Shown: positions 1 through 64,000 of the stretch, one piece after another
Numbering within the stretch: position 1 is the first letter of the stretch
How the letters are laid out: the number at the start of each line of letters is the position of its first letter
Source of the DNA: Nitrosopumilus ureiphilus
GTDB lineage: Archaea > Thermoproteota > Nitrososphaeria > Nitrososphaerales > Nitrosopumilaceae
Length of the DNA stretch: 64,000 nucleotides
Reading direction: 5' to 3'
Assembly: GCF_013407185.1 (NCBI RefSeq)
Contig: NZ_CP026995.1
Span: 747,578 to 811,577 of the forward strand
Notes under the pieces: generated by a model
What the model saw: only the letters and a program-made list of their open reading frames with translations
What the model was told of the DNA's origin: nothing
Databases searched by the model: none
Program-made: the position numbers and the translations under genes

Positions 1-108
1 AATCAAACTCCGGAAATTCCTTCTCAAAATCGTCCATTAAATCAACTATACTCTCAGTGCATATAAAACTTGATCAAAATTGGTTGCGGTAATCAACCCA
101 AATGTACA

Positions 109-117
109 TAAACCCCA
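109..117 (+). promoter_or_regulatory. TATA-like box of the short GTLPKG-repeat gene
   Basis: The A/T-rich acataaacc is centred about 22-25 nt before the ATG at 135, the spacing usual for leaderless archaeal transcripts. It lies inside the longer alternative reading frame that begins at 102, which argues against that longer start. Inferred from position only. Confidence 0.35.
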
Positions 118-134
118 GATTGTTCATCAAAATT

Positions 135-785
135 ATGGCATCTGCTAAAAAGCAAACAAAGCAAGATCTTGAAAACAAGATTGCCGAATTAGAAGCAAAA
201 TTAAATCAACTCTCTACTCAACTAGAAGCAAAATCTGCTCCAAAACCAGCTGAAGTAAAACCAGCAGAAACAAAACCATCTACTGCAAAACCAGCTGAAA
301 GACCTACAGAAACCACCAAACCTAAAGGCACTCTACCAAAAGGTATGGAACAAAAACCAGCAGAAGCTCCTAAACCACAGGATGCACCAAAACCAGCTGA
401 AACAACATCACAACCTCCAGCAACAGTACAAGAGGCTTTAGAGAATGCATACTATACTGCTCCAATGACTTCATTCCATGATTACAGGGCAAAAGTAACA
501 GGATATTCTCCAGCACCTAACAGATACTTTGTAAGAAGAACTGCTCCTGTAGGAAAAGTCCCAACAAGAAACTGGAATGATCAAAAAGCAACAGTTACTG
601 GTTATACAGCACCATCAAACCAATACTTTGCAACAAGAGCAAGAATGGCATTCCATCCATCTGATAAAACATTTGGAGGATTCAGTGGCATTAACTTGAG
701 TATTGAAGGCGTTGCAGCACAAGTGCAAGCACCGACACCAGAACCACCAAAACCCGCTAAAGGCACACTTCCAAAAGGTTTCTAA
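135..785 (+). CDS. Pro/Lys-rich GTLPKG-repeat protein, short paralogue
   Basis: I do not recognise a characterised family. The protein has about 216 residues: a predicted N-terminal coiled coil (roughly residues 5-35, heptads of E/L/K), a Pro/Lys/Ala/Glu-rich linker, then a central region with two copies of a motif around VTGY (VTGYSPAPNRYF and VTGYTAPSNQYF). The short motif GTLPKG occurs in the linker and again at the C-terminus. The ATG at 135 is preferred over an upstream in-frame ATG at 102 because the paralogue at 2694 starts MAAKRK at the equivalent place, and a TATA-like acataaacc (109-117) sits about 25 nt upstream, as expected for a leaderless mRNA. Bases 264-778 are identical to 2811-3325. 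No signal peptide or membrane segment is seen, so it is probably cytosolic. Function unknown. Confidence 0.8.
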   Translation: MASAKKQTKQDLENKIAELEAKLNQLSTQLEAKSAPKPAEVKPAETKPSTAKPAERPTETTKPKGTLPKGMEQKPAEAPKPQDAPKPAETTSQPPATVQEALENAYYTAPMTSFHDYRAKVTGYSPAPNRYFVRRTAPVGKVPTRNWNDQKATVTGYTAPSNQYFATRARMAFHPSDKTFGGFSGINLSIEGVAAQVQAPTPEPPKPAKGTLPKGF

Positions 786-883
786 TTCAATTACATCCTT
801 TATTTTCTATTTTTCATAATCTTGCCTATCATATGATTTGCTATTTTACATCTTAACACTTTATTTTTTGATGTATGTCTACA

Positions 884-2083
884 TCACATTGTTGTTATTT
901 TTTTTAACAATGGGTTTGCAATAATTGGTGTTAACACAGTAGTAATAAAACAAATTGCTACTGCAACAGAAAATAAAGTAAGATCTAAAATCCCAATCGA
1001 ATATGCTAAAGCCGTAATGGCGAGACCTACAGTTCCTCGTCCATTTAACAATGATGCAATTGCCAAACTTTCTGTTTTTGATAATTTACATAATCTGGCA
1101 CCAATAAATCCTCCTAGTGTTTTTCCAAAAATACCGAATGCTACCAATAATGTTAATGGAAGCAAAACCATCTCTAATGACTGACCACTGAATTTTATTC
1201 CAAGAATCGCAAAAAATAATGGTGCAAAAAATCCAAATGTCACTCCAGATAATATTCCATATGATTTATCGGCTTCTCTTTTACCAAGTATTTTTCCACT
1301 AAAAATCAAACCTGCGAAAAAAGTGCCTATGATAAAATGAAGACCAGCTAGTTGTGCTAAAAGCGATAATGCTATTGTCATAATTATCAAAATACCAAAT
1401 GTCGCCTCCCTAGTCTTAGCTTTTGTGAAGAATAATTCTAATCTGTGAGGAAACCAATAATTAAATTTGTGAATGGCAAATGCTAAAAATATAATTCCAA
1501 CAATATAGATTAACATTGGAATTACAGATAATCCGATATCGATAACATCAAGTATGGTGTTTCCTGTTACATGTATTTGCAAAATTACTGCAAGTATGAC
1601 CAATGAAATTATGTCATCCACTACTGCAACAGACATTACCGTGTTGCCAATTTTTGTTTTTAATATTCCCAATTCTAGCAAAATTATAGCACTGACAGGT
1701 ACGGATGTAACCGATAACAATAATCCCATAAACAATGATTGAACTAGAGATGAACCAAAAAGAATTGATATTTGAAAACCTATGAAAAATGGTATTATTA
1801 AGGAAAGTACAGATATTACAAACGCATACTTTCCAGTTTTTTTAAGTTCTCTTAGATCCATTTCAAGCCCTATGAATAACATAATAAAGAAAATTGCAAT
1901 TGTAGAAATCAGTTCAAGATTTTCATCAGGTATGATAATTCCAAATATGGTGGGGCCAAGTATTATTCCTGCAAGTAATTCGCCACCTAAAGCAGGTTGC
2001 TTAAATCTACGAAATAATTCTCCTAATAATCTGGCTACTGCAAGTAATATTACAACACTGATGAATATTTGTTCCAATTCCAA
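884..2083 (-). CDS. Cation/proton antiporter, CPA2 (KefB/NapA-like)
   Basis: An integral membrane protein of 399 residues with about 12 hydrophobic segments and the Na+/H+ exchanger fold of the monovalent cation:proton antiporter-2 family. Recognisable parts are the early GGELLAGIILGP segment, an acidic pair in the membrane (VAVVDDIISLV, about residues 150-160, the DD site used for ion binding in this family) and the late LNGRGTVGLAI segment. The C-terminal regulatory TrkA/RCK domains found in some Kef proteins are absent. It likely exchanges Na+ or K+ for protons in the cytoplasmic membrane; ion specificity cannot be read from sequence. The start is TTG in a TTGGAATTGGAA context; no ATG is available nearby. 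A second antiporter of the same class lies at 27315-28550. Confidence 0.85.
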   Translation of the reverse strand: MELEQIFISVVILLAVARLLGELFRRFKQPALGGELLAGIILGPTIFGIIIPDENLELISTIAIFFIMLFIGLEMDLRELKKTGKYAFVISVLSLIIPFFIGFQISILFGSSLVQSLFMGLLLSVTSVPVSAIILLELGILKTKIGNTVMSVAVVDDIISLVILAVILQIHVTGNTILDVIDIGLSVIPMLIYIVGIIFLAFAIHKFNYWFPHRLELFFTKAKTREATFGILIIMTIALSLLAQLAGLHFIIGTFFAGLIFSGKILGKREADKSYGILSGVTFGFFAPLFFAILGIKFSGQSLEMVLLPLTLLVAFGIFGKTLGGFIGARLCKLSKTESLAIASLLNGRGTVGLAITALAYSIGILDLTLFSVAVAICFITTVLTPIIANPLLKKITTM

Positions 2084-2360
2084 TAATGATTGACCTGAAC
2101 TGAATTATTTCTATCTTGTTTTGCAGTGATAACGTTTCTCTAACCAAAATCAAGTCAAATTTTTAGTTGCTACAAATATATATATCTAAACGGAGATCTT
2201 TCCTTTTTTACTGATTGTTGGTAAGTTAATTTTCTCATATTATTTCACTTCTGAACTCTTTGATTTAGTCATACCATCTAAATTTTTAAAGGATGTATTA
2301 CGTCCTTATTCTTCTATTTTTAATAGTAATATTCATCTTTGATCATTTTCTATATTGTAC

Positions 2361-2552
2361 ATGCCTCCAAGAATTGTATGTCCTAACTGTCAACAAAACG
2401 AATGGCTTGAAAATGAAGAATTGAATTATTTGCCAAGAGTTAGCAAGATGGAAGATGGAAAATATGTTGCTGATACCGAAAATGGGATTCATGTTAAATT
2501 ATGGCGATGCAACAATTGCATGTATGTCATGCATTTTTGGGAGCCTGATTAA
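2361..2552 (+). CDS. Small zinc-ribbon protein
   Basis: A 63-residue protein with two CxxC knuckles (CPNC near the N-terminus, CNNC near the C-terminus) about 40 residues apart, which looks like a single zinc ribbon. The internal stretch is acidic and has no catalytic motif. It stands alone between the antiporter and the long GTLPKG-repeat gene. The ATG at 2361 is chosen over the in-frame TTG two codons earlier. Such stand-alone zinc ribbons are common in thaumarchaea, where most lack a known role; a nucleic-acid or protein-interaction role is only a guess. Confidence 0.7.
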   Translation: MPPRIVCPNCQQNEWLENEELNYLPRVSKMEDGKYVADTENGIHVKLWRCNNCMYVMHFWEPD

Positions 2553-2693
2553 TTCCACTAACGATCCTCACAAATCTCTATTTCAAAACTTTTGAAATTT
2601 TTACAAATTATTGTATATTTTTTCAAATTTCTTTTATCAAAAACAAGAGACTGATCAAAATGTAAATAAACAATGCACTATTTACTGTAAGGA

Positions 2694-3608
2694 ATGGCAG
2701 CAAAACGTAAGGCAAGTACGAAACAAAATCTAGAAGACAAAATCGCAGAACTCGAAGCAAAATTAACTAAATTATCAACGCAACTAGAAGCAAAATCTGC
2801 TCCAAAACCAGCAGAAACAAAACCATCTACTGCAAAACCAGCTGAAAGACCTACAGAAACCACCAAACCTAAAGGCACTCTACCAAAAGGTATGGAACAA
2901 AAACCAGCAGAAGCTCCTAAACCACAGGATGCACCAAAACCAGCTGAAACAACATCACAACCTCCAGCAACAGTACAAGAGGCTTTAGAGAATGCATACT
3001 ATACTGCTCCAATGACTTCATTCCATGATTACAGGGCAAAAGTAACAGGATATTCTCCAGCACCTAACAGATACTTTGTAAGAAGAACTGCTCCTGTAGG
3101 AAAAGTCCCAACAAGAAACTGGAATGATCAAAAAGCAACAGTTACTGGTTATACAGCACCATCAAACCAATACTTTGCAACAAGAGCAAGAATGGCATTC
3201 CATCCATCTGATAAAACATTTGGAGGATTCAGTGGCATTAACTTGAGTATTGAAGGCGTTGCAGCACAAGTGCAAGCACCGACACCAGAACCACCAAAAC
3301 CCGCTAAAGGCACACTTCCAAAAGGAACGGTGCAAACTCAACAAACACCTCCTCCACCACAACAAACTAGCTATGGTGGAAATGAAGGCAAATCACGGAA
3401 AGAACAATTAGAAGATTATGAAAAAGATTACTTGCAAAGAATAGAACAAGAAAGAATAGAACAAGAAAAAGATTACCAAGAAGCACTTGCATCTGAGGCA
3501 AAAGCTACGACTAAACAAAAAAGTGGTGCATTGCCAAAAGGATTTGAACCAAAACCCGAACCTGAAACACCAAAAGCTTCTAAAGGCACACTTCCAAAAG
3601 GTTTCTGA
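2694..3608 (+). CDS. Pro/Lys-rich GTLPKG-repeat protein, long paralogue
   Basis: A 304-residue paralogue of the protein at 135-785. It has the same N-terminal coiled coil, Pro/Lys/Glu-rich linker and VTGY repeats, then an extra stretch of about 90 residues: a Gln/Pro patch, a strongly charged helix (QEDY/RIEQE-like repeats) and two more LPKG motifs. The GTLPKG motif therefore recurs four to five times, each followed by a Pro-rich segment, as in an extended scaffold or binding protein. Bases 2811-3325 match 264-778 exactly, while N-termini, extra segment and flanks differ, so the copies were recently homogenised. No signal peptide or membrane helix is visible. Function unknown. Confidence 0.8.
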   Translation: MAAKRKASTKQNLEDKIAELEAKLTKLSTQLEAKSAPKPAETKPSTAKPAERPTETTKPKGTLPKGMEQKPAEAPKPQDAPKPAETTSQPPATVQEALENAYYTAPMTSFHDYRAKVTGYSPAPNRYFVRRTAPVGKVPTRNWNDQKATVTGYTAPSNQYFATRARMAFHPSDKTFGGFSGINLSIEGVAAQVQAPTPEPPKPAKGTLPKGTVQTQQTPPPPQQTSYGGNEGKSRKEQLEDYEKDYLQRIEQERIEQEKDYQEALASEAKATTKQKSGALPKGFEPKPEPETPKASKGTLPKGF

Positions 3609-3638
3609 TCTTTCTACAACCTTTTCTTTTAATTATTT

Positions 3639-4097
3639 TTAATTTAGGAAATCCTCTAAAACTTCTTTTGAATGTCCTGCAGGTTTTACTTTGGGATAAA
3701 TTTTAAAAATTTTTCCTTTTTCATCCACAAGAAATGTACTTCTCATAACGCCCATGTATTCTCTACCCATGAATTTTTTTTTGCCCCAAACTCCAAACAT
3801 CTTTGAGACTTCTTTGTCTACATCAGCCAACAATGGATATTTTATTCCCATTTTGTCACAGAATTTTTTATGTGAATCTACATCATCTGGACTAATTCCA
3901 ATAATTTCAACTCCTGCCTTTTGGAATTTTTTATAATCTTTTGAAAACTCATCAGCCTCGGTGGTGCATCCTGGAGTGAAATCTTTTGGGTAAAAGTAAA
4001 TTACATGTTTCTTCCCTTTGAAATCGGACGATTTTATTTTTTTACCATTTGCGTCATTTATCTCAAATTTTGGAACCAAATCTCCTTTAGAAATCAT
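3639..4097 (-). CDS. bcp: Peroxiredoxin, BCP/PrxQ type
   Basis: A thiol peroxidase that reduces hydrogen peroxide and organic hydroperoxides, probably in the cytosol. The 152 residues show the thioredoxin-like Prx fold, with peroxidatic Cys44 in the conserved TPGCT motif. In many BCP proteins a resolving cysteine follows five residues later; here that position is Asp49. The only other cysteine is Cys80, so the enzyme either uses Cys80 in an atypical way or works as a 1-Cys enzyme. It is convergent with the GTLPKG-repeat gene (31 bp apart). The length matches the family. Confidence 0.92.
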   Translation of the reverse strand: MISKGDLVPKFEINDANGKKIKSSDFKGKKHVIYFYPKDFTPGCTTEADEFSKDYKKFQKAGVEIIGISPDDVDSHKKFCDKMGIKYPLLADVDKEVSKMFGVWGKKKFMGREYMGVMRSTFLVDEKGKIFKIYPKVKPAGHSKEVLEDFLN

Positions 4098-4200
4098 ACG
4101 AACTCAAATGGATTTATCCATAATTAATTACTTTTTGATTATCTGAGATCAACACTCGTGTCCGAATGTTTTATATGGTAATTCAAGGGGCTTTTGCTTG

Positions 4201-4905
4201 ATGGTTAATCCAAGAGCATATCTTGCTGAAGCAATAGCAACTTATGGCTTAGTATTTTTTGGCCCTCTTTCAGTAATTTTGGCAATCGCATCATTTGGCG
4301 AAGAACTTACAACGCAATCTGTATTGTTCATTGCTCTTGGACACGGTGGTGCTATTGGATTGATGGTGTATACATTTGGTCATGTCTCTGGTGCTCACAT
4401 TAACCCTGCAGTTACCATACCAATGATGATTACAAAAAAGATAGGAATCACAGACGGAATTGGATATATCATTTCACAATTAATCGGTGCAGTTGCTGCA
4501 GCTGCAACATTAAAGGTAATTTTACCTGAACTTGGAGCAAAGGTAAACTTTGCAACTCAAGGTGGTCCAAGCGATTTAATCAATAAAAGCATTAGTTCTG
4601 GATTTGCAATTGAGGCAATCATGACATTTTTCTTGGTGACTGTAATCTTTATGACAGCAGTTCATAAGAAAGCATCTCCTGGATTGCATGGATTTTCAAT
4701 TGGAGGAATAATTTTCCTTATTCACCTAGTTGCAGTTCCGCTAACAGGCGCATCTGTTAACCCTGCAAGAACATTTGGCCCTGCATTAATTTCTGGATTC
4801 TGGGAATTTCATTGGTTGTATTGGGCCGCCCCAATTTTGGGTGGAATAATTGCTGGATTAATCATGAATTATGTCTTTGTCAACAAGGCAGAACAAGAAG
4901 CATAA
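4201..4905 (+). CDS. Aquaporin / MIP-family channel
   Basis: A six-helix membrane channel of 234 residues for water or small uncharged solutes. Both pore motifs are intact: NPA at residues 68-70 (SGAHINPAV) and NPAR at 187-190 (GASVNPARTFGP). The Arg after the second NPA is the selectivity-filter arginine. The size and the ASVNPAR pattern resemble AqpZ or archaeal AqpM types, but the filter residues cannot be fixed by eye, so water against glycerol or ammonia transport stays open. The ATG at 4201 is used; a TTG directly before it is possible. The rather GC-poor upstream region has a tttatatggt TATA-like element near 4171. Confidence 0.92.
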   Translation: MVNPRAYLAEAIATYGLVFFGPLSVILAIASFGEELTTQSVLFIALGHGGAIGLMVYTFGHVSGAHINPAVTIPMMITKKIGITDGIGYIISQLIGAVAAAATLKVILPELGAKVNFATQGGPSDLINKSISSGFAIEAIMTFFLVTVIFMTAVHKKASPGLHGFSIGGIIFLIHLVAVPLTGASVNPARTFGPALISGFWEFHWLYWAAPILGGIIAGLIMNYVFVNKAEQEA

Positions 4906-4953
4906 TTTTTCAAATACCAACATTTTTAAAAAATTCAAAATTCTTTTACATCT

Positions 4954-5391
4954 ATGAGTTCATTTGATGATATTTCTATCATGTTTGATACTGAATCTAA
5001 AAAATTATCTAACATGATTAACATTGCTGAGACAAAATCTGATTTGTCAATTCCTGAAATTATTGACACGTATTATCAAATCATTAATGTTTCTTCAATG
5101 AATACGATGCTAAAACAACAAATCAGTTCAGACAATCAAAAAACATTACTTGATAAAATACTGGAAATTGAGAAAATGATAACTGAGAAGTTCAATTCTG
5201 ACATACACCCTCGAATCATGGAAGACCTTGTAAAATCAATACAAGAGACTACACGTATTCTTCAATCTGGATCTGGACAAAAATCAAAAGAAGATATTGA
5301 AAATGAAGCCAAATTCTATGAAGAACTACGACAGAAAATGAGTACAAAAGAATTTGTAGAACAATATGATAAAGGACTGTCAAATGATTGA
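4954..5391 (+). CDS. Hypothetical helical protein upstream of methyltransferase
   Basis: A 145-residue, mostly helical, acidic protein without cysteine motifs, signal peptide or membrane segments. I do not recognise the family. It overlaps the next gene by 8 nt (the ATG of the methyltransferase gene, 5384, lies before this stop), so the two are probably translated together and may act together. Weak heptad patterning suggests an oligomerisation or partner-binding role. A TATA-like tttttaaaaaatt lies 30 nt upstream of the ATG. Confidence 0.75.
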   Translation: MSSFDDISIMFDTESKKLSNMINIAETKSDLSIPEIIDTYYQIINVSSMNTMLKQQISSDNQKTLLDKILEIEKMITEKFNSDIHPRIMEDLVKSIQETTRILQSGSGQKSKEDIENEAKFYEELRQKMSTKEFVEQYDKGLSND

Positions 5392-6205
5392 AGATATTGC
5401 TAAAAATCTAATAAATTTAAAAAAAGAATTTGCAACATCTTATGACGGACAAAGTCAAATTCAAGAAGTAATCCCAATTTCAAAATCTGAATTGTTTCCA
5501 ATTACTCAAAAAGATTTAGAATTGTTACATGAATTTGCAAAAATAAACCCTATCTACTATAATCAATATGAGAAAACTATTGGTGATACTGCGTGTGTTG
5601 TTTATGAGGGTGACACTAACAAATACTGGTTAAACAGTATTCAACATAGTTCAAGCCATGCACCTTTTTCCCCAACATGGATAATGTCTGCATATGTTTG
5701 TGTTTTATTTGCAAAAAAATTTGGATATTCTGAGATAATTGATATTGGCTCTGGAGATGGTAGAATTGCATTTTGTGCAAAAATTTTAGATTTAGAATCA
5801 TACAGTATAGAAATTGACAATATGTTAGTAGAGTTGCAAAAAGATTTGTGTAACAAACTAGATTTTAATCCTCATTGCTCTGATGCTACTGTGTTTGATT
5901 ATTCTTCATTGAAATTAACAAAACCGATTTTATTCATTGGCGGTCTTGCACAAATGGGTGGAATCCAATTGGCCTCTGATGTATTAGACAAAATTTCTAC
6001 AATTCCTGATATCAAACAAAATTCTGGCTGGGTTTTTGCTGGTACATATTCAAAAAAATATTCGATAGATCCAAAAAATGAGGCGGGATGGGGCACGCTA
6101 ATTGAAAAAAACAATCTAAAACCCATTCAAACAGTTTCTTTACCGACTGCATGGACTTTTCATGAACCTGAAGAGACTCCTTACATTTTTGCTCAACCCA
6201 ATTGA
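5384..6205 (+). CDS. SAM-dependent methyltransferase-like protein
   Basis: A 273-residue protein with the glycine-rich motif I of class I methyltransferases, IDIGSGDGRIAF (near residue 120), followed by an acidic residue at the end of strand 2 (YSIEID). The remaining motifs are weak and no substrate-specific signature (NPPY, DPPY) is seen, so the substrate is unknown. The ATG at 5384 overlaps the stop of the upstream gene; an earlier in-frame ATG at 5366 would overlap more and is less likely. The pair ends just before tRNA-Arg, and the C-terminus looks complete. Confidence 0.7.
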   Translation: MIEDIAKNLINLKKEFATSYDGQSQIQEVIPISKSELFPITQKDLELLHEFAKINPIYYNQYEKTIGDTACVVYEGDTNKYWLNSIQHSSSHAPFSPTWIMSAYVCVLFAKKFGYSEIIDIGSGDGRIAFCAKILDLESYSIEIDNMLVELQKDLCNKLDFNPHCSDATVFDYSSLKLTKPILFIGGLAQMGGIQLASDVLDKISTIPDIKQNSGWVFAGTYSKKYSIDPKNEAGWGTLIEKNNLKPIQTVSLPTAWTFHEPEETPYIFAQPN

Positions 6206-6247
6206 GAAATAGCAATCCAAATTAAGCGTAAATTTCCCAAACTTTTC

Positions 6248-6322
6248 GGACTCGTTGCATAGCTTGGATAGTGCGATTGCTTGCGGAGCAATAGGTCGCC
6301 GGTTCGAATCCGGTCGGGTCCG
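6248..6322 (+). tRNA. tRNA-Arg (anticodon GCG)
   Basis: A 75-nt cloverleaf can be folded by eye. The acceptor stem is GGACTCG/CGGGTCC with discriminator G. The D stem is GCAT/GTGC. The anticodon stem is ATTGC/GCAAT around the loop TTGCGGA, giving anticodon GCG (codon CGC, Arg). The T arm is GCCGG TTCGAAT CCGGT. No CCA is encoded and no intron is seen. The 3' side opens into a region of gene fragments, consistent with past use of this tRNA as an integration site. Confidence 0.95.
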
Positions 6323-6329
6323 TTTATCA

Positions 6330-6650
6330 TGTATGTCCGGAACCTTTCCTGACTACGACTTTTTCATTTGACAAGTTTGCCACGAACTCATAGCCGTCAG
6401 TGATTAACTGCTCCGCTTCTTCTGCCGTCACAACTTCCTGCCTGTATTGCAGTCGGCTAGAATGAACTAACCAACTTTTGCACAGCAGACAGTTGTTCAG
6501 AAGTTAACTTTTCTATGTTCTCTTTAACCTCTTCTTTTTCTTTCATCAGTGGATTGTTCTCCTTTTTTTCCAGATCAAGAAATTCTTCACATCTTTTGAA
6601 AGATTCGCGCATTTCATCTGCCTCGGCTGTGGAACCAGGATGATGATTGA
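6330..6650 (-). pseudogene. Integrase-like C-terminal remnant beside tRNA-Arg
   Basis: Two overlapping minus-strand frames read as coding but neither has a start. One (about 6650 to 6464) encodes a Lys/Glu-rich helix containing TAEADEMRESF and EQLSAVQKLV before a TAG. The other continues from about 6470 to 6330 and contains VTAEEAEQLITDGYEFVAN and ends EKVVVRKGSGHT. An ending of the type (I/V)xDGYEFV...KxxxRK is familiar to me from the C-termini of archaeal tyrosine recombinases, and the position right after a tRNA gene fits. The frame change near 6465 and the missing catalytic domain mark it as decayed. The family call rests on a short tail only. Confidence 0.45.
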
Positions 6651-6759
6651 CTCCGTGGAGAAACTACGAGAAGTGAAAATAGAATACTGTGAGAAAGGCT
6701 ACACGATCAACATACACTCGAAGTGCATCGGTGAGGCAATTCTTTCTGCTGATTTCTGA
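6640..6759 (+). CDS. Possible 39-residue peptide in the tRNA-Arg island
   Basis: An ATG-initiated frame of 39 codons (MMIDSVEKLREVKIEYC...), amphipathic and with two cysteines, lies between the integrase-like remnant and the interrupted gene at 6808. It could be a small gene or the tail of a lost one; no family is recognised and no clear promoter is seen. Confidence 0.25.
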   Translation: MMIDSVEKLREVKIEYCEKGYTINIHSKCIGEAILSADF

Positions 6760-6807
6760 TTAAATTATAACCAACTTTTTAAAACATTGTAACGTACACG
6801 ATCCTGA

Positions 6808-7119
6808 ATGGCAAGAAGACCAAAATACGAATAAACATGTCACGATAAATCAGTTAGACGTAGGGCTGTCGGTTTAGAAGCGGTAGGCTGGTATGTAAGA
6901 GCAGACTTGCCAGAATATGGTGAGAGGCCTCCAAAGCTTTGTGTAAATGGCGACTGTGCAATACCTGACATTTATGCAACCTATGGAAAATGGACCAAGA
7001 TAGTCGAAGTAGAAACTCCTGAGAGTTATGAGAAGGACAGAAAACAGCATTTGATCTTCAGAAGATGGCGTGACAGACACAAGAACGTGGAAGTTAATGT
7101 GCCAATTTGCAATGTTTGA
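6808..7119 (+). pseudogene. Unknown gene interrupted by an in-frame TAA
   Basis: From ATG 6808 the frame reads MARRPKYE, then TAA (6832-6834), then continues open for 95 more codons to the TGA at 7117-7119. The downstream part is well-formed: Arg-rich start, EAVGWYVRADLPEYG, a CVNGDC pair of cysteines, and an Arg/Lys-rich tail (RRWRDRHKNVEV). A single base change (for example AAA to TAA) would explain the break. Translation could restart at the TTG at 6907, giving 70 residues. The family is not recognised. It lies in the decayed island after tRNA-Arg. Confidence 0.5.
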
Positions 7120-7134
7120 CAAACAAAAATTACA

Positions 7135-7760
7135 ATGAGTCGAAACCAACGCAAATATTCTATACATGATGTTTCTAAAAATGAAATGGAGAAAGAGATT
7201 ATTTCTAATGAAATTGTTGAAATAGCAAAAAAGGTATTATCTTCTGAAAAACATCAATATGTTGAATATTTGTGTACACAATACAAAAATAAAAAAAACA
7301 ATGGCATGTTAAGAAACAATTATGGACACTTCTGTCTGATCAAATGCCTCAAGGAGCAATTAATGCAAAAGCAATAGATTATGCAAAATATGATCTTTTC
7401 CACCTTAGCAAAACTAGAGATATTATTGAAAGAGCATCAGCAAGCATTGAACAATTATATTATTTCCTACTTACTGAAAACGGTGGAAAGTATCCATCAC
7501 ATGATCCATTAGGAAGAATACTAAACGAACTAGAGAATAGAAATGTGCTTGATACTGAATTTGTGTCCATTTTAAGGCGCTTTAATCGACATGTTTTTGT
7601 ACCTGCAAAACACGATTATAAGATTAATCCAGATAAACAGCATTTATTTTCAGTTGAGGATGCCATTTTCATTTTATACATTGTGACAGCTTTAAGTAGA
7701 AAACTATGGCCATATTTTAGAAAACATGCACTTGATTGTAACGAAATAGATTGGAAATAA
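7135..7760 (+). pseudogene. Hypothetical gene split by a frameshift at an A8 run
   Basis: The frame opened by ATG 7135 reads about 53 plausible codons up to the run of eight A at 7291-7298, then gives an unconvincing tail to 7377. The next frame is closed by TAA at 7290-7292 but open from 7293 through 7760, and already reads sensibly (KKQLWTLLSDQ) well before its first ATG at 7344. Joining the two at the A8 run gives one protein of about 208 residues, helical, with a conserved-looking core (IERASASIEQLYYFLL) and a C-terminus SRKLWPYFRKHAL. No family is recognised. The break may be a true mutation, a sequencing error or programmed slippage. Confidence 0.5.
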
Positions 7761-7857
7761 ATTTTTGAACTGAGTTTGTCCAGAAAGCAGGAATAGCAAT
7801 GAACAACCAGATTAAGATAACATACATGCAACTTTGTAAATAAAAAATATTTCCTAA

Positions 7858-8655
7858 TTATTTCAAAAATTTTTCTAAAGATTTTCTTAATTCTTTTAGA
7901 ATATCTTCAATGGGAGGAAGTGGCTCTCTACTTAATCTTTCTACATTATCCAAGTGTTTTATCAAGATGCTTTCAATTCCTTTTGGGAAAAATTGTTCAA
8001 TGCCAGAAAACTTGACGTTTTTTCCTTCACATTTTTTCTTGAACATTTCTCTGGCGTCTTTCAGTTTGAATTTTTGCTCCTTCAGAAGTCTCCATACGTC
8101 ATAGTAATCTCTGACGTATCCTCTTTCTAGAATCGCCCTTATTTTTTCACCGACGATTGTTTCCAAAGCGTATACCTTAGTTGAAAAATTGGAATAATCA
8201 AATTCCTTTGATACTTTTTTTGTTATTATATCTCCGATAAATTTCTCTTTCATGATCTCTATTTTGACTGTGCCCTGGCTGATTGGGCCAGTGTATTTTA
8301 TTTTTCCGCGGAGAAAACCCGGATTTGTAAGTGGATTTTTACGAAGAGAAATAGAAATACCACTTGCTTTTTTCACTATTTGAGTAACTTCTTTTTCAAG
8401 TGAATTGATTATTGTTTGCCAATCTGTTTTATCTAATGGTGTGAAATCAAGATCTTCAGAAAGCCTCCAATCAGAAGGAAAGTAAACTTTTGACAGTGAC
8501 GTGCCTCCTTTGAAAGCGAGACTTTTTCCTATTGAGCTTGTTGTAATCCCATACAGGATCCATCCAAGTACATAGTGTTTCTCTACTGCATCGACTTTTA
8601 GATTCCATTCTCTAGATAATTTTTTCAGTTCTTGAGATGAAATCATTGTTGCCAC
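7858..8655 (-). CDS. abiEii: AbiEii-type nucleotidyltransferase toxin
   Basis: The toxin half of a type IV AbiE toxin-antitoxin system, a DUF1814-type nucleotidyltransferase of 265 residues. The nucleotide-binding loop KGGTSLSK is at about residues 49-56 and the catalytic SEDLDF (Asp68, Asp70) at 66-71, both hallmarks of this family. A third conserved region, EKIRAILERGYVRDYYDV, is also present. Family members modify tRNA or GTP and arrest growth, for example after phage infection. It lies directly after the antitoxin gene with a 13-bp overlap. It appears complete and sits in the island behind tRNA-Arg, typical of mobile defence genes. Confidence 0.88.
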   Translation of the reverse strand: MATMISSQELKKLSREWNLKVDAVEKHYVLGWILYGITTSSIGKSLAFKGGTSLSKVYFPSDWRLSEDLDFTPLDKTDWQTIINSLEKEVTQIVKKASGISISLRKNPLTNPGFLRGKIKYTGPISQGTVKIEIMKEKFIGDIITKKVSKEFDYSNFSTKVYALETIVGEKIRAILERGYVRDYYDVWRLLKEQKFKLKDAREMFKKKCEGKNVKFSGIEQFFPKGIESILIKHLDNVERLSREPLPPIEDILKELRKSLEKFLK

Positions 8656-9467
8656 CTCTTAGGATCTATCTTTGCATTAGTATACAGCTTCCATTTTTCT
8701 TTAATTCGTCCTTTGATTGTACTGCCAGGATCAAGATGCGAATATCCGCTTTTTAGTTTGAATGATGAAAGTAAATCTACATAATCTTTCCAACCAAAAA
8801 CTTCCGTGATGTATCCTAGTCTTTTGATGACAGTAGTGTTTCCGATCCTTTTTGCATATTTTGCTAATTTTTTCAGATCAATTTCATCTTTTGAAAAGAA
8901 TATCGCCTTGGCTAACTCCTCAATACCTCCGCAGTGTTCAGGATGGTCTAAACAATCAATGATTGTTTTTTCAGGTGAAGATATGTTTACTTTATAATTT
9001 TCAACTACAGTTTCTTCTATTCCAAACATTTTACGTGGGTTAATTGTAACAAATTTAAAATTAATATCAAGCATCTTTTGTGAATTCTTTGGTTTTGGTG
9101 TTGCGATGTATACTGATGATGGTGTTTGCTCGGTAAAACCGTGGTAATTTAATGCACTTGCATATCCTATGTAATATGGCCTAGGTCTTGTTAGAAGTGA
9201 TGCCATAACAAAACTATGAACGGTGTAACTGTCTGCTCCTCTCTCTCCTGCTTCAAGAGGAGTGATCATGTAGACTCCTCTTCTTATTCTCAGTATCCAT
9301 TTTTTGCGGGTAAGCTGGTCAAGAAAGTTTTTTGGCTTGTCTACTAGTTTTTTGATGTCATCCAAAGTGAAGATGTTTTTGTTTTTGTAGCTTAGCTCTG
9401 AGAGTAACCTAGACTCCCTGTCTGACAATGTTCGCCTATATTTCTTTATTGATATTCGTCTCACCAC
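8643..9467 (-). CDS. abiEi: AbiEi-type antitoxin / transcriptional regulator
   Basis: The 274-residue partner of the AbiEii toxin. The N-terminal 70 residues form a winged helix-turn-helix (LDDIKKLVDKPKNFLDQL...LRIRRGVYMI) followed by the AbiEi antitoxin fold (YYIGYASALNYHGF, then SPEKTIIDCLDHPEHCGG). In known AbiE systems this protein represses its own operon through inverted repeats and prevents toxicity by an indirect route. The start is GTG (a second GTG in tandem). The stop lies within the start of the toxin gene, so the two are translationally linked. Both parts look intact. Confidence 0.88.
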   Translation of the reverse strand: MVRRISIKKYRRTLSDRESRLLSELSYKNKNIFTLDDIKKLVDKPKNFLDQLTRKKWILRIRRGVYMITPLEAGERGADSYTVHSFVMASLLTRPRPYYIGYASALNYHGFTEQTPSSVYIATPKPKNSQKMLDINFKFVTINPRKMFGIEETVVENYKVNISSPEKTIIDCLDHPEHCGGIEELAKAIFFSKDEIDLKKLAKYAKRIGNTTVIKRLGYITEVFGWKDYVDLLSSFKLKSGYSHLDPGSTIKGRIKEKWKLYTNAKIDPKRWQQ

Positions 9468-9509
9468 ACGCTTATTGATAAGAAAATATAGGTTTTAGAG
9501 TTTAAAAAG

Positions 9510-9713
9510 TTAACTTTCAACCAAGATGGCCCTGTCCTGTCGGGTTTTTTTGTCTGGAGTACCAGGATATGGCTGGAGCGGATCTATTGGACAAAGCATT
9601 CTATCATATACCCATAGTGATTCAAACTGTTCGGATTCCGCCAATTTGACAAACTGCAAAAGATTTTCTTTTGTTACGCTTCCAAATTGAGGCACAACTA
9701 AACCAGCTTTCAC
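9510..9713 (-). pseudogene. Truncated F420-dependent LLM-class oxidoreductase (5' end)
   Basis: The 67 residues match the first strands of luciferase-like, F420-dependent oxidoreductases: KAGLVVPQFG, then LAESEQFESLWVYDRM and PYPGTPD. Full members have 300 or more residues; here the frame leaves the family after PGTPD and stops within 15 codons (tail KKTRQDRAILVES). It is therefore a 5' fragment whose 3' part was lost or replaced, and it marks the right edge of the decayed island. It starts at GTG. F420 biosynthesis genes elsewhere in the window show the cofactor is available to the cell. Confidence 0.6.
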
Positions 9714-10032
9714 AAATAAGATGCTGTGTTATGTGTTAAAAACTTGAACCCGTTTTTTAGTGCCAATTAAATGACATGACTGAGATATATAGAACAAATC
9801 TTTTGTAATTTGAAAACAAAAGAAAGTGTTGGCTGATTCTAAAAAAGAAGCAATTCTGTGGTTATTGTCCTGAAGACAAATGTCTTTTATATTGTGAAAT
9901 ATGTAATCCTAAGAAAGGTAAGGACTCATTGTAATTGTTAGACAATTCTGATTTTATCTCTCAAGAGTAAAAGCATTGACAACTAGAATATGATGTTTGG
10001 TATTATTCATACGTAAATCTTTTAACACATGA
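9714..10032. other. Intergenic stretch with a Cys-rich coding relic
   Basis: No complete gene is seen. On the plus strand, about 9836-9934, one frame encodes FCGYCPEDKCLLYCEICNP and ends at a TAA (9932-9934); four or five cysteines in CxxC spacing suggest a small zinc-binding protein. It lacks a start in its own frame, whereas a GTG/TTG start (9827-9830) opens a different frame, so a frameshift at the A-run near 9841-9846 is possible. The rest is AT-rich, including the promoter of the acidic repeat protein. Confidence 0.3.
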
Positions 10033-11727
10033 ATGAGTTGGTTAATCACGTTGGGCACAAAAATTAGTACATTATTCTTATTTGTAGTACTAGTTTTGGG
10101 CATGGCTGCTTATCCTTCCTCTATTAATCCAACTTTGTTTGAAGAATCTTCTTTTAATACTTCATTTCTAACAGCATTTGCCGAAGACGATGAGGAACGT
10201 GAAGACGATGAGGAACGTGAAGACGATGAGGAACGTGAAGACGATGAGGAACGTGAAGACGATGAGGAACGTGAAGACGATGAGGAACGTGAAGACGATG
10301 AGGAACGTGATGCCTCTAGGGCAATTGAAGATGCAATTGAAGAAATTGAAAGAGCAGAAATTAAAATTACTGAATCCCAAAATGATGGAAAGGAAACTTT
10401 ACTATCTGAAGAGAAATTAGATGATGCAAAAGATTTACTTGCACAGGCTGAGATTAGTTTTGAAAATGGAAACTTTGATGACGCTGAAGATCTTGCAGAA
10501 GAAGCAAAAGATTTAGCTTCTGAATCTAGAATGAAATCACTTGGAAAGTCATTGGAAGATTTTGAAAAAGAGACTGATGATGAAGATGAGTCTGAAATTG
10601 AGATTAAGGTAAAAATTGAAGACGGAACTGCAAAAATTGAAGCCGAATTTGGAGATGAAGAATTAGAATTTGAAATGGATTGGAGTGATGAGCAAACTAC
10701 AATTGATGAAATTGCATTAATAACTGGTCTATCGATAGAAGAAATTGAAAACTCTATCACTTTTAATTTTGATGATGGAGAGAAAGATGATGGAGAGAAA
10801 GATGATGGAGAAAAAGATGATGGAGAGAAAGATGAAGATAGAGAAGACGATGAAGATAGAGAAGACGATGAAGAACGAGATGAAGATGAGGAAGAACTTG
10901 AGATTGAGGTAGAAGTCAAAAATGACAAAGCCAAAATCAAGATTGAGTTAAATGATGATGATTATAGATTTGTACTCACAGATGATGTTTCAGAATCTGC
11001 AATAATTGCTGCAATAATGGATAAAACAGGATTAACAGAAGATGAAATTACTTCTAATTGGGAATTTGAAATAGAAGATGAAGAACGAGAAGATGAGGAC
11101 GATAAAGTTCAAGAAAATAATAGTGATTCACAGGTAAGAGACACAGTTAAAACTGAAAAACTGTTAAAACATGAAAATAAAGCCCAAGAAAATGCTGAAG
11201 AAACAATTCTTGAACTACAGCAAAAAATTGATCAACTCGAACAAAGATTACAAAAATTATTGGACAAATTTGAAACTGGAGAATACTTTGGTAAGGTAGC
11301 AGAACCCGATCCAGTACCTGACTCTTTTGTTATCGCCATAGATGGATTTGCCTCCTCACTTGACAGTGATGTGATAAGTAACATGGAAGGTGAGATTTTC
11401 TTAGAGTCTATTGTGACTGCAACAGAGTCTACCAAACTTCGTATTACTGGCGGTGAGATTCTAGTTGGAGACACTTTCTATGACTTTGTAATCGGAAAGG
11501 CCAGACTTTCTTCTTCTGGCACATCTGGTGAGAAAGACTCTATGATTCTACTGGGTCAAGTTATGGATGATCAAGGAAACGTCAATACCATTAGATTGTC
11601 CTTGGATGGAACAACTTCTCTTGGTGACTTTGGTTCAGAATCTGTAGACTTTGAAATCAATTCCTCACGAAGTAAGATTGCATCTCAATGGGGTTTTGAT
11701 GGTGTGGGATTATTGTCGACATTATAA
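10033..11727 (+). CDS. Exported highly acidic repeat protein
   Basis: A 564-residue protein with an N-terminal signal segment (about residues 8-50, hydrophobic LFLFVVLVLGMAAY then FLTAFAE). It is followed by seven copies of EDDEER, a helical region, and two copies of a domain of about 65 residues that share the pattern EIE(I/V)xVKxxxxKIxxEL...(I/L)TGL(S/T)xxEI (about 195-245 and 290-350), separated by GEKDD repeats. Then come a coiled coil (LELQQKIDQLEQRLQKL) and a C-terminal beta-rich domain. It is probably secreted or bound to the surface. The mass of Asp/Glu suggests binding of Ca2+, other metals or basic partners; this is inference. The family is not characterised. Confidence 0.75.
   Translation: MSWLITLGTKISTLFLFVVLVLGMAAYPSSINPTLFEESSFNTSFLTAFAEDDEEREDDEEREDDEEREDDEEREDDEEREDDEEREDDEERDASRAIEDAIEEIERAEIKITESQNDGKETLLSEEKLDDAKDLLAQAEISFENGNFDDAEDLAEEAKDLASESRMKSLGKSLEDFEKETDDEDESEIEIKVKIEDGTAKIEAEFGDEELEFEMDWSDEQTTIDEIALITGLSIEEIENSITFNFDDGEKDDGEKDDGEKDDGEKDEDREDDEDREDDEERDEDEEELEIEVEVKNDKAKIKIELNDDDYRFVLTDDVSESAIIAAIMDKTGLTEDEITSNWEFEIEDEEREDEDDKVQENNSDSQVRDTVKTEKLLKHENKAQENAEETILELQQKIDQLEQRLQKLLDKFETGEYFGKVAEPDPVPDSFVIAIDGFASSLDSDVISNMEGEIFLESIVTATESTKLRITGGEILVGDTFYDFVIGKARLSSSGTSGEKDSMILLGQVMDDQGNVNTIRLSLDGTTSLGDFGSESVDFEINSSRSKIASQWGFDGVGLLSTL
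10183..10308 (+). repeat. Seven perfect 18-bp tandem repeats
   Basis: The unit GAAGACGATGAGGAACGT is repeated seven times without a single mismatch, encoding EDDEER each time within the acidic exported protein. Perfect identity including third codon positions points to very recent expansion and likely length variation between strains. Confidence 0.95.
10771..10830 (+). repeat. Four 15-bp tandem repeats
   Basis: The unit GATGATGGAGAGAAA (DDGEK) occurs four times, with one G-to-A change in the third copy. It is followed by two 18-bp units encoding DEDRED. It separates the two copies of the duplicated domain in the acidic exported protein. Confidence 0.92.
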
Positions 11728-11861
11728 TCTTAATTTCAAATCTGACACAATATTCTATCTTATTTTATCCATAATGAATAGTATTTTTTACTCTTCTCAC
11801 GAAAGAGTAAACATTTTAGAAAAATCACCTAGAAAATTAGGATAATACAATAAAAACAAAA

Positions 11862-11975
11862 ATGAAAAAGATGACACTAAGTACATTAGATTTGCTTGAT
11901 ATCATTGTGACAAAAATTGGATGACTAAACGAAAGGGACAAGGAAGATATTGCAACGTGCATCAAGAAATTCTAA
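11862..11975 (+). pseudogene. Remnant of a nucleotidyltransferase-like (DUF6036-type) gene
   Basis: From ATG 11862 the frame reads TLSTLDLLDIIVTKIG, then TGA (11922-11924), then LNERDKEDIATCIKKF and a TAA. The phrase (E/D)DIIVTKI.RLNERDxEDI is typical of the C-terminal part of DUF6036-like nucleotidyltransferases of toxin-antitoxin type. A CGA (Arg) to TGA change would explain the stop, since Arg is expected there. The N-terminal catalytic part is missing, so this is a decayed fragment. The remainder of the 11728-12116 gap holds nothing else I can support. Confidence 0.5.
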
Positions 11976-12116
11976 ATCCTCCTTATGCCACGTAGAATCA
12001 TTTTCAGACGTGTGCTCATCTGTGCTCAGAAAACCATTCATAATTAAAAGACATCGATATTCTCATTCTTGATATTTTATTGTTAATTGATATAGCAAAA
12101 TGAATCAAAATGTTTG

Positions 12117-13007
12117 ATGAGGAAAAGGCAACCAAAGATTCTTGTAAATATTCCTGTGCAACTAGCATCTATCATTAAGCGACCAATTACAATTCCTCCT
12201 AATGCTAGCATTCTTGACGCTCGAGATATTTTGATTCGCCATAGAATCGGAAGGCTAGTAGTTGAATTTGATAAAAAACCAGTTGGAATTGTAACTGAGA
12301 AGGATATCTCAAGAAGTATCTCTATTTTCAGTGGAAAGCCAATTGCAAAAATACTCATTCGCGATATAATGTCAAAAGATTTGGTTACACTGCAACCTGA
12401 AGCATCAATCTATGATTGTGCAAAATTGATGCAAAAACATGGAATTAGTTCCATTGTGATTAAAAATTCTAAAGGAAAACTAGTAGGGGTGGTAACAAAA
12501 ACAGATCTTGTATCTGCATTTCTAATTCAAAGTACTGCATCATTGCCCATTTCAAAAATTATGACAAAAAAAGTAATCACAGTATCTCCTGAAGACTCTA
12601 TTTTTGAAGTTGAAAGCGTTCTTCTAAACAATCAAATTCGCAGAGTAGTAGTTACCAAAAATAAAACTCCTGTTGGAATCATTACTTATCGGGATTTTGT
12701 TCCTGCAAAGACCTTTGATTTGCACAAAGAGTTTACAGATCCTGAGGAACGTTCTGAAATATTTTGGAACCCACATCTCAATGAATTTAACGTAAATAAA
12801 CTAAGATACCTGCTGACATTTTCTGCAAAAGACATAATGACTCCCAATCCTTTCTTTGTATCCCCTGATGATGTGGTGTATACTGCTGCAATCATTATGA
12901 TCCGACATGGGATTAGTGGGCTGCCAGTTGTTCGTGGTAAAAAAATAATTGGTATAGTTACAAAATCTGATATTGTTAATGTAATTGCAGCAAAGGGAAA
13001 ACTCTGA
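12117..13007 (+). CDS. Protein with four CBS domains
   Basis: A 296-residue protein made of four CBS modules in two Bateman pairs and no attached catalytic domain. Each repeat shows the pattern of a hydrophobic strand, (V/I)VGI(V/I)T..D(I/L)V (for example GIVTEKDISR, GVVTKTDLVS, GIITYRDFVP, GIVTKSDIVN). Such stand-alone proteins bind AMP, ATP, SAM or other adenosyl ligands and act as energy or redox sensors; the partner is unknown. The ATG at 12117 follows a TTG directly. A homologous protein follows at 13081, suggesting local duplication. Confidence 0.88.
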   Translation: MRKRQPKILVNIPVQLASIIKRPITIPPNASILDARDILIRHRIGRLVVEFDKKPVGIVTEKDISRSISIFSGKPIAKILIRDIMSKDLVTLQPEASIYDCAKLMQKHGISSIVIKNSKGKLVGVVTKTDLVSAFLIQSTASLPISKIMTKKVITVSPEDSIFEVESVLLNNQIRRVVVTKNKTPVGIITYRDFVPAKTFDLHKEFTDPEERSEIFWNPHLNEFNVNKLRYLLTFSAKDIMTPNPFFVSPDDVVYTAAIIMIRHGISGLPVVRGKKIIGIVTKSDIVNVIAAKGKL

Positions 13008-13080
13008 AATTTTATAGATTGATTTTCATAGGTGGGAATTTAGCTTGAGTTATTAATATCTCTAATATTTTTTCTAATTG

Positions 13081-13926
13081 TTGAAGCACGCAAAAGATTT
13101 CATGAATACTCCAAGAACCATAAAGTATGAATCCAACTTGGCTGATGTTTTAAAAAAAATAATCAATGAGAAGAAAAGCCGATTATTAGTAACAGAAAAT
13201 GGAAAAATCACTGGTCTTGTGTCTGAAAAAGATTTGGGGATTTTCCTCTTAACTGATGCTACTGAGAGAAAACTTGATGAAATTCCATTATCTGAAATTA
13301 TCAAAAAAATAATCAGTGTTGATGAAAAAACAGGAATTGACAAGTGTGCCCAACTGATGATGACCAATGAAATCGGCTCTTTGGTTGTAACTAGTAATGA
13401 TGAAGTTGTTGGAATTATTACAAAGACTGACCTTGTTCGATATTTTACTAAAATAGATTCACAAAAAATCGTAGGTGAGTACATGTCACCATATTATGCA
13501 TGGCAATACTATGACACTCCTCTCTACAAGGTGGTTCTAAAAATGATTGACGAAAAAATTTCCCGAGTCATTTTGCGTGATCATGAAGAGTCTCCTGTTG
13601 GAATTGTGACATTCAGGGATTTATTTAATTTAGCATTGTCTCTGGGAGACAAAGAGGATGTACTTGACAATACGGATCCTCTAATATCCGTAATATTTCC
13701 AAGAAAAGGATTCATTTCTGAGTCTGGGTTTGGTGGTAGTACAAAAATTAATGAAATAATGAGCAAAAATATTGTTTCTGTAAACTATGATGATGATTTG
13801 ATTAAAGCTGCCAAATTGCTTTTGGAGAAAAATATCAATGGTGCCGCAGTTCTATCAAGGCATGGAAATATTATAGGAGTAATCAGCAAAACCGACATTG
13901 TTAGGGCTTTGGCCTTTTTGTTATGA
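13081..13926 (+). CDS. Protein with four CBS domains (second copy)
   Basis: A 281-residue homologue of the upstream gene, again four CBS motifs and nothing else (GLVSEKDLGIF, GIITKTDLVRYF, GIVTFRDLFN, GVISKTDIVRAL). No ATG occurs at the expected N-terminus; TTG TTG at 13078-13083 is the likely start and the next ATG would remove part of the first domain. It has its own spacing of 73 nt from the previous gene with AT-rich promoter-like sequence, so the two may be expressed separately. Ligand and partner unknown. Confidence 0.86.
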   Translation: MKHAKDFMNTPRTIKYESNLADVLKKIINEKKSRLLVTENGKITGLVSEKDLGIFLLTDATERKLDEIPLSEIIKKIISVDEKTGIDKCAQLMMTNEIGSLVVTSNDEVVGIITKTDLVRYFTKIDSQKIVGEYMSPYYAWQYYDTPLYKVVLKMIDEKISRVILRDHEESPVGIVTFRDLFNLALSLGDKEDVLDNTDPLISVIFPRKGFISESGFGGSTKINEIMSKNIVSVNYDDDLIKAAKLLLEKNINGAAVLSRHGNIIGVISKTDIVRALAFLL

Positions 13927-13999
13927 TGAATAATTTCTTATTTACAAAAACAAAATATGTTTTCCAAACGCTTAATTTTGTATGTACTGAGGATAACTT

Positions 14000-14419
14000 G
14001 TGATAAACCCCGAACTTATGAAACTACTTGAAACAAGTGATGTTCTAGATGTATTGGGAGACTCTGTCTCGTATCAACTGCAAAAAATTCACAATGTCCA
14101 GAGAACAAACGAAGGTAGAGATTGGTATGATGAACTTCCTAAAATTGTTAGGGGAAAATTTGACAGTTACCGAGAAGACTATGAACATCTTTCTATAATA
14201 CTAAAACTAGAGCCAGAACAAATAAGGGCTGAAATGAACAAGGGCTATTACTACTGGAGATTACTGCGTTCTGCATGTCATACATACAGAAATGATTTGG
14301 TAGAATATGATCAGCAACTAAGTCAAGAATTCAATCTACAGGAAACTGAAGCTATTTCAGGCAATATTGTTCTAAATGATTGCATCGAGGTTTTAGACCA
14401 ACATGCAATTGAAAAATAA
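14000..14419 (+). CDS. Hypothetical protein, helical
   Basis: A 139-residue, mainly helical and acidic protein that starts with GTG. It contains a Tyr/Trp/Arg-rich centre (YYYWRLLRSACHTYRND) and no recognised motif, signal peptide or membrane helix. I do not know the family. Its stop is followed after about 25 nt by the first conserved hairpin of the solo omegaRNA-like element. Confidence 0.65.
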   Translation: MINPELMKLLETSDVLDVLGDSVSYQLQKIHNVQRTNEGRDWYDELPKIVRGKFDSYREDYEHLSIILKLEPEQIRAEMNKGYYYWRLLRSACHTYRNDLVEYDQQLSQEFNLQETEAISGNIVLNDCIEVLDQHAIEK

Positions 14420-14444
14420 ACCTTGAATCTTTTTATAGATATGA

Positions 14445-14739
14445 GCGGAAAAACCCAACACCCTTTTAGGGTTGGGATGAAAGCGAACACAGCACAACTC
14501 AAAATAAAATACAATCAAATATTCAAATACTATACATGTGTAATTAATAACATGTTAGAGTTAGGCAAATACGGTCGTATCAATAATATGAACATGTACC
14601 ATTTGTTACGTAAAGCCGAAAATGGATTGTGTTCAGACATACTACTGCGGGAACCGCAGGAATGCACGCCTGTGGAGATCAGAAACTCGGTCGTTGAAGC
14701 AGGAAGAAGCCAATTGACTTTAGTCATTGGTAAGTTCAC
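14445..14739 (+). ncRNA. Solo omegaRNA-like element (IS200/IS605 right end), copy 1
   Basis: An element of about 295 nt that shares order and structure with 51285-51558. It begins GAGCGG, then hairpin 1 (14454-14476, arms CCCAACaCCC / GGGTTGGG) followed by ATGAAAGCGAACAC. Hairpin 2 is CTGCGG-GAA-CCGCAG (14645-14659). Hairpin 3 is CCAATTGAC-TTTA-GTCATTGG (14710-14730) preceded by GAAGCAGGAAG and followed by TAAGTTCAC. Stem bases differ from copy 2 while pairing is kept. A TATA-like tttttata (14430-14437) lies upstream. TnpB guide RNAs sit at the element's right end with a 3' hairpin directly before the guide. No tnpB is present here. A reading frame (14423-14752) overlaps it but is poorly supported beyond the shared 30 codons. 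Confidence 0.55.
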
Positions 14740-14761
14740 GAGAATACATTGAGTAAATACC

Positions 14762-15289
14762 ATGGAAATAAAATCAGAAAAATCAATTAAAGAATATCTG
14801 AAGACATTATCTGATGATGTCATTATCAAATATTATCTTGATGTAGAGTATAGCCCATTTCCTGTTTTAGTCATTGAAGAATACACTAGAAGATTCAAAC
14901 GTAAAACTAAGGATGAAATAATCAAAGATCTGAAAACACAAGCCCATTTAGCTAAGAAAAAAACCCAAGAATTTGGAAAGATGGCAAAAAAACACCAGTT
15001 TGTTGATGATGTTACTAGACGAAAATCCGAAGAAATCTTCAATCAGGCAAAGAAAAAAGGATATGCAATTAGCGAAAAAATTACCTATAAGGGCAGTATC
15101 TTAGGCTCCAAATTAAAAAAGGGTACCAAGTCCGGAATTAAAAGCGGTATAAACGCCGGAAAGAAGATTAGATCATCTGGTAATGATGATCTTGAATTGT
15201 TGGGAAAACTAGGTGATTTACAAAAGGCAGGTATCATCACAAAGAAAGAATTTCAAGAAAAAAAGAAAAAAATACTTTCAAAAATATAG
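14762..15289 (+). CDS. Basic protein with C-terminal SHOCT-like motif
   Basis: A 175-residue, Lys-rich protein. The last 30 residues (ELLGKLGDLQKAGIITKKEF followed by Lys/Ile) match a SHOCT motif, a short C-terminal helical pair found on many unrelated proteins and thought to support oligomerisation. The middle is low-complexity Lys/Ser/Gly and may bind nucleic acid or membrane surface. No transmembrane helix is seen. It begins 22 nt after the omegaRNA-like element, whose presumed guide sequence would run into its start region. Confidence 0.65.
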   Translation: MEIKSEKSIKEYLKTLSDDVIIKYYLDVEYSPFPVLVIEEYTRRFKRKTKDEIIKDLKTQAHLAKKKTQEFGKMAKKHQFVDDVTRRKSEEIFNQAKKKGYAISEKITYKGSILGSKLKKGTKSGIKSGINAGKKIRSSGNDDLELLGKLGDLQKAGIITKKEFQEKKKKILSKI

Positions 15290-15362
15290 TTCCGCTTTGA
15301 GGGAAACTCCGATAATTAAAATGGAAACATCGTTTAAATTCTGTTTTGTGATTTATATTGTG

Positions 15363-16445
15363 TTGAAAAAATTCATTCTGCTCTCTTTTGTGTTTCTTCT
15401 TTTTGTAATGGGAATATATCCGTCGTCTACTGTGTTTGCTGAGCAGGCCACTGGAAAATCTGCATGGCAAGTAATGTCTGATAAAGTTTGTGGAGATAAA
15501 CTATGTTCTGAACTTGAATCATATAATGTAAAATTTACTCCACCCTCAATTGCATATTTTCCACCACCATTAAAACAGATATCTCAAGGAACTGAACCAT
15601 CAAATGTTACATGTACTGAAGGAAAAGAACTTGTTCTAAAACAATCAGATGGATTACCTGCATGTGTTAATTTTTCCAGTGTTGAAAAATTAATTATGCG
15701 AGGTTGGGCTATTCATATTTTGCCTGATTACAGTGATAAAAATAATAATTCTGAAATTTTTACACTTGGAGAATTTATCACAGAATCTGAATCTGTTGCA
15801 TACTTTGGTGATACTATTGGATATTTGGCAAAACCTACAATTGATGGGCACTATCCTGGTGTAGTTATGATTCATGAATGGTGGGGGCTAAATGATAACA
15901 TCAAAGAGATGGCAGACAAACTAGCATCTCATGGTTATGTTGTTTTAGCAGTTGATCTTTATGAGGGAAATGTTGCAACAACTTATGACCAAGCACGACA
16001 ATTGATTGTTTCTTATGATTCAGAACGAGGAATACAAAACATGAATTCTGCAACTGCGTTCATTAATGAAAATTATGCTTCAGAAAAAATTGGTTCTATT
16101 GGTTGGTGTTTTGGTGGTGGTCAATCACTTAATCTTGCATTAAACAATGATGACATGGATGCAACTGTAATTTACTATGGAAGTCTGGTGACTGATCCTG
16201 AAAAACTATCTTCAATTCAATGGCCTGTGCTTGGAATATTTGCAGGATTGGACAAAGGAATAACCGTTGATTCTGTAAATGCGTTTGAATCTTCATTGAA
16301 TGAGTTAGGAATTCAAAACGACATTAACATCTATTCTGGAGTTGACCATGCTTTTGCAAATCCATCTGGTGAAAGATATGCTCCAGATGAATCAAAGGAT
16401 GCCTGGGGAAAAACTATTGCCTTTTTTGAATCTAATCTGAAATAA
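15363..16445 (+). CDS. Exported dienelactone hydrolase family protein
   Basis: An alpha/beta hydrolase of the DLH family, about 360 residues, with an N-terminal signal peptide (KKFILLSFVFLLFVMGIYP, cleavage near VFA-EQ). The catalytic triad is visible: Cys249 in GWCFGGG, Asp297 in AGLDKGI and His329 in GVDHAF. A Cys-containing region of about 120 residues precedes the hydrolase domain and is not part of the usual family, so the protein is longer than the bacterial enzymes. TTG 15363 is chosen because the signal peptide starts there and a TATA-like tttaaa lies about 27 nt upstream; a longer frame would overlap the preceding gene. The substrate is unknown. Confidence 0.85.
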   Translation: MKKFILLSFVFLLFVMGIYPSSTVFAEQATGKSAWQVMSDKVCGDKLCSELESYNVKFTPPSIAYFPPPLKQISQGTEPSNVTCTEGKELVLKQSDGLPACVNFSSVEKLIMRGWAIHILPDYSDKNNNSEIFTLGEFITESESVAYFGDTIGYLAKPTIDGHYPGVVMIHEWWGLNDNIKEMADKLASHGYVVLAVDLYEGNVATTYDQARQLIVSYDSERGIQNMNSATAFINENYASEKIGSIGWCFGGGQSLNLALNNDDMDATVIYYGSLVTDPEKLSSIQWPVLGIFAGLDKGITVDSVNAFESSLNELGIQNDINIYSGVDHAFANPSGERYAPDESKDAWGKTIAFFESNLK

Positions 16446-16509
16446 ATTTCTGGTGCAAAAACCCATTATTTTATGAATTTCTTAAATATTAGGATCTCTA
16501 ATCCTTGTA

Positions 16510-16908
16510 ATGAGTCGACAAGATTTCAATTCTAATTCTATCCTGATTCAGGATATCATGACTAAGGCAATGATCACAATAAATCCTGCCACCACTGCAA
16601 AACAAATTGCAAAAATGATGCAACAGGGAGGAATAGGCGCAATATTTGTCAAAGAAAATGATAATCCTATAGGAATTGTAACTGATAGGGATTTTGCAAC
16701 AAAAATTGCAGCAAATAGTCTTTCACTTGACACCCCAGCTGAAAAAATAATGTCATCTCCGTTGATCACAATTAATCATAATGAGCCAATCTCTGCTGCA
16801 GCAAAAAGAATGACTACCAAAAAAATCCGAAAACTCGCAGTAACTGAAAACGGTAAGATTGTTGGTATTATTACATCAACTGACTTGGTAACACAGCTAG
16901 CAAAATAA
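16510..16908 (+). CDS. Two-CBS-domain protein
   Basis: A 132-residue single Bateman module: two CBS repeats with GIVTDRDFATKI and GIITSTDLVTQL. No other domain is attached. Small proteins of this type sense adenosyl nucleotides. It is the third CBS-only gene within 5 kb. A TATA-like cttaaatatt lies about 25 nt before the ATG, suggesting a leaderless or short-leader transcript. Confidence 0.88.
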   Translation: MSRQDFNSNSILIQDIMTKAMITINPATTAKQIAKMMQQGGIGAIFVKENDNPIGIVTDRDFATKIAANSLSLDTPAEKIMSSPLITINHNEPISAAAKRMTTKKIRKLAVTENGKIVGIITSTDLVTQLAK

Positions 16909-17334
16909 CTAAAACGTCTTAGTCTTTCTAAGAAATATTGTAACTGATGCCATGTAGCATGCAGTTGCAATTATTTCAGAAATTATAGATGCAAGATATG
17001 GTTCTATTCCGATTTCAAGAAAATAGTATAGTGTAGGCCATCTTATTCCTAGATATACTATCTCAGCTAATCCGAAAGAGGAGATTAATGCAAATAATTC
17101 TTTTTTAATTAAATTTGATTTCATTCCTCTATATCGTTCAATGTTGTCCCAATAAAACAAACTAGAAAAAATTCCAAAGTATACAATATATCCGATGATT
17201 ATTGTTATTGTTGTGTTTAGATAATTGTCATATTCTGATAGTAATTGAGCCGCGACTGCTGATAAAGACGCTGATGCAATAAAACAAATTAAAAAACTTC
17301 TGTTAATTTGGAGTAATTGCTGGTTTAGTTTCAT
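16909..17334 (-). CDS. Small integral membrane protein
   Basis: A 141-residue protein with about four hydrophobic segments (for example ITIIIGYIVYFGIFSSLFYW and IISEIIATACYMASVTIFL) separated by short charged loops. I do not recognise the family. It abuts the stop of the CBS protein gene in a convergent arrangement and is followed upstream by the divergent tag gene. No catalytic motif is visible. Confidence 0.65.
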   Translation of the reverse strand: MKLNQQLLQINRSFLICFIASASLSAVAAQLLSEYDNYLNTTITIIIGYIVYFGIFSSLFYWDNIERYRGMKSNLIKKELFALISSFGLAEIVYLGIRWPTLYYFLEIGIEPYLASIISEIIATACYMASVTIFLRKTKTF

Positions 17335-17383
17335 AAAAATTTCATGTGATAACTAATATTTTGTGTTAACTCTTACTTGAATA

Positions 17384-17938
17384 ATGACGAATAGATGCGA
17401 ATGGGCAAAAGATGAGCCTAACATCACATATCATGATATGGAATGGGGAAGACCACAACATGATGATTGTAAATTATTTGAGTTTTTGATATTGGAGGGC
17501 GCACAAGCTGGTCTGTCTTGGACTACTATTCTCAAGCGCAGGGATGGCTATAGAAAAGCATTTTCAGACTTTGATGCCCTCAAAATCTCAAAATACAATA
17601 AAACACACATCGAAAAACTACTCAAAGATGAATCCATAATTCGAAATAAACTCAAAATTAATTCTGCAATTAATAATGCAAAGCAGTTTCTTAAGATTCA
17701 AGCCGAGTATGGCTCATTTGATAATTATCTCTGGGGTTTTGTAAACCACAAGCCAATCAAAAACAAATTCAAAAAACTCTCTGACATTCCTGCATTAACT
17801 GAAATTTCAGAAAAATTAAGCCAAGATCTCAAAAAATATGGTTTCAGTTTTGTCGGGCCTACAATTTGTTATGCCCTAATGCAGGCAATTGGAATGGTAA
17901 ATGATCATACTACTGATTGTTTTTTATACAAAAACTAA
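17384..17938 (+). CDS. tag: DNA-3-methyladenine glycosylase I
   Basis: A base-excision repair enzyme that removes N3-methyladenine from alkylated DNA. The 184-residue length is typical. The zinc site is complete: Cys5, His17, His175 and Cys179 (NDHTTDC), and the conserved MEWGRP, EGAQAGLSW and GFSFVGPTICYALMQA segments are present. Glu in FLILEGAQAGLSW corresponds to the base-recognition residue. It stands alone, divergent from the membrane protein gene. Confidence 0.95.
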   Translation: MTNRCEWAKDEPNITYHDMEWGRPQHDDCKLFEFLILEGAQAGLSWTTILKRRDGYRKAFSDFDALKISKYNKTHIEKLLKDESIIRNKLKINSAINNAKQFLKIQAEYGSFDNYLWGFVNHKPIKNKFKKLSDIPALTEISEKLSQDLKKYGFSFVGPTICYALMQAIGMVNDHTTDCFLYKN

Positions 17939-17956
17939 TTCAAGTTTAATTTTAAA

Positions 17957-18265
17957 TTATGATTGCATTTTTTTTATTGCATCTGCATAAGTATTCATGG
18001 GAACAATTTTCACAGTACTCACTGATGAAATACCTACATCAATACACAATTTTTCAATATCGTGTGAATTTTCTGCATCCAAAATAATTATCCATTCATG
18101 TTCTAGCACTGACATGTAAAACCCGATAATTTTTGATACTTTAAACTCATCAAGTTTTTCTTCAATTTTTTTCTGTATTTGTACAAACATCTTTTTACTT
18201 AAATCATTATTGAGAGGGCATGATTCTGGGCTGTGTACTGCAAAAACACCAAATAACATAAACAA
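17957..18265 (-). CDS. Hypothetical small alpha/beta protein
   Basis: A 102-residue protein with a ferredoxin-like pattern (VFAVHSPESCPLNN; IIGFYMSVLEHEWIIILDAE; VKIVPM), reminiscent of small DUF3303/GYD-like dimeric alpha-beta barrel proteins. No enzymatic residue is evident. It is convergent with tag. Family assignment is uncertain. Confidence 0.6.
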   Translation of the reverse strand: MFMLFGVFAVHSPESCPLNNDLSKKMFVQIQKKIEEKLDEFKVSKIIGFYMSVLEHEWIIILDAENSHDIEKLCIDVGISSVSTVKIVPMNTYADAIKKMQS

Positions 18266-18297
18266 ATTAATTATTTCTTATATTTAACTCTGATTTT

Positions 18298-19620
18298 ATG
18301 TCCTTGTATTTTAGATTCTCAATTATATCCTACCTTTTTTTATTAATTATTATCTTGAATGGAAAACTTTCCTCTTTTTCAAAAACTGCTGGGCCTGGAA
18401 TTTTATTTGCATGCACAGCAATTGGAGTTTCACATTTAGTACAATCCACTAGAGCTGGTGCTGATTTTGGTTTGATGATGTTAGGATTTGTAATCTTGGT
18501 ATCTGTAATGAAATATCCTTTCTTTGAGTATGGATCTCGTTATGCGAACTCTACACAAACAAGTATCATTGATGGTTATAAAAAACTTGGCAAGCCTGCT
18601 CTTTGGTTATATTTTTTACTAACAATTGCATCGATGTTTTTTGTGACAGGTGCAGTAGGATTTGTTACTGCAGGATTTTTTGAGAATTTATTTGGAATTG
18701 ATTTTCTGGGAGAATGGACTGTAGTAATTTTGTTTGTAGTGTGTGTTGGAATATTGGCAATTGGAAAATACAATCTACTTGATAGTTTGATTAAGATAAT
18801 TGCAATTGTTTTACTGGCTTCTACCGTATCTGCTTTCTTGTTTGCATTATACAATGGACCTATTGAGCCTGTATCTGGATTTGAACCAAAAGAACTTTGG
18901 GATATCTCTGGGATCTTTTTCTTGCTTGCATTGATGGGATGGATGCCAACTGCAGTTGATCTTTCAAGCTGGAATAGTTTGTGGACGTTGGAGCGAATGA
19001 AACAAACAAATTATAAACCAAAACTAAAAGAAACTCTACTTGAATTTCGATTAGCATATCTGATTACTGGAATTCTCGCAGTGATGTTTGTTGTACTTGG
19101 AACTTTTATCTTCTATGGTTCTGGTCAGGAATTACCAAATAATAATTCTGATTTTGCACACAAAGTTGTAACACTATACACTGAAACAATTGGTGGTTGG
19201 AGTTACATCATAATTGCAGCTTCGGCATTTACTGTAATGTTTGGGACAATCATTGCAGTCTTTGATGGATATTCTAGGTCTTTGCAGAGAACTGTTGAAT
19301 TGATTTTTACAAAAAAAGAGGACAAAATACGCACAAAATTTCGTACATTTTATGTAATTTTCTTAATTCTAATATCTGCAGGTTCTCTTGTGGTGATATT
19401 TCAATTTGGAAACAATCTCAAAGAACTAGTTGACTTTGCAACTGTTTTGTCCTTTGTGATAGCCCCTGTAATTGCAATTTTTAATTTAAGACTAGTTACA
19501 GGTAAATTTCTAGAGAAAGAACATCAACCATCTATTTTCCTGAGAATTTTGAGTTTTGCAGGAATTGTATTTTTATCAGGATTTGCCTTATTCTTTTTAA
19601 TAACTAAATTCTATTCTTAA
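18298..19620 (+). CDS. Nramp-related metal ion transporter, atypical
   Basis: A 440-residue membrane protein with about 11 hydrophobic segments and the Nramp start GPGILFACTAIGVSHL. In classical Nramp transporters of Mn2+ and Fe2+ helix 1 carries DPGN; here that place reads HLVQST, and helix 6 has GWMPTAVDLS rather than a MPHN-type motif. It thus belongs to a divergent Nramp branch whose substrate may differ (Mg2+ or another ion). It is followed after 50 nt by ferritin, which makes a link with iron plausible but unproven. Confidence 0.8.
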   Translation: MSLYFRFSIISYLFLLIIILNGKLSSFSKTAGPGILFACTAIGVSHLVQSTRAGADFGLMMLGFVILVSVMKYPFFEYGSRYANSTQTSIIDGYKKLGKPALWLYFLLTIASMFFVTGAVGFVTAGFFENLFGIDFLGEWTVVILFVVCVGILAIGKYNLLDSLIKIIAIVLLASTVSAFLFALYNGPIEPVSGFEPKELWDISGIFFLLALMGWMPTAVDLSSWNSLWTLERMKQTNYKPKLKETLLEFRLAYLITGILAVMFVVLGTFIFYGSGQELPNNNSDFAHKVVTLYTETIGGWSYIIIAASAFTVMFGTIIAVFDGYSRSLQRTVELIFTKKEDKIRTKFRTFYVIFLILISAGSLVVIFQFGNNLKELVDFATVLSFVIAPVIAIFNLRLVTGKFLEKEHQPSIFLRILSFAGIVFLSGFALFFLITKFYS

Positions 19621-19678
19621 TATCTTCAAAATCAGCGAAACTATTTTTAATTAAGAATACTTAACAATTATGATTAAA

Positions 19679-20197
19679 ATGAAACTTTCTCCTAAAATGA
19701 ATAAAACCTTAAACGACCAAGTACTTCTTGAGGCTTCTGCATCTAACAGCTATCTTGCAATGGCATCATGGTGTGAGGTTACGGGGTATCAAGGAGCTGC
19801 AAACTACTTTTACGCTCAATCTGATGAAGAAAGAACTCACATGCTCAAAATTGTTCATTATCTTAATTCTCTTGGAGCAACTGCAACAATCCCTGCAATC
19901 AAAGCACCTGTCAGTTCTTACAAATCCCTTGAAGGACTAATTAAGACTGCACTGAAAAATGAACAAGCCGTAACCAAAGCCATTCATCACATGGTAGAGA
20001 TTGCACAAAAAGAAAAAGATCATTCAACATATGCATTTCTAGAATGGTTTGTAAATGAACAAGTCCAAGAAGAAACAAAGTTTGAAACAATGCTGCAAAA
20101 GTTTGATCTTTTAGGAAGAGATAAACTTGCAATCCACGAAATAGACAAGCTTCTTGCAACAAATGCAGTATCTCCTGAAGCTGATCCCGCAGCATAG
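19679..20197 (+). CDS. Ferritin-like iron storage protein
   Basis: A 172-residue non-haem ferritin (FtnA type), forming a 24-subunit cage that oxidises and stores iron in the cytosol. Ferroxidase residues are recognisable: Glu in LLEASASNSYLAM, the ExxH pair in DEERTHM, a helix C Glu, and Gln/Glu in FVNEQVQEET. The length and helices match the family, with an extra C-terminal Ala/Pro tail. The second ATG (19679, MKLSPKM) is the usual ferritin start; an ATG nine bases earlier is possible. It is next to the Nramp-like gene. Confidence 0.92.
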   Translation: MKLSPKMNKTLNDQVLLEASASNSYLAMASWCEVTGYQGAANYFYAQSDEERTHMLKIVHYLNSLGATATIPAIKAPVSSYKSLEGLIKTALKNEQAVTKAIHHMVEIAQKEKDHSTYAFLEWFVNEQVQEETKFETMLQKFDLLGRDKLAIHEIDKLLATNAVSPEADPAA

Positions 20198-20239
20198 AGT
20201 TTCTAAAATAATTAATACCGCATTATTTCAAATCTTTTC

Positions 20240-20572
20240 ATGACAGTTACTGTGACAAGAAAACCATGTGGAATAACACAACTCTTCAACACCGAAACTG
20301 GGCGTGTGACCTATAAATGCAAGGCAGAATCTGCATACATGCTAATTGAGGCATTTGGAGGAATCGTACAATTTAATCAAAAAGGTGCAATGGCAACTGT
20401 CACTGGTCATATTACATCGCTGGAATTTTGTGATGTTCTCAAAAAAGGACATCCCAATTATCAAGATGCTTTGAATGCAATAATTTCTGCACATAGAGAG
20501 TTTGCACAAAATGTTTCTGATGTACATCAAAAAGAGATCAAGGAACTTGAAAACAAGTTAGCAGATCTTTAG
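20240..20572 (+). CDS. Hypothetical protein, conserved thaumarchaeal type
   Basis: A 110-residue soluble protein beginning with beta strands (TVTVTRKPCGITQLFNTETG) and ending in a helix rich in Glu/Lys. No known motif is recognised. It lies 42 nt downstream of ferritin on the same strand with its own TATA-like sequence (aataccgcattatttcaaa region), so independent transcription is likely. Confidence 0.65.
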   Translation: MTVTVTRKPCGITQLFNTETGRVTYKCKAESAYMLIEAFGGIVQFNQKGAMATVTGHITSLEFCDVLKKGHPNYQDALNAIISAHREFAQNVSDVHQKEIKELENKLADL

Positions 20573-20716
20573 AATTCAATTTTTTCACACTTGCATTCTC
20601 TTACTAGACATTTTGAATTTCAATCGATGTGTGGAATTATCATGATAACATCCAATTTTCTTATTATTACAATTGCTGTTGATTTGCATGGTTATTAATT
20701 AGATTAACTTGTTTTC

Positions 20717-20890
20717 CTAACCGTAAATCATACAGTGCTCACATTCACAAACATCTTGCTCTTTTGCTTTTTTCAAACATTTTTTGTGCTGTCCTGCTTG
20801 ACATTGAACACAAACCTCTTCTATATTTTCAACTGTTGTGTATTTTTTAGATTGGTCAAATCCAAATCCTCCATCTTGTGGTCCTACCAT
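20717..20890 (-). CDS. Small Cys-rich protein (57 residues)
   Basis: An ATG-initiated frame with six cysteines in the order CVQC, C, CECEHC, plus two His, clearly patterned for metal binding. The N-terminus is Gly-rich (MVGPQDGGFGFDQSKKY). The count of cysteines is too ordered for a chance frame. It may be a small zinc-finger or redox protein; the family is not recognised. It lies 34 bp downstream of the 99-residue gene on the same strand. Confidence 0.65.
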   Translation of the reverse strand: MVGPQDGGFGFDQSKKYTTVENIEEVCVQCQAGQHKKCLKKAKEQDVCECEHCMIYG

Positions 20891-20924
20891 GTTTTTAGAT
20901 GATCTCTGTCCTATTTCTACTTCA

Positions 20925-21224
20925 CTAATTGATTACTGATTTTATTGCATCATGTAATTCCATTTTACGGGTTTCGATGATTCCTCTTATCTCAAAAGTA
21001 TCTACATAACCACCTGCTGATGCACGTGTTGCTTTAAGTAAATAGTGTAATGCCCCCTCTTCAATTCTTCCTACGTAATACCCATAAAGAAAATCAAGTT
21101 CATCGTTGCATTTCCAAATTTGTCTGATGTTTGGAAATGTCTGTTTTATTTCAATTGGAATTTCTAAAATTCTTCTTTTGATATATTCGTCAAGTGATTT
21201 TCTAATTGATGAATCTTGAAACAA
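20925..21224 (-). CDS. Hypothetical protein (99 residues)
   Basis: A soluble alpha/beta protein with a conserved-looking centre (DFLYGYYVGRIEEGALHYLL, then RASAGGYVDTFEIRGII). No cofactor or catalytic motif can be named. It is likely co-transcribed with the Cys-rich gene that follows on the same strand. Confidence 0.65.
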   Translation of the reverse strand: MFQDSSIRKSLDEYIKRRILEIPIEIKQTFPNIRQIWKCNDELDFLYGYYVGRIEEGALHYLLKATRASAGGYVDTFEIRGIIETRKMELHDAIKSVIN

Positions 21225-21252
21225 TTCTAAATTAAATTGATACTACTTCTTT

Positions 21253-21399
21253 TTAGTCCTTTTTCTCATCCTTTGTTTCCTTGTCTGGATTATCCCACAT
21301 GTGCATAGTTCCTCTAATCATAAAAGATCCCACGATAATTGCTACTAACCCTCCAACTATAAACAGAAAAAACTTCCCAATGTCTTTGATGCTTGCCAA
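21253..21399 (-). CDS. Single-pass small membrane protein (48 residues)
   Basis: A TTG-initiated frame: short polar start (MASIKDIGK), one hydrophobic helix (FFLFIVGGLVAIIVGSFMI), then a charged tail ending in Lys/Asp/Glu. The layout resembles small membrane anchors. The frame stays open a few codons upstream to a TAG, so TTG is the only usable start. Function unknown. Confidence 0.5.
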   Translation of the reverse strand: MASIKDIGKFFLFIVGGLVAIIVGSFMIRGTMHMWDNPDKETKDEKKD

Positions 21400-21437
21400 T
21401 ATTGGTATTTTGTCGTCAATCTAATTAAATTGTCTAA

Positions 21438-21483
21438 GTGAACTACCGCCCAACAAGTTGGATGGCCTCTTCTTGCTTCATTG
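21438..21483 (-). repeat. Possible third omegaRNA / IS605 right-end motif
   Basis: On the minus strand the sequence reads ATGAAGCAAGAAGAGGCC, a hairpin CCAAC-TT-GTTGG with outer CC/GG, then GGTAGTTCAC. This matches the 3' end of copies 1 and 2 (GAAGCAGGAAG, hairpin, GTAGTTCAC). The 5' hairpins of the element are not recognisable nearby. The same bases also code, in one frame, for a Cys-containing peptide beginning MVCGECKAFNEARRGHP, so a coding explanation is possible. Confidence 0.4.
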
Positions 21484-21634
21484 AATGCTTTGCATTCTCC
21501 ACAAACCATAGAGAGATACATTCGTGAGCAAGAAAAGTAGGCGATTCATGAACGGTACAAGTACGGGCGGTTTCTCGCCTGTAGATTATAAAAATTCAAT
21601 TAGATTCAATAGTGAGTTTAGAAATTTCTGTTGT

Positions 21635-21733
21635 ATGTCTAAAATTAAGCAGATAGTTGCTTGGGTTGCAATTATTGGAGGGGGCATTGCGTTTTTCTTC
21701 TTTTCTCAATTTATGGCAGAAGTCATGCGCTAA
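21635..21733 (+). CDS. Single-pass small membrane protein (32 residues)
   Basis: ATG 21635 opens a frame MSKIKQ followed by a hydrophobic helix (IVAWVAIIGGGIAFFFFSQF). A TATA-like attataaaaatt at 21586-21597 lies about 45 nt upstream, giving a short leader. A longer in-frame GTG start at 21524 would place the TATA element inside the gene and adds an unconvincing polar segment. Function unknown. Confidence 0.5.
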   Translation: MSKIKQIVAWVAIIGGGIAFFFFSQFMAEVMR

Positions 21734-21766
21734 TTGCACAGACAAAATACATTATAGCAATCTATA

Positions 21767-22219
21767 GTGACAATTTTTGTGATTACTCAGGAAATTAAGG
21801 ATTTTTTAGATCTTCAAAAGCTTGGTTATATTGCAACGGTAAATTCTGATGGAACTCCCAATCTTTCACCAAAGGGAACCATTATTGGATGGACTGACAA
21901 AACATTAGCATTTGCAGATATTCGTTCGCCTGACACGGTAAATAATTTGAAAACAAATCCTAATGTGGAGATTAATGTAATAGATCCCCTTTTGCGAAAG
22001 GGATATTTGTTTAGGGGTGAGGCTAGAATTATCCAAGAAAAGACACTATTTGAGAAAATTCTGAATCATTATAGAGGAAATGGTGTCAAGAGTCCAATTA
22101 ATTCAATTGTTCTAGTTGATGTCTCAGATGTATCTGAAGTGAGATCCCCATTATATGATATGGGAATTTCAGAGCAAGAAATTAAATCAAAATGGAAAAA
22201 ACATTTTGAGAGTTTATGA
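21767..22219 (+). CDS. Pyridoxamine-5'-phosphate oxidase-like FMN-binding protein
   Basis: A 150-residue split-barrel protein of the PNPOx superfamily. The N-terminal pattern (FLDLQKLGYIATVNSDGTPNLSPKG cut here as LGYIATVNSDGTPNLSPKG) with the following strand and NPNVEINVIDP is typical of flavin or F420/haem-binding members. It is shorter than true PdxH and lacks its C-terminal substrate part, so the reaction is unknown. It starts with GTG. Its end overlaps the convergent coiled-coil gene by 6 bp. Confidence 0.82.
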   Translation: MTIFVITQEIKDFLDLQKLGYIATVNSDGTPNLSPKGTIIGWTDKTLAFADIRSPDTVNNLKTNPNVEINVIDPLLRKGYLFRGEARIIQEKTLFEKILNHYRGNGVKSPINSIVLVDVSDVSEVRSPLYDMGISEQEIKSKWKKHFESL

Positions 22220-22999
22220 TTCTTCCAGTTTTTTAGATAATGTTTTGATTTCGTCTAATTCTTTTTTTGTTTCTTGATGATCTTCTCTTTCTTTTTCTAA
22301 AAGTAATTGAACTGTTTCTAATTCTTTTTCTGTCATGCTAAGTTTTGATTTTAATGAACCTACTACTGCACTTGCAGCTTCGATGATCCCTGCAGAACTT
22401 TTCTCATTTGATTTTTCCCCTGCAATGAATTCTCTTTCTTTAGGGGTTAGAACATCTGTGTCTTCGAATTGATCCTTTTTGTTTAATTCTTCTTTTGCGT
22501 TATATAGTCTTGAATTTGCCTCATCTAATTCTTTTTGAGCATCTATTTGCTGTTTTCTTATGTTGTGTAGATCTAATTTACCTTGTTCAATTTCTTCTTT
22601 AATCTCATCTTGCTTTTTTGTGAATTCGTCCAATTTTTGTTTTAATTTTTCTAAATTTTCTTCTGTTTGTTTAAACTCCTGAATTGATTTTGAATCTTTA
22701 ATTTTTTCTGCATTTTTAATCCTCTCTCCCATCTCTTTGCATTCTCTTTGAATAATATCATGCTCCATCTTTTTTTGATTAAGCTCTTTTTTGACTATCA
22801 TTAAATTGCCAACTGTCGAATCATACTCTTCTTTTACTGATTGAATTTTTTGGGTAATTTCTTCTAGTTCCGTTTGTTTTGTTCTATATTCTTGTTGTAA
22901 TTTTTCTACTTCTGATTCTAGTTCTTCTTTTAGAACATACTCTTCACTATTTTGAGAGATTGTCTCTGCTTCTTCTTTTTTCTTACTAAAAAGCCCCAT
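22214..22999 (-). CDS. Long coiled-coil protein
   Basis: A 261-residue protein that is almost entirely a Lys/Glu-rich coiled coil (heptads from about residue 20 to 165 and again from 215 to 261). A short basic start (MGLFSKKKEEAE) could anchor it to a membrane surface or partner. The family is not recognised; archaeal coiled-coil proteins of this sort are often structural or chromosome-associated. It is the last gene of the minus-strand run elp3-lysS-small membrane protein. Confidence 0.75.
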   Translation of the reverse strand: MGLFSKKKEEAETISQNSEEYVLKEELESEVEKLQQEYRTKQTELEEITQKIQSVKEEYDSTVGNLMIVKKELNQKKMEHDIIQRECKEMGERIKNAEKIKDSKSIQEFKQTEENLEKLKQKLDEFTKKQDEIKEEIEQGKLDLHNIRKQQIDAQKELDEANSRLYNAKEELNKKDQFEDTDVLTPKEREFIAGEKSNEKSSAGIIEAASAVVGSLKSKLSMTEKELETVQLLLEKEREDHQETKKELDEIKTLSKKLEES

Positions 23000-23036
23000 G
23001 ACACTCTACCGTTATTTCCAAGAGATGAACGTTTCT

Positions 23037-23237
23037 TTATTCCTTCTTTACCCGTGCTCTGAAAAATTTTAGATAAAATCCAATTCCACCAATAATTATG
23101 CCTCCAAACAAGGCCATCGTGCCTAGTTCGGGCATTTCTGGATAGATGTTTGGTGCAAGAAATAGCATTAATGCACCTAAAATTATCAAGGCAAATCCGC
23201 CACTGTTTTTTGATTTATTGTGCTCAGAGTGAACCAT
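23037..23237 (-). CDS. Two-helix small membrane protein
   Basis: A 66-residue protein with two hydrophobic segments (GGFALIILGALMLFLAP and LGTMALFGGIIIGGIGFYL) and a basic C-terminus. It lies 2 bp after the lysS stop and is likely transcribed with it. Unknown function. Confidence 0.65.
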   Translation of the reverse strand: MVHSEHNKSKNSGGFALIILGALMLFLAPNIYPEMPELGTMALFGGIIIGGIGFYLKFFRARVKKE

Positions 23238-23239
23238 GA

Positions 23240-24832
23240 CTAAATATACTCTGAAAGTGTTTTTGCAACTTGCTTTCTTCCAATGTCTGAAATGAATGGA
23301 CCTATCTTTGGTCCTCTTGATGTTCCAAGGATTATTTGGTATAATATTTTAAAGAAATCTTTTGGTTGTACGTCATTTGATTTTGCAATTTGGTATATTG
23401 TATTTTGAATATCTTCCGGTTCCTCTTCTACCCCTAATGCATCAACAAGAATCTTTAGTGCTTTTTTTGCAGAATCGTCTAAATCAACTTGCGTTTTCTC
23501 TTGCTCATCAAATTCATTTGAATAATTTCCTGCAAGCTCGATGAGTTTTTCTATTTCTGGCTCTGGATTTTTTATTACTCCATAGTCTAGTAATTTTTTC
23601 ATTACTCGCTCGCCTCTGTTTTCCTTGAATATTTTTGACAATTCTACTAATAGTCTATAGTTAACATGTGTGCTTGATTGTTTTGGGGGGCTGAGGAGAT
23701 TTACATACTCGTAGAGTCCTTTTGATTTTGTTAGTTTTGCTTGATTGTCTACTTTTATTCGTCCAAAGTAAATGTCTTCTAATTCATTGTATTCGCTCAT
23801 TAAAGATGGTATGTCTTCAAATCCTAATTCTCGTGCACCTGTAATTCTTTTGTATAGTAATAATAGAATTGATTTTGGAGTTCCAAACTCTAACCACTTT
23901 TGTGCTGTAATTACATTTCCAAGTGATTTTGAAATTTTCTTTCCTCCTTTGTCTAAAAACATTTCATATTTCACATGGTGAGGATGTGGAAATCCTAAAA
24001 TTTCATCTGCAACCCAATCATTTACCTTTACTGAATCCATAATGTCTTTTCCATATGCTTCAAATCTAATGTCAAATGCTACCCATCTTGCAGCAAATTC
24101 TACTTTCCAGGCTAATTTTCCAAGATCTTTTGTAATGTCTGCCTCTCCTTCATGACCACATCCTTTGATCATTTTTGAGCCAATCTCTGCATCATGACAC
24201 AGATACTTTACCTTCTTTTCATCTGCAATGTATTTAGTAGCTTCTGCAGTGTAGAGACGATTACAATTTGTACAAACTGGAAAGTATGGGAGGTATTTTT
24301 GATATTTTTCTTGTCCTACAAGCTCTGAAATCTTATCTCCAATCTTTGTACTGTTTTGCAGGATTGTGTGAATTTGTTCTTGTAGTAATCCATTCTTGTA
24401 GGTGTCAACTGCTCTTCTAAATTCATATTTTATTCCAACTTTATCTAATCCATCTAAAAGAATACTGCTCATGTGCATGCCATATGAGTCGTGACATCCG
24501 TAGGGATCAGGAATTAACGATACCGGTTTTGCTAAATGCTCTTCTAGAGAATCTGGGAATCCTTCTGGAATTTTTCGTAAACCATCAAGATCATCTGAAT
24601 ATGCAATTAAATCTGATTTGTAACCAAAATTCTCAAGTGCTAGTTTAACACCGTAAGCTCTTACTGCATCACCTAAACTTCCAATGTGTGGCACTCCTGA
24701 TGCACCAAGACCACTTTCTACTCTAATAATGTCTAAATTTCTCCCAAGGGATTTTTCACGTTCAAGAAGTTCTGAAGCTAGCTTGTCTATCCAAGTTCCC
24801 TTACCAATAATTTTTTGTTCTGACATTTTCAC
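23240..24832 (-). CDS. lysS: Lysyl-tRNA synthetase, class I
   Basis: Charges tRNA-Lys. This is the archaeal class I type, unrelated to bacterial class II enzymes. The 530 residues carry the HIGH-like signature HIGS (49-52, in ASGVPHIGSLGD) and the KMSKS-like KISKSLGN (about 295). Cysteines in CTNCNRLY and the later C/H pair form the zinc insertion. Length and domain order (Rossmann core, SC fold, C-terminal helical domain) are normal. The ATG at 24832 touches the stop of elp3, so the two are probably co-transcribed, linking tRNA charging with wobble modification. Confidence 0.95.
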   Translation of the reverse strand: MKMSEQKIIGKGTWIDKLASELLEREKSLGRNLDIIRVESGLGASGVPHIGSLGDAVRAYGVKLALENFGYKSDLIAYSDDLDGLRKIPEGFPDSLEEHLAKPVSLIPDPYGCHDSYGMHMSSILLDGLDKVGIKYEFRRAVDTYKNGLLQEQIHTILQNSTKIGDKISELVGQEKYQKYLPYFPVCTNCNRLYTAEATKYIADEKKVKYLCHDAEIGSKMIKGCGHEGEADITKDLGKLAWKVEFAARWVAFDIRFEAYGKDIMDSVKVNDWVADEILGFPHPHHVKYEMFLDKGGKKISKSLGNVITAQKWLEFGTPKSILLLLYKRITGARELGFEDIPSLMSEYNELEDIYFGRIKVDNQAKLTKSKGLYEYVNLLSPPKQSSTHVNYRLLVELSKIFKENRGERVMKKLLDYGVIKNPEPEIEKLIELAGNYSNEFDEQEKTQVDLDDSAKKALKILVDALGVEEEPEDIQNTIYQIAKSNDVQPKDFFKILYQIILGTSRGPKIGPFISDIGRKQVAKTLSEYI

Positions 24833-26418
24833 TAATTCAATGTCTTGGACATGTATGGCCCATATAACGAATACCCTAACTTTTGATAATATTCTCTTGT
24901 ACCAACTGCACTGATTACTAGAATTTTCTTTGCATCAAACTCTTCTTTGGATATTTTCTCAGCTTCTCTCATCAGGTTTTTCCCTAATCCTGAATGCTGA
25001 ATTTCATTTTCTTCTTTTTCTCCAAGCTTCAGTGATTTTCCATAGACGTGAATTTCTCTAACGATACAACTGTTTTTACCTACTTCATCTCTGTGAACCT
25101 TACTGCTTGGCTTTCTTAATCTCAAAAATCCATAAATTGACTCATTTTTGTCCTCATAAGACAGGAATGTTTCCTTTCCTCCTGAGGAATCATAATCAAT
25201 TCTTTTTAGTTTCACATCATTTGGATCTGATTTTTTGTTTGATAGTCCTGCTTCCCTACATCTGATACACTTGCATGATAGTCCTTGTTTGGCTAAATTT
25301 TGGTGAACAATCTGTCTCAGATTTCCAGACTTTGGCCCTGCAATGATTTCATTTGGAGAAATCTCTCTTTGTATTCTCATTATTCTGACCCATTTTGGAA
25401 CATTCTTTTTTACTTCTGTTAAAACTTTGATCATATCTTCATCTGAATATGGGATGTATTTTTCTTGTTTGTATTCTTCATACAACGGTGTGTTTTCAAT
25501 AACCAATGATGGATAAATTTTCAGCATGTCAGGACGTAGTTGTGAATCTGCAAACAGTTTTTTGAAATCTGCAATATCTCCTTCTGGAGTCATTGTAGGT
25601 AATCCTGGCATCATATGTGCTACAATTTTGTAACCTACATCTTTTGAAATTTGAAATGATTCTATTACGTCATTGTAATTGTGTCCTCTGTTTACTATTT
25701 CATAAACTCGTTCTTGTAGTGATTGTACACCTATCTCTATTCTTGTAATTCCGTAGTTTAGCATTAAATCAACATGTTCTTTTTTACAATAATCTGGTTT
25801 TGTTTCAATTGTAAATCCTACATTTCTAATTGCAGCATGTTCATTATTTGACTTGGCCTCTTGCAAATCGTTTGAATCAATTCCATTTAATGCGTCATAA
25901 CATGACTTGATAAAATTCTCTTGATAGTCTTTTGGCATGAAAAGAAAGGTTCCGCCAACGATTACTACTTCCATTTTGGATGGATCATGTCCGAAGGCAA
26001 TTAATTTTTTAATTTTTGAAGTGATTTGTAATTTAGGATCAAACTCATTTTCAATTGCATTAAGCGATGATGGTTCTTTTCCTGTGTAACTATTTGGAGA
26101 ATTGTATTCTATTCCACCTGGACAATATGTGCATCTTCCATGTGGACACGCATATGGCTTAGGCATTAATGCAACAACTGACACTCCTGAGGCTGTCTTT
26201 GCTGGCTTTCTTAGCAATACTTTTCTTAATTTGTTAAAATCTGATTCTTTTGCCATTGATAGGATTTCATAATTTCTAGGAATTCTTTCTAGGGCATATT
26301 TTGTGCAAATTTTTATAATTTCTTCTTTGACTTGCTTTTTGCTTGGCTCGTTAATTGTTAGAATATTCTGAGTAATTTCACTACATGCCTTTGACAATAT
26401 GGGGTCTAGATTACTCAT
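24832..26418 (-). CDS. elp3: Elp3: tRNA U34 carboxymethyl synthase
   Basis: A radical SAM plus acetyltransferase fusion that makes the 5-carboxymethyl group on wobble uridine of tRNAs. The radical SAM cluster is CPHGRCTYCPGG with Cys91, Cys96 and Cys99. The GNAT domain occupies about residues 390-528 (HSGLGKNLMREAEKIS acetyl-CoA loop, then GTREYYQKLGYSLYGPYM). A second Cys cluster (CKCIRCRE, about 375) forms the zinc site. In archaea Elp3 works without the other Elongator subunits. Length matches the family. Confidence 0.96.
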   Translation of the reverse strand: MSNLDPILSKACSEITQNILTINEPSKKQVKEEIIKICTKYALERIPRNYEILSMAKESDFNKLRKVLLRKPAKTASGVSVVALMPKPYACPHGRCTYCPGGIEYNSPNSYTGKEPSSLNAIENEFDPKLQITSKIKKLIAFGHDPSKMEVVIVGGTFLFMPKDYQENFIKSCYDALNGIDSNDLQEAKSNNEHAAIRNVGFTIETKPDYCKKEHVDLMLNYGITRIEIGVQSLQERVYEIVNRGHNYNDVIESFQISKDVGYKIVAHMMPGLPTMTPEGDIADFKKLFADSQLRPDMLKIYPSLVIENTPLYEEYKQEKYIPYSDEDMIKVLTEVKKNVPKWVRIMRIQREISPNEIIAGPKSGNLRQIVHQNLAKQGLSCKCIRCREAGLSNKKSDPNDVKLKRIDYDSSGGKETFLSYEDKNESIYGFLRLRKPSSKVHRDEVGKNSCIVREIHVYGKSLKLGEKEENEIQHSGLGKNLMREAEKISKEEFDAKKILVISAVGTREYYQKLGYSLYGPYMSKTLN

Positions 26419-26474
26419 GGTTATTCATCTTGATTTGGACATAAATTCGTTAAATAATTTGGCTTATCTGCTGT

Positions 26475-27233
26475 CTATCTTTGCCTAATGGCTTTTCTTT
26501 TAGATTTAGTTATCTTTCTAGCTGGTTTTCTCTTTACCACCTTTTTCTTTGCAGCACTCTTTCTAGCTGGTTTTCTCTTTACCACCTTTTTCTTTGCAGC
26601 ACTCTTTCTAGCTGGTTTTCTCTTTACCACCTTTTTCTTTGCAGCACTCTTTCTAGCTGGTTTTCTCTTTACCACCTTTTTCTTTGCAGCACTCTTTCTA
26701 GCTGGTTTTCTCTTTACCACCTTTTTCTTTGCAGCACTCTTTCTAGCTGGTTTTCTCTTTGCAGTATTTTTCTTTTTTGATTTTGTTTCCTTGCTTTCTC
26801 TGAGATTTTTTAATTTCTCAATCTCATCTTGAATTATTTTGATCTCTTCGCGAATGTATTTTTGAGGGTTTAGTTTTGAATAAACAAAGTCAACAATTTT
26901 CAAATAATCTGCTCCTTTATCTGTACGAACTAAAAATAATTCATTAGAATTTATTGGAATGCTGATAATTGCAGCTTTTTCAAATTCTGTAATTGCAGAT
27001 CTTTCTTTTCCAATCTTATATGCCAAATTAGTATAGAGATCTCTTTTTTGTATAGAGTAATGAATCGACATTTTGACTTCATCGCCAACTAGTACTTGAT
27101 CAACATTTTCTTTATGTCCTCCAGCTACAATTTCTCCCTTAACATTTACCACTCCTGCAAATTTCACTTGTGGGAACAGATTGAGAACTTGTTTTGTTAA
27201 TTCGTTGTAATCAGCAGTCAATTTTTTCACCAT
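26475..27233 (-). CDS. Roadblock-like (DUF6659-type) protein with histone H1-like tail
   Basis: A 252-residue protein in two parts. Residues 1-125 match the stand-alone protein at 33969-34340 (shared VKMSIHY, YTNLAYKIGKE and PINSNELF), a small alpha/beta domain that I associate with the thaumarchaeal family DUF6659; it resembles roadblock-type regulators. After a charged helix the C-terminal 100 residues are Lys/Arg/Ala/Pro repeats of KRKPARKSAAKKKVV, like the tail of histone H1 or of bacterial HU variants, expected to bind DNA or RNA. The tail comes from five 45-bp repeats. The function is unknown; a nucleoid role is inferred. Confidence 0.7.
   Translation of the reverse strand: MVKKLTADYNELTKQVLNLFPQVKFAGVVNVKGEIVAGGHKENVDQVLVGDEVKMSIHYSIQKRDLYTNLAYKIGKERSAITEFEKAAIISIPINSNELFLVRTDKGADYLKIVDFVYSKLNPQKYIREEIKIIQDEIEKLKNLRESKETKSKKKNTAKRKPARKSAAKKKVVKRKPARKSAAKKKVVKRKPARKSAAKKKVVKRKPARKSAAKKKVVKRKPARKSAAKKKVVKRKPARKITKSKRKAIRQR
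26518..26760 (-). repeat. Five perfect 45-bp tandem repeats plus partial copy
   Basis: Copies begin at 26518, 26563, 26608, 26653 and 26698 and read without mismatch; a sixth partial copy starts at 26743. Each encodes the 15-residue unit KRKPARKSAAKKKVV in the H1-like tail. Identity at silent sites shows recent expansion, so repeat number probably varies among strains. Confidence 0.96.
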
Positions 27234-27314
27234 CAAATTTTCTGTCAGAGAACATGCTTAATCATAATGAATTTTCTATATATTCTAAGAGTATGTGCTT
27301 GTCTGTTCTGGTTT

Positions 27315-28550
27315 TTACTCGATACTTTGCTCATTATTTCCAGACCTACTTTTTTGTTCTTTTCGGTATTCCATTTTTAACCATATTGGTGTGATAATGG
27401 TTGTAACTGCTACCATGATTACAATTGTGGAGTATACTTCAGAAGTAAGAATTCCTGCCGTTACTCCTACACCTGCAACTATCAATCCGACCTCTCCTCT
27501 AGAAATCATTCCAATTCCAACTCGCATTCCTTGTTGTTTACTTTTCAAAAATAGCATTGCTGGTAGTCCACAACCAAATAACTTTGTCACGATTGCAACT
27601 GCAATAATTATTCCACTTAGCATCAAAATGTTCAAATCTACTGCTCTTAGGTCTACCTGCGCACCGATAATTGCAAAGAATAAAGGTGCGAAAATTAATC
27701 CAATTTTTCCAATATAGTTTTCTACTTTTTCAAATACTTTGGTAGTAGATAATGCCATTCCTACTGCAAATGCTCCTACAATCGGTGATAGTCCTATGGA
27801 GCCTGCTAGAGCTGCCGCACCAAAAAACGACGCAGTCGCAATTCCTTCAACACTTCCCTTTGCTTTCCATAGTCTTGGTGTGATAATTTTTGGAATCACA
27901 ACTACTGCCACTACAAGCATAATTGCAAAGAATCCTAATACTTGTAAAATCGTAATTACAATTTCGCTAATGTCTATGTTATCTACCCCTCCATCTGATC
28001 CTGCAATGGATGAAACTACTGATAACACTGCAATTGCTAAAATATCATCTACTACAGCTGCTCCTATGATGAGTCTTGCTTCCGGTGTTTTTATTTTGCC
28101 AAATTCACTTAGAACTTGAATTGATATTGCAATACTTGTAGCAGTTAGTGCTGTTGCAATAAGCATTGATTGTAATGCATCAAATCCAAACATTTGAAAA
28201 ATTACAAGACCTGCAAAGAATGGAACTACTACTCCAAGTGTCCCAACAGTAAAAGATGCTTTTCCTCCTTTGAGAAATTCTTTGGGCGTCATCTCAAGTC
28301 CTGCCATAAACAAAATTACAATCGCTCCCATTTCTCCAAGTATTCTTATCTCATCGTTGATCTGAAGCAACTGTTTTCCGTCCACAACAAAAAATGCCCC
28401 CAATGCAAACGGTCCTACTATCATTCCAGCCAAAAGTTCTCCCAAAACAATTGGAAGTTTTAATCTAAGGAAGAGTTCTGCCATTAGTTTAGCTGCAAAA
28501 AGAAGAATTCCTATGCCGATAATTGTCTCAATTAAGTGCGTCTCTACCAT
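27315..28550 (-). CDS. Cation/proton antiporter, CPA2 family (second)
   Basis: A 411-residue membrane protein with about 12-13 helices, homologous to the antiporter at 884-2083. Motifs include LGELLAGMIVGP, the paired acidic residues in GAAVVDDILAIAVL and MISRGEVGLIVAGVG near the C-terminus. It likely exchanges Na+ or K+ for H+ in the cytoplasmic membrane. It starts with ATG and is transcribed from an AT-rich region at about 28580. The presence of two different antiporters fits a salt-exposed habitat. Confidence 0.87.
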   Translation of the reverse strand: MVETHLIETIIGIGILLFAAKLMAELFLRLKLPIVLGELLAGMIVGPFALGAFFVVDGKQLLQINDEIRILGEMGAIVILFMAGLEMTPKEFLKGGKASFTVGTLGVVVPFFAGLVIFQMFGFDALQSMLIATALTATSIAISIQVLSEFGKIKTPEARLIIGAAVVDDILAIAVLSVVSSIAGSDGGVDNIDISEIVITILQVLGFFAIMLVVAVVVIPKIITPRLWKAKGSVEGIATASFFGAAALAGSIGLSPIVGAFAVGMALSTTKVFEKVENYIGKIGLIFAPLFFAIIGAQVDLRAVDLNILMLSGIIIAVAIVTKLFGCGLPAMLFLKSKQQGMRVGIGMISRGEVGLIVAGVGVTAGILTSEVYSTIVIMVAVTTIITPIWLKMEYRKEQKSRSGNNEQSIE

Positions 28551-29049
28551 TACTATCTTACTGATTTCTAGAAATCTATCATATAAGCTAAATTAGGTTG
28601 AAAATAATTTTGTTGTTGGTAAATTAAGCAGTTTAACTAAATGTTCTGAGCATAAAAAAGGATCAAAAATTTCTGATTTTAAAACATATTTAATATGATG
28701 ATGGAAAAAATGACTAAGAGAAATTCACTGCAATTGCTCTTTCTTTTACTTTTTGTTCAACTGCATCTGAGATAATCCTATGTGTTTGCATCGCAACATC
28801 CAATGTTTGTTGAAAATCCATCAAGAGTTTCAGCGATACAAGCCTTTTTGCATACTTGATGTGATATGTGTCTGCGGGTGAAACTGTAGAATGGTTAAAA
28901 ATTATTGCAGTTACAGAAGATGGTTGATGAAATTAATGCTATGATCTTCCCTACTATAACAAGTGACTTCATCAAATGTACTAGTTTTATCATCCAAATC
29001 TCAAAGTTTCTTTAGATTTTGAATTAATTCTTAAATCCTTGTTTTGGAC
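28551..29049. other. Intergenic region with one small open frame
   Basis: No full gene is seen in this 499-bp stretch. On the minus strand 28714-28932 is open and reads plausibly (AKRLVSLKLLMDFQQTLDVA, VEQKVKERAIAV), but the only starts are TTG/ATG far inside, giving about 40 residues. It may be a small helical protein or the tail of a lost gene. The remainder is AT-rich promoter and terminator-like sequence. Confidence 0.3.
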
Positions 29050-30072
29050 TCAAGCAATTTTTATCGAATTTACAAAAACTCCTTTCTTGGAAATTATCTG
29101 TCCTATCTCTTGACTTGATATTTTGTGTTTTGTAAATATTGATTTGATTCTTGTTATCTGGTCTCTTGGTGCGACTACGCAGAATCCTACACCCATGTTA
29201 AATGTCTTGTACATCTCTTCAGGTTTTACTCCTTGCTCCTCAACTAATCCCATGATTGGCGGAATTTTTGGCAAAGTGTCAATTTTATATCCTATCTTTT
29301 TGAGGCGCAATAGTTTGGTAAATGCTCCTCCAGTTATGTGGGCAAGGCCGTTTACTTTGCACTTTTGAATTATTTCAAGTACTGGATTTGTATAGATTTC
29401 AGTAGGCTTTAGTAATGCATCGCCTATTGTTCCTACACCTTTGACTTTGTCTTTAATAGAATATTTTCCAAGGATTGCTTTTCTTGCAAGTGAGTATCCG
29501 TTTGAATGAATTCCTGTACTGTTTGCACCAATAATTACATCTCCTGATTTTATTTTATTTCCTAACACCAAATCTTTTTTCTCTACTAATCCTACAACCA
29601 TTCCTGCCAAATCAAATGCAAATCCTTTTCCTTCAATTACATCTGGCATAATTGCAGTTTCTCCTCCAACTATTGGCATTGCAGATTTCTTTGCACCTGT
29701 CACTAATCCCTCTACAATTTTTTTAAATATTGTTACATCGTTTTTGTTTGCAGCAATATAGTCTACAAATGAAATTGGCGTTGCACCAATACAGATTATG
29801 TCATTAACATTCATTGCAACACAATCAATTCCTATAGTGTTGTATTTTTTCATCATATTTGCAATTACTACTTTGGTTCCAACACCATCTGTGTGTGTGG
29901 CCAAAAGTTTTCCGCCAGGAATCTCCACAATCCCTGCATAATGCCCAAACCCATGTGCTATCTTTGCTTTTTTCTGAAGCTTGTGAGTTGATGCAATTAA
30001 TTTCCCGATTGCCTGCTGGCTTTGTTTGATTTTAGAAATGTCCACTCCTGCATTTTTGTAGGTTAGGGCCAT
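29050..30072 (-). CDS. purM: Phosphoribosylformylglycinamidine cyclo-ligase
   Basis: Makes aminoimidazole ribonucleotide (AIR) from FGAM and ATP, the fifth step of purine synthesis, in the cytosol. The 340-residue length is normal. Family landmarks are present: TDGVGTKVVIA, CVAMNVNDI, PIVGGETAIMPD, GIHSNGYSLAR and LAHITGGAF. It follows the PAC2 chaperone gene by 50 bp on the same strand; the two need not be functionally linked. Confidence 0.95.
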   Translation of the reverse strand: MALTYKNAGVDISKIKQSQQAIGKLIASTHKLQKKAKIAHGFGHYAGIVEIPGGKLLATHTDGVGTKVVIANMMKKYNTIGIDCVAMNVNDIICIGATPISFVDYIAANKNDVTIFKKIVEGLVTGAKKSAMPIVGGETAIMPDVIEGKGFAFDLAGMVVGLVEKKDLVLGNKIKSGDVIIGANSTGIHSNGYSLARKAILGKYSIKDKVKGVGTIGDALLKPTEIYTNPVLEIIQKCKVNGLAHITGGAFTKLLRLKKIGYKIDTLPKIPPIMGLVEEQGVKPEEMYKTFNMGVGFCVVAPRDQITRIKSIFTKHKISSQEIGQIISKKGVFVNSIKIA

Positions 30073-30121
30073 AGTTTGATGCGTATTTGCTGTGAATAAA
30101 AGAATTTGCCTATGATTTCGA

Positions 30122-30847
30122 TCACATGTACATTCCAGCTATCTCTTCTCTGTGCTCTACATATTTCTGAGATAACTCACTAAATTCTGAATGAATTCTA
30201 TCTTTCTCTTCTTGGAGTTGCTTTGTATCTATATTCAAGTCATAGAATCGATTTATTGCCTCAATTAGAGTTGCCGCTGCTCCTGAATCAGGTGCTACTT
30301 TGTTTGCTTTTGCTAATAGGGTCACTCCTTTGATTTCTCTTACTAGACATTCATTTAGTATTCCTCCTGGAATTCCGGTAATGAATCCTTGAGGAATCAT
30401 ACTGATGTCTTTGTCTGCCATAGTTCTTACCAAATCTTCTTCGGCTGCACAATATGCTTTGTAGTCATGCTCTGTACTTGCAACACCATCTAAAATTACA
30501 ATCTCTTTTGATCCTTTCTGTGCTGCCCAATCTAAAATTGATCCCACTAGGGAGTACAATCCTTCCATTCTCAAAGTTATTTCACAAATTATTGCACATA
30601 CTGTTCCATCTTGATTTGCATAAAATCGAAATGGATGGCGCAATCTACCTCTCATGAAAACTGTTGATGGTGGTAGGTACCTTGATCTCATCACTGCTAT
30701 TTGTCGCATTTCTAATTTTTCAATAATATGATTTATTGCAAGAGGGCCTACCAGACCTGCTCCTACAAATCCTGCAAAAATTATCGGACTGTTCAATTCT
30801 ACTTTCTTTATCTCAAAGACTTCTGCTTCTGGAAATTCTTTCTGCAC
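30122..30847 (-). CDS. PAC2-family proteasome assembly chaperone (PbaB/PbaA-like)
   Basis: A 241-residue protein of the PAC2 (DUF75) family, related to eukaryotic PAC1/PAC2 and archaeal PbaA/PbaB that help assemble or bind the 20S proteasome. Typical segments are AGFVGAGLVGPLAINHII, ILDGVASTEHD and FITGIPGGILN. The C-terminus ends GMYM, fitting the HbYX pattern (hydrophobic-Tyr-any) that docks onto the proteasome alpha ring. The start is GTG. It is flanked by a winged-helix regulator upstream, 22 bp away. Confidence 0.88.
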   Translation of the reverse strand: MQKEFPEAEVFEIKKVELNSPIIFAGFVGAGLVGPLAINHIIEKLEMRQIAVMRSRYLPPSTVFMRGRLRHPFRFYANQDGTVCAIICEITLRMEGLYSLVGSILDWAAQKGSKEIVILDGVASTEHDYKAYCAAEEDLVRTMADKDISMIPQGFITGIPGGILNECLVREIKGVTLLAKANKVAPDSGAAATLIEAINRFYDLNIDTKQLQEEKDRIHSEFSELSQKYVEHREEIAGMYM

Positions 30848-30869
30848 TGTTTACGTCGATTCGTTCTGT

Positions 30870-31217
30870 CTAATTACTTTTCTGCATAAACAGATTCAAC
30901 ATAGTTCGTCCTTTGTCTGTAATTGTATAGATCATGTTTGCACCTACTGCTTCTTTTTTGATAAAGTTGTAATCTACACATAGATGTAGATAATTTAGAA
31001 ATGACTTTTTCATTCTGATTTTTGATTTTGAATACAAATCAGAAAACGTCATAGGGTTTCCTCTTAGTTGATATAGCAACTTTATCAAAGACAATGTGCT
31101 AAAATCTCGAGTTCTTGCTTTTACTGCATCAAGAACTTGCTCATCTCTTTGTATGATAAAATCTCCGAATTGGTCTGCCACTTCTAGTGGTACATATGTT
31201 AGTCTTGCTCTCATCAT
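30870..31217 (-). CDS. Winged-helix transcriptional regulator
   Basis: A 115-residue protein with one winged helix-turn-helix: the helix pair LIKLLYQLRGNPMTFSDLYSKS, the recognition region KSFLNYLHLCVDYNFIKKEA and a wing ending YTITDKGRTML, similar to archaeal PadR/ArsR-type small regulators. No ligand or metal site is visible. Its ATG abuts a perfect palindrome (31217-31233), a likely operator for its own promoter. It may control the downstream PAC2 and purM genes on the same strand. Confidence 0.82.
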   Translation of the reverse strand: MMRARLTYVPLEVADQFGDFIIQRDEQVLDAVKARTRDFSTLSLIKLLYQLRGNPMTFSDLYSKSKIRMKKSFLNYLHLCVDYNFIKKEAVGANMIYTITDKGRTMLNLFMQKSN

Positions 31218-31233
31218 ACCGTATTGTACGGTA
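31217..31233. promoter_or_regulatory. Perfect palindromic operator TACCGTA-TTG-TACGGTA
   Basis: Two perfect 7-bp arms separated by 3 bp, placed at the start codon of the winged-helix gene. The size and symmetry suit a dimeric HTH regulator, and the position suggests autorepression of a leaderless transcript. Confidence 0.6.
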
Positions 31234-31381
31234 CATTACCTTATTAGTCTTTAACTTGAGCTTTGCTTGTCTTTCTAGCTGGTTTTTTTACACCTTGATC
31301 ATGCCTATTTGCCCTCTTAATTCTAATACGATCTAGTTTTTGGCAATGATAACTACCATTTCTGATAAATAACCCCTTTTT

Positions 31382-31975
31382 TTGAAATTATTTGTGAAAA
31401 AGATAGAGGCAATAATTAAGAGAAAAACTTTCACCACAATTAAGACAAATCTGAATGTGCTAGGGACATATGTAATTGACAAACGAAATTTAGATGACAG
31501 TGATATTTATGATGAAGCCAAAGGTTCCCGCATTGGTTCTACTGGAATAAAATCAATACCCCTAGCAAAAATTGAGATTGTCGTATCTAACAAGGATGCC
31601 CGAAAAGTTGTCGAAATGATTTCCAAAAATTCTGGTCTTTCATCTGATCATGGAGGAAAAATCTTTGTTTCAGAAATGGAAGAAGTTGTAGATATGGAAA
31701 CTCTAGATGCAAAACAAGATTTGGAAATTCTTACAGGAGAAAAAACAGAATCTATGCCATTGCCTAAACGAAGTAGGTTTGTTCCATTACAGAAATTCAC
31801 TTTACATAAACTACAAACAGTTTATGAGTCAAACAAAGAAAAACTCAGAGATGATTATAGAATAAAATCTTTTAGTGATTTTGTAAATTACTGTATTGTA
31901 AAGTCACTTCCAACTTTAGAAAAGCAATTGAAAAATCCTACAGTTGTTTATGAAAATACTTTTGGCGACTTTTAG
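31382..31975 (+). CDS. P-II-like protein with C-terminal extension
   Basis: A 197-residue protein. The first 105 residues follow the P-II (GlnB/GlnK) pattern: KLFVKKIEAIIKR start, a variable T-loop region (residues 37-58), and AKIEIVVSNKDARKVVEMIS then GKIFVSEMEEVVDM in place of the usual GKIFV..V....RIRTGE. Residues 106-197 are an extra helical domain not found in GlnK. The nearby glnK-amt pair supports a nitrogen-signalling role, though ligand-binding residues are changed. It starts with TTG. It is convergent with two mini-genes and overlaps the second by 4 bp. Confidence 0.65.
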   Translation: MKLFVKKIEAIIKRKTFTTIKTNLNVLGTYVIDKRNLDDSDIYDEAKGSRIGSTGIKSIPLAKIEIVVSNKDARKVVEMISKNSGLSSDHGGKIFVSEMEEVVDMETLDAKQDLEILTGEKTESMPLPKRSRFVPLQKFTLHKLQTVYESNKEKLRDDYRIKSFSDFVNYCIVKSLPTLEKQLKNPTVVYENTFGDF

Positions 31976-32064
31976 ATATAAGGTCCAAACAAAGCAAGTC
32001 CTACCAAAGTCATACCAACTGCTGCAAGAATTAATTTTGCAATTGAAACTTTTGAGAGTTTCAT
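31972..32064 (-). CDS. Single-pass mini membrane protein (30 residues)
   Basis: ATG 32064 opens MKLSKVSIAK followed by one hydrophobic helix (LILAAVGMTLVGLALFGPYI). The ATG overlaps the TGA of the preceding mini-gene (ATGA), a strong sign of translational coupling. Unknown function; possibly a subunit or anchor. Confidence 0.55.
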   Translation of the reverse strand: MKLSKVSIAKLILAAVGMTLVGLALFGPYI

Positions 32065-32189
32065 AAAGCTAGACCAACAAGCAATGGTATTGTTATGACT
32101 CCGCACATTGCTGCTACTTTAAGATAATCTTTACGTTGAAATGGCTGCATCTTTTCTCTGCGAAATAATTTACTTTTGCGCAAATTCAT
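32061..32189 (-). CDS. Small basic membrane protein (42 residues)
   Basis: ATG 32189 opens a basic segment (MNLRKSKLFRREKMQPFQRK) followed by a hydrophobic helix with one Cys (VAAMCGVITIPLLVGLAL). It overlaps the following mini-gene by 4 nt and lies 7 bp downstream of glnK, so the three may form one transcript. Function unknown. Confidence 0.55.
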   Translation of the reverse strand: MNLRKSKLFRREKMQPFQRKDYLKVAAMCGVITIPLLVGLAL

Positions 32190-32196
32190 GATGATT

Positions 32197-32526
32197 CTAA
32201 ATTGTGTTTTCCCCTTCGTCACCGGTTGCAATATCTACTGCACGTAAAATTTGAGAAACAAAAATTTTTCCAACTCTTCCATTATCTTTGATGATGCCTA
32301 TAACTTCATCTTCCATTGCATCTACAATTATTGCCTCAATTCTGTATTTGTCATTGAATTGAGGTGTGAAAATCTCACTTCCTTTTGATGCATGAATTTC
32401 CGGACCTGGTCTTTTTCCTCTGCCTCTAACTTTGGAGACTGTAAGGCCGCCAATACCGATCTTTTTTAATTCTTCACTTATTGCCATCACGTCATTTTCG
32501 CCAAGTATGACTTCGATTTTGAGCAT
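32197..32526 (-). CDS. glnK: Nitrogen regulatory P-II protein
   Basis: A 109-residue GlnB/GlnK protein that senses ATP/ADP and 2-oxoglutarate and regulates ammonium uptake. Typical parts: MLKIEVILGENDVMAISEEL, VSKVRGRGKRPG and a C-terminal GRVGKIFVSQILRAVDIATGD. The T-loop has no Tyr at the uridylylation site, as in many archaea. It is divergent from amt across 116 bp, so the pair may share promoter control, and the usual role would be to block the Amt pore. Confidence 0.93.
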   Translation of the reverse strand: MLKIEVILGENDVMAISEELKKIGIGGLTVSKVRGRGKRPGPEIHASKGSEIFTPQFNDKYRIEAIIVDAMEDEVIGIIKDNGRVGKIFVSQILRAVDIATGDEGENTI

Positions 32527-32642
32527 TTAGTTATCATATTGTCCATTACACAAATATAATTTCTGATTTTGATGACTAAATGACTATCATTTGATAATCG
32601 ATCTTAGTCATTGTTATTAGTTTTGAATTAAGTTTTTTCATA

Positions 32643-33950
32643 ATGGTACTTGATTCTGGGGATACAGCGTGGATGCTAGTGGCTGGTAGTCTTGTACTTT
32701 TAATGATCCCTGCATTAGGTCTTTTTGAATCTGGACTTTTAAGAAAAAAGAATGCAGCATCCATTTTCATGCAGATCTTCTTTGGTCTTGCATTACTTAG
32801 TGTAATGTGGTTTGTATTTGGATTTAGTTTATCATTTGGTGATTCAACTATGGGCCTAGTTGGAAATATGGATTGGGTATTTCTTAAAGGGGTTCCATCA
32901 GATGGTCCATTAGAGCAATATGCTCCAACAATTCCTGGTGTCTTGTTTGTTAAATTCCAATTAATGTTTGCAGCAATTACTCCTCTGTTACTTACAGGAA
33001 CGATTGCTGAAAGAATGAAGTTTAGCTCATTTATCATATTCATTGCTGCATGGTCTATGCTGATTTACTATCCCCTAGTCCACTGGGTTTGGGGTGGTGG
33101 TTGGTTATCTCAGCTAGGGGTAGTTGATTTTGCAGGGGGTATTGTTATTCACACAAGTGTGGGAATGGCAGCTCTTGCTGCAGCAATTGTACTTGGTAAG
33201 AGAAGACATTATGGTCCTGCCATTATGATCCCTCATAGTATTCCACTTGCAGTTCTTGGTTCTTCATTATTATGGCTAGGATGGTTTGGATTTAACGCGG
33301 GAAGTGCACTTTCAGCTTCTGGCGGTGTTGCAGGCAATACTGTAATTGTTACTCACATGGCTTCTTCAGTTTCTGCTTTAATTTGGGCTGGTCTTTCTTG
33401 GATTAGAACAGGAAAGCCATCAGTTGTTGCAACAATTAATGGTGCAATTGCAGGTCTTGCTGGAATTACACCTGCATCTGGATTTGTAAGTGCAGAACAT
33501 GCATTTGTAATTGGTATTGCAATTGGTGTTATTTCATATTCTGGAGTCGTACTATTCAAAGAAAAATTAAAGATTGATGATGCACTTGATGTAAGCTCTG
33601 TTCACGGAGTTGCAGGAATTGTAGGTGCTCTTGCAATAGGACTCTTTGCAAGCACAGCGATTAATCCAGGCGGTGTTGATGGATTGCTATTTGGAAATCC
33701 AGATCAATTATGGATTCAAGCAGTAGGCGTTGGTGTTGCAGGTGCAATGGGCTTTGGTGGAACTTGGATAATTCTACAAGTGATGAAGCATCTAATTGGA
33801 ATTAGGGTTTCCCCTGAAGTAGAAGATGTTGGTCTAGATATTAGTGAGCATGCAGAATCTGCTTATTCTGATGAAGAGGAATTCATGTTGGATATGGATA
33901 CCTTTACAGAGGAATTACAGGAAAAGGATGAAATATTCCGAAAAAAGTAG
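32643..33950 (+). CDS. amt: Ammonium transporter
   Basis: An 11-helix Amt/MEP/Rh channel of 435 residues for ammonium uptake, the nitrogen and energy source of ammonia oxidisers. Recognisable segments: DTAWMLVAGSLVLLMIPALG, GTIAERMKF, WGGGWLSQLG, DFAGGIVIHTSVGMAAL (twin-His helix with His in VIHTSVG) and DVSSVHGVAGIVGAL (second pore His). The C-terminal tail is long and acidic. It is adjacent to glnK. Confidence 0.95.
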   Translation: MVLDSGDTAWMLVAGSLVLLMIPALGLFESGLLRKKNAASIFMQIFFGLALLSVMWFVFGFSLSFGDSTMGLVGNMDWVFLKGVPSDGPLEQYAPTIPGVLFVKFQLMFAAITPLLLTGTIAERMKFSSFIIFIAAWSMLIYYPLVHWVWGGGWLSQLGVVDFAGGIVIHTSVGMAALAAAIVLGKRRHYGPAIMIPHSIPLAVLGSSLLWLGWFGFNAGSALSASGGVAGNTVIVTHMASSVSALIWAGLSWIRTGKPSVVATINGAIAGLAGITPASGFVSAEHAFVIGIAIGVISYSGVVLFKEKLKIDDALDVSSVHGVAGIVGALAIGLFASTAINPGGVDGLLFGNPDQLWIQAVGVGVAGAMGFGGTWIILQVMKHLIGIRVSPEVEDVGLDISEHAESAYSDEEEFMLDMDTFTEELQEKDEIFRKK

Positions 33951-33968
33951 AATTTCTGGTGTAGTATT

Positions 33969-34340
33969 ATGGCAATAAATTATGATGAACTATCAAAAAA
34001 AGTGCTTGCTTTAGATTCACAGGTTAGATTTGCAGGTGTCGCAAATAGCAAAGGTGAGCTTGTATCTGGAGGACATAATGAAAATATTGAAGGGATGCTG
34101 TCAAGCGATGAGGTTAAAATGTCGATTCATTATGCACTACAAAAAAGAGAACTTTACACTAATTTGGCATACAAAATTGGAAAAGAAACATCTTCTATCA
34201 CAGAATATGAAAAAGTCACAATGATTAGTGTCCCAATTAATTCTAATGAATTATTTATGATCAGCACTGAGCCAAGGGCAGATTATTTGAAGATAATTGA
34301 TTATGTGCATTCTGTACTTGATTCTCCAAAAGACGCTTAA
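33969..34340 (+). CDS. Roadblock-like (DUF6659-type) protein
   Basis: A 123-residue protein homologous to the N-terminal domain of the H1-tailed protein at 26475-27233 (same order of SGGHNENI, VKMSIHYALQKRELYTNLAY and PINSNELF). The fold looks like a small roadblock/LC7-type regulator. It lies 18 bp after amt and may be co-transcribed, hinting at a role near nitrogen signalling, but that is inference. No tail is present. Confidence 0.7.
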   Translation: MAINYDELSKKVLALDSQVRFAGVANSKGELVSGGHNENIEGMLSSDEVKMSIHYALQKRELYTNLAYKIGKETSSITEYEKVTMISVPINSNELFMISTEPRADYLKIIDYVHSVLDSPKDA

Positions 34341-34470
34341 TAGTGTTAATTTTAGAAATTTTCATTTTATTTTGAGCCTATAAATGATTTTTAAAATTAG
34401 CTTGAATTGTTAGAATTGTGAAATTATAGTAAATCATTGACTTTAAACCCCCATACTTGGAAATCCCATT

Positions 34471-35406
34471 GTGGATGTAGTAATCAATGCAGTGTTGACT
34501 ATAGTTGGATTAGTCATGCTATGTTTTGGTGGAAATTGGTTAGTCAGTGGTGGTGTTGCAATTGCCAAAAAATTTAGAATTAGCAATCTTGTAATTGGAA
34601 TGACTATAGTTGCATATGGTACTTCTACTCCTGAGCTTGCAGCAAGTGTTGCAGCAGCTGGTGAACACAGTGGAATAATTTTGGGAAATATTATTGGAAG
34701 CAACATTGCAAATGTTGGAATGGTTATAGGAATTGCAGCAATACTTGTTCCACTTGCAGTAAGTAAATCAGTTTTACGAAAAGAAATTCCAATAATGCTT
34801 GGTGTTTCTTTTCTATTGGTTTTGGTTTCAATTGATGGTGAAATCTCTGCATATGATGGAATTTTACTGCTTGCAGGATTAGGTGTTTTTGGATATTATA
34901 CATTCAAGGATGCAATGAAGCATAGGGAAGAAAATAATGCAAGTTCTGAGAAAAGCAAAAATAACATCTATCTAAAATCTTTTGGGCTAATTGGGATAGG
35001 TGTTGTTCTTTTGTATGTTGGTGCAATTCTTACAGTTGATAATGCAGTCATATTAGCTCAAGAATTTGGTATGTCTGAAAAAATGATTGGTTTAACTGTA
35101 ATCGCAATTGGAACATCCCTTCCAGAACTAATTACTTCATTAATTGCGATAAGAAAAGGACATGGGGATATCGGTGTTGGCAATATCATTGGAAGTAACA
35201 TTTACAATATTTTGATGATAATGGGTATTGGTGCAGCACTTGGCGGCGTGATGGTTGCCCCTGATGTTTTCATTGATTATGCAATCATGATTGTCTTTAG
35301 TGTTTCATTGTTACTTGCTTTGAAAACTGGAATAATTAATCGCATCATGGGCGTTTACATTACTGTGGGTTATGCTGCGTATCTAATTTTCACATTTTTT
35401 AATTAA
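34471..35406 (+). CDS. Ca2+/cation antiporter (YrbG type)
   Basis: A 311-residue member of the CaCA family that exchanges Ca2+ or other cations for Na+ or H+. Two inverted halves each carry an alpha-repeat: GTSTPELAASV (about residue 50) and GTSLPELITSL (about 215), with the paired GNIIGSNI motifs downstream of each. About ten membrane helices. It starts with GTG. No partner is visible. Confidence 0.93.
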   Translation: MDVVINAVLTIVGLVMLCFGGNWLVSGGVAIAKKFRISNLVIGMTIVAYGTSTPELAASVAAAGEHSGIILGNIIGSNIANVGMVIGIAAILVPLAVSKSVLRKEIPIMLGVSFLLVLVSIDGEISAYDGILLLAGLGVFGYYTFKDAMKHREENNASSEKSKNNIYLKSFGLIGIGVVLLYVGAILTVDNAVILAQEFGMSEKMIGLTVIAIGTSLPELITSLIAIRKGHGDIGVGNIIGSNIYNILMIMGIGAALGGVMVAPDVFIDYAIMIVFSVSLLLALKTGIINRIMGVYITVGYAAYLIFTFFN

Positions 35407-35426
35407 TTTGGGCCTGAATTTCTCCT

Positions 35427-36785
35427 TTAGATTGATTTTACTGAAATATTTTCTGCCTTTATTGATGGTGTAATTGATGGTAGTGATGCCCATTGAATGA
35501 CGTTTCTTTGATCACTTCCAATTTCTGAGATGTTTTTTAGCATTGTTGCAAGATTGTGAATTATTCTAACTGATTTTCCAGAGCTTTTAATTTTCCCATT
35601 CTTAATTATTTTTATGCCACTTCTTGCAGTACATGAAAAGTCTCCTTTGATTGGATTTACTGCATATGTATACCATAATCTTCCAACTAGTAATCCGTGT
35701 TTTGTATCTTTAATCATGTCTTCTTGAGAACTTTTTCCCGGATTAATTTTTAGATTGTGAGGTGATGAAATTGGAATTGGTTCTGAACTTTTTCCAATAG
35801 GGATTCCTAAACGTAATGCATTTCCCGAAGATTGCCCTCCTTCTTTATAACTATCAAAAAGATTTGAAAAAGTATTCTTAAAAATTCCATCTTCTATCAA
35901 ACTTTGTTTCTTAGTTTCAATTCCTTCATCATCTACTGATTTTGTCCCTATTCCTTCTGAAGCATGAGGATCATCAATAAGATTGAATTGTTCTATTGCA
36001 ATCTTTTTTTCAAAATTATTTGAGAAACAACTTTTCTTTTCTATGAATGTCTTAAAATTAAAATTTGATGCTACAACAAATGCTAATAACTCTCCCACTG
36101 AATATGGCTCAAAAATAATTGAATAGACATCAGAATCAATTTTTTGCGGGTTTATTGATTCTAAACACATTTTCTTTGCATCGGTTCCTATTTTTTCTGC
36201 TGAAAAATGTGATAATGTTCTGCAACTATCATGTCCGATTCCTGACACTGGCAGTGTTCCGAATTCTGATTCTGCATTAATTATTCCTGAAATGTATGTG
36301 GCCTTTTCTTTGAGGTTTAGTCCATTGGAATTTTCAAGTTCAAAATCATCTGTAACAATATTCAATGAGCCTGTAATCGTGGTTATTTTGTCGTTATTAG
36401 ATGCATTTATCATAGATTCTGCGATATCCATTGCATGGGATCCTGAAATCTTTTCAAGTTTCTCATCATATGTGCCGTATATTTGTCGTGATTTTACTTT
36501 GAATGGTAGTCCTCCCCAAAATTCTCTTGGTTTGAGATTTGATAATATCTTTAGTGAATCATTTATTGCGGCTTCAATTTCATGTTGATTTGTAGTCTGA
36601 ATTGATGCAATTTTTTTATTGTGAATTAGTCTAATGCCGTAACTCTCATCAAAGTTTTGTTTTGTTTCTGCAATTTCTGAATCTGTGATTCTTACAGTTG
36701 TAATCTTTTTTTTCAAAACAACTACTTCAGATTCATCTACTCCGATCTTCTTTGAATGATTCAATGCCTTTTCTAAGGCAGACAT
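35427..36785 (-). CDS. TldD/PmbA family protein (PmbA/TldE-like)
   Basis: A 452-residue protein of the TldD/PmbA metallopeptidase-related family. It resembles the TldE (PmbA) type, which lacks the HExxxH metal site of TldD; no HExxH is seen here and no TldD partner is in the window. Family members process modified peptides. It begins directly after the cofH stop (36786), so it is in the same operon as cofG-cofH. Whether it acts with F420 synthesis or is only carried along cannot be told. Confidence 0.85.
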   Translation of the reverse strand: MSALEKALNHSKKIGVDESEVVVLKKKITTVRITDSEIAETKQNFDESYGIRLIHNKKIASIQTTNQHEIEAAINDSLKILSNLKPREFWGGLPFKVKSRQIYGTYDEKLEKISGSHAMDIAESMINASNNDKITTITGSLNIVTDDFELENSNGLNLKEKATYISGIINAESEFGTLPVSGIGHDSCRTLSHFSAEKIGTDAKKMCLESINPQKIDSDVYSIIFEPYSVGELLAFVVASNFNFKTFIEKKSCFSNNFEKKIAIEQFNLIDDPHASEGIGTKSVDDEGIETKKQSLIEDGIFKNTFSNLFDSYKEGGQSSGNALRLGIPIGKSSEPIPISSPHNLKINPGKSSQEDMIKDTKHGLLVGRLWYTYAVNPIKGDFSCTARSGIKIIKNGKIKSSGKSVRIIHNLATMLKNISEIGSDQRNVIQWASLPSITPSIKAENISVKSI

Positions 36786-38051
36786 TTATTTCTCTCTTGG
36801 ATTTTTGTATTTGAATTTGTTAATTTTAATTAATTCCACATAAGATCCAAATTGGGATGCATCTGATACTCTGTCTAGTTTCTCATCTATTTCTTCTTCT
36901 GTGTCAAACTTTTTTAGAATTTTGTAATTGGTATTTCTCTCTGCCGGTATTCTTCCAATTTCTTTTACCATTCTTCTGATTTCTTTTGGTCTTAATAATT
37001 GTCCATGCTCTGATCCTGCAGAAGTTGAAATGCTTTCATTGATGAGTGTGCCTCCAAAATCATTTGCGCCCCACATTAGTAGTAACTGAGACATTTTTTG
37101 TCCTTCTTTGACCCATGACATCTGTATATTGTCAATTGAATTGTTCAACATTATTCTTGCAACTGCATGTGTTAGCAAGACATCATTTCCACTTCCACCT
37201 TGTCTTATTCCTTCATGTAATTGGTGTTTGTACATTGGTGCTTCAGTATGAATGAAATTTAGAGGAACAAATTCAGTAAATCCACCCGTCTCTTTTTGTA
37301 TCTCTCTTAATTTTGCAATATGGTCAACTCTTTGTTCTAGTGTTTCTAAATGTCCAAACATCATAGTTGATGTGGTATTAATTCCCATTCTGTGAGCATT
37401 TTTGATTATCTTTTCCCAGTTTTTCACACTTATTCTTCCTGGGGAAATTGTATCTCTTAGTTTTTGATCAAGAATCTCAGCTGATGTTCCTGGAAGTGTA
37501 TCTACTCCTGCATCTTTCATTCTTTTTAGAAACTCATCAATTGAAATCTCTGATCTTGATGCCCCGTAAAGAATCTCTTCGGGAGAAAATCCGTGTATGT
37601 GTATGTCTGGAATCTCTTTTTTGATTTCCCTGCAAATATTCTCATAAAGATCCCCTTTCATGTCAGGTGGAAGTCCTGCTTGAATGCAGACCTCGGTTGC
37701 ACCTAACTGATGTGCCTCTTTTGCCCTTCGTACTATTTCTTCAGTTGGAAGAAAATATCCTTCCACTTCTCGAAAATCTCTACTAAATGCACAAAATCCG
37801 CATTGTTTAATGCAGACATTTGTAAAATTGATGTTTCTATTAACCACGTATGATACAATGTCTCCTACTCTTCTTCTTCTAATTTCATCTGCAACCATAC
37901 CTACTAGATGAAAATCAATTCCATTTGTTTTGTATAATGCTAATCCATCTTCAGCTGAAATTTCCTTGTCTGATAATGCACTGTTTAAAATTTCTGATAT
38001 GAGTGGATCTGCATTTTTTAAAAGTGAATCTATGTTCATTGTCCTCTCCAA
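36786..38051 (-). CDS. cofH: FO synthase subunit 2 (CofH)
   Basis: A radical SAM enzyme that joins tyrosine-derived 4-hydroxybenzyl to 5-amino-6-ribitylaminouracil, giving the precursor of the F420 chromophore FO. The iron-sulfur site is CIKQCGFC (Cys80, Cys84, Cys87). Other landmarks: ICREIKKEIPDIHIHGFSPE and TLPGTSAEIL. The length of 421 is in the normal range. It overlaps cofG by 16 bp and is followed immediately by pmbA. Confidence 0.95.
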   Translation of the reverse strand: MERTMNIDSLLKNADPLISEILNSALSDKEISAEDGLALYKTNGIDFHLVGMVADEIRRRRVGDIVSYVVNRNINFTNVCIKQCGFCAFSRDFREVEGYFLPTEEIVRRAKEAHQLGATEVCIQAGLPPDMKGDLYENICREIKKEIPDIHIHGFSPEEILYGASRSEISIDEFLKRMKDAGVDTLPGTSAEILDQKLRDTISPGRISVKNWEKIIKNAHRMGINTTSTMMFGHLETLEQRVDHIAKLREIQKETGGFTEFVPLNFIHTEAPMYKHQLHEGIRQGGSGNDVLLTHAVARIMLNNSIDNIQMSWVKEGQKMSQLLLMWGANDFGGTLINESISTSAGSEHGQLLRPKEIRRMVKEIGRIPAERNTNYKILKKFDTEEEIDEKLDRVSDASQFGSYVELIKINKFKYKNPREK

Positions 38052-39220
38052 TACTCCTCTTTTACCAATCCTTCCTCATTTTCAATTACTGCCATCTTGT
38101 CTCTTAACTCTTTACTAATAAAAGAAAAAAATTCTGGATATACTGGGAATCTACACTTTAATTCAAACCCTGCATCCTTGGAATCACTATCTATTTTGTT
38201 AATCTCGGGCCACACAAATTCTGGATTGACAAAATCAGGAGTAAGTGGTGATACTCCTCCCCAATCATTTATCCCAACTGATAGAAAGCTTTGATATGAT
38301 TTGGGAGATAGGTTTGGAGGAATCTGTATGTTCATCTCAGGTATTATTATTCTTGATAATGCAACAATTGTTTTGAAATACTTTTCATCGACTGATGGTT
38401 CATTTTTCATAACTGTATCTGGCTTTGGTTGAAAGTTTTGTAAAATTACCTCTTGAATGTTTCCATATTTTCTATGTAGTTCTCTGATTGCTAAAATTGA
38501 ATCAATTACTTCCTCAATAGTTTCTCCTATTCCCACAAGAATCCCTGTAGTCATTGGAATGCCAAGTTTTCCAGAGTTTTCTAACACTTGTAATCTTGCC
38601 TTTGGTCTTTTACTTGCTGCCAGATAGTGTGGCATTCCCCTCTCTGTTAGTCTTTCACTGATGTTTTCAAGCATAATTCCCATTGAAACATTTGTTTTTT
38701 TCATCTCCCTCATCTCTTCAAAATTAAGATTTCCTGCATTAGTGTGTGGGAATAGTCCTAATTCTAATGCTATCTCTGATGAATGAATTAGATATTCTAC
38801 AGTTGTTTTGAATCCATTTTCTTTTAGCCAGTCACGTGCTTCTTGATATCTTTGTTCTGGTTGTTCTCCAGTAACAAAAAGTGTTTCAACACATCTGTAT
38901 TTTTTTGCAAGTTGTAGTAATTCTAGAATTTGTTGTTTTGACATTAAAGATAGTTTTTTTGCTCCTGGTTCTGCTTTGTATGTGCAATAAGAACAAGTAT
39001 CCTTACATAGATTAACAATGTTGAAAAATGCTTTTTTTGAAAATGTAACCGTATTTTTTTTGAATTTTTCTCTTAGATTTTGAGCTGCTGAAAAAAGCTC
39101 AGTAGGATCATTTCTAGCACTTTGATAAATTTCAGAAATATCTTCACGAGATATGGTTTTGTTCTCTAAAACTTTGTTTAAACTCTCAGAGTTTAAGACA
39201 AGCTTGTTCAACAGAATCAT
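38036..39220 (-). CDS. cofG: FO synthase subunit 1 (CofG)
   Basis: The partner radical SAM enzyme that forms the deazaflavin ring of FO. The cluster motif is LCKDTCSYCTY (Cys72, Cys76, Cys79). Family segments FVTGEQPEQRY and QNFQPKPDTVM are present. The 394-residue length is slightly longer than usual through an N-terminal helical region. It sits 38 bp after htrA in a same-strand run and overlaps cofH, so the two FO synthase subunits are made together. Confidence 0.95.
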   Translation of the reverse strand: MILLNKLVLNSESLNKVLENKTISREDISEIYQSARNDPTELFSAAQNLREKFKKNTVTFSKKAFFNIVNLCKDTCSYCTYKAEPGAKKLSLMSKQQILELLQLAKKYRCVETLFVTGEQPEQRYQEARDWLKENGFKTTVEYLIHSSEIALELGLFPHTNAGNLNFEEMREMKKTNVSMGIMLENISERLTERGMPHYLAASKRPKARLQVLENSGKLGIPMTTGILVGIGETIEEVIDSILAIRELHRKYGNIQEVILQNFQPKPDTVMKNEPSVDEKYFKTIVALSRIIIPEMNIQIPPNLSPKSYQSFLSVGINDWGGVSPLTPDFVNPEFVWPEINKIDSDSKDAGFELKCRFPVYPEFFSFISKELRDKMAVIENEEGLVKEEYWRGQ

Positions 39221-39258
39221 TCCTGACTAGAAGTATTTATTCTTGTGTTATGCTAATT

Positions 39259-40395
39259 TCAATTTGGTCTTTCTTCTAGAACAATTGTTACATTTGTTGT
39301 TCTGCCATCTCTTAAAATCTCTAAAACCATTTCATCTCCAATGGTTTTTGCCCGCTGAAGATGTATCAAAATATCATCAATTTTTCTAACTTCTTTTCCA
39401 TCTACTGCTAGTATGATGTCTCCGCCAACGGCATAACTTAATCCATCGACTTCAATTGTTTTATTAGAACCAACCAGACCAGCTTTTGATGCAGGACTAT
39501 CCTCTACTACTGTAACTACCATAAATCCTACTGCATCCTTTAACTCCAAAACTTTTGCCAAGTCTGGATCGATATCTCTTCCTGAAATTCCAATCCATGG
39601 GTGCTTGTATTCTCCTTTTTCAATAAGAATGGGTACAATTTTTGCGATCGTTTGTGAGGGTATTGCAAATCCAACTCCTGTAAATTCACCTGTAGCTGAT
39701 TGGATTGCAGTGTTTATCCCAACTATTCCTCCTCGCATATTTAGCAATGGCCCACCAGAGTTTCCTGGATTAATTGCCGCATCAGTTTGAATTACATCTG
39801 GAATAGAATATCCATTACCTGATGGTAGTAATCTCCCTAACTGACTTACGATTCCTGATGTCATAGAGCCTGATAATCCAAATGGATTTCCAATTGCAGC
39901 TATTTGCTCTCCTACTTTGAGATTAGAAGAATCTCCAAGCGATAATGGATGCAAAAATTCCAAATCTGCATTAACCTTTACCACTGCCATATCTGTAAAT
40001 TCGTCTGATCCTATAATTTCTGCATTATATGATCTTCCATCAAGAAATGTAATTACTACTTTGTTTGCACCATTTACAACATGTGCATTTGTAATAATAT
40101 GTCCAATTTTATCAAAAACAAATCCAGAACCTACGCCATTAACAATATCTGCTGATTCACTTCTTTGTACGTTAACTCTAACTACTCCGGGTTCTGATTT
40201 TTCAAAAATCTCAATTAATGATAATTTTTTTGAATAAACAGGTGTTACTTCCCCAACTGTACTTGCTGAATTACCATTACTAACTATAATCTCAGGTTTT
40301 ATTGATTCTGGAGGTGAAATGAATAACACTGTAAATAATACTAATACAATCGCTGCTCCCATTGCACTTCCGACAAGAATTCCTGATTTGTCCAT
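39259..40395 (-). CDS. HtrA/DegP-type serine protease
   Basis: A membrane-anchored protease for misfolded envelope proteins: one N-terminal helix (GSAMGAAIVLVLFTVLFI), trypsin-like domain and one PDZ domain (about residues 275-370). The triad is His105 (TNAHVV), Asp135 (FTDMAVVK) and Ser213 (NPGNSGGPL). 378 residues is normal for a single-PDZ type. It is 38 bp downstream of the glycosyltransferase gene on the same strand and precedes cofG. Confidence 0.95.
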   Translation of the reverse strand: MDKSGILVGSAMGAAIVLVLFTVLFISPPESIKPEIIVSNGNSASTVGEVTPVYSKKLSLIEIFEKSEPGVVRVNVQRSESADIVNGVGSGFVFDKIGHIITNAHVVNGANKVVITFLDGRSYNAEIIGSDEFTDMAVVKVNADLEFLHPLSLGDSSNLKVGEQIAAIGNPFGLSGSMTSGIVSQLGRLLPSGNGYSIPDVIQTDAAINPGNSGGPLLNMRGGIVGINTAIQSATGEFTGVGFAIPSQTIAKIVPILIEKGEYKHPWIGISGRDIDPDLAKVLELKDAVGFMVVTVVEDSPASKAGLVGSNKTIEVDGLSYAVGGDIILAVDGKEVRKIDDILIHLQRAKTIGDEMVLEILRDGRTTNVTIVLEERPN

Positions 40396-40433
40396 GAGAT
40401 TCTTAGTTCCCTGTTTTGTATCTAAAAGGCTTA

Positions 40434-41642
40434 CTATATACTGATGGAACTTTGAGTATGGTCTTTCATGGAATAATTCCTACCTCTCCACATTATTGAT
40501 TCATTTCTTTTTGCCTGTAATAGTCCACTTAGAAATCCTAGGACTACTACCAAACTACCTAATGGTGCAAACAACGCATGAATCAATCTTAGGTGTAGTC
40601 CAATCTTTGTCTCAATAATTGCTCCTGTATAGATTAATAGTGATGATACTGCTGCAGAAATACCGAGTATTTTTCCAGATACTTCTTCAACTGGCATGGA
40701 TACTGATACTGCAAAAATTGGAAATGGCACAAATAACAAAAATGCTACAGCAACGAAAATTCCAATCGCAATTTTTCTATTTTGAAGGTATAATGGAATC
40801 ATTAATCTTTTTAGAGCATTCCATAAAGTGCTTTTGTCTCTTGCCCATACTGCATCGATTAGATGATCGCCTCTTACCATCTTCATTTTATGTCCTGCTT
40901 CTTTGACTTTTTTACCCAAAGCCCCATCTTCAATAATTTCGTGTTTAACTCCTTCATGCATACCTACATTTTCATATGTTTCTTTTTTTAAAATGAAAAA
41001 ACTACCAAAAAAGTAACCTGTTTTTTTTGCAGGATTGTTTACATTCAATGCAGAAAATCTACTATGCAAAAATGTAGAGATCATTGGGAGTGTAATTTTT
41101 GTCCAAAAATCAAATGTTATCATTTTGGGAATAGCAGACAATGCATCTAAATTAAATGAAATTAAATGTCCTACTGCCAATGATATTACATTTTGAACAT
41201 GCTTTGTGTCTGCATCAGTGAATAGTAAAAGTTCCCCGGTTGCTTTTTTGTATCCTTCCATACATGCCCAATTTTTCCCCATCCATCCTTCTGGTTTAGG
41301 TCTTGCAATTACTGGAATTACTTTGGAATATTTTTCTGCATATTGAAAAATAATTTTTTGTGTATTGTCCTCTGATGAATCATCAATTGCTATTATTTCA
41401 TAATCTTTGTAATCTTGATCAATTAACGAGTCTAGACATTTACTGATAAACTCTTCTTCATTTCTTGCTGGAAGAATTATTGATATTTTAGGACTAGACT
41501 CGGATGTATTTTCAAATTTGTCTAGATATGGTGTAAATCTAAATGAATCAACCATGGATTTGATAAGAAAAATCCACGCTCCACAAATTCCAATCAAAAT
41601 TGCAGTTAATGAATAGTTGAAAATATCTAAAATCAATTCCAT
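40434..41642 (-). CDS. Family 2 glycosyltransferase, membrane-bound
   Basis: A 402-residue GT-A fold enzyme that moves a sugar from an activated donor to a lipid or protein at the membrane. N-terminal membrane helix, then ISIILPARNEEEFISKCL, AIDDSSEDNT (nucleotide site), LFTDADTKH (DxD-type metal site) and a QxxRW-like EDGALGKKVKEAGH region, then two to three C-terminal helices. This layout resembles HpnB/hopene-associated or cell-wall GT2 enzymes; the acceptor is unknown. Confidence 0.87.
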   Translation of the reverse strand: MELILDIFNYSLTAILIGICGAWIFLIKSMVDSFRFTPYLDKFENTSESSPKISIILPARNEEEFISKCLDSLIDQDYKDYEIIAIDDSSEDNTQKIIFQYAEKYSKVIPVIARPKPEGWMGKNWACMEGYKKATGELLLFTDADTKHVQNVISLAVGHLISFNLDALSAIPKMITFDFWTKITLPMISTFLHSRFSALNVNNPAKKTGYFFGSFFILKKETYENVGMHEGVKHEIIEDGALGKKVKEAGHKMKMVRGDHLIDAVWARDKSTLWNALKRLMIPLYLQNRKIAIGIFVAVAFLLFVPFPIFAVSVSMPVEEVSGKILGISAAVSSLLIYTGAIIETKIGLHLRLIHALFAPLGSLVVVLGFLSGLLQAKRNESIMWRGRNYSMKDHTQSSISI

Positions 41643-41646
41643 GAAT

Positions 41647-42063
41647 TTATCGCTCTATCTCTTCTTTGATGCTCTGCATAGCTTGCTCTGTTCCACTTTT
41701 GATGTGGTTTTTAATCATACCTGTGAACATTCCCATCATTCCAGTTAGTTTTATGTCCCAAACTGTTCGGAGTATGGTTTTTTCCTCATTTGGTATGATT
41801 GTTACTATTTTTTCTCCATTGATGATGCCTTTTGTGAATTTGGCCTCTATTCTCTTTTTAGGTTCGAGTTTCACTTCTTGGAGACATTTTTGATCCCTGA
41901 ATGCTATTGTGATTTCTCGTTTGATTGTATCTCCCTCTTTTGACAGGTTCTTGACTTTTTTTGTTCCCTTCCAAAATTTTGGTTCATTGTCAATATCTGA
42001 AACTATGTCCCAAACTTTGTCAACTGTGGCATTAATTTCTACTTCAACTTCTATTGTAGCCAT
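41647..42063 (-). CDS. SRPBCC (START-like) lipid/ligand-binding protein
   Basis: A 138-residue helix-grip protein of the polyketide cyclase/CoxG-like SRPBCC superfamily: start EVEVEINATVDKVWDIVSDI, then FWKGTKKVKNLSKEGD and a long C-terminal helix. It likely binds a hydrophobic ligand. ATG 42063 is chosen because a TATA-like element (42085-42097) lies about 28 nt upstream, inside the alternative longer frame that starts at 42105. It is followed after 4 bp by the glycosyltransferase gene. Confidence 0.82.
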   Translation of the reverse strand: MATIEVEVEINATVDKVWDIVSDIDNEPKFWKGTKKVKNLSKEGDTIKREITIAFRDQKCLQEVKLEPKKRIEAKFTKGIINGEKIVTIIPNEEKTILRTVWDIKLTGMMGMFTGMIKNHIKSGTEQAMQSIKEEIER

Positions 42064-42084
42064 GTACAAAATCATTTCTTCCGC

Positions 42085-42097
42085 ATTAAATATATTA
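42085..42097 (-). promoter_or_regulatory. TATA box of the SRPBCC-GT2-HtrA-cof run
   Basis: The AT-rich attaaatatatta is centred about 28 nt before the ATG at 42063, giving a leaderless start. It may drive the whole same-strand series through pmbA, whose genes are separated by 38 bp or less. Confidence 0.45.
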
Positions 42098-42216
42098 GAT
42101 TCCAATTACATTGTAAATAGACTGTGATGGGCAACATGCCTAAAATCCGGAACAGTAACTCCAGTTCCAATGGCGTTTGCCATTCTTCCGTCACAGTCAC
42201 TTAAAATTTGAAAAAA

Positions 42217-42432
42217 ATGAAACCCACAAAATACATGCCAAAAATTGGAACATTAGACGGTGCTAGTTTTTGGAAGAATGCTTATGCTCATCAGCGTGGC
42301 AAATTGTTAAAAAAAGTAAATGTTCCTGAAGATCAAATCATTGGATTGGTTAACAAAAAGTACATGGAACTTCCTGCCGCTCTAAGATATGAAATTGAAA
42401 CTAGTGGAATCGATAAAAAGGAATTACAGTAA
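42217..42432 (+). CDS. Small basic hypothetical protein
   Basis: A 71-residue Lys-rich protein (MKPTKYMPKIGTLDG, AYAHQRGKLLKKVNVPEDQ). It looks soluble and may bind nucleic acid. I know no family. TTG 42208 is an alternative start. It precedes the tRNA-binding domain gene by 38 bp on the same strand. Confidence 0.6.
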   Translation: MKPTKYMPKIGTLDGASFWKNAYAHQRGKLLKKVNVPEDQIIGLVNKKYMELPAALRYEIETSGIDKKELQ

Positions 42433-42470
42433 ATGCGAATTTATTTTAACAGGAAAAATTAGGGTTTATC

Positions 42471-42800
42471 ATGTCAAATGTTTCATATGATGATTTTGCA
42501 AAACTAGACATTAGAGTTGCAAAAATTATTTCAACTGAACCTATTGAAGGTAAATCTAAAATCATCAAAGGCTTAATTGATTTGGGAAATGATGATAAAC
42601 GGGATGTCATAATTGGCGGTGCTCAATATTACCAACCTGAAGATATTGTAGGAAAGACTGTAATTGTAATTGCAAATCTAGAACCAAAAAAGATGGCAGG
42701 TGTTGAATCAAATGCCATGCTGTTAGCAGCAGATGTTGATGACAAACCATTTTGGTTGACAGTAAATGAAGATGTCCCATTGGGCAGTCCGATAATGTAA
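42471..42800 (+). CDS. Stand-alone tRNA-binding (OB-fold) protein
   Basis: A 109-residue Trbp111/MetRS-beta type OB fold: DFAKLDIRVAKIISTEPI, YYQPEDIVGKTVIVIANLEP, KKMAGVESNAMLLAAD. In archaea such proteins bind tRNA elbows and assist methionyl-tRNA synthetase. A separate MetRS gene is not in this window. Length and motifs are complete. Confidence 0.9.
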   Translation: MSNVSYDDFAKLDIRVAKIISTEPIEGKSKIIKGLIDLGNDDKRDVIIGGAQYYQPEDIVGKTVIVIANLEPKKMAGVESNAMLLAADVDDKPFWLTVNEDVPLGSPIM

Positions 42801-42973
42801 TTTTTTAATTTTTGAAAGAGAGTCCAAGTTACATCTCTCCCATATTTTCAAAGTAGGTTCTTTGGGAACCCTTTTTTCAGAATTGGATGACTATTGTTTC
42901 AAAATTTGTATAAAAGGATAATTGTGTTTATATGTGAATTATAATAATTAATGAAAATAGATTAGATTTATGA

Positions 42974-43534
42974 CTAATCATAAATCATTAGGTTTTTTTC
43001 TTCTAGTAATGCGTGTAAGTTATTAACAGATCTGTAAACATCTGGTTCTTGCTTTGCTCCTGTACAGACAAGTTTTCCTGATGAAAATAACAAAATTACT
43101 GTCTTAGGATCTAGCATTCTGTGAATAAGTCCTGGGAATTGTTCTGGCTCGTACATGCTTCTAGGTAACGTTCTGGCTGCTTGCTCTAAATGGATTTTTC
43201 CACCTAGATTAATTGATGCTACAATGTTTTGAATTTGTACTGTTGCATCTTTTTTTACTTTAATTCCTCCTTTTCGAAGTTTTTGTACCACTGTCTTTAC
43301 TGCTTTTCTTGCCATCTCTTCAGATTTGGAACCAGTACATACCATTTTACCTGAAGTGAAAATCAATGTCGCCGTCTTTGGTGTCTTTAATCTAAAAACT
43401 AGACCTGGAAATTGATCCGGATGATATTCTACATCTGGAAATGTTTTAGTGATCTCATTCAAGTCCATCTTCTGGTCCACAGAAGCTGAGGCAACAACGT
43501 TTTCCACGCTTACAATTGGTTTTGTTTGTGGCAT
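42974..43534 (-). CDS. tbp: TATA-box-binding protein (TBP)
   Basis: The general transcription factor that recognises archaeal TATA boxes and recruits TFB and RNA polymerase. 186 residues form the two symmetric saddle repeats, with matching segments in each half: FPGLVFRLKTPKTATLIFTSGKMVCTG shortened as FPGLVFRLKTPKTATLIF, and FPGLIHRMLDPKTVILLF. Pairs of Phe/Val residues expected to insert into the minor groove are present. Divergent from the DUF1512 gene. Confidence 0.96.
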   Translation of the reverse strand: MPQTKPIVSVENVVASASVDQKMDLNEITKTFPDVEYHPDQFPGLVFRLKTPKTATLIFTSGKMVCTGSKSEEMARKAVKTVVQKLRKGGIKVKKDATVQIQNIVASINLGGKIHLEQAARTLPRSMYEPEQFPGLIHRMLDPKTVILLFSSGKLVCTGAKQEPDVYRSVNNLHALLEEKNLMIYD

Positions 43535-43664
43535 ATTCAGCTTTTTTGTATTTGAACTATAATAAAAGCACTCGCCAATTTTTTGGTCTCTATGGCCATT
43601 TTTTTCTAATTTTTGGTATTCCTTTTAGTCTTGGACGAATGATTTAATTTAGATTTACCGATCG

Positions 43665-44795
43665 ATGAGTTTAGTGAATTTTACAAGTTTTGATTTTGAT
43701 CAGCTTTTTGCAATGGGTGATGACACAAATCCATTGATGATGCTAGTTTGGATTCTTCCAATTTTCTTTTTTGTGTTTTATGGACAACGAATTCAACTCT
43801 ATGTTACTTCAGGTGAAATCAAAAAAGGAATTAGCAAGCTTGATGGTTTTAGAAATGAATCTCGAGATGAATTAATTAATTATGTGAAGAATAATTTGAA
43901 ACCCGTTGATGACCCAGTTCAAAAAATTGACCGCTTTATAGATTATTTTACAATAATGCCTGTTGATATGGACCCTAATGGAATTGTTGACAAAGTCAGA
44001 CACATTGTTAGGTCTAGAGAAGACTATACCCGAGAACATGTAAGGTCTATTTCTCCTCAAATGAGTGATATTGAATTGACCAAAGTTCAAACTTTACTTG
44101 AAATTGCATCCTCATTACAAATGATTTACAAAATAATTAATCACATGTATCTTACTGCAAAAAAACAAAATAACTATCCATTGATTTTACCCTTACAGAT
44201 GATTCTTCCTTTTATTATGGAGCAATCCGAGGCAATGAAAGAAGCAATTCCTGTATTTAAAAAAGGACAACCTGTAGGTGATGGAATTGGTCCCATGGTT
44301 GTTGGAAAAATGATGTTGAAGAATCAAAAAGAAACAGTTGCATTTCAAACTGTTCTTGTAAAATCTGAATTTGAGGGTAGAAAACTATTTCTCTTAAAAG
44401 CTGAAGGTCCAGGATCCACTGTTGGAAGACCAGCTGATGGTTTAGAAAAAATTGTTTCTGAAAATAAAATTGATGCAATAATTATGGTTGATGCTGCATT
44501 AAAGATGGAAGGCGAAGATTCCGCAGCTGTGGCACGAGGATTTGGTGCTGCAATTGGTGGGATTGGAACTGAAAAATTCGAAATCGAAGCAATTGCAACA
44601 TCTAAAAACATTCCAATATTTTCAATAGTTGTTAAACAATCAGTTAAAGAGGCAATTACATTGATGACAAAAGAAATTGCAGATAAGGCTGATGATGTAC
44701 GCACTCAAGTTTATGAAATGATTCAAGAAAACACTACTCAAGGTCAATCCATTGCTATAATTGGTGTAGGCAATACTGCTGGGGTGCCACAATAA
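43665..44795 (+). CDS. DUF1512 family archaeal protein
   Basis: A 376-residue archaeal protein of DUF1512: an N-terminal membrane helix (LMMLVWILPIFFFVFYGQRI), a helical region, and an alpha/beta C-terminal domain with GIGPMVVGKMM, KAEGPGSTVGRPADGL and AIGGIGTEKFEIEAIA. The function is unknown. Conserved Gly-rich loops suggest a ligand or nucleotide site facing the cytosol. Its TAA overlaps the ATG of the next small zinc protein by 1 bp. Confidence 0.87.
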   Translation: MSLVNFTSFDFDQLFAMGDDTNPLMMLVWILPIFFFVFYGQRIQLYVTSGEIKKGISKLDGFRNESRDELINYVKNNLKPVDDPVQKIDRFIDYFTIMPVDMDPNGIVDKVRHIVRSREDYTREHVRSISPQMSDIELTKVQTLLEIASSLQMIYKIINHMYLTAKKQNNYPLILPLQMILPFIMEQSEAMKEAIPVFKKGQPVGDGIGPMVVGKMMLKNQKETVAFQTVLVKSEFEGRKLFLLKAEGPGSTVGRPADGLEKIVSENKIDAIIMVDAALKMEGEDSAAVARGFGAAIGGIGTEKFEIEAIATSKNIPIFSIVVKQSVKEAITLMTKEIADKADDVRTQVYEMIQENTTQGQSIAIIGVGNTAGVPQ

Positions 44796-44974
44796 TGTTC
44801 TCAAAGAAAAAAATCACTCTAGAATATACTGTTGAAAAATGTTCTAAATGTGGAATGCAAAGAAAAAGAAAATTTTCTCAAGGTGATGTCTTGTTTGCTG
44901 AATGCTCAAAATGTGATTCCTGTGATGGAATGAGTTTCATTGAGAAAGTTTTTGGTGAAACTCTAGAACAATAA
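44795..44974 (+). CDS. Small zinc-ribbon protein coupled to DUF1512
   Basis: A 59-residue protein whose ATG overlaps the TAA of the DUF1512 gene (TAATG). Cysteines CSKCG and CSKCDSC form a zinc ribbon. The coupling suggests a partner role. No further function can be read. Confidence 0.65.
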   Translation: MFSKKKITLEYTVEKCSKCGMQRKRKFSQGDVLFAECSKCDSCDGMSFIEKVFGETLEQ

Positions 44975-44981
44975 TTCTGAA

Positions 44982-45095
44982 TCACTCTGTTCTGAATTTT
45001 AAATTACACGATGGGCAAAACCATGATATTGACTCTCCTTGTTCTTTGAACATAAATCCCCCACATTTAGGACATGGTCTTACCTCTTCACTCAA
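44982..45095 (-). CDS. Very small zinc-ribbon protein (37 residues)
   Basis: TTG 45095 opens a short frame with CPKCG and CPSC (SEEVRPCPKCGGFMF, ISWFCPSCNLKFRTE), a complete zinc ribbon with almost no extra residues. It follows map by 15 bp on the same strand. It resembles the zinc ribbon of topoisomerase-like or TFS-like proteins but is too short to assign. Confidence 0.55.
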   Translation of the reverse strand: MSEEVRPCPKCGGFMFKEQGESISWFCPSCNLKFRTE

Positions 45096-45110
45096 TTTAC
45101 TTTATGGCGT

Positions 45111-46019
45111 TCATGGATTTTTTGTAGTTACTGTAACTCCGTCTTCTAATGGAATGAATGTGTGTTCTGCCTGAGCAACTCTTTGCTCATTTACTTCAAT
45201 TAGAACTGGATATGCCTGGACTGCTTTCTTTTTTATTAAAATATCTAGTAATTCCCTTGCTTGTTTTTCCTCCCATTCTTTTGTAATCCATCTCAATGCA
45301 AATGGCAACATGTTAAATTCCTCCCAGATAAAATCAAGTAGTCTGTCCGCTTCTGCATCTTTTGTTTTCTTACGAGAATTTATTGCAAAAATATTTTTAA
45401 TCTGTCCATTTCTGACAAATCCTCCTCCCTGTTCTGTGGTGACAAATGGTTCACATGCATATGCAGAATTCTCTGAAAGTGAAAATCCTCCAATTGACCA
45501 AATATTTGGAATGGATTTTCCTGCATGAATGGTATATTGCTCTAATGAATGCCCGCTAAGATTTGCAATTGGTTTGTATCCTCTTTGCTTAATCGTGGTT
45601 TCAATTGTACGTCCGATGTCACTTGCTTTTACTCCTGCTTTTATCATGGACATTGCTTTTCCTAAAGCTTCTTCTGCAGCTTGGACTAATCCATCAAATT
45701 GCGCATCATAGCAAACAGTTACTGCAGTATCTGCAATGTATCCATTAATTTGAGCACCAAGATCAATTTTTACCATATCTGTATCCTTGATTGTAATTGG
45801 ATCATCAGGTTCTGCAGTATAGTGTGCTGCAATTTCATTAATACTGGCGTTTACTGGAAATGCACATTTTGCTCCTCTTTTTTTGATTTCACCTTCAACT
45901 TCTTCACAAATATCATACACTGATTTTCCAATCCAGTCTTTTACTCTGACTCTTTCTCTTACTTCTGCAGCAATTTTTCCTGCTTTGAGATATTCTTCTA
46001 ATTGCACATTTTTGTTCAT
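45111..46019 (-). CDS. map: Methionine aminopeptidase, type II
   Basis: Removes the initiator Met from nascent proteins. The 302 residues have the pita-bread fold with family II insertions: VKIDLGAQINGYIADTAVT (two metal Asp residues), LSGHSLEQYTIHAGKSIP (metal and catalytic His) and VNEQRVAQAEHTFIPLEDG (last Glu). Length matches archaeal MetAP2. The small zinc protein follows. Confidence 0.95.
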   Translation of the reverse strand: MNKNVQLEEYLKAGKIAAEVRERVRVKDWIGKSVYDICEEVEGEIKKRGAKCAFPVNASINEIAAHYTAEPDDPITIKDTDMVKIDLGAQINGYIADTAVTVCYDAQFDGLVQAAEEALGKAMSMIKAGVKASDIGRTIETTIKQRGYKPIANLSGHSLEQYTIHAGKSIPNIWSIGGFSLSENSAYACEPFVTTEQGGGFVRNGQIKNIFAINSRKKTKDAEADRLLDFIWEEFNMLPFALRWITKEWEEKQARELLDILIKKKAVQAYPVLIEVNEQRVAQAEHTFIPLEDGVTVTTKNP

Positions 46020-46034
46020 TAAATTACCTTTAAA

Positions 46035-46227
46035 ATGATTATCTCAAGTAATGTATCTGGAAAATGGATAGAGTTTGATGTTGCCGAAGATATTATGGTC
46101 TTTTGATGGCGCTCCAAACTATGGTTGGATCATCATGAAAAGTGATGGGAATTCTTCTGGTAGAATCAACATCGCCAAACGAGAGACACATGCAAACATT
46201 CCTCAGTTGGAACTAACTTTCACATAA
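46035..46227 (+). pseudogene. Remnant of a DNRLRE-type cell-surface protein
   Basis: From ATG 46035 the frame reads VSGKWIEFDVAEDIMVF and stops; a different frame then continues DGAPNYGWIIMKSDGNSSG and NIPQLELTFT to a TAA (46225-46227). Joined, these match the C-terminal end of DNRLRE domains of secreted proteins. A frameshift near 46101-46105 and missing N-terminal part show decay. It lies just before tRNA-Pro. Confidence 0.5.
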
Positions 46228-46361
46228 AACAATCTCTTTTTTCTTATTTCTCTTTATTCAAAATCCATTTCCTATGTGTGAACTTGTTAAATTTGGGAAT
46301 GATTTTTACATTCAATTTTCATATCTGTGAAGCTTAAATTGGGCGACTTTTAGGATTTACT

Positions 46362-46435
46362 GGGATTGTGGTCTAGCTTGGTATGATTCTGCGTTTGGGA
46401 CGCAGAGATCGAGTGTTCAAATCACTCCAATCCCA
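46362..46435 (+). tRNA. tRNA-Pro (anticodon TGG)
   Basis: A 74-nt cloverleaf: acceptor GGGATTG/CAATCCC with discriminator A, anticodon stem CTGCG/CGCAG around TTTGGGA (anticodon TGG, codon CCA), and T arm GAGTG TTCAAAT CACTC. No intron or encoded CCA is required; the following bases are CCACT. The 3' region contains no long conserved genes until 47.9 kb. Confidence 0.95.
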
Positions 46436-46583
46436 CCACTAATCATTATCTTATTATCAAATCAATCCCCAGTTTAGTTGCCGAGCAATGAGGAAGAGTT
46501 AGAGAATTGACTTTGAAATGAAGTAAACTAATTGGCTCTGAGCTCCGGCATGTTTTTATGACTTTTTTGAGGTGTTATTTTAA
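46436..46583. other. Intergenic stretch downstream of tRNA-Pro
   Basis: No gene is seen. A TATA-like tttttatgac at 46553-46562 precedes the TTG start at 46584 by about 27 nt and probably is the promoter of the membrane/zinc protein. Confidence 0.4.
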
Positions 46584-46829
46584 TTGAAATTTGAGAGACG
46601 TGATATCCTGCTGATTGTAGGGCTTTTGCTTTTTATGATAGGCCTGATCCCCTTTATGGCACCCGTATATGCTGCTATTATTGTAATTATCATGTATTTT
46701 GGAATCAAGGTGTATGTGGGAAAAAGAAAACAATCAATTCAAAAAGATGTGGGTGAAGGAATCTGTATGGAATGCGGCTCACGAGTTTTTAATAAAAAAT
46801 GCCCAAATTGTGACTGTGCTAAAGAATAA
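46584..46829 (+). CDS. Membrane protein with C-terminal zinc ribbon
   Basis: An 81-residue protein: two hydrophobic segments (ILLIVGLLLFMIGLIPFM and VYAAIIVIIMYFGIKVY), then a cytosolic CMECG...CPNCDC zinc ribbon. The layout is that of small archaeal membrane zinc proteins of unknown function. The start is TTG with a TATA-like element 27 nt upstream. Confidence 0.7.
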   Translation: MKFERRDILLIVGLLLFMIGLIPFMAPVYAAIIVIIMYFGIKVYVGKRKQSIQKDVGEGICMECGSRVFNKKCPNCDCAKE

Positions 46830-46906
46830 TTCCTACGTATGCCTTAATACTGAAAAATTGCAAAAATATTCATGTCTTTAAGATATGTACCTTTAACAAC
46901 AAGCTC
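46829..46906 (+). repeat. Dispersed repeat, copy A
   Basis: Begins ATTCCTACGT and ends CTTTAACAACAAGCTC. The same two blocks, 70-85 nt apart, occur at 51773-51868, with weaker similarity between them (taAATAC..AAAA.TTG). Both copies lie in noncoding DNA and on the same strand. Possible small RNA, leader or worn element. Confidence 0.45.
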
Positions 46907-46952
46907 GGTCTGAAAAGTCAGGCTTTTAATCCTTTTATGATGATTTCACTTA

Positions 46953-47030
46953 ATGTCCTTCTTCTTGTTAAAGAAAAAACGACTCAGAACATGGGGTGAA
47001 AAACTTGCCCGTATTTTTAATAAAATATGA
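46953..47030 (+). CDS. Possible 25-residue basic peptide
   Basis: ATG 46953 opens MSFFLLKKKRLRTWGEKLAR with a short tail before TGA. It is basic and amphipathic like a small RNA- or membrane-binding peptide. It is too short to judge coding potential. Confidence 0.35.
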   Translation: MSFFLLKKKRLRTWGEKLARIFNKI

Positions 47031-47063
47031 TTGGTTAGTTACAAAATTTGAATTGGCATCAAC

Positions 47064-47300
47064 TTAGTCAGTATGTTTTTTACCATCCCTATATTTTCCA
47101 CTGTCTATGTCTTCAAAGACAAATTCGATGGATGCAGTATAATCATAGGGATTTACTATATTGTCCCCAAGTGATATTGCTTTTCCAACTGAGTCATATG
47201 CAATGCCATGTTTATCTCCATATGGTTTAGCAAATGCAGGATTAATAACAAAAATTAAACTTGCAAATACAATTATTCCCAACAGAAATTTGGAATTCAT
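47064..47300 (-). CDS. Small exported protein
   Basis: A 78-residue protein with a clear signal peptide (MNSKFLLGIIVFASLIFVIN, cleavage after AFA) and a polar mature part of about 50 residues rich in Asp/Tyr/Gly. ATG 47300 is chosen; earlier in-frame ATG codons only add polar residues. The family is not known. Confidence 0.65.
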   Translation of the reverse strand: MNSKFLLGIIVFASLIFVINPAFAKPYGDKHGIAYDSVGKAISLGDNIVNPYDYTASIEFVFEDIDSGKYRDGKKHTD

Positions 47301-47571
47301 CGCAACCATACTCATTCTGAAACGTTTTAGTTTTGTCTTTTAAACATGTCTGGGTTTCATACTATATGACTTACATAGAATAGTAAAAGTCATCAGCATC
47401 ACAAATTCGATTTATTTTTAGAAGTCAGATCGATTATCCTTTTTGCGGAATAGAATTGTCTTGGTCAGGAATAATCAATCGCTAATGTTGGCTATAGTTC
47501 ATCCTCAAATCTGAAATCTAAATTTTTAGAATATCATGTCAATAAAGAATCAATATTTTTTCATTATTTTA

Positions 47572-47649
47572 TGGACACCAAATCTCAACAGATTCATGTC
47601 CATGTAAGAATAAAATTTACGTATAATCATTTAGATCTGTTGAGGTTTA
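47572..47649. repeat. Nested inverted repeat, left side of cassette
   Basis: ATGGACA (47572) pairs with TGTCCAT (47598), enclosing AAATCT/AGATT. In addition AAATCTCAACAGAT (47581-47594) pairs with ATCTGTTGAGGTTT (47636-47649) with one G-T pair. The core AAATCTCAACAGATT recurs at 50013-50027 right of the cassette. Confidence 0.6.
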
Positions 47650-47730
47650 GAAAAACAATAAATGATTGACTTTGATTTAAGATATAGTACAAGGGCCTCC
47701 TAGAAATCATCAAGATTTCACTCATTTGTA

Positions 47731-47753
47731 GATCAGAACAGATCCTTCTGATC
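47731..47753. promoter_or_regulatory. Hairpin/palindrome GATCAGAA-TTCTGATC
   Basis: A perfect 8-bp inverted repeat with a 7-nt spacer, 126 bp upstream of the cassette start codon. It could be an operator for a dimeric regulator or a terminator stem; no T-run follows, which favours an operator. Confidence 0.45.
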
Positions 47754-47878
47754 CATTTAAAATGACAATATCTTTAAAACATTATAAATTAATCATAATT
47801 TAACATTGTGCTGTAAACATAGATACTTGATATCATGTAATATGAAAATAATAAATACTATTACTTTCTATAGGTGGC

Positions 47879-48556
47879 ATGCCAAATCCAGGACAAGAAC
47901 TTTCTAGTATAGATTTTGAATCAATGTTAGGTGGACCATTAGTTGCAGTAGTTAAAGCACAAGCACAAGCAGCCATGTCAAGTGTAAATTTTATTAAAGA
48001 AGTAGGTTTCAAAAAGAAACCAGCAGATCAACAAGATTCTGAATCTTTTGAAACAGAAGAACCAATTTATGTCAAATTCAAATATTGGAAGGAAACAAAA
48101 CCATATGAACCAGCAGTACCTGCAAATCCTGGAGATTCAGCTGCTTCCCCACCAATTCCATCTTCCCCCCTAATACCAGCTTCACCTGCAGAATACCAGC
48201 AACACGATTTAGAGGTTCCAATTCTTACTATGCTTCCAATCCCATTCATTCGGATGGAAGAAACCACAATTGATTTTAATGCAAAAATAAACTCGGTTGA
48301 ATATCAATCTACAGATACAAATTTCAAAATCAATGCCTCTCTTGAAGCAAAAGCAGGATGGCTTTGGGGATCTGCCAAACTAAAAGTTTCTACCTCATAT
48401 CAACGCAAAACATCTCAGGGCAGTGAAGTGAATAGAACTTATTCAATGGCAGTACATATCAAAGCAGTTCAAGATGAAATGCCAGCCGGAATGGAAAGAA
48501 TACTTGGTATTTTAGAGGATGGAATAAGAGCAACTCCAAATAATGTCACTGCTTAA
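47879..48556 (+). CDS. DUF2589-type protein, first gene of an unknown cassette
   Basis: A 225-residue protein. The N-terminal ELSSIDFESMLGGPLVAVVK and QAQAAMSSVNFIKEVGF follow the DUF2589 pattern; then a Pro/Ser-rich linker (about 75-110), a beta-rich domain (FNAKINSVEYQST; LKVSTSYQRKTS) and AVHIKAVQDEMPAGMERIL near the end, again typical of the family. No signal peptide is seen. DUF2589 has no established function. A good Shine-Dalgarno (AGGTGG) precedes the ATG. Two further genes follow with spacings of 32 bp and -1 bp. Confidence 0.68.
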   Translation: MPNPGQELSSIDFESMLGGPLVAVVKAQAQAAMSSVNFIKEVGFKKKPADQQDSESFETEEPIYVKFKYWKETKPYEPAVPANPGDSAASPPIPSSPLIPASPAEYQQHDLEVPILTMLPIPFIRMEETTIDFNAKINSVEYQSTDTNFKINASLEAKAGWLWGSAKLKVSTSYQRKTSQGSEVNRTYSMAVHIKAVQDEMPAGMERILGILEDGIRATPNNVTA

Positions 48557-48588
48557 AACTGACTAAAATGTGATATTTTTGTTTAGAT

Positions 48589-49290
48589 ATGGTTAACCTA
48601 AATGAAGTAATAGCAACTATTCTCAGTGATTTGGCACTTGCACGTGTACAGGCAGATATCGAATCAATAAAAATTGCAGAGACATACGCTAATGATCCCC
48701 TTCTCAAGAATTTATCCATACCAAGAATGAGATTAAGAAGTGTTTCAATATCATTACCTGTTGCCATTGACAAAGTTGATGAGAGGAAAATTGCAGAATC
48801 AAAAAAACCAATCAGTAGAAATGAGTTACTTCAGGTTACACAAAATTCTTTTGAAAATACTATATCTAAAAGAAAATTATCGATGTCTAGAAATGATTCG
48901 GATAAAATAAAAAAATCCCTCGGAAGAAAAATTATACTAGTTGAAAAAGAACTGCCATGGATTATGAATGATGCAGTCACATTATCAAATGTCATATCTA
49001 ATGAAGTTGGAAATAAATTAGAAGATGTAAGGGTGGCAGAAGGTAAAAAACTAACTAGTGTAGAATTGAGAGAAACAATTGATGAGATTAAATTAGATTT
49101 GAAGAGAGGAATTTCAAATCTACGAAGACCTCCCAATTTAGAAGTGTCTGTAAATACCGGGGAGTTAAAAAATATGTCGCCAAAAGAGACTCTTGCGGGT
49201 TTTAATTTAACCATAGATGAAGATGGAATGGAATGGTCTACGTGGGAATCAAATTCGGGTGTTGTAAAAAAACAATTGGTGCCTGAATAA
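48589..49290 (+). CDS. Second gene of the DUF2589-type cassette
   Basis: A 233-residue protein of unknown family. The N-terminus (LNEVIATILSDLALARVQAD) is helical and again has the LALARVQAD phrase that echoes the DUF2589 start, followed by beta-like RMRLRSVSISLPVAID, then a long Lys/Glu helix region and a beta-rich end (NLTIDEDGMEWSTWE). It may be a structural partner of the first protein. Its last base is the first base of the next start codon. Confidence 0.6.
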   Translation: MVNLNEVIATILSDLALARVQADIESIKIAETYANDPLLKNLSIPRMRLRSVSISLPVAIDKVDERKIAESKKPISRNELLQVTQNSFENTISKRKLSMSRNDSDKIKKSLGRKIILVEKELPWIMNDAVTLSNVISNEVGNKLEDVRVAEGKKLTSVELRETIDEIKLDLKRGISNLRRPPNLEVSVNTGELKNMSPKETLAGFNLTIDEDGMEWSTWESNSGVVKKQLVPE

Positions 49291-49886
49291 TGTTAAAAAT
49301 TAATTATCGTACATATGAAAAACTTGTTTTGGTTTCAAATCAAGTACCACAACTTGTAGATTTGTATGAACAAAGAAATGGTATATTTACAGAATCTGTA
49401 AAATTATGGCTAAAAAATGTAGAAAAAATTTTCAAAGAAGCCAAATCAACTAAAGCCTCTGAGTTTTCAACATTAAGACTGATGATTTTATCGGGTGAGA
49501 GAGGGGTAATAAAAAATGACTCTAGTTCAGGACATATTTCTAAGAGAAAATTCGTTGATGGGCTAGGTATTCAGGCATTAACCCAAAGTCAAAATAATCT
49601 TCAACCTATTCTTAGTAGATCTGAAGAAGAATTTTCTCAATACAAACAATTAATTCGAAAGATGTTTGCAGTAGCATCGGATTCGGAATTTATTGATAAA
49701 ATTCCTAAACATTTTACTACTTTTGATATTTCATTTTTTTGGAAAAATTTTCTTTCTGATCCTATCACATCTAGCTGGGCTTCTAGAATTCTTGAATCTG
49801 CAAGTTATTCAGATACAATTATTTTGGTTAACGAAGTTTTAGATGAATTAAGAAAGGAACAAAAGCAAATGATGATGAAAAAATAA
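49290..49886 (+). CDS. Third gene of the DUF2589-type cassette
   Basis: A 198-residue, mostly helical protein with no known motif (YEKLVLVSNQVPQLVDLYEQ; LMILSGERGV; SWASRILESASYSD). Its start overlaps the preceding stop (TAATG), so translation is coupled. No signal peptide or membrane helix. It ends 127 bp before the right inverted repeat. Confidence 0.6.
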   Translation: MLKINYRTYEKLVLVSNQVPQLVDLYEQRNGIFTESVKLWLKNVEKIFKEAKSTKASEFSTLRLMILSGERGVIKNDSSSGHISKRKFVDGLGIQALTQSQNNLQPILSRSEEEFSQYKQLIRKMFAVASDSEFIDKIPKHFTTFDISFFWKNFLSDPITSSWASRILESASYSDTIILVNEVLDELRKEQKQMMMKK

Positions 49887-50430
49887 AATTTGATGTTTGA
49901 AAAATTTAAAATTTTGAATCTCAATCCAGATGTTTGTTTAGAATTAAGATTCAACCCACAACAAATATGATCGTTGAATAAAGTTATGATAAAAATCTGA
50001 CGCTAAATGATCAAATCTCAACAGATTTGAATTGTATGGACCGTTGAGGGTTTGAATTCTGGTTTTCATTTTTTCTAAATGAAATCGTCTTAAAATATTC
50101 TGCCGAAATTAATTGATTGTAGTAATTTTATCAAATGTTGTCAAGATGTGGCTTGGGATAGTTAGAAAATCATACTCCAGATTGAGATAATGAACTATTT
50201 GAGATCAAGAAAGGACAAAAACTATTGTGTGAGGCTATTCAATTCAATGGCAAGTTTCTTTCTGTTTATTGTGTCTATAATTTTTCTTCTTTATTTAGAA
50301 CAATGACATTTTCTAGTTTATTTTTCAAAGGTGTATCTATCATGTGTCCTATACTGTCTTCATCTTTGCACATGACAGAATGTCCCAGTAATACTTGGGA
50401 TGTATCATATTTTCATCTCAATTACTTGAA
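49887..50430. other. Noncoding region right of the cassette
   Basis: Contains the inverted-repeat element at 50012-50054. A frame of 25 codons with a hydrophobic centre (50229-50306, GTG start) is possible but unsupported. Otherwise AT-rich and without a gene I can name. Confidence 0.5.
50012..50054. repeat. Inverted repeat, right side of cassette
   Basis: CAAATCTCAAC (50012-50022) faces GTTGAGGGTTTG (50043-50054) with AATCT-CAAC-AGATT as inner hairpin. The 15-nt core AAATCTCAACAGATT is identical to the left element at 47581, and TATGGAC also recurs. This suggests the pair belongs to one element or a repeat family. Confidence 0.55.
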
Positions 50431-50769
50431 TTATCTGGAAAATAGTTTTGCGAAAAAGGATTTCTTTTTTACATATGTGGGAATCTTTTCTGTTTTTGTA
50501 TTTTGTTTACTAATAATTTCGTCAAGAACTTCATCTGAAATTAGGGTTTTGTGACTACTTTCTTTTGGTTTTGTCGTTTTGACTGTATTTCCTTGCAATC
50601 TGCGTATTCTATGTTCAAGTTGCTCAGTCATAGATTCTAAAAATACCCTATCTGTTTTGTAAAGCGGTCTGTTTTTTTCTATACATTCTAAAATAAATCT
50701 TAATCTACCTTCATCCCCCATTCCTGAATTAAGAAGATCAGTTGCCATTGTCTTATAATCTAATTTCAA
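50431..50769 (-). CDS. Hypothetical protein with charged helical domain
   Basis: A 112-residue protein. The N-terminal half (GDEGRLRFILECIEKNRPLY, then TDRVFLESMTEQLEHRI) is a helical motif that I associate with several thaumarchaeal proteins, where it precedes variable tails. The C-terminal tail is basic (VKKKSFFAKLFSR). No enzyme motif is seen. It lies between the cassette and the tnpB relic. Confidence 0.6.
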   Translation of the reverse strand: MKLDYKTMATDLLNSGMGDEGRLRFILECIEKNRPLYKTDRVFLESMTEQLEHRIRRLQGNTVKTTKPKESSHKTLISDEVLDEIISKQNTKTEKIPTYVKKKSFFAKLFSR

Positions 50770-50976
50770 TTTTTTATTTGGTTAAAAATTTACTAATAAC
50801 TCTTTCATTTTTGTATGTGCTTTACAGAAATATATCCTTGAAATTAAAATATATGTTGACGTAGAAAATCCACAATAATTAAATTATAAAACAATCAAAA
50901 TTAAATTGACTATGCAAACCCTAGGAGAGGTTCGCGAGCTTTTAGGTAAGGCATTGTCATTTAGGGTTCTGTCGGG

Positions 50977-51283
50977 TTATCGAGACCCATACTTTGACAC
51001 ATCGACTATCTGGATTACCACATCATCATAATTTGATGTGTTGGGTTCCGACATCCGTGAAAAAAGTTCACTTGTCGCTTCACCTGTATCCACTCTAGGA
51101 TGGGTAAACCTAGCCCACCCCTTGTAGGCAATGTTCAATGACGCTACAATGTCCCTGTCCATTGATTTCCTACAATTATTGCACCATAGTTTTCGCCTGT
51201 GTTCCTTGTCATCTTGGATTTTTTTTCGCATACTGGACAAAGTTTGCTGGAATTCCTTCCCACTTACTCTTATGGAATGTGAG
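50977..51283 (-). pseudogene. tnpB: TnpB (IS200/IS605 OrfB) C-terminal relic
   Basis: The minus strand encodes the TnpB end: LCPVC (one frame), then after an A8 run (51219-51226) LWCNNCRKSMDRDIVASLNI and AYKGWARF in the next frame, followed by an unusual tail ending DVSKYGSR. CxxC plus CxxC is the TnpB zinc finger and the Asp of DRDIVAS is the last RuvC residue. A second frame change near 51255 separates HSIRVSG. The N-terminal two thirds are absent: at about 51283 the sequence switches to the omegaRNA-like element, which points the other way. TnpB is an RNA-guided nuclease; this copy is dead. Confidence 0.75.
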
Positions 51284-51284
51284 C

Positions 51285-51558
51285 GGGAAAACTCAACCCT
51301 TTAGGGTTGGGATGAAAGCGAACACACCACAACTCAAAACAAAACACAATCAAATATTCAAATACAAGATGCGTGTAAGAAAACCAATGACATATGATAC
51401 CACAGGAACTGTGGGAATCATCAAAATACAAACGCCTGAGTCTGAAAAGACAGTCCCCGACCAAGGGATGTGAGAGCCACAACCACAAATGTCTGCGAAA
51501 GCAACTTTGAGGCTCGATGAAGCAGGAAGCCACGATGCTTTAGCGAGTGGTAGTTCAC
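51285..51558 (+). ncRNA. OmegaRNA-like element (IS200/IS605 right end), copy 2
   Basis: Same architecture as 14445-14739: GAGCGGG, hairpin 1 CTCAACCC-TTTA-GGGTTGGG (51292-51311), ATGAAAGCGAACAC, hairpin 2 CCACAG-GAA-CTGTGG (51400-51414), then GAAGCAGGAAG, hairpin 3 CCACGATGC-TTTA-GCGAGTGG (51530-51550) and TAGTTCAC. The stems differ from copy 1 but pair fully or nearly so. The sequence after TTCAC (gtggttacaaaattaagaat) would be the guide if it is an omegaRNA. It sits head-to-head with a tnpB relic, not downstream of it. Confidence 0.6.
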
Positions 51559-51928
51559 GTGGTTACAAAATTAAGAATATAGGCTAAGCATCTACTGACT
51601 TCTTAGACCTATCTTTAGAATTAATCCAATTTTGTAATATCGATAAGGACAAGATTATCTTCAAAACATCATCTTGAATTCAAAAAAAAACTTGATCTAC
51701 CCGAGTCAGTTACGAACTAAGACTATTGTTTCTTAAAATGGAGATATTTTTGATGATTTTGAATAAAGGATCATTCCTACGTTGTCTCTAAATACCAAAA
51801 AGTTGTAAATTACGCATGATAAAGCCGCAAAAAGTCAGATATTTGAGGTCAACTTTAACAACAAGCTCAACTTTTCCTCAATTTCATTCTAAAAAGAGTC
51901 CTATATTCAATCAAATCAGGAAACAACA
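51559..51928. other. Noncoding region before the lamin-tail protein
   Basis: Holds dispersed repeat copy B (51773-51868) and the likely promoter of the large surface protein. No gene is seen. Confidence 0.5.
51773..51868 (+). repeat. Dispersed repeat, copy B
   Basis: Shares ATTCCTACGT at its start and CTTTAACAACAAGCTC at its end with 46829-46906, same strand, spacing 96 against 78 nt. It ends about 60 nt before the ATG of the 1097-residue protein, so it may be part of that gene's leader. Confidence 0.45.
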
Positions 51929-54900
51929 ATGAATCGTAATCTATCTTTAGTGTTATCTTTGGTACTTCTTGCAGGAATAATAGCTCCAGTATATGCACAA
52001 ACAAACACCAACCATGTTGTAATTAATGAAGTTGAAATCAATCCACCTGGAAATGATGCTTCATCTGTATCTGAGTGGATAGAGCTTTACAATCCTACAG
52101 AATCAAATGTTGATTTAGGCGGATGGAAAATTGCATCAACTACAGTTCTCAAAAAAACTATGACGATACCTGCTGGAACTATAATTAAACCTGGACAATT
52201 CTTGACATATTCTTATCAGAGTCTCTGGTTTACAGATTCTAATGAATCAGTTGAATTAAGAGATAATACTGGAGTTGTAATTGATAAAACTCCTGCAATA
52301 GCAGACATCAATAATGACTTTAAATCTTGGCAGAGAATCTATGATGGTTTTGATTTCGACATTTCAAGTGATTGGAAATTTGTAACATCTACTGCAGGTT
52401 CATCAAATGGAAAACTTGTAGAGACAAAAAAATCCGATGAACTAACCGTTACCATTTCTTCAGAAAAACAATCATATCTTTTTGGTGAGACTGCCATTCT
52501 AAAAGGAAATATTTCAAAAGAGGTGTTTATTACAAAACCCTTTTTTAAACCTGAACAGATAGTTGTAAATATTTCTGGTCCCAACTTTAGCAAAATTGTA
52601 ACTCTGTATCCCGATCTTAATCTCAATTTTAAAACGACACTTAATCTACAACAAGTACTTGGAATAAATCAAGGAAGTTATGATGTGTCTGTTAGTTATG
52701 CTGGTGCAACTGCAAATACTAATTTTTCTGTAGGATCTGAATTAATTAAACAAGTAGAAAAAGAAGACGGCTCTATTACTGTTCTTACAGACAAGTCTCA
52801 GTATCTTCCAGGACAAACAGTTTCAATTTCAGGACTAGCATCAAAGATTATCCCATTTGAAGGAATGAAATTGACTGTAAAGGATTCTGATGGTAAAGTG
52901 ATATCTGGTGGAACTCTATATCCAACAAAAGATAAATTCACAACTAATGTGTTCTTAACAACTGTAAATCCTAGTTATGGCACTTATGAAATTAATGCAG
53001 AATACTCTGACAAGTCGGCATCAACTACTTTTGAAGTAATCAAAGATATCAAAGAAGATGTACCCATTTCATTATGGACTGACAAAGAAGTGTATGGACT
53101 TGGAGATATCGTAAACATTTCTGGAAGATTAAATCAAAATTGGGTGGGAACACTTGATTTGGAGATAATTCAATCAAAGAGTTTGTCTTTAGGTACTAGT
53201 AGTCAATCTGGCGGTGGTTCTAGTTTTAAAATATTAGATTCAGTAAAAGTTGACGGTGATGGAAAATTCAAATATTCTTTTACTATTCCTACATCTGATT
53301 CTCGATTAGGTAATTACTGGATAAAAGTTGCCAAAGATGTCGGATCTGCTACAAAATTCATCAAAGCAGTTGAAAATCCTGAAACATATGTCGCATCTAC
53401 TGATCCTTTGGTGGTTACCACTAACAAATCAAATTATGATTTCAGTCTTGATAAAAAACTCATCATTAGCGGTCAAATATTTACTCCTAAAGCAAGAACA
53501 AGTTTTGAAGTACCAACTGTAAAAATTTCAATTTTAACTGAAGATGGTAAACCACTTCAAATCATTGGTTCAACTGATGCTGGCAAATTATCTACAAGTG
53601 GAGTTTCAGTAGGCTATGACTTTACTGCAATCCCTGAATCTTCTGGATTGTTTTCTACTGAAATTGGTTTGGAACGACTCATATTTTCTGAAGGAAAATA
53701 TTTGATCAAAGCACAATACGAAGGACGCTCATCCAGTACAACTTTTGAAATAAGTGATCTACTTAATCTAGGAGATACCAGCATTAATGCTTCTTTAGAC
53801 AAGTCAGTGTATGGTTTAGGTGAAACAATAAAACTAACTGGAATTTATTCTGCTCAAACAACTGATTCTCAAGGCGTAGAATTAACCCTTCACAAGCCTA
53901 ACGGTAATATTGATAAATATGGCACAAACATTGATGGTGGATTTTTTTCATGGGAATGGAAAACACCTGTTAAACAAAGCGTCAATTTAATTGGAAATGA
54001 GCGCTCAAAGGCCACTTCTAATTTGGGTATCTATAGACTAAATGTGGCAACTGGTGATTTTAACACTGATATTCTTTTCAAAGTCTCTCTGAATCCTGAA
54101 GATGATGAACTAATTGTTCCACCGTTATTTGTTTCATCATCAAAGTCATTATACAAAGCTGGCGAGAAACTTTTGGTTGAAGGAACTGTGAATAAATATT
54201 CTAAAGGTTCTGATGGAGCTGGAACCCCACAACGCGTAACAATTAAAATTATTGATGGTACATTCCCATATGCTCAGATTTATGAATCTGCTGTTTATCC
54301 TGACCAAGGAGGTGCATTTCAAAGTACTTTTGAAATGCCGGTAACTATATTTTCTGAAGGACAGTACAAAGTAAAAGCAATCTACAAAGGTATTCAAACT
54401 GAAAATACTTTCAGCGTTGCAAATGACTTTACTTTCGGTTTGGATGGCCCAGTTGCCTTATTGATATCTACTGATAAATCTGAATATTATCCCGGTGATG
54501 TTGTCGTTATCTCGGGAAAGCCAAACAAGTTGATTTATCTTGAAGCGTTTGATGTAAGTGTCGTGAAAAAAACTGGTTCTGAAATTACATGTGGTTCATT
54601 TATTTGCGGTAAAAACACCGGGCCTGTGACAACAATTCGGCCTAGTCCCTCAGGTTCGTTTTCTCACCAATTTGTAATTCCTAATTCTATGTCTTCGATT
54701 GGTTTGTATCAAGTAACCGTCGATGCAGATTTTGAAACTAAATCAATTCAATTTAATGTAGTTGAAAAACCACCAACTCCAAAATTAGATACAGTAATTG
54801 AAAAAGAAAACAGAATCTCTGATAAAATAATTTCGGTGTTGACTGAGCAAAAAACTGTCGATGATGTCTTAGTTTCCCCTCGAGTCCTTTCAGGCTCTTT

Positions 54901-55222
54901 GATTACTCCTACAAGAGGAGATGAATCTTCGGTGAACCTCAAAGTTTCATCTGCGTCTGGAATCTGCATAATTGGTCAAGAACCTGAATGTCTAGTCAGC
55001 GAATCCACTAGAAAACCTGGGCAAATTTATGATGTAGTTGAAGTTGATGGAATGTCAGTTAATATACGATATAGTGGCTCTGACGTTCGATTAGAGAAAT
55101 TCAGCATATTACCTGAATCTTCGGATGCATTTTTGCCTGATACAAATTGGAATGTTGAAATTATTAAAGATGAACAAGTTTCACGATTCTACTACAAAGT
55201 AACATACAAAGCACTAGAGTAA
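51929..55222 (+). CDS. Large exported protein: lamin-tail domain plus Ig-like repeats
   Basis: A 1097-residue surface or secreted protein. Signal peptide: NLSLVLSLVLLAGIIAPVYA (about residues 4-23). Residues 30-150 form a lamin-tail (LTD) domain (VVINEVEINPPGND, EWIELYNP, GGWKIAS, NESVELRDNTG). The rest consists of about seven beta-sandwich repeats of some 100-120 residues, each starting like LxTDKSxYxxGxxVxISGxx (for example VLTDKSQYLPGQTVSISG, LWTDKEVYGLGDIVNISG, ISTDKSEYYPGDVVVISG), similar to macroglobulin/Ig-like modules of archaeal surface proteins. No C-terminal anchor is visible. Likely role in cell surface or adhesion; inferred. Confidence 0.83.
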   Translation: MNRNLSLVLSLVLLAGIIAPVYAQTNTNHVVINEVEINPPGNDASSVSEWIELYNPTESNVDLGGWKIASTTVLKKTMTIPAGTIIKPGQFLTYSYQSLWFTDSNESVELRDNTGVVIDKTPAIADINNDFKSWQRIYDGFDFDISSDWKFVTSTAGSSNGKLVETKKSDELTVTISSEKQSYLFGETAILKGNISKEVFITKPFFKPEQIVVNISGPNFSKIVTLYPDLNLNFKTTLNLQQVLGINQGSYDVSVSYAGATANTNFSVGSELIKQVEKEDGSITVLTDKSQYLPGQTVSISGLASKIIPFEGMKLTVKDSDGKVISGGTLYPTKDKFTTNVFLTTVNPSYGTYEINAEYSDKSASTTFEVIKDIKEDVPISLWTDKEVYGLGDIVNISGRLNQNWVGTLDLEIIQSKSLSLGTSSQSGGGSSFKILDSVKVDGDGKFKYSFTIPTSDSRLGNYWIKVAKDVGSATKFIKAVENPETYVASTDPLVVTTNKSNYDFSLDKKLIISGQIFTPKARTSFEVPTVKISILTEDGKPLQIIGSTDAGKLSTSGVSVGYDFTAIPESSGLFSTEIGLERLIFSEGKYLIKAQYEGRSSSTTFEISDLLNLGDTSINASLDKSVYGLGETIKLTGIYSAQTTDSQGVELTLHKPNGNIDKYGTNIDGGFFSWEWKTPVKQSVNLIGNERSKATSNLGIYRLNVATGDFNTDILFKVSLNPEDDELIVPPLFVSSSKSLYKAGEKLLVEGTVNKYSKGSDGAGTPQRVTIKIIDGTFPYAQIYESAVYPDQGGAFQSTFEMPVTIFSEGQYKVKAIYKGIQTENTFSVANDFTFGLDGPVALLISTDKSEYYPGDVVVISGKPNKLIYLEAFDVSVVKKTGSEITCGSFICGKNTGPVTTIRPSPSGSFSHQFVIPNSMSSIGLYQVTVDADFETKSIQFNVVEKPPTPKLDTVIEKENRISDKIISVLTEQKTVDDVLVSPRVLSGSLITPTRGDESSVNLKVSSASGICIIGQEPECLVSESTRKPGQIYDVVEVDGMSVNIRYSGSDVRLEKFSILPESSDAFLPDTNWNVEIIKDEQVSRFYYKVTYKALE

Positions 55223-55247
55223 ATTCAAAATACTCTACATTTTATTA

Positions 55248-55748
55248 TTGATTACAGTGAAATTACAAGTTTTAATGTTTTATCAAGATGATCCAAAAAA
55301 ATGCACAGCTGCTAAAATGGTGAAATTTGGTCTTGCCCAAAATATAAAAAAAATCGGAACTAAAGGGTTGGTATTAGATCCTTTTTCTGAAAAGACTTTA
55401 CTTCCTAAAGATAAATTTTTGATAAATTCAGTTGTGGGTATTGATTGCTCTTGGAATCTTGCAGGCCAAGCATTCTCAAAAAAATTTAATGGGGTTAAAA
55501 GAAAACTTCCACCTTTACTTGCAGGTAACCCTGTAAATTATTCTAAACTCAACAAACTTACTACTGTTGAAGCATTGTCTGCATCATTGATGATTCTGGG
55601 TTATGAAGAACAAGGTTTAGAATTGCTTGACAAATTCAAATGGGGTCATACATTTTACGAATTAAATCAAAATCTCTTTGAAGAATATTCAAAACTTGAA
55701 AACGAGGGGCAAATAGACTTGATTCTAAAAGATTATGGTTTGGTATGA
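55248..55748 (+). CDS. tsr3: Tsr3-type rRNA aminocarboxypropyltransferase
   Basis: A 166-residue protein matching the Tsr3 (DUF367) family, which transfers an aminocarboxypropyl group from SAM to a pseudouridine in small-subunit rRNA. Typical parts: QDDPKKCTAAKMVKFGLA, LVLDPFSEK, GIDCSWNLAG, KRKLPPLLAGNPVNY and FKWGHTFYELN. Start TTG (or GTG three codons later). It overlaps the convergent solute-binding protein gene by 16 bp. Confidence 0.93.
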   Translation: MITVKLQVLMFYQDDPKKCTAAKMVKFGLAQNIKKIGTKGLVLDPFSEKTLLPKDKFLINSVVGIDCSWNLAGQAFSKKFNGVKRKLPPLLAGNPVNYSKLNKLTTVEALSASLMILGYEEQGLELLDKFKWGHTFYELNQNLFEEYSKLENEGQIDLILKDYGLV

Positions 55749-58195
55749 TGTCTCTTCTTTAAAATAATTATGACTCCAATAATAATTCCTACTGGAATTA
55801 CCCAAAACCAAAAATCTGGTTCATTTTCTGAAAAATCCATGTCCCTAGCAACACTTGTTGGTAGTTCTTCCTTCTTTTCTGTTACGATAAAACTTGATTC
55901 ATAAAAGTCTGGTTTTAACACTGAATTTGAAATTGCAAATACTTTGATGTTGTTTGCCCCAATCCCCAAATCTTTTGTAATCTCAGAAGGAACCATGATT
56001 GAAATGTTATTTTTATCTAATTTGAGAGTTTTTGATGATATCATCTTTCCATCACTATTTGTTAAAAAGTAAAGTATTTCGTCTGAATCTTCTGTCTCTA
56101 CAACTACTTTTAGTACAGCTCCTCTCTGTAAGGTGCTTTTCATATCTATTTTCTTAATTTCTGGAAATTTTGCTTGTTCAAATTGTTTCCATTTTCCTAT
56201 TTTGAATGGATATGAATCATCACTGAATTCTCTAACTGTAATTGTTCTTGATTCTGGAGAATATGACTCAAGATAAAATGGGCCATTACTAATTACTGCA
56301 TGATTGTTCGTTTCAATCCATTTAATTGATGCATCATATCTGTTCTGAAAATATTTTGAATCATAACTGCCTTTTAGTGCCTTAGGAATGTAGTCTGTAC
56401 CTTTGAATTCTTGCAAATAATTTTTGATGGTATTTGCATCATTTGGAATAATTAGTGATAACCAGTTTACATTTTTGCTTGTAGCCCCTGATCTTGAAAA
56501 TGATGCTTTTCCATCAATCACTGCTTTCTCCATAGCCACTGAAATTTCCCATGGCATGGAATTCCAAAGCAATGCCCATTCTGCAATTTCCCCTTCATCA
56601 AAATGCCAATAATCTACATACACTTCAATTGTATCTTCATCAATTGGGTTCACTCCGATTATTGTTTGAATGCTCTGAGCAGCTCTTGGAGTAAATTCCG
56701 TATCAAAAGTTCTATCATTATCATCCGTTTGTGTTCCCCACTCTATTGTAAAATACAATGAGTGAAGAATATCATTCATGTCCATTTTTTGTCCATTATG
56801 CCAATTACTAAATTCAAAATCAAATGTTACCTTGCTTGTTGCCTGTGAATCTGGTTTTACATTGATCCATTTCTGTAATACTGGACTCCATATTCTTGAT
56901 TCTATTGGAATGTCAAGTTTATCGTTAGGTCCTGCTGTTTCAACTTTCCAATTTGCTCTAACCGGAATTGTCTCACCTGTGAATGGATGTTTGAATGTTC
57001 CAGGATCTGATATGATTCCCCAAATATGTCTACTATAACTATCAGTTAATCCCATGATTGGATTCCATGCTCCTTGATAGATTTGCTTGACTCCAATTAC
57101 AAACTCATCACTTTCACTTTTAGCATTAATTGGTGTGAATCTACTTGGTACTCCTGCACCAAAGTCGTTTACAATTCCACTTACTTTCTCATTTGCAACA
57201 TATTGATCAATTTTGCTTGCAAGAAAAACTCTAACTGATTCGTTAATACCTTCAACAACTGCCTCTTGAATTAATTCAGATCTTTTCTCTGCGGATTCAA
57301 AATCTCCAGTGTAAATTTTCTGAGTTAATGAATCTAATTTGTCATTTTTATAATTCCAATATGACGGATCATTAAATCCTGGCATGTTTGAAAACCAAGG
57401 AGAATACATCTGACCCAACCCCACTGAATCATATCTTACAAATGCAGAGCGCCCCCAACCCTCAGTATATAGACTCCATTTCAAATCTGATGGATTTGAA
57501 CCATACACTACAACAAATGCTTTGTTGAGATCCCCAAAATCCTTTTTGACAGTGAATCCTATTTTTTCAAGTTCTACTGATAAAATTTCTCCAATTGATT
57601 TTCTAACTGGGTCATCACTTCTAATGAAAATTGTAATTTCTATTGGTGTGCTTGCAATATGCCATTTTCCATCAATCTTTACTGCTCCTTTCTCTTCTAA
57701 CACTTTAGTGATTATTTCCTCTGCAAGAGTCGGATTGTATTTGAAATTAAACGACTCTAACTGTTTGATTATTGTAAGATATTCTGGGTCTGATGGACTA
57801 TAGTAAGAAATGATTGGTGCACCATATCCTCCCATCAATTCATTGACGATTAGCTTTCTATCTACCAAATAATTCAAGGCAAACCTGATGTCTTTATTTG
57901 AAAATGGATTAAATTTTTCAGATTCTGCAGGATTTACAAGAATACTATATGATCCCCCTGTAGAATCAAAAACCTGTAATCCTTCTCTTGATTGAAGATT
58001 TTCTAGTCTGTCTGATGAAATTCTATAATAATACACATCAAGATTTCCATTTCTTACTTCCTCTAATGCTGTATTTTCATCTAAATATTGAATAAACTTT
58101 ACTGAATCAAAAAATGTATTTTTTTCTGCAAATGATTCATTATATATTAAAGTCACAATTGAAAGAGCTAGCAGCATTACTAGCAATTTTTTCAT
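55733..58195 (-). CDS. ABC-type solute-binding protein, family 5, membrane anchored
   Basis: An 820-residue extracellular binding protein of the peptide/nickel (SBP_bac_5) type. N-terminal signal peptide (KKLLVMLLALSIVTLIY), family core with NKDIRFALNYLVDRKLIV and the later SLYFTIEWGTQTDDNDRTFD region, and a C-terminal membrane helix (FWFWVIPVGIIIGVIIIL) with basic tail that anchors it outside the cell. It is longer than bacterial DppA (about 530) owing to insertions and a C-terminal beta domain before the anchor. Permease genes are not in the window, so the transported solute is unknown. Confidence 0.87.
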   Translation of the reverse strand: MKKLLVMLLALSIVTLIYNESFAEKNTFFDSVKFIQYLDENTALEEVRNGNLDVYYYRISSDRLENLQSREGLQVFDSTGGSYSILVNPAESEKFNPFSNKDIRFALNYLVDRKLIVNELMGGYGAPIISYYSPSDPEYLTIIKQLESFNFKYNPTLAEEIITKVLEEKGAVKIDGKWHIASTPIEITIFIRSDDPVRKSIGEILSVELEKIGFTVKKDFGDLNKAFVVVYGSNPSDLKWSLYTEGWGRSAFVRYDSVGLGQMYSPWFSNMPGFNDPSYWNYKNDKLDSLTQKIYTGDFESAEKRSELIQEAVVEGINESVRVFLASKIDQYVANEKVSGIVNDFGAGVPSRFTPINAKSESDEFVIGVKQIYQGAWNPIMGLTDSYSRHIWGIISDPGTFKHPFTGETIPVRANWKVETAGPNDKLDIPIESRIWSPVLQKWINVKPDSQATSKVTFDFEFSNWHNGQKMDMNDILHSLYFTIEWGTQTDDNDRTFDTEFTPRAAQSIQTIIGVNPIDEDTIEVYVDYWHFDEGEIAEWALLWNSMPWEISVAMEKAVIDGKASFSRSGATSKNVNWLSLIIPNDANTIKNYLQEFKGTDYIPKALKGSYDSKYFQNRYDASIKWIETNNHAVISNGPFYLESYSPESRTITVREFSDDSYPFKIGKWKQFEQAKFPEIKKIDMKSTLQRGAVLKVVVETEDSDEILYFLTNSDGKMISSKTLKLDKNNISIMVPSEITKDLGIGANNIKVFAISNSVLKPDFYESSFIVTEKKEELPTSVARDMDFSENEPDFWFWVIPVGIIIGVIIILKKRHHTKP

Positions 58196-58293
58196 ATTTT
58201 TAGTTTCAAAAGCTTGTAATAAAATCTATATCATAATAATTTCCAGTTAATAGTTCTTAAAACCTATATCTTCCCACGAATCAAAAAATAAAG

Positions 58294-58929
58294 TTGAAAA
58301 TTCATCCTAAGATGGTTGTTGGATTAAGTGGAATTATTCAAGGCGGTGTATCAATTGAGGATTTTTCTGCTGTTACAAAAATGAATGTTGATGACTCTGA
58401 AAGAATTCTCGAAGAATTTATCAAAAATGGCATTGGAACAAAACAAGATAATAATTATTATTTTGAAGATGGCGACAAATTAAAAATTGCAGTTAAATTG
58501 CTTGAAAAAGGTTATCCTATAGATGAAATTTCAATTGTACTTGATTGGAAAGATTTTGAAGGTTTGACTGGTGAAATTTTGTCATCAAAAAATTTTGCAG
58601 TTATAAAAAACATGATTCTTACAAAACCCCGTATGGAAATTGATGTAATTGGCATTAGGCTAGGAATTGCGATTTTAATTGATTGTAAACATTGGAAAAG
58701 ATATAGTACATCAGCACTACAAACTGCAGTCAAAAAACAAATTGAAAGGACAAAGCACTATGTAGAAAAAACCCCTGGGGGAATGGCTGTGCCTGTAATT
58801 GTAACATTATATCAAGATAAGATAAATTTCATCGAAAATGTTCCGATAGTTCCCATTTTTCAATTCTCTTCATTTATTGATGAATTTTATGGAAATATTG
58901 ATCAGATGAAGACTATAGGAACAAACTAG
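58294..58929 (+). CDS. PD-(D/E)XK (Mrr-like) nuclease-related protein
   Basis: A 211-residue protein: N-terminal winged-helix-like part (about 1-75, EDFSAVTKMNVDDSERILEE) and a restriction-endonuclease-like domain with MEIDVIGIRLGIAILIDCKH. Glu/Asp of EIDVIG and Asp-x-Lys of DCKH fit the PD-(D/E)XK active site, followed by a helix with QTAVKKQIERTKHYV. It could be a DNA repair or defence nuclease; no methylase is nearby. Its end overlaps the DUF2070 gene by 17 bp. The start is TTG. Confidence 0.75.
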   Translation: MKIHPKMVVGLSGIIQGGVSIEDFSAVTKMNVDDSERILEEFIKNGIGTKQDNNYYFEDGDKLKIAVKLLEKGYPIDEISIVLDWKDFEGLTGEILSSKNFAVIKNMILTKPRMEIDVIGIRLGIAILIDCKHWKRYSTSALQTAVKKQIERTKHYVEKTPGGMAVPVIVTLYQDKINFIENVPIVPIFQFSSFIDEFYGNIDQMKTIGTN

Positions 58930-60661
58930 TGATGAAAAACAATACCCCACCTATTACAAATGCTTTGGTAATTTTTAACGAATTATCTAGTGCCTTGGAA
59001 TAGTCTTCGTATATTCCCTGTCCCATGACTTTTACATTTGCTTCGTTTTCTAAAATTTCAAATTTTGCAGATGTTGTATCTGACTCTGCATTTTTAGCAA
59101 TCTCTAAAAACCATTTTGAAAGTTTGTCTGCACTTGTAATCAATCCTAATTGATAATACCCATTTCTGTTTCTAGCTTTTACTGGTGCATAATGGGTATC
59201 TGATGTACAAATCTCCACCAGATTATAATCTCTCTTTGAAAAATTATCTATGATTTTTTCTCTTACTCCATTTTCCATATTGTTTGCATCGGCCCATCCA
59301 AGAAAGTATTTTTTATCATTAATTACAAGACAAACAATTCCTAATCCTCCCATTCCTAAATCTTCTGTCCATACATCCATGTTATCTGAATTGGCATAAC
59401 CAAACTCTATTGGATAACTATCTTTTGTAATTAGGGTGTCTAAACAAGATTTTGCAGCTTTTAGCATGTCTTCTCCGTCTTCTTTTGAAATTTCTTCTCC
59501 CATTGCATTATGACAATCAACTATCATAGTCCTTGCATAGTTTCTATTCTTTGCATACTGTTCGATTTCTGTTTTCATATAACTTGGAATATCTTCCATG
59601 CCATGAGGAGATAATGACAAAAACAATAATGGATTATTTCCAAAAAGTAATCCTACTACTCTTGCTTTGTTTATTTGGACTATGACTGGTTCTGTACATA
59701 ACAGCCCCTCTTCTTTGACTATGCTGTCTTCAATTTTTTTTAGATAATTTTCAACTTCATTTCTTGATGGCAGATTCAATGAATGATCAGATATGCTGTG
59801 CATAATCATTGCTGATGATGATAAATTTTTGTAAATCAGGTATGGGATGTTGCTTCCACCAACTGGATGATATGGCCCTGGATGAATCTCTGGCAATACC
59901 ATTCTGAACTCTGTTTTACCATTAGGTGATGATAGTCTTAGTTGTGATGTAGTTATCTTGGTTTCACTTGAGCGCTGTTCCATTAGTTCTTCGGCGTCTT
60001 CAAAATCATTTCCTTGTGATGCAAGATATGCTTGAATTGTTTTATGTGTGCTTTCCATTCCTGGCCTGCCAGCTCTGTCGGTGAGAACTGACCAAATGCT
60101 TGCAATTATCATAAATGATATTCCGTATCCTAATCCAATAGGTTCGTAAAGTATTGAAAGCCACATGTCTTGTGGAATTAATACAAAATACATTGCCAGT
60201 GGTTGAATAAAACAAATTGTCCAAGCTTTTTTGAGACTTGCTCCAAGTGTTGTGGTGTAAATCCCTATTCTGAAACTAGCAAAAAGCAATACTCCAAAAA
60301 CTATAAAGAATAATTCTATCTCTTTTGCTAAAACTATGCTTGAAAGTATTCCCATCAAAATTGTAACTGTCCATAACATGTTTCCAAAAAGTGATGAATG
60401 TAGTGACTTTGAGTATTCTTTTTTCTTTGAAAATCTAGTATCTAGTAATTGGGTTACAACTAAAACTCCTAAAACTATTGGTAGCCTGTACCAATTCTGT
60501 TCAAAACCTAAATTACTCAAATAACCAAAATATGTTGCAAGAACCATCACTGAGGCTACTACTAATGACATAACTAATGAAAAATAGTGTGATGATGGAT
60601 TTACTAGAGTAAGGGAAAACCTGTTGTGTATATTTGAAACATCATCTGATTCTTGTTCCAT
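58913..60661 (-). CDS. DUF2070 family membrane protein
   Basis: A 582-residue archaeal protein: about six N-terminal membrane helices (residues 25-200) and a large cytosolic domain with LPEIHPGPYHPVGGSNIPYL, ILDCHNAMG-like (IVDCHNAMGEEIS) and TSDTHYAPVKARNRNGYY, all rich in His/Asp and fit for metal binding, then a final C-terminal helix. DUF2070 is widespread in archaea with no assigned reaction. It starts 8 bp after the Sec61-beta gene, so it may be linked to protein export or membranes. Confidence 0.88.
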   Translation of the reverse strand: MEQESDDVSNIHNRFSLTLVNPSSHYFSLVMSLVVASVMVLATYFGYLSNLGFEQNWYRLPIVLGVLVVTQLLDTRFSKKKEYSKSLHSSLFGNMLWTVTILMGILSSIVLAKEIELFFIVFGVLLFASFRIGIYTTTLGASLKKAWTICFIQPLAMYFVLIPQDMWLSILYEPIGLGYGISFMIIASIWSVLTDRAGRPGMESTHKTIQAYLASQGNDFEDAEELMEQRSSETKITTSQLRLSSPNGKTEFRMVLPEIHPGPYHPVGGSNIPYLIYKNLSSSAMIMHSISDHSLNLPSRNEVENYLKKIEDSIVKEEGLLCTEPVIVQINKARVVGLLFGNNPLLFLSLSPHGMEDIPSYMKTEIEQYAKNRNYARTMIVDCHNAMGEEISKEDGEDMLKAAKSCLDTLITKDSYPIEFGYANSDNMDVWTEDLGMGGLGIVCLVINDKKYFLGWADANNMENGVREKIIDNFSKRDYNLVEICTSDTHYAPVKARNRNGYYQLGLITSADKLSKWFLEIAKNAESDTTSAKFEILENEANVKVMGQGIYEDYSKALDNSLKITKAFVIGGVLFFITSLFL

Positions 60662-60668
60662 TGTTTTT

Positions 60669-60836
60669 TCACGGAGCTAAAAAAAGATCGATTACCCATG
60701 AAATTACGATTAAACTAATTGGAATTGATACTACAATTTTCGGATCTAATTTGAATCCTTTTGTCTCATCTTCAAAGAATCTCATGAGACCCCCACTTGA
60801 TGCTGGAAGTGGCGCTGATTTCTTTTTACTACTCAT
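60669..60836 (-). CDS. secG: Preprotein translocase subunit Sec61-beta
   Basis: The 55-residue beta subunit of the SecYEG/Sec61 channel. It has the typical archaeal layout: KKKSAPLPASSGGLMRFFED, then DETKGFKLDPKIVV and one C-terminal membrane helix (SIPISLIVISWVIDLFL). The size matches the family. It is transcribed together with DUF2070 (8-bp gap). Confidence 0.9.
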   Translation of the reverse strand: MSSKKKSAPLPASSGGLMRFFEDETKGFKLDPKIVVSIPISLIVISWVIDLFLAP

Positions 60837-60871
60837 TATACATCGACATCACGGATTTTTACATAAATACT

Positions 60872-61204
60872 TTATTGTTTTTCTTTCATTTTTCCTAACG
60901 TTTCTAGCACAGAATTAATTGATTTTAGAATTTCCTGTTGTTTTTCATGATTTTTCTCTTCTTCAAGTTCTTTTGATAATGATTCTAGCTTCCTTTCAAG
61001 AGTTTCCTCTAGTCCTGATTTTTTATGCTGTGGTGTTTTTTCTATTATGATCTCTTTTTTTTCTGGTTCTCGCCCACAGCTAACACATAATGCATGCCCT
61101 TCTTTCATGACTCTGACTCCTGCACAATATGGGCAAGGCTCTCCAAGTAGCGTTGCGCCATTTAGTAGCATTTCAGCAGCTTTTTTTGTGAGATCTTCGG
61201 GCAA
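60872..61204 (-). CDS. ZNRD2/SSSCA1-like zinc-ribbon protein
   Basis: A 110-residue protein of the Sjogren's syndrome/scleroderma autoantigen 1 (autoantigen p27) family: helical start EDLTKKAAEMLLNGATLL, zinc ribbon CPYC and CVSCG (about 24-43), and a coiled-coil tail. The family occurs in archaea and eukaryotes; its exact role is not settled. It starts with TTG and lies upstream of secG on the same strand. Confidence 0.85.
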   Translation of the reverse strand: MPEDLTKKAAEMLLNGATLLGEPCPYCAGVRVMKEGHALCVSCGREPEKKEIIIEKTPQHKKSGLEETLERKLESLSKELEEEKNHEKQQEILKSINSVLETLGKMKEKQ

Positions 61205-61308
61205 TACTCTTCTTTGATTTTCTATCTAAAAAATCAATTTCTTTTTAATTTATAGGAAATAACCAAACAAGGCTTAATAGTGCGTATAATTGAATTTATT
61301 TCGAACGA

Positions 61309-61617
61309 ATGGCAGTAATTTGTAATACTTGTGGTCTCCCAGAAGACTTGTGTGCATGTGGTGAACTGGCCAAAGATAGCACTAAAATTATTATCAGATT
61401 AGAAACTAGAAGATTTAAGAAAAAAGGTACTATGATTGAGGGATTAGATCCCAAACTAAATAACTTGGAAACTGTTGCAAAAGAACTCAAAAATAAATAT
61501 GCCTGTGGCGGAACTGCCAAAGAAGGTTATATCTTCTTACAAGGTGATCATCGAGATAGTATCAAAGACACTTTGATCAATTTGGGATTTGCTGCAGATA
61601 CTATAGAATTGCATTAG
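61309..61617 (+). CDS. Translation initiation factor aIF1 (SUI1)
   Basis: A 102-residue SUI1-domain factor that helps select the start codon on the 30S subunit. N-terminal zinc knuckle (CNTCGLPEDLCAC) is followed by the eIF1 fold with IIIRLETRRFKKKGTMIEGL, VAKELKNKYACGGTAK and ILQGDH-like FLQGDHRDSIKD. Length normal. The TATA-like element is near 61285. Six bases later a membrane protease gene begins, so both may be co-transcribed. Confidence 0.95.
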   Translation: MAVICNTCGLPEDLCACGELAKDSTKIIIRLETRRFKKKGTMIEGLDPKLNNLETVAKELKNKYACGGTAKEGYIFLQGDHRDSIKDTLINLGFAADTIELH

Positions 61618-61623
61618 AATACA

Positions 61624-62613
61624 TTGGAAAATTCAAACAGAATTCTTCAATTCCTTGGAATTCCATTTACTGCATTACAATCAGTTATTCTTGGGTTATT
61701 ACTTGTTTCATTTCCTATTGGAATTTACATTGTTTTTGAAAGTGAAATTGGTGGGGATATCAATTATGAATACCCTCTTACACATTTGGCCCTTTTTGAA
61801 AACACAGAACTGTACCAGGTGCCATTTGATGTCAATATTGGAGACGCATTTGTTGTTTTATGGATTTTTTATTCTGTGTTATTTACAATTGCGATTTTTG
61901 GACCAAAACATGGATTTTTAAAATCTCTTTCACCGATTATCTCTTTTGGAAAATTCAACACTACCTCAAACTATATGATTGGAACTACAAAATGGTTTTC
62001 AATTTTAATTCTGATTTCTGCATTGATTAATTTTATTCAAGAGGCATTTGGTATTGTAACCGTTCCTCCTCTTGATGATAATGATCTGATTCAGTTTTTT
62101 TATGTCTCTCTTGCACCATTGATTGAAGAATTTGGATTTCGTCTAATTTTGATTGGCATCCCATTATTTGCCCTATATTCTCACAAATCTTCGCCCAAAT
62201 ATTTTATCAAATGTTTGTGGACTCCTAGTTCACTACATATCGACAATTACAAAAAAGCCTTTTTGTTAATTGCGTTTGTAGGTGTCTTCTTTGGATTTGC
62301 ACATATCGCATTTGCTGAATCTTGGAGTGAAGGAAAATTTGCTCAAGCTGCTGCTAGTGGCGTTGTTTTAGGATGGGTTTATCTAAGATATGGGTTTGTA
62401 TCTTCACTTTTGATTCATTGGGCAATGAATTATTTTGTTTTTTCATACGCTAATTTTATTTCACAATTAAATTACATACCTATTCAGGAAGCGTTTTCTC
62501 ATTCACTAATGTCTTCATTAGAAATATTGTTGTTGATATCTGGCGCTATATCCGTTTCAATTTTATTTGTAAATCGATTTTACTCAAAAAAAGAATCTAC
62601 CTTAGAGGTTTAA
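61624..62613 (+). CDS. CPBP-family (CAAX-like) membrane protease
   Basis: A 329-residue multi-pass membrane protein of the CPBP intramembrane protease family. The motif pair is clear: APLIEEFGFRLILI (motif 1, EExxxR), FGFAHIAFAES (motif 2, FxxxH-type) and LLIHWAMNYFV (motif 3, H). About eight helices. It begins with TTG just after aIF1. Its stop overlaps the convergent TFB gene by 12 bp. The substrate is unknown. Confidence 0.88.
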   Translation: MENSNRILQFLGIPFTALQSVILGLLLVSFPIGIYIVFESEIGGDINYEYPLTHLALFENTELYQVPFDVNIGDAFVVLWIFYSVLFTIAIFGPKHGFLKSLSPIISFGKFNTTSNYMIGTTKWFSILILISALINFIQEAFGIVTVPPLDDNDLIQFFYVSLAPLIEEFGFRLILIGIPLFALYSHKSSPKYFIKCLWTPSSLHIDNYKKAFLLIAFVGVFFGFAHIAFAESWSEGKFAQAAASGVVLGWVYLRYGFVSSLLIHWAMNYFVFSYANFISQLNYIPIQEAFSHSLMSSLEILLLISGAISVSILFVNRFYSKKESTLEV

Positions 62614-63510
62614 TGCTACTTTCAAACCTTTGTATCTATTTCTAATGGTAACTTCTGTAACTCCTGCAGCTTCTGCTACATCTCTTTGTGTTTTGTTTTC
62701 TCCGTTTGTAACACATGCTACATAAAGTGCTGCTGCTGCTAATCCCATCGGATCTTTTCCTGCCGAAATTTTATTCTCTTCTGCAGTTTGTAAAATCTTT
62801 GTTGCTTTTCTTTTTGTTTTTTCTGATAATCCTGCCTTGCTTGCAATTCTCGAAATACATTTGATTGGATCCACCACCGGCATCTTCAAATTCAATTCTC
62901 TTAACAGAAGACGATAACATCTTGCGATATCTTTTCGTTTAATGTTGCTTGCCTGACCTATGTCTTTTAGTGTTCGTGGAGTTTCTGTATCCCTGCATGC
63001 CGCATAAAGTGCTGATGCAATCAAAGCTGAAATGGAACGACCTCGAACTAGTCCTTTTTCAAGTGCTTTTCTGTAAATGTAAGCTGCCTTTTCAATTACT
63101 GCATCTCCTACTGCAAGTTTGTCTTTTAACCTGTCTAACTCACTGAACGCTTGTCTAAAATTTCTATCAACTGGTTCATGTACTTGACTTCTACTATCCC
63201 AAGTCCTTAGTCTTTCAATTGTACTTTTCATAGAAGCAGTTAATGGCTTTCCTGTAGCATCTCGATTTTGTGGATTGATTACTGTGGCTAATCCCATATC
63301 GTGCATGGCAAGTGATGTTGGGACTCCTGCCCTGCTTTTGTTTTCACCTTCATTTGAAAATGATCTCCATTCAGGTCCTGCCTCTTCTACTTTATCAGTA
63401 ATTACAAAACCACACTTTCCACAAAAATTCTCACCCGTATTGGCATCAGTAACTACTGTGCCTTGTCCACATCTTGGACATCTGTCTTTTGGATTTGTTT
63501 TTTTAACCAT
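62602..63510 (-). CDS. tfb: Transcription initiation factor TFB
   Basis: The TFIIB homologue linking TBP-bound promoters to RNA polymerase. 302 residues: zinc ribbon with Cys11, Cys14, Cys30 and Cys33, B-reader/linker, then two cyclin repeats (ALIASALYAACRDTETPRTL and MGLAAAALYVACVTNGEN) with the C-terminal HTH (DVAEAAGVTEVTIRNRYKGL) that reads the BRE. Length normal. Thaumarchaea usually encode several TFB copies; only one is in the window. Confidence 0.96.
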   Translation of the reverse strand: MVKKTNPKDRCPRCGQGTVVTDANTGENFCGKCGFVITDKVEEAGPEWRSFSNEGENKSRAGVPTSLAMHDMGLATVINPQNRDATGKPLTASMKSTIERLRTWDSRSQVHEPVDRNFRQAFSELDRLKDKLAVGDAVIEKAAYIYRKALEKGLVRGRSISALIASALYAACRDTETPRTLKDIGQASNIKRKDIARCYRLLLRELNLKMPVVDPIKCISRIASKAGLSEKTKRKATKILQTAEENKISAGKDPMGLAAAALYVACVTNGENKTQRDVAEAAGVTEVTIRNRYKGLKVALNL

Positions 63511-63622
63511 TTTTATATCTCACAAAACCTTTTATGATACTATTTAAGAATTTCTAATTCATTATTTATAAGTCTGTTGGTGATCTCACTCTGAATTTTT
63601 TAATCTTGTAATTAATTTAAAT

Positions 63623-64000
63623 TTAATTGATTTCTAGAATTTTTTTAATTTTTTCAACAATATGCGGTTTTTCGTTTTGTTCTAATAAAAATTTCAAATC
63701 CTCAGAATTATCTACATCCAACATTATTCTTTTTACAAAAACCATTGCGACATTTAGTGTATGCTCTTTGGCAGTATTCATGTGAATTTTGTAACTATCC
63801 TCATTGTAATGGGTATTCATAAGATCAATTGGCATTCTTACAAGGGCATTTGTGCCATCAAATCTTCTTGATGGGATAATTATTGCAAAATTTGGAGGTG
63901 TCTTGTAGTTTAACATAAAATCAATATCTTGAGTTTTAATGTATGGAATGTCTTGAGGAAATACAATTGATGCATCATAATTATTCTCTAAAAGATATTT
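63623..64000 (-). CDS. cofC: 2-phospho-L-lactate guanylyltransferase (CofC), 3' part
   Basis: The gene runs off the right edge of the window; 125 C-terminal residues are visible (the frame is open to base 64000). They fit the GT-A nucleotidyltransferase CofC of F420 synthesis: SIVFPQDIPYIKTQDIDFML, PNFAIIIPSRRFDGTNALV and DVDNSEDLKFLLEQ. CofC activates phospholactate (or phosphoenolpyruvate) for transfer to FO. With cofG and cofH it shows active F420 synthesis in this organism. The active-site start lies outside. Confidence 0.8.
   Translation of the reverse strand, partial: KYLLENNYDASIVFPQDIPYIKTQDIDFMLNYKTPPNFAIIIPSRRFDGTNALVRMPIDLMNTHYNEDSYKIHMNTAKEHTLNVAMVFVKRIMLDVDNSEDLKFLLEQNEKPHIVEKIKKILEIN

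What the first reader, a model, noticed from the sequence alone, without database searches (positions are those of the whole stretch)
47879..49886. Three-gene DUF2589-type cassette of unknown function
The genes are tightly coupled, have a strong Shine-Dalgarno (rare here, where leaderless starts prevail), and lie in a low-density accessory region after tRNA-Pro. The first belongs to DUF2589, a family without function; the second echoes its N-terminal motif; the third is unknown. No enzyme motif is present, suggesting a structural assembly or a defence/competition device.
Basis: partly seen in the sequence, partly recalled or inferred. Interest (0 to 1): 0.7.

Follow-up and report, generated by a model that had tools for sequence, protein, structure and literature searches.

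The report
Mobile three-gene DUF2589 protein module
An ammonia-oxidising archaeon carries a transferred set of three genes of unknown function that also travels, always together and in the same order, through many unrelated bacteria and archaea, probably making one protein assembly used in microbial conflict; what it does has not been shown.

Summary
G1 (47879-48556) is a clear DUF2589 protein. G2 (48589-49290) shares G1's N-terminal module (profile comparison, P 2e-6). G3 (49290-49886) is a confidently predicted all-helical protein with no solved counterpart. G1-G2-G3 recurs in this order in 44 loci (31 after removing near-duplicates) from archaea and many bacterial phyla. In 40 whole genomes chosen for G1, G2 was present in 40 and G3 in 27, nowhere as an intact gene away from G2. 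Here the cassette sits in a 4.95-kb insertion flanked by a 16-bp direct repeat that is single-copy in the relatives examined. None of 99 relatives has G1 or G2. A sister genome holds an ABC-3C predicted conflict system in the same interval. G1 is far more conserved between loci (75%) than G2 (42%) or G3 (35%), as expected of an assembly-forming subunit. Elsewhere the operon often gains an unexported hydrolase; the window copy has none. I conclude it is an undescribed mobile multi-protein module. A cytosolic assembly with a conflict role is the most likely function, but this is inferred. The 'strong Shine-Dalgarno' abuts the start codon and is doubtful.

The parts
46362..46438 (+). tRNA-Pro (TGG), conserved anchor beside the insertion hot spot
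   Evidence: present at the same place in nine relatives' loci
46891..46906 (+). left copy of 16-bp direct repeat CTTTAACAACAAGCTC (att/target-duplication-like border)
   Evidence: single copy in all 9 relatives' loci examined, two copies only here
46907..51852 (.). 4.95-kb insertion that carries the cassette
   Evidence: empty-site comparison: 668-698 bp between the flanking genes in G002, G006, G007, G035, G053 against 5,910 bp here
47850..47857 (+). TATA-like AATAAATA about 26 nt upstream of the G1 start codon (read by eye)
   Evidence: sequence; inference
47872..47877 (+).
47879..48556 (+). G1: DUF2589 protein, 225 aa; N-terminal helix (res 13-43), Pro-rich loop (about 75-104), amphipathic beta region (about 129-196), conserved QDEMPAG and C-terminal helix
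   Evidence: PF11655 90.1 bits; AF2 pLDDT 70.6; column alternation
48589..49290 (+). G2: 233 aa; shares G1's N-terminal module, helical-looking middle, conserved C-terminal segment; no Pfam family
49290..49886 (+). G3: 198 aa, all-helical, no Pfam family and no PDB or viral fold match
51853..51868 (+). right copy of the 16-bp direct repeat

Best explanation
G1, G2 and G3 are the parts of one horizontally mobile, cytosolic protein module. Inferred working: G1 is the main building block. Its N-terminal helix and long amphipathic strands probably complete their fold only on self-association or with G2, which carries the same N-terminal module. G3 is a helical adaptor, cap or regulator. The assembled complex serves as a conflict (defence or antagonism) device or carrier. 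In many lineages the operon also encodes a hydrolase without a signal peptide (protease or peptidoglycan hydrolase), which would be the effector or cargo. The archaeon of this window has only the three-gene core, so its effector is missing, unlinked or the assembly itself. Shown here: obligate co-occurrence, shared G1/G2 module, mobility, accessory status, co-divergence, unexported hydrolase neighbours in relatives. Inferred: physical complex, assembly by G1, conflict role.
For: Same gene order in 44 loci, 31 non-redundant, in archaea (Bathyarchaeota, Methanothrix, Methanocellales, ANME-3) and bacteria (Armatimonadota, Planctomycetota, Pseudomonadota, Bacteroidota, Chloroflexota and others). 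In 40 whole genomes G2 is in 40 and G3 in 27, nowhere as an intact gene away from G2. Distance matrices of G1/G2/G3 correlate, r 0.79, 0.70, 0.79, 0 of 2000 permutations. G1 median identity 75% against 42% (G2) and 35% (G3) in the same 15 loci. G1/G2 share a module. The AF2 monomer leaves the alternating amphipathic stretch 141-186 unfolded. No transmembrane segment in most copies. Related operons carry several copies of G1 (up to eight DUF2589 genes). Unexported hydrolases adjoin: S8 subtilase plus a 65-aa partner (L046, L048-L059), NlpC/P60-like (L062, L064, L065, L072, L073, L077; MepS match 1e-4), PG-binding + N-acetylmuramidase (L010, L080, L091), PG-binding/M15-like (L024, L041), HEQDH protein (L017, L028), papain C1 (L084). 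Absent from 99 relatives; inserted with a 16-bp duplication; the same interval in G051 holds an ABC-3C system and a tyrosine recombinase.
Against: No hydrolase or other effector in the window copy or in many other type A loci. No match in PADLOC, so no independent defence label. The only literature mention is metabolic: DUF2589-related genes AF0414-AF0417 of Archaeoglobus fulgidus are up on lactate (PMC3949148). The G1 model is of low confidence and its fold search empty, so the assembly idea is not structural evidence. Hydrolase neighbours were found by inspection of loci without a background rate for random neighbours.
Confidence: 0.42

Rival explanations
1. A cargo-carrying protein particle or lattice: G1/G2 build a shell, tube or fibre that stores or releases hydrolases against other cells; G3 loads or caps it.
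For: Extreme conservation of G1 relative to G2/G3; arrays of up to eight DUF2589 paralogues; adjacent hydrolases lack signal peptides, as cargo of injection devices or endolysins do; a Tc-toxin-A-like ORF lies near one cassette (L030).
Against: No sheath, tube, baseplate, capsid or holin gene recurs beside the cassette; no fold match; many cassettes have no cargo gene.
Confidence: 0.2
2. A pore-forming or membrane-permeabilising module, with G1 contributing amphipathic beta-hairpins and proteases or wall hydrolases acting with it (functional analogy to protease-activated pores or holin-endolysin pairs).
For: Near-perfect alternation of hydrophobic and polar columns over 129-176 and 184-196; that stretch unfolded in the monomer model; muramidase, M15 and protease partners.
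Against: Alternation fits a soluble beta-sandwich equally well, and the polar face carries conserved K, D and E; the only profile hit to a pore-forming lectin is insignificant (E 0.6); most copies have no strongly hydrophobic segment.
Confidence: 0.12
3. A metabolic or storage scaffold, or a stress complex, with no role in conflict.
For: A. fulgidus DUF2589-related genes respond to carbon source (PMC3949148); no defence-library match; many cassettes stand alone among ordinary genes.
Against: Patchy presence, spread across domains and hot-spot insertion; no metabolic gene recurs beside the cassette.
Confidence: 0.22
4. Remnant of a virus or provirus.
For: Two viral-catalogue contigs and one fecal 'phage' clone hold a DUF2589 gene.
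Against: Only 2 of 2.9 million viral contigs; no PHROG for G1-G3 apart from one weak G3-relative hit; no viral genes seen in the 4.95-kb insertion; no viral fold match for G3.
Confidence: 0.04

Closest known systems
DUF2589 (Pfam PF11655), family of unknown function
   Same: G1 is a full-length member (90.1 bits, cut-off 23)
   Different: Pfam describes one protein; the obligate partners G2 and G3 and the three operon types are in no library searched here
Archaeoglobus fulgidus AF0414-AF0417 (PMC3949148)
   Same: clustered short DUF2589-related genes in an archaeon
   Different: only expression on lactate is reported; whether G2/G3 homologues are included was not examined
ABC-three-component (ABC-3C) conflict systems
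   Same: three-gene mobile cassette; one occupies the same genomic interval in sister genome G051
   Different: ABC-3C has an ATPase, a middle component and a CTD protein; none of G1-G3 resembles these
Injection-device or phage lysis cargo (muramidases, NlpC/P60, M15 enzymes without signal peptides)
   Same: unexported hydrolases beside DUF2589 operons in other genomes
   Different: no injection machinery, holin or hydrolase in the window cassette

Membership tests
DUF2589 (PF11655) | profile match above curated cut-off over most of the domain | tested here: met
   G1 90.1 bits against 23, profile positions 2-152 of 154
DUF2589 three-gene module (type A, as defined here) | G1-G2-G3 on one strand in this order | tested here: met
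   44 loci; window 47879-49886
ABC-3C conflict system | ATPase plus middle component plus CTD effector protein | tested here: not met
   no such Pfam match in G1-G3; it is present in G051's insert
Known anti-phage defence systems (PADLOC-DB 2.0) | profile match of a component | tested here: not met
   G1, G2, G3 and two relatives each of G2 and G3: none
Known anti-phage defence systems (PADLOC-DB 2.0) | protects against phage or virus | not testable with these tools
   needs a challenge assay
Type VI secretion TssA/VasJ (for G3) | TssA profile or fold | tested here: not met
   one of 33 G3 members hit T6SS_VasJ at 2e-4, but the confident G3 model has no PDB match at E<=0.001
TorD-type chaperone (for G3) | TorD-like sequence or fold | tested here: not met
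   profile hit E 0.036 not supported by fold search
Contractile injection system / tailocin | sheath, tube and baseplate genes in the cluster | tested here: not met
   no recurrent neighbour family of that kind in flanks of up to 10 kb, judged by clustering and inspection
Protease-gated pore former (gasdermin-like pairing) | paired protease and pore-forming protein | tested here: inconclusive
   operonic proteases seen only in Flavobacteriia and Pelagibius; pore activity untestable here
Toxin-antitoxin pair | toxicity of one gene neutralised by another | not testable with these tools
   needs expression assays

The most novel reading that the evidence does not exclude
G1-G2-G3 define a new class of self-assembling protein particle, spread across bacteria and archaea, with interchangeable unexported hydrolases as cargo, used in antagonism or programmed lysis; the window shows its minimal, cargo-free form in an ammonia-oxidising archaeon.
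Probability: 0.18. Interest if true: 0.88.

Novelty: categorically new. Interest (0 to 1): 0.62.

Why it matters
A tightly linked three-protein module shared by distant bacteria and archaea, with two protein families absent from every library searched and a confidently predicted fold without a solved counterpart, points to an undescribed molecular machine. The asymmetry (G1 nearly frozen, partners free to diverge) and the exchangeable hydrolase neighbours give directly testable predictions about assembly and cargo, and offer a first handle on the function of DUF2589. That DUF2589 is catalogued, and that preprints and subscription papers were not searchable, limits the novelty claim.

Tried and rejected
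Sequence search of the PDB with G1 alone and with profiles of all three gave nothing significant. Fold searches: G1 model too uncertain to mean anything; G3 model confident but unmatched in PDB and BFVD, which left the weak TssA and TorD leads without support. PADLOC, NCBIfam and PHROGs: nothing significant for G1-G3. Phage and plasmid collections: three distant DUF2589 genes only. The idea that the island is integrated into the tRNA was rejected: the left border lies about 450 bp beyond tRNA-Pro, after the conserved 81-aa gene, and no tRNA fragment is duplicated. Kelch-subtilase upstream of L025 was not counted as a partner: it has a signal-like N-terminus and a 600-bp gap. Rfam: nothing in the cassette.

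Full report
WHAT IS THERE. The window lies on a single 2.17-Mb chromosome of a genus with many sequenced relatives. G1 is a DUF2589 protein at 90 bits; G2 and G3 match no family above cut-off. G1 and G2 are 32 bp apart; the G2 stop and the G3 start share one base. Among 53 ORFs of 120 aa or more, only G1 has AGGTG in the 18 nt before its start, but the motif ends 1 nt before the ATG. A TATA-like AATAAATA about 26 nt upstream suggests a leaderless start, so I do not accept the Shine-Dalgarno argument. The G1 start is supported by the conserved N-terminus MPNPGQELSSIDFESM in the homologue of G171.

AN ISLAND WITH CLEAR BORDERS. None of 99 relatives (59 of the same genus) has G1 or G2; across the phylum 5 of 398 genomes have a DUF2589 gene. 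The gene for the aminopeptidase-like protein (45111-46019) and the 1097-aa surface-type protein gene (51929-55222) that flank the site are separated by 668-698 bp in five relatives and 5,910 bp here. Alignment places the insertion at 46907-51852, flanked by CTTTAACAACAAGCTC on both sides; nine relatives' loci each have one copy. The insertion also holds a TnpB C-terminal remnant (50977-51240, minus strand) and a 290-bp dispersed repeat (51270-51558; a dozen near-full copies and many fragments in the genome). The same interval is about 1.75 kb, 8.5 kb and 21.8 kb long in four other relatives. In G051 it carries an ABC-3C predicted conflict system (CTD7, MC3, DUF3732) and a phage-type integrase.

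A CONSERVED THREE-GENE UNIT. A collection scan with a G1 profile gave 79 loci. G1 of the window is about 70-75% identical over 220 aa to proteins of Armatimonadota, Planctomycetota, Smithella, Thiodiazotropha, Dongia, Draconibacterium and methanogens. Six-frame profile searches show G1-G2-G3 in 44 loci, including the genomes G171 and G353 of the same phylum. In the whole genomes behind 40 loci, G2 is present in all 40 and G3 in 27. The 13 without G3 are ten of other operon types, one whose contig ends just after G2, and two others. The only G3 trace away from a cassette is a broken fragment in one genome. G1, G2 and G3 distances correlate strongly, so the cassette largely moves and diverges as a unit. 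In the G1 tree archaeal and bacterial sequences interleave; this fits transfer between domains, though many loci are binned MAG contigs and branch support is moderate. Isolate genomes (Vibrio, Kordia, Flavobacterium, Chryseobacterium) and the single-contig window and G171 genomes show that binning error is not the explanation. In Chryseobacterium 31 of 78 genomes have the family, the patchiness of accessory genes.

RELATED OPERON TYPES. Type A is G1-G2-G3. Type B is G1-G2-second DUF2589-zinc ribbon, in Bacteroidota, with a peptidoglycan-binding N-acetylmuramidase in gut members. Type C is two DUF2589 genes, a short G2 and, in six of the seven loci, a protein with an NlpC/P60-like core (DCSG/A motif; MepS matches at 1e-4) and a C-terminal domain, in Hydrothermarchaeota, Nostocaceae, Calditrichota and Desulfotomaculum. 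Rumen and gut Bacteroidales have arrays of up to eight. Type A cassettes are sometimes joined by a subtilase with a 65-aa partner (Chryseobacterium, Tenacibaculum), a PG-binding/M15-like enzyme (L024, L041) or a HEQDH protein (L017, L028). These hydrolases lack N-terminal hydrophobic signals by a simple hydropathy test. The window copy has no such neighbour.

PROTEINS. G2 aligns with G1 over the N-terminal helix and the following strand pair (E 2.3e-6). The G1 model has a long N-terminal helix, a beta hairpin whose loop is the variable Pro-rich insert, and an unresolved stretch 141-186. In the family this stretch alternates hydrophobic and polar columns almost perfectly, so it is a set of amphipathic strands that the monomer model does not place. 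G3 is modelled at pLDDT 92.6 as a helical protein with a 46-residue central helix and has no significant counterpart in PDB or in viral models. Among 15 close loci median identities are 75% (G1), 42% (G2) and 35% (G3). Such freezing of one subunit is what I would expect of a self-assembling building block; this is inference.

MECHANISM. Shown: obligate linkage, shared module, mobility, accessory status, co-divergence. Inferred: one cytosolic assembly with G1 as main subunit, G2 as heteromeric partner and G3 as adaptor or cap. Its role is most likely in conflict, because of its spread, its insertion site and the kinds of enzymes attached elsewhere. Rivals are a cargo-carrying particle, a pore-forming module and a metabolic or storage scaffold. 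The only published lead I found, up-regulation of DUF2589-related genes on lactate in Archaeoglobus fulgidus (PMC3949148), speaks for the last. Nothing here excludes it.

KNOWN OR NEW. G1 belongs to a catalogued family without function. The module as such matches nothing in Pfam, NCBIfam, PADLOC, PHROGs or the PDB, and the library of 5.4 million open papers mentions DUF2589 once. I rate it as outside known kinds of system, with the caution that its function is inferred and that preprints and subscription papers could not be searched.

Noticed in passing
window 51270-51558: A 290-bp dispersed repeat: about a dozen near-full copies (90-96% identity) and some 20 fragments in the 2.17-Mb genome, next to a TnpB remnant; perhaps a non-autonomous IS605-type element.
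   Followed up: partly
window 50977-51240 (-): C-terminal remnant of a TnpB (Cas12f1-like TNB domain, 5.7e-5); three further copies at 74-80% in the genome.
   Followed up: partly
window 47579-47594 and 50012-50027: Exact 16-bp direct repeat CAAATCTCAACAGATT brackets the cassette closely; may be a trace of movement or chance.
   Followed up: partly
L101 7017-12803 (G051): ABC-3C predicted conflict system (CTD7, MC3, DUF3732) with a tyrosine recombinase in the same genomic interval of a sister genome: a hot spot worth surveying.
   Followed up: partly
window 46483-46546: Weak C/D-box snoRNA-like match just after tRNA-Pro (E 0.28, below gathering score); could be an archaeal C/D sRNA.
   Followed up: no
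L013 5968-8014 (G334): Two divergent DUF2589 genes flanking a small ORF and a DUF4332/helix-hairpin-helix protein: a further operon variant.
   Followed up: no
L030 4770-12692: A giant ORF with a Tc-toxin-A-like N-terminus lies near a G1-G2-G3 cassette in a CSSED10-310 bin; named only, not examined.
   Followed up: no
L017 12193-12744, L028 12055-12606 (fragments in L016, L018): A 183-aa protein family with an HEQDH (HExxH-type) motif, unknown to Pfam, directly follows G3 in bacteria and a methanogen.
   Followed up: partly

Follow-up and report, generated by a model that had tools for sequence, protein, structure and literature searches.

The element at positions 51274-51558 (+) of the window, the 64,000-nucleotide stretch of DNA that was analysed, is classified from its sequence as a tnpB-less IS605 derivative, a palindrome-associated transposable element (PATE), carrying an omegaRNA. 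It very probably inserted antisense into a tnpB gene of another lineage, which later lost its 5′ part. The classification follows from the repeat family to which the element belongs, its ends, a match to an omegaRNA core, and a structure that covaries among copies.

The element, its copies and its relatives

The host genome is a 2.17-Mb single-contig archaeal chromosome of Nitrosopumilus. The element has the following features:

51269-51273 (+): target pentamer CTTAT, directly 5′ of the left end and within a tnpB relic, identified by alignment of all copies
51274-51558 (+): tnpB-less IS605-type element of PATE family 1, 285 bp, with left end GGAATGTGAGCGGG and right end GGTAGTTCAC
51294-51309 (+): left-end hairpin CAACCC-TTTA-GGGTTG, read from the sequence and like the hairpin in the tnpB-bearing element L049 and other copies
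51395-51558 (+): omegaRNA-like scaffold, from a match to covariance model R1 (51397-51558) and covariation in 16 tnpB-less copies
51530-51550 (+): right-end hairpin CCAC...GTGG (helix 7), with 2 of 8 pairs changed on both sides
51559-51578 (+): presumed guide position, the flank immediately downstream of the right end, which differs at every copy; its role is suggested by known TnpB systems

A search of the genome with this element gave 32 matches at E≤0.001, of which 12 span its whole length. PATE family 1 thus comprises 12 full copies of 92-96% identity and one split copy, and shorter relatives are also found in the same genome. The repeat was found in none of the 60 relatives searched (36 of the same genus), and the exact family 1 core had no match in a collection of genome contigs that may lack the host genome itself or those closest to it. 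At locus L055 (G000:C1:1616387-1619037) an IS6-family element has split a family 1 copy, and the 8-bp sequence ACACAATG is duplicated.

When the copies were aligned together with their flanks, the left boundary fell after a TTTAT-like pentamer and the right boundary after the shared right end; the flanks themselves are unrelated to each other and lack a target duplication. The pentamer precedes most copies, with consensus TTTAT, and since TTTAT has a frequency of only 0.24% per position in the window, its presence there is not due to chance. Both IS605 ends, with near-terminal palindromes, are present, and they are common to L049 and other copies. Neither a Y1 nor a TnpB domain was found inside the 285 bp, and no family 1 copy in the genome has a cognate tnpB within 1.5 kb. 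Two ends, a fixed short motif on the 5′ side, no duplication and no transposase gene are what characterises PATEs and other non-autonomous IS200/IS605 elements. As its own tnpB is absent at the 3′ end, family 1 was filed as a stand-alone derivative and not as a canonical omegaRNA locus. Short open reading frames within the elements were set aside as proteins; several copies have stops in them, and the RNA structure covaries.

Two further elements of this kind were found in the window:

14437-14739 (+): sister tnpB-less element, PATE family 2, with an omegaRNA core at 14642-14739 found by R1
21438-21587 (-): third tnpB-less element, 150 bp, with a core at 21438-21532 found by R1 and a degenerate first hairpin

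The sequence-only reading had described the element at 51274-51558 as a second omegaRNA-like copy; the copy is real, but the window holds three cores, the third being that at 21438-21532 (-). Family 2 has eight copies in the genome, and tnpB-less relatives occur in another Nitrosopumilus and in Nitrosotenuis genomes, again with no tnpB within 1.5 kb. The tnpB-less guide-RNA elements are therefore not a quirk of one strain. The left ends of the third element and of PATE family 3 (loci L014-L016) are of the same type as in L248, a complete type C IS605 element of a congener (G065) that encodes a Y1 TnpA and a divergent TnpB. The suggestion that the RNA element had become independent of tnpB is supported: no cognate tnpB lies beside any of the 12 near-identical full copies, and tnpB-less relatives occur in other genera.

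Elsewhere in the window, perfect in-frame tandem repeats were seen in an open reading frame at 10183-10344 (18-bp unit coding EDDEER) and in the lysine/arginine-rich tail of another at 26513-26820 (45-bp unit).

The omegaRNA scaffold

Rfam at the gathering threshold reported only two tRNAs in the window, and relaxing the E-value yielded nothing more than a gltS match below threshold. As no omegaRNA match was obtained, a covariance model of our own was required. The TnpB zinc-finger domain has 12 matches in the genome, whose tnpB genes fall into three types, here called A, B and C. Type C proteins have OrfB_IS605 and TNB domains; the gene is intact at L048 and frameshifted at L049 and L050. A motif of the form CCGCAGGAACTGCGG...ACGCCTG...GAAGCAGGAAG...GGTAGTTCAC lies on the same strand as type C tnpB and overlaps the 3′ end of the reading frame.

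Model R1, which contains three hairpins with 20 pairs, was trained solely on eight type C 3′ ends that are linked to tnpB. In this training set 92% of cells are paired and there are 13 double changes, compared with 4.9 in shuffles; a fourth helix, CYTG/CARG, is paired in every sequence. R1 matched the family 2 core (E 4.4e-13), the third core (E 6.5e-11) and the core of the element studied here (E 9.8e-6, 34.8 bits), as well as practically all other PATE copies in the genome. The last of these scores is modest because the central domain is unlike every tnpB-linked form found. From 5′ to 3′, the scaffold consists of hairpin 1, a CCTG/CAGG core stem, an enlarged central domain, the GAAGCAGGAAG linker, the right-end hairpin and TAGTTCAC. 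PATE families 1 and 3 have the enlarged domain in place of the second hairpin.

An alignment of 16 tnpB-less sequences from these two families (A3) gave a 45-bp fold in which 98.3% of cells are paired, compared with 31-40% in slid controls. Nine pairs have changes on both sides, and 33 double-change cells were counted against 8.6 in shuffles, counts that shared ancestry of the copies partly inflates. A model of the enlarged form (R3), run on 300 genomes of the order, mainly detected short-form cores where a tnpB gene on the same strand ends; the enlarged form itself was found only in the genome studied here. The models recover same-strand tnpB 3′ ends beyond the training set. The cores of 51274-51558 and of 14437-14739 are homologous, in sequence and in structure, to the RNA at same-strand tnpB 3′ ends.

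The ends of IS605 elements are recognised as DNA hairpins, and these elements are mobile repeats. The conserved structure might accordingly be only a single-stranded DNA substrate of the IS605 transposase, and the element a pure transposition parasite that uses no guide RNA. The absence of an intact Y1 transposase from the genome, in which only a 35-aa Y1 relic was found, also fits this view, as the copies may now be immobile and could be fossils. We consider it rather unlikely, since conservation and covariation reach approximately 150 nt inward of the right end over seven helices, far exceeding an end hairpin and matching the tnpB-linked scaffold. Moreover, the 52-bp terminal-only PATE described in Haloquadratum walsbyi (PMC3119063) suggests that the internal region is dispensable for mobility.

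The tnpB relic and the history of the junction

The sequence to the left of the element and the block containing both have these features:

46891-51868 (no strand assigned): 4.96-kb lineage-specific block with relic and PATE, bounded by a 16-bp direct repeat, CTTTAACAACAAGCTC
50965-51273 (-): C-terminal part of a type A tnpB, a frameshifted relic (tblastn to L043/L047, 69% over 84 aa)
50965-50988 (-): type A terminal inverted repeat, GGTTCTGTCGGGTTATCGAGACCC on the plus strand, matching the L043/L047 element ends

It had been proposed that the omegaRNA-like element (+) and the tnpB relic (-) diverge from a common junction, and this layout stands: a covariance model derived independently from tnpB-linked ends finds the RNA, and the RNA lies in a dispersed repeat. 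The junction, placed earlier at about 51283, is at 51273/51274, and the element begins right after CTTAT. The relic has a frameshift near 51225, so that KSKWEGIP and the zinc-finger half that follows it (SSKLCPVC) are in different frames; the KSKWEGIP residues extend up to 51273, and the 3′ side finishes in the relic's own type A inverted repeat. Homology to tnpB runs to the last bases before the PATE and then stops. A search of the flank to the right of the PATE found no trace of tnpB, and this flank is single-copy in the genome.

The relic had been taken for an IS605 tnpB, which does not hold. Intact type A and type B elements end in IS6-like inverted repeats and not in IS605 left and right ends, their reading frames stop 10-15 bp before these repeats, and an alignment of type A with type C proteins covers only 53 aa, at 34% identity. 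The type C RNA motif is absent from type A and B copies, intact ones included; the earlier remark that the 3′ side of the relic lacks the motif is thus true, but uninformative. As the relic belongs to the type A lineage, with IS6-like inverted repeats at its element ends, it was never the parent of the RNA at 51274-51558.

In several genera, elements of types A and B lie between inverted repeats of the form GGTTCTG...CAGAACC, in some copies with 8-bp duplications, like the IS6-family DDE transposase element of the same genome. In a fixed-motif test for IS6-like ends, 8 of 14 type A/B loci passed compared with 0 of 10 type C loci. TnpB (guided_TnpB, NF040570) is the sole gene of an inverted-repeat element at the following loci:

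L043, 1850-3118
L044, 2335-3585
L055, 2610-4970
also L141, L142, L144, L146 and L147

The repeats of these elements are 20-24 bp long, and target duplications of 8 bp are perfect at L043, L044 and L147. The dead tnpB next to the PATE thus represents a TnpB lineage on archaeal elements with ends in the style of DDE transposons. No prokaryotic precedent for TnpB in inverted-repeat (DDE-type) elements was found in the literature searched, and in archaea this combination seems not to have been described there; among eukaryotes, Fanzor proteins carried by inverted-repeat transposons offer a parallel (PMC10711439, PMC3627910).

These results bear on how the layout arose. An inversion that brought together the halves of a single tnpB element and turned the RNA away from its own gene would account for the head-to-head arrangement and for the lost 5′ part of the gene, and had been raised before. 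It is highly improbable: the RNA is of the type C/IS605 lineage while the relic is type A with IS6-like repeats, and the RNA element has both ends intact and a normal target pentamer in place. The head-to-head layout is an ordinary nested insertion. An IS605-family element would have lost its transposase and tnpB while keeping both ends and the omegaRNA scaffold; this PATE would then have inserted 3′ of CTTAT, antisense, into a type A tnpB with IS6-like inverted repeats; and a later deletion, or PATE-PATE recombination, ending at the right end of the PATE would have removed the 5′ part of the gene. Insertion into tnpB is well supported and a later loss of the 5′ part is required by the data, and the order of the two events is only inferred because no relative offers an empty site with intact tnpB. 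L051 is a comparable composite, in which a fragment from the 3′ side of type C lies antisense within a partly deleted type A gene.

Alternatively, the PATE landed exactly at the broken end of an already truncated relic, or PATE-PATE recombination, and not a simple deletion, swapped its flanks. The single-copy right flank without tnpB trace would fit either history, and a mosaic test of this copy found sites near the left end, only two in number, that resemble other copies. Both are rather unlikely, as a truncation coinciding with a target would be improbable and no reciprocal junction of a flank swap was found among the other copies.

Seven congeners have an empty site with one copy of the 16-bp repeat. 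As relatives lack the whole 4.96-kb block, comparison of empty sites at the exact junction is uninformative, and a continuous plus-strand tnpB in the same arrangement, named earlier as an observation that would refute the first reading, was not found. The block lies near a tRNA gene (46362-46435) and carries a DUF2589 protein and three open reading frames without family matches.

Possible function and comparison with known systems

By homology to characterised TnpB systems, each RNA would take its guide from the flank 3′ of the right end, and the TTTAT-like pentamer would serve as target-adjacent motif (PMC8612924, PMC10097598). The only intact type C tnpB, L048 (G000:C1:1665515-1666684), has kept its right end and RNA; it has no recognisable left end, and so may be immobile yet intact. 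Its TnpB could act in trans on PATE RNAs. Our tentative proposal, which may well prove wrong, is that Nitrosopumilaceae maintain stand-alone TnpB guide RNAs: more than 20 tnpB-less elements in one genome would express flank-guided omegaRNAs served in trans by one TnpB, and the family with the enlarged domain would represent a novel omegaRNA architecture, which originated once linkage to tnpB had been lost. At 51274-51558, the RNA would be transcribed with its 3′ flank as guide, and its use by L048 would favour retention or restoration of the element where it has inserted. Provided that the RNAs are made, RNA-only transposons could direct a single TnpB to more than 20 genomic sites. This would provide a natural test of omegaRNA action in trans and of possible protection by TnpB of elements that have lost its gene.

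Altae-Tran et al. are said to have described stand-alone, trans-acting omegaRNAs for IscB in 2021; these would likewise be guide-RNA loci without an adjacent nuclease gene, although for another nuclease family. In the ISDra2-type IS200/IS605 omegaRNA (reRNA; PMC8612924, PMC10097598) a same-strand 3′ scaffold ends at the right end and the flank is the guide, an arrangement that position and structure suggest for the PATEs. Unlike the ISDra2 type, 51274-51558 has no tnpB and has a larger central domain.

PATEs are known from haloarchaea and Halanaerobium, nested insertions included (PMC3119063, PMC7290912). Those of Haloquadratum walsbyi are, like family 1, short and transposase-free, with near-terminal palindromes and no target duplication, and likewise originate by deletion of the core of an IS605-type element, reach high copy number and are often nested with mobile elements; their omegaRNA content is not described in the part of that account considered (PMC3119063), whereas here, in an ammonia-oxidising archaeon, the scaffold is kept and covaries. 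A PATE-like element of Halanaerobium hydrogeniformans combines a left end with the final 58 nt of tnpB and a complete right end, which is the guide-RNA stretch (PMC7290912). It is a single copy for which the same part of the source describes no RNA analysis, compared with 12 full copies and several families here. What the present elements add to the known PATEs is evidence that omegaRNA scaffolds persist and covary in whole families that lack tnpB, including one in which a domain is enlarged.
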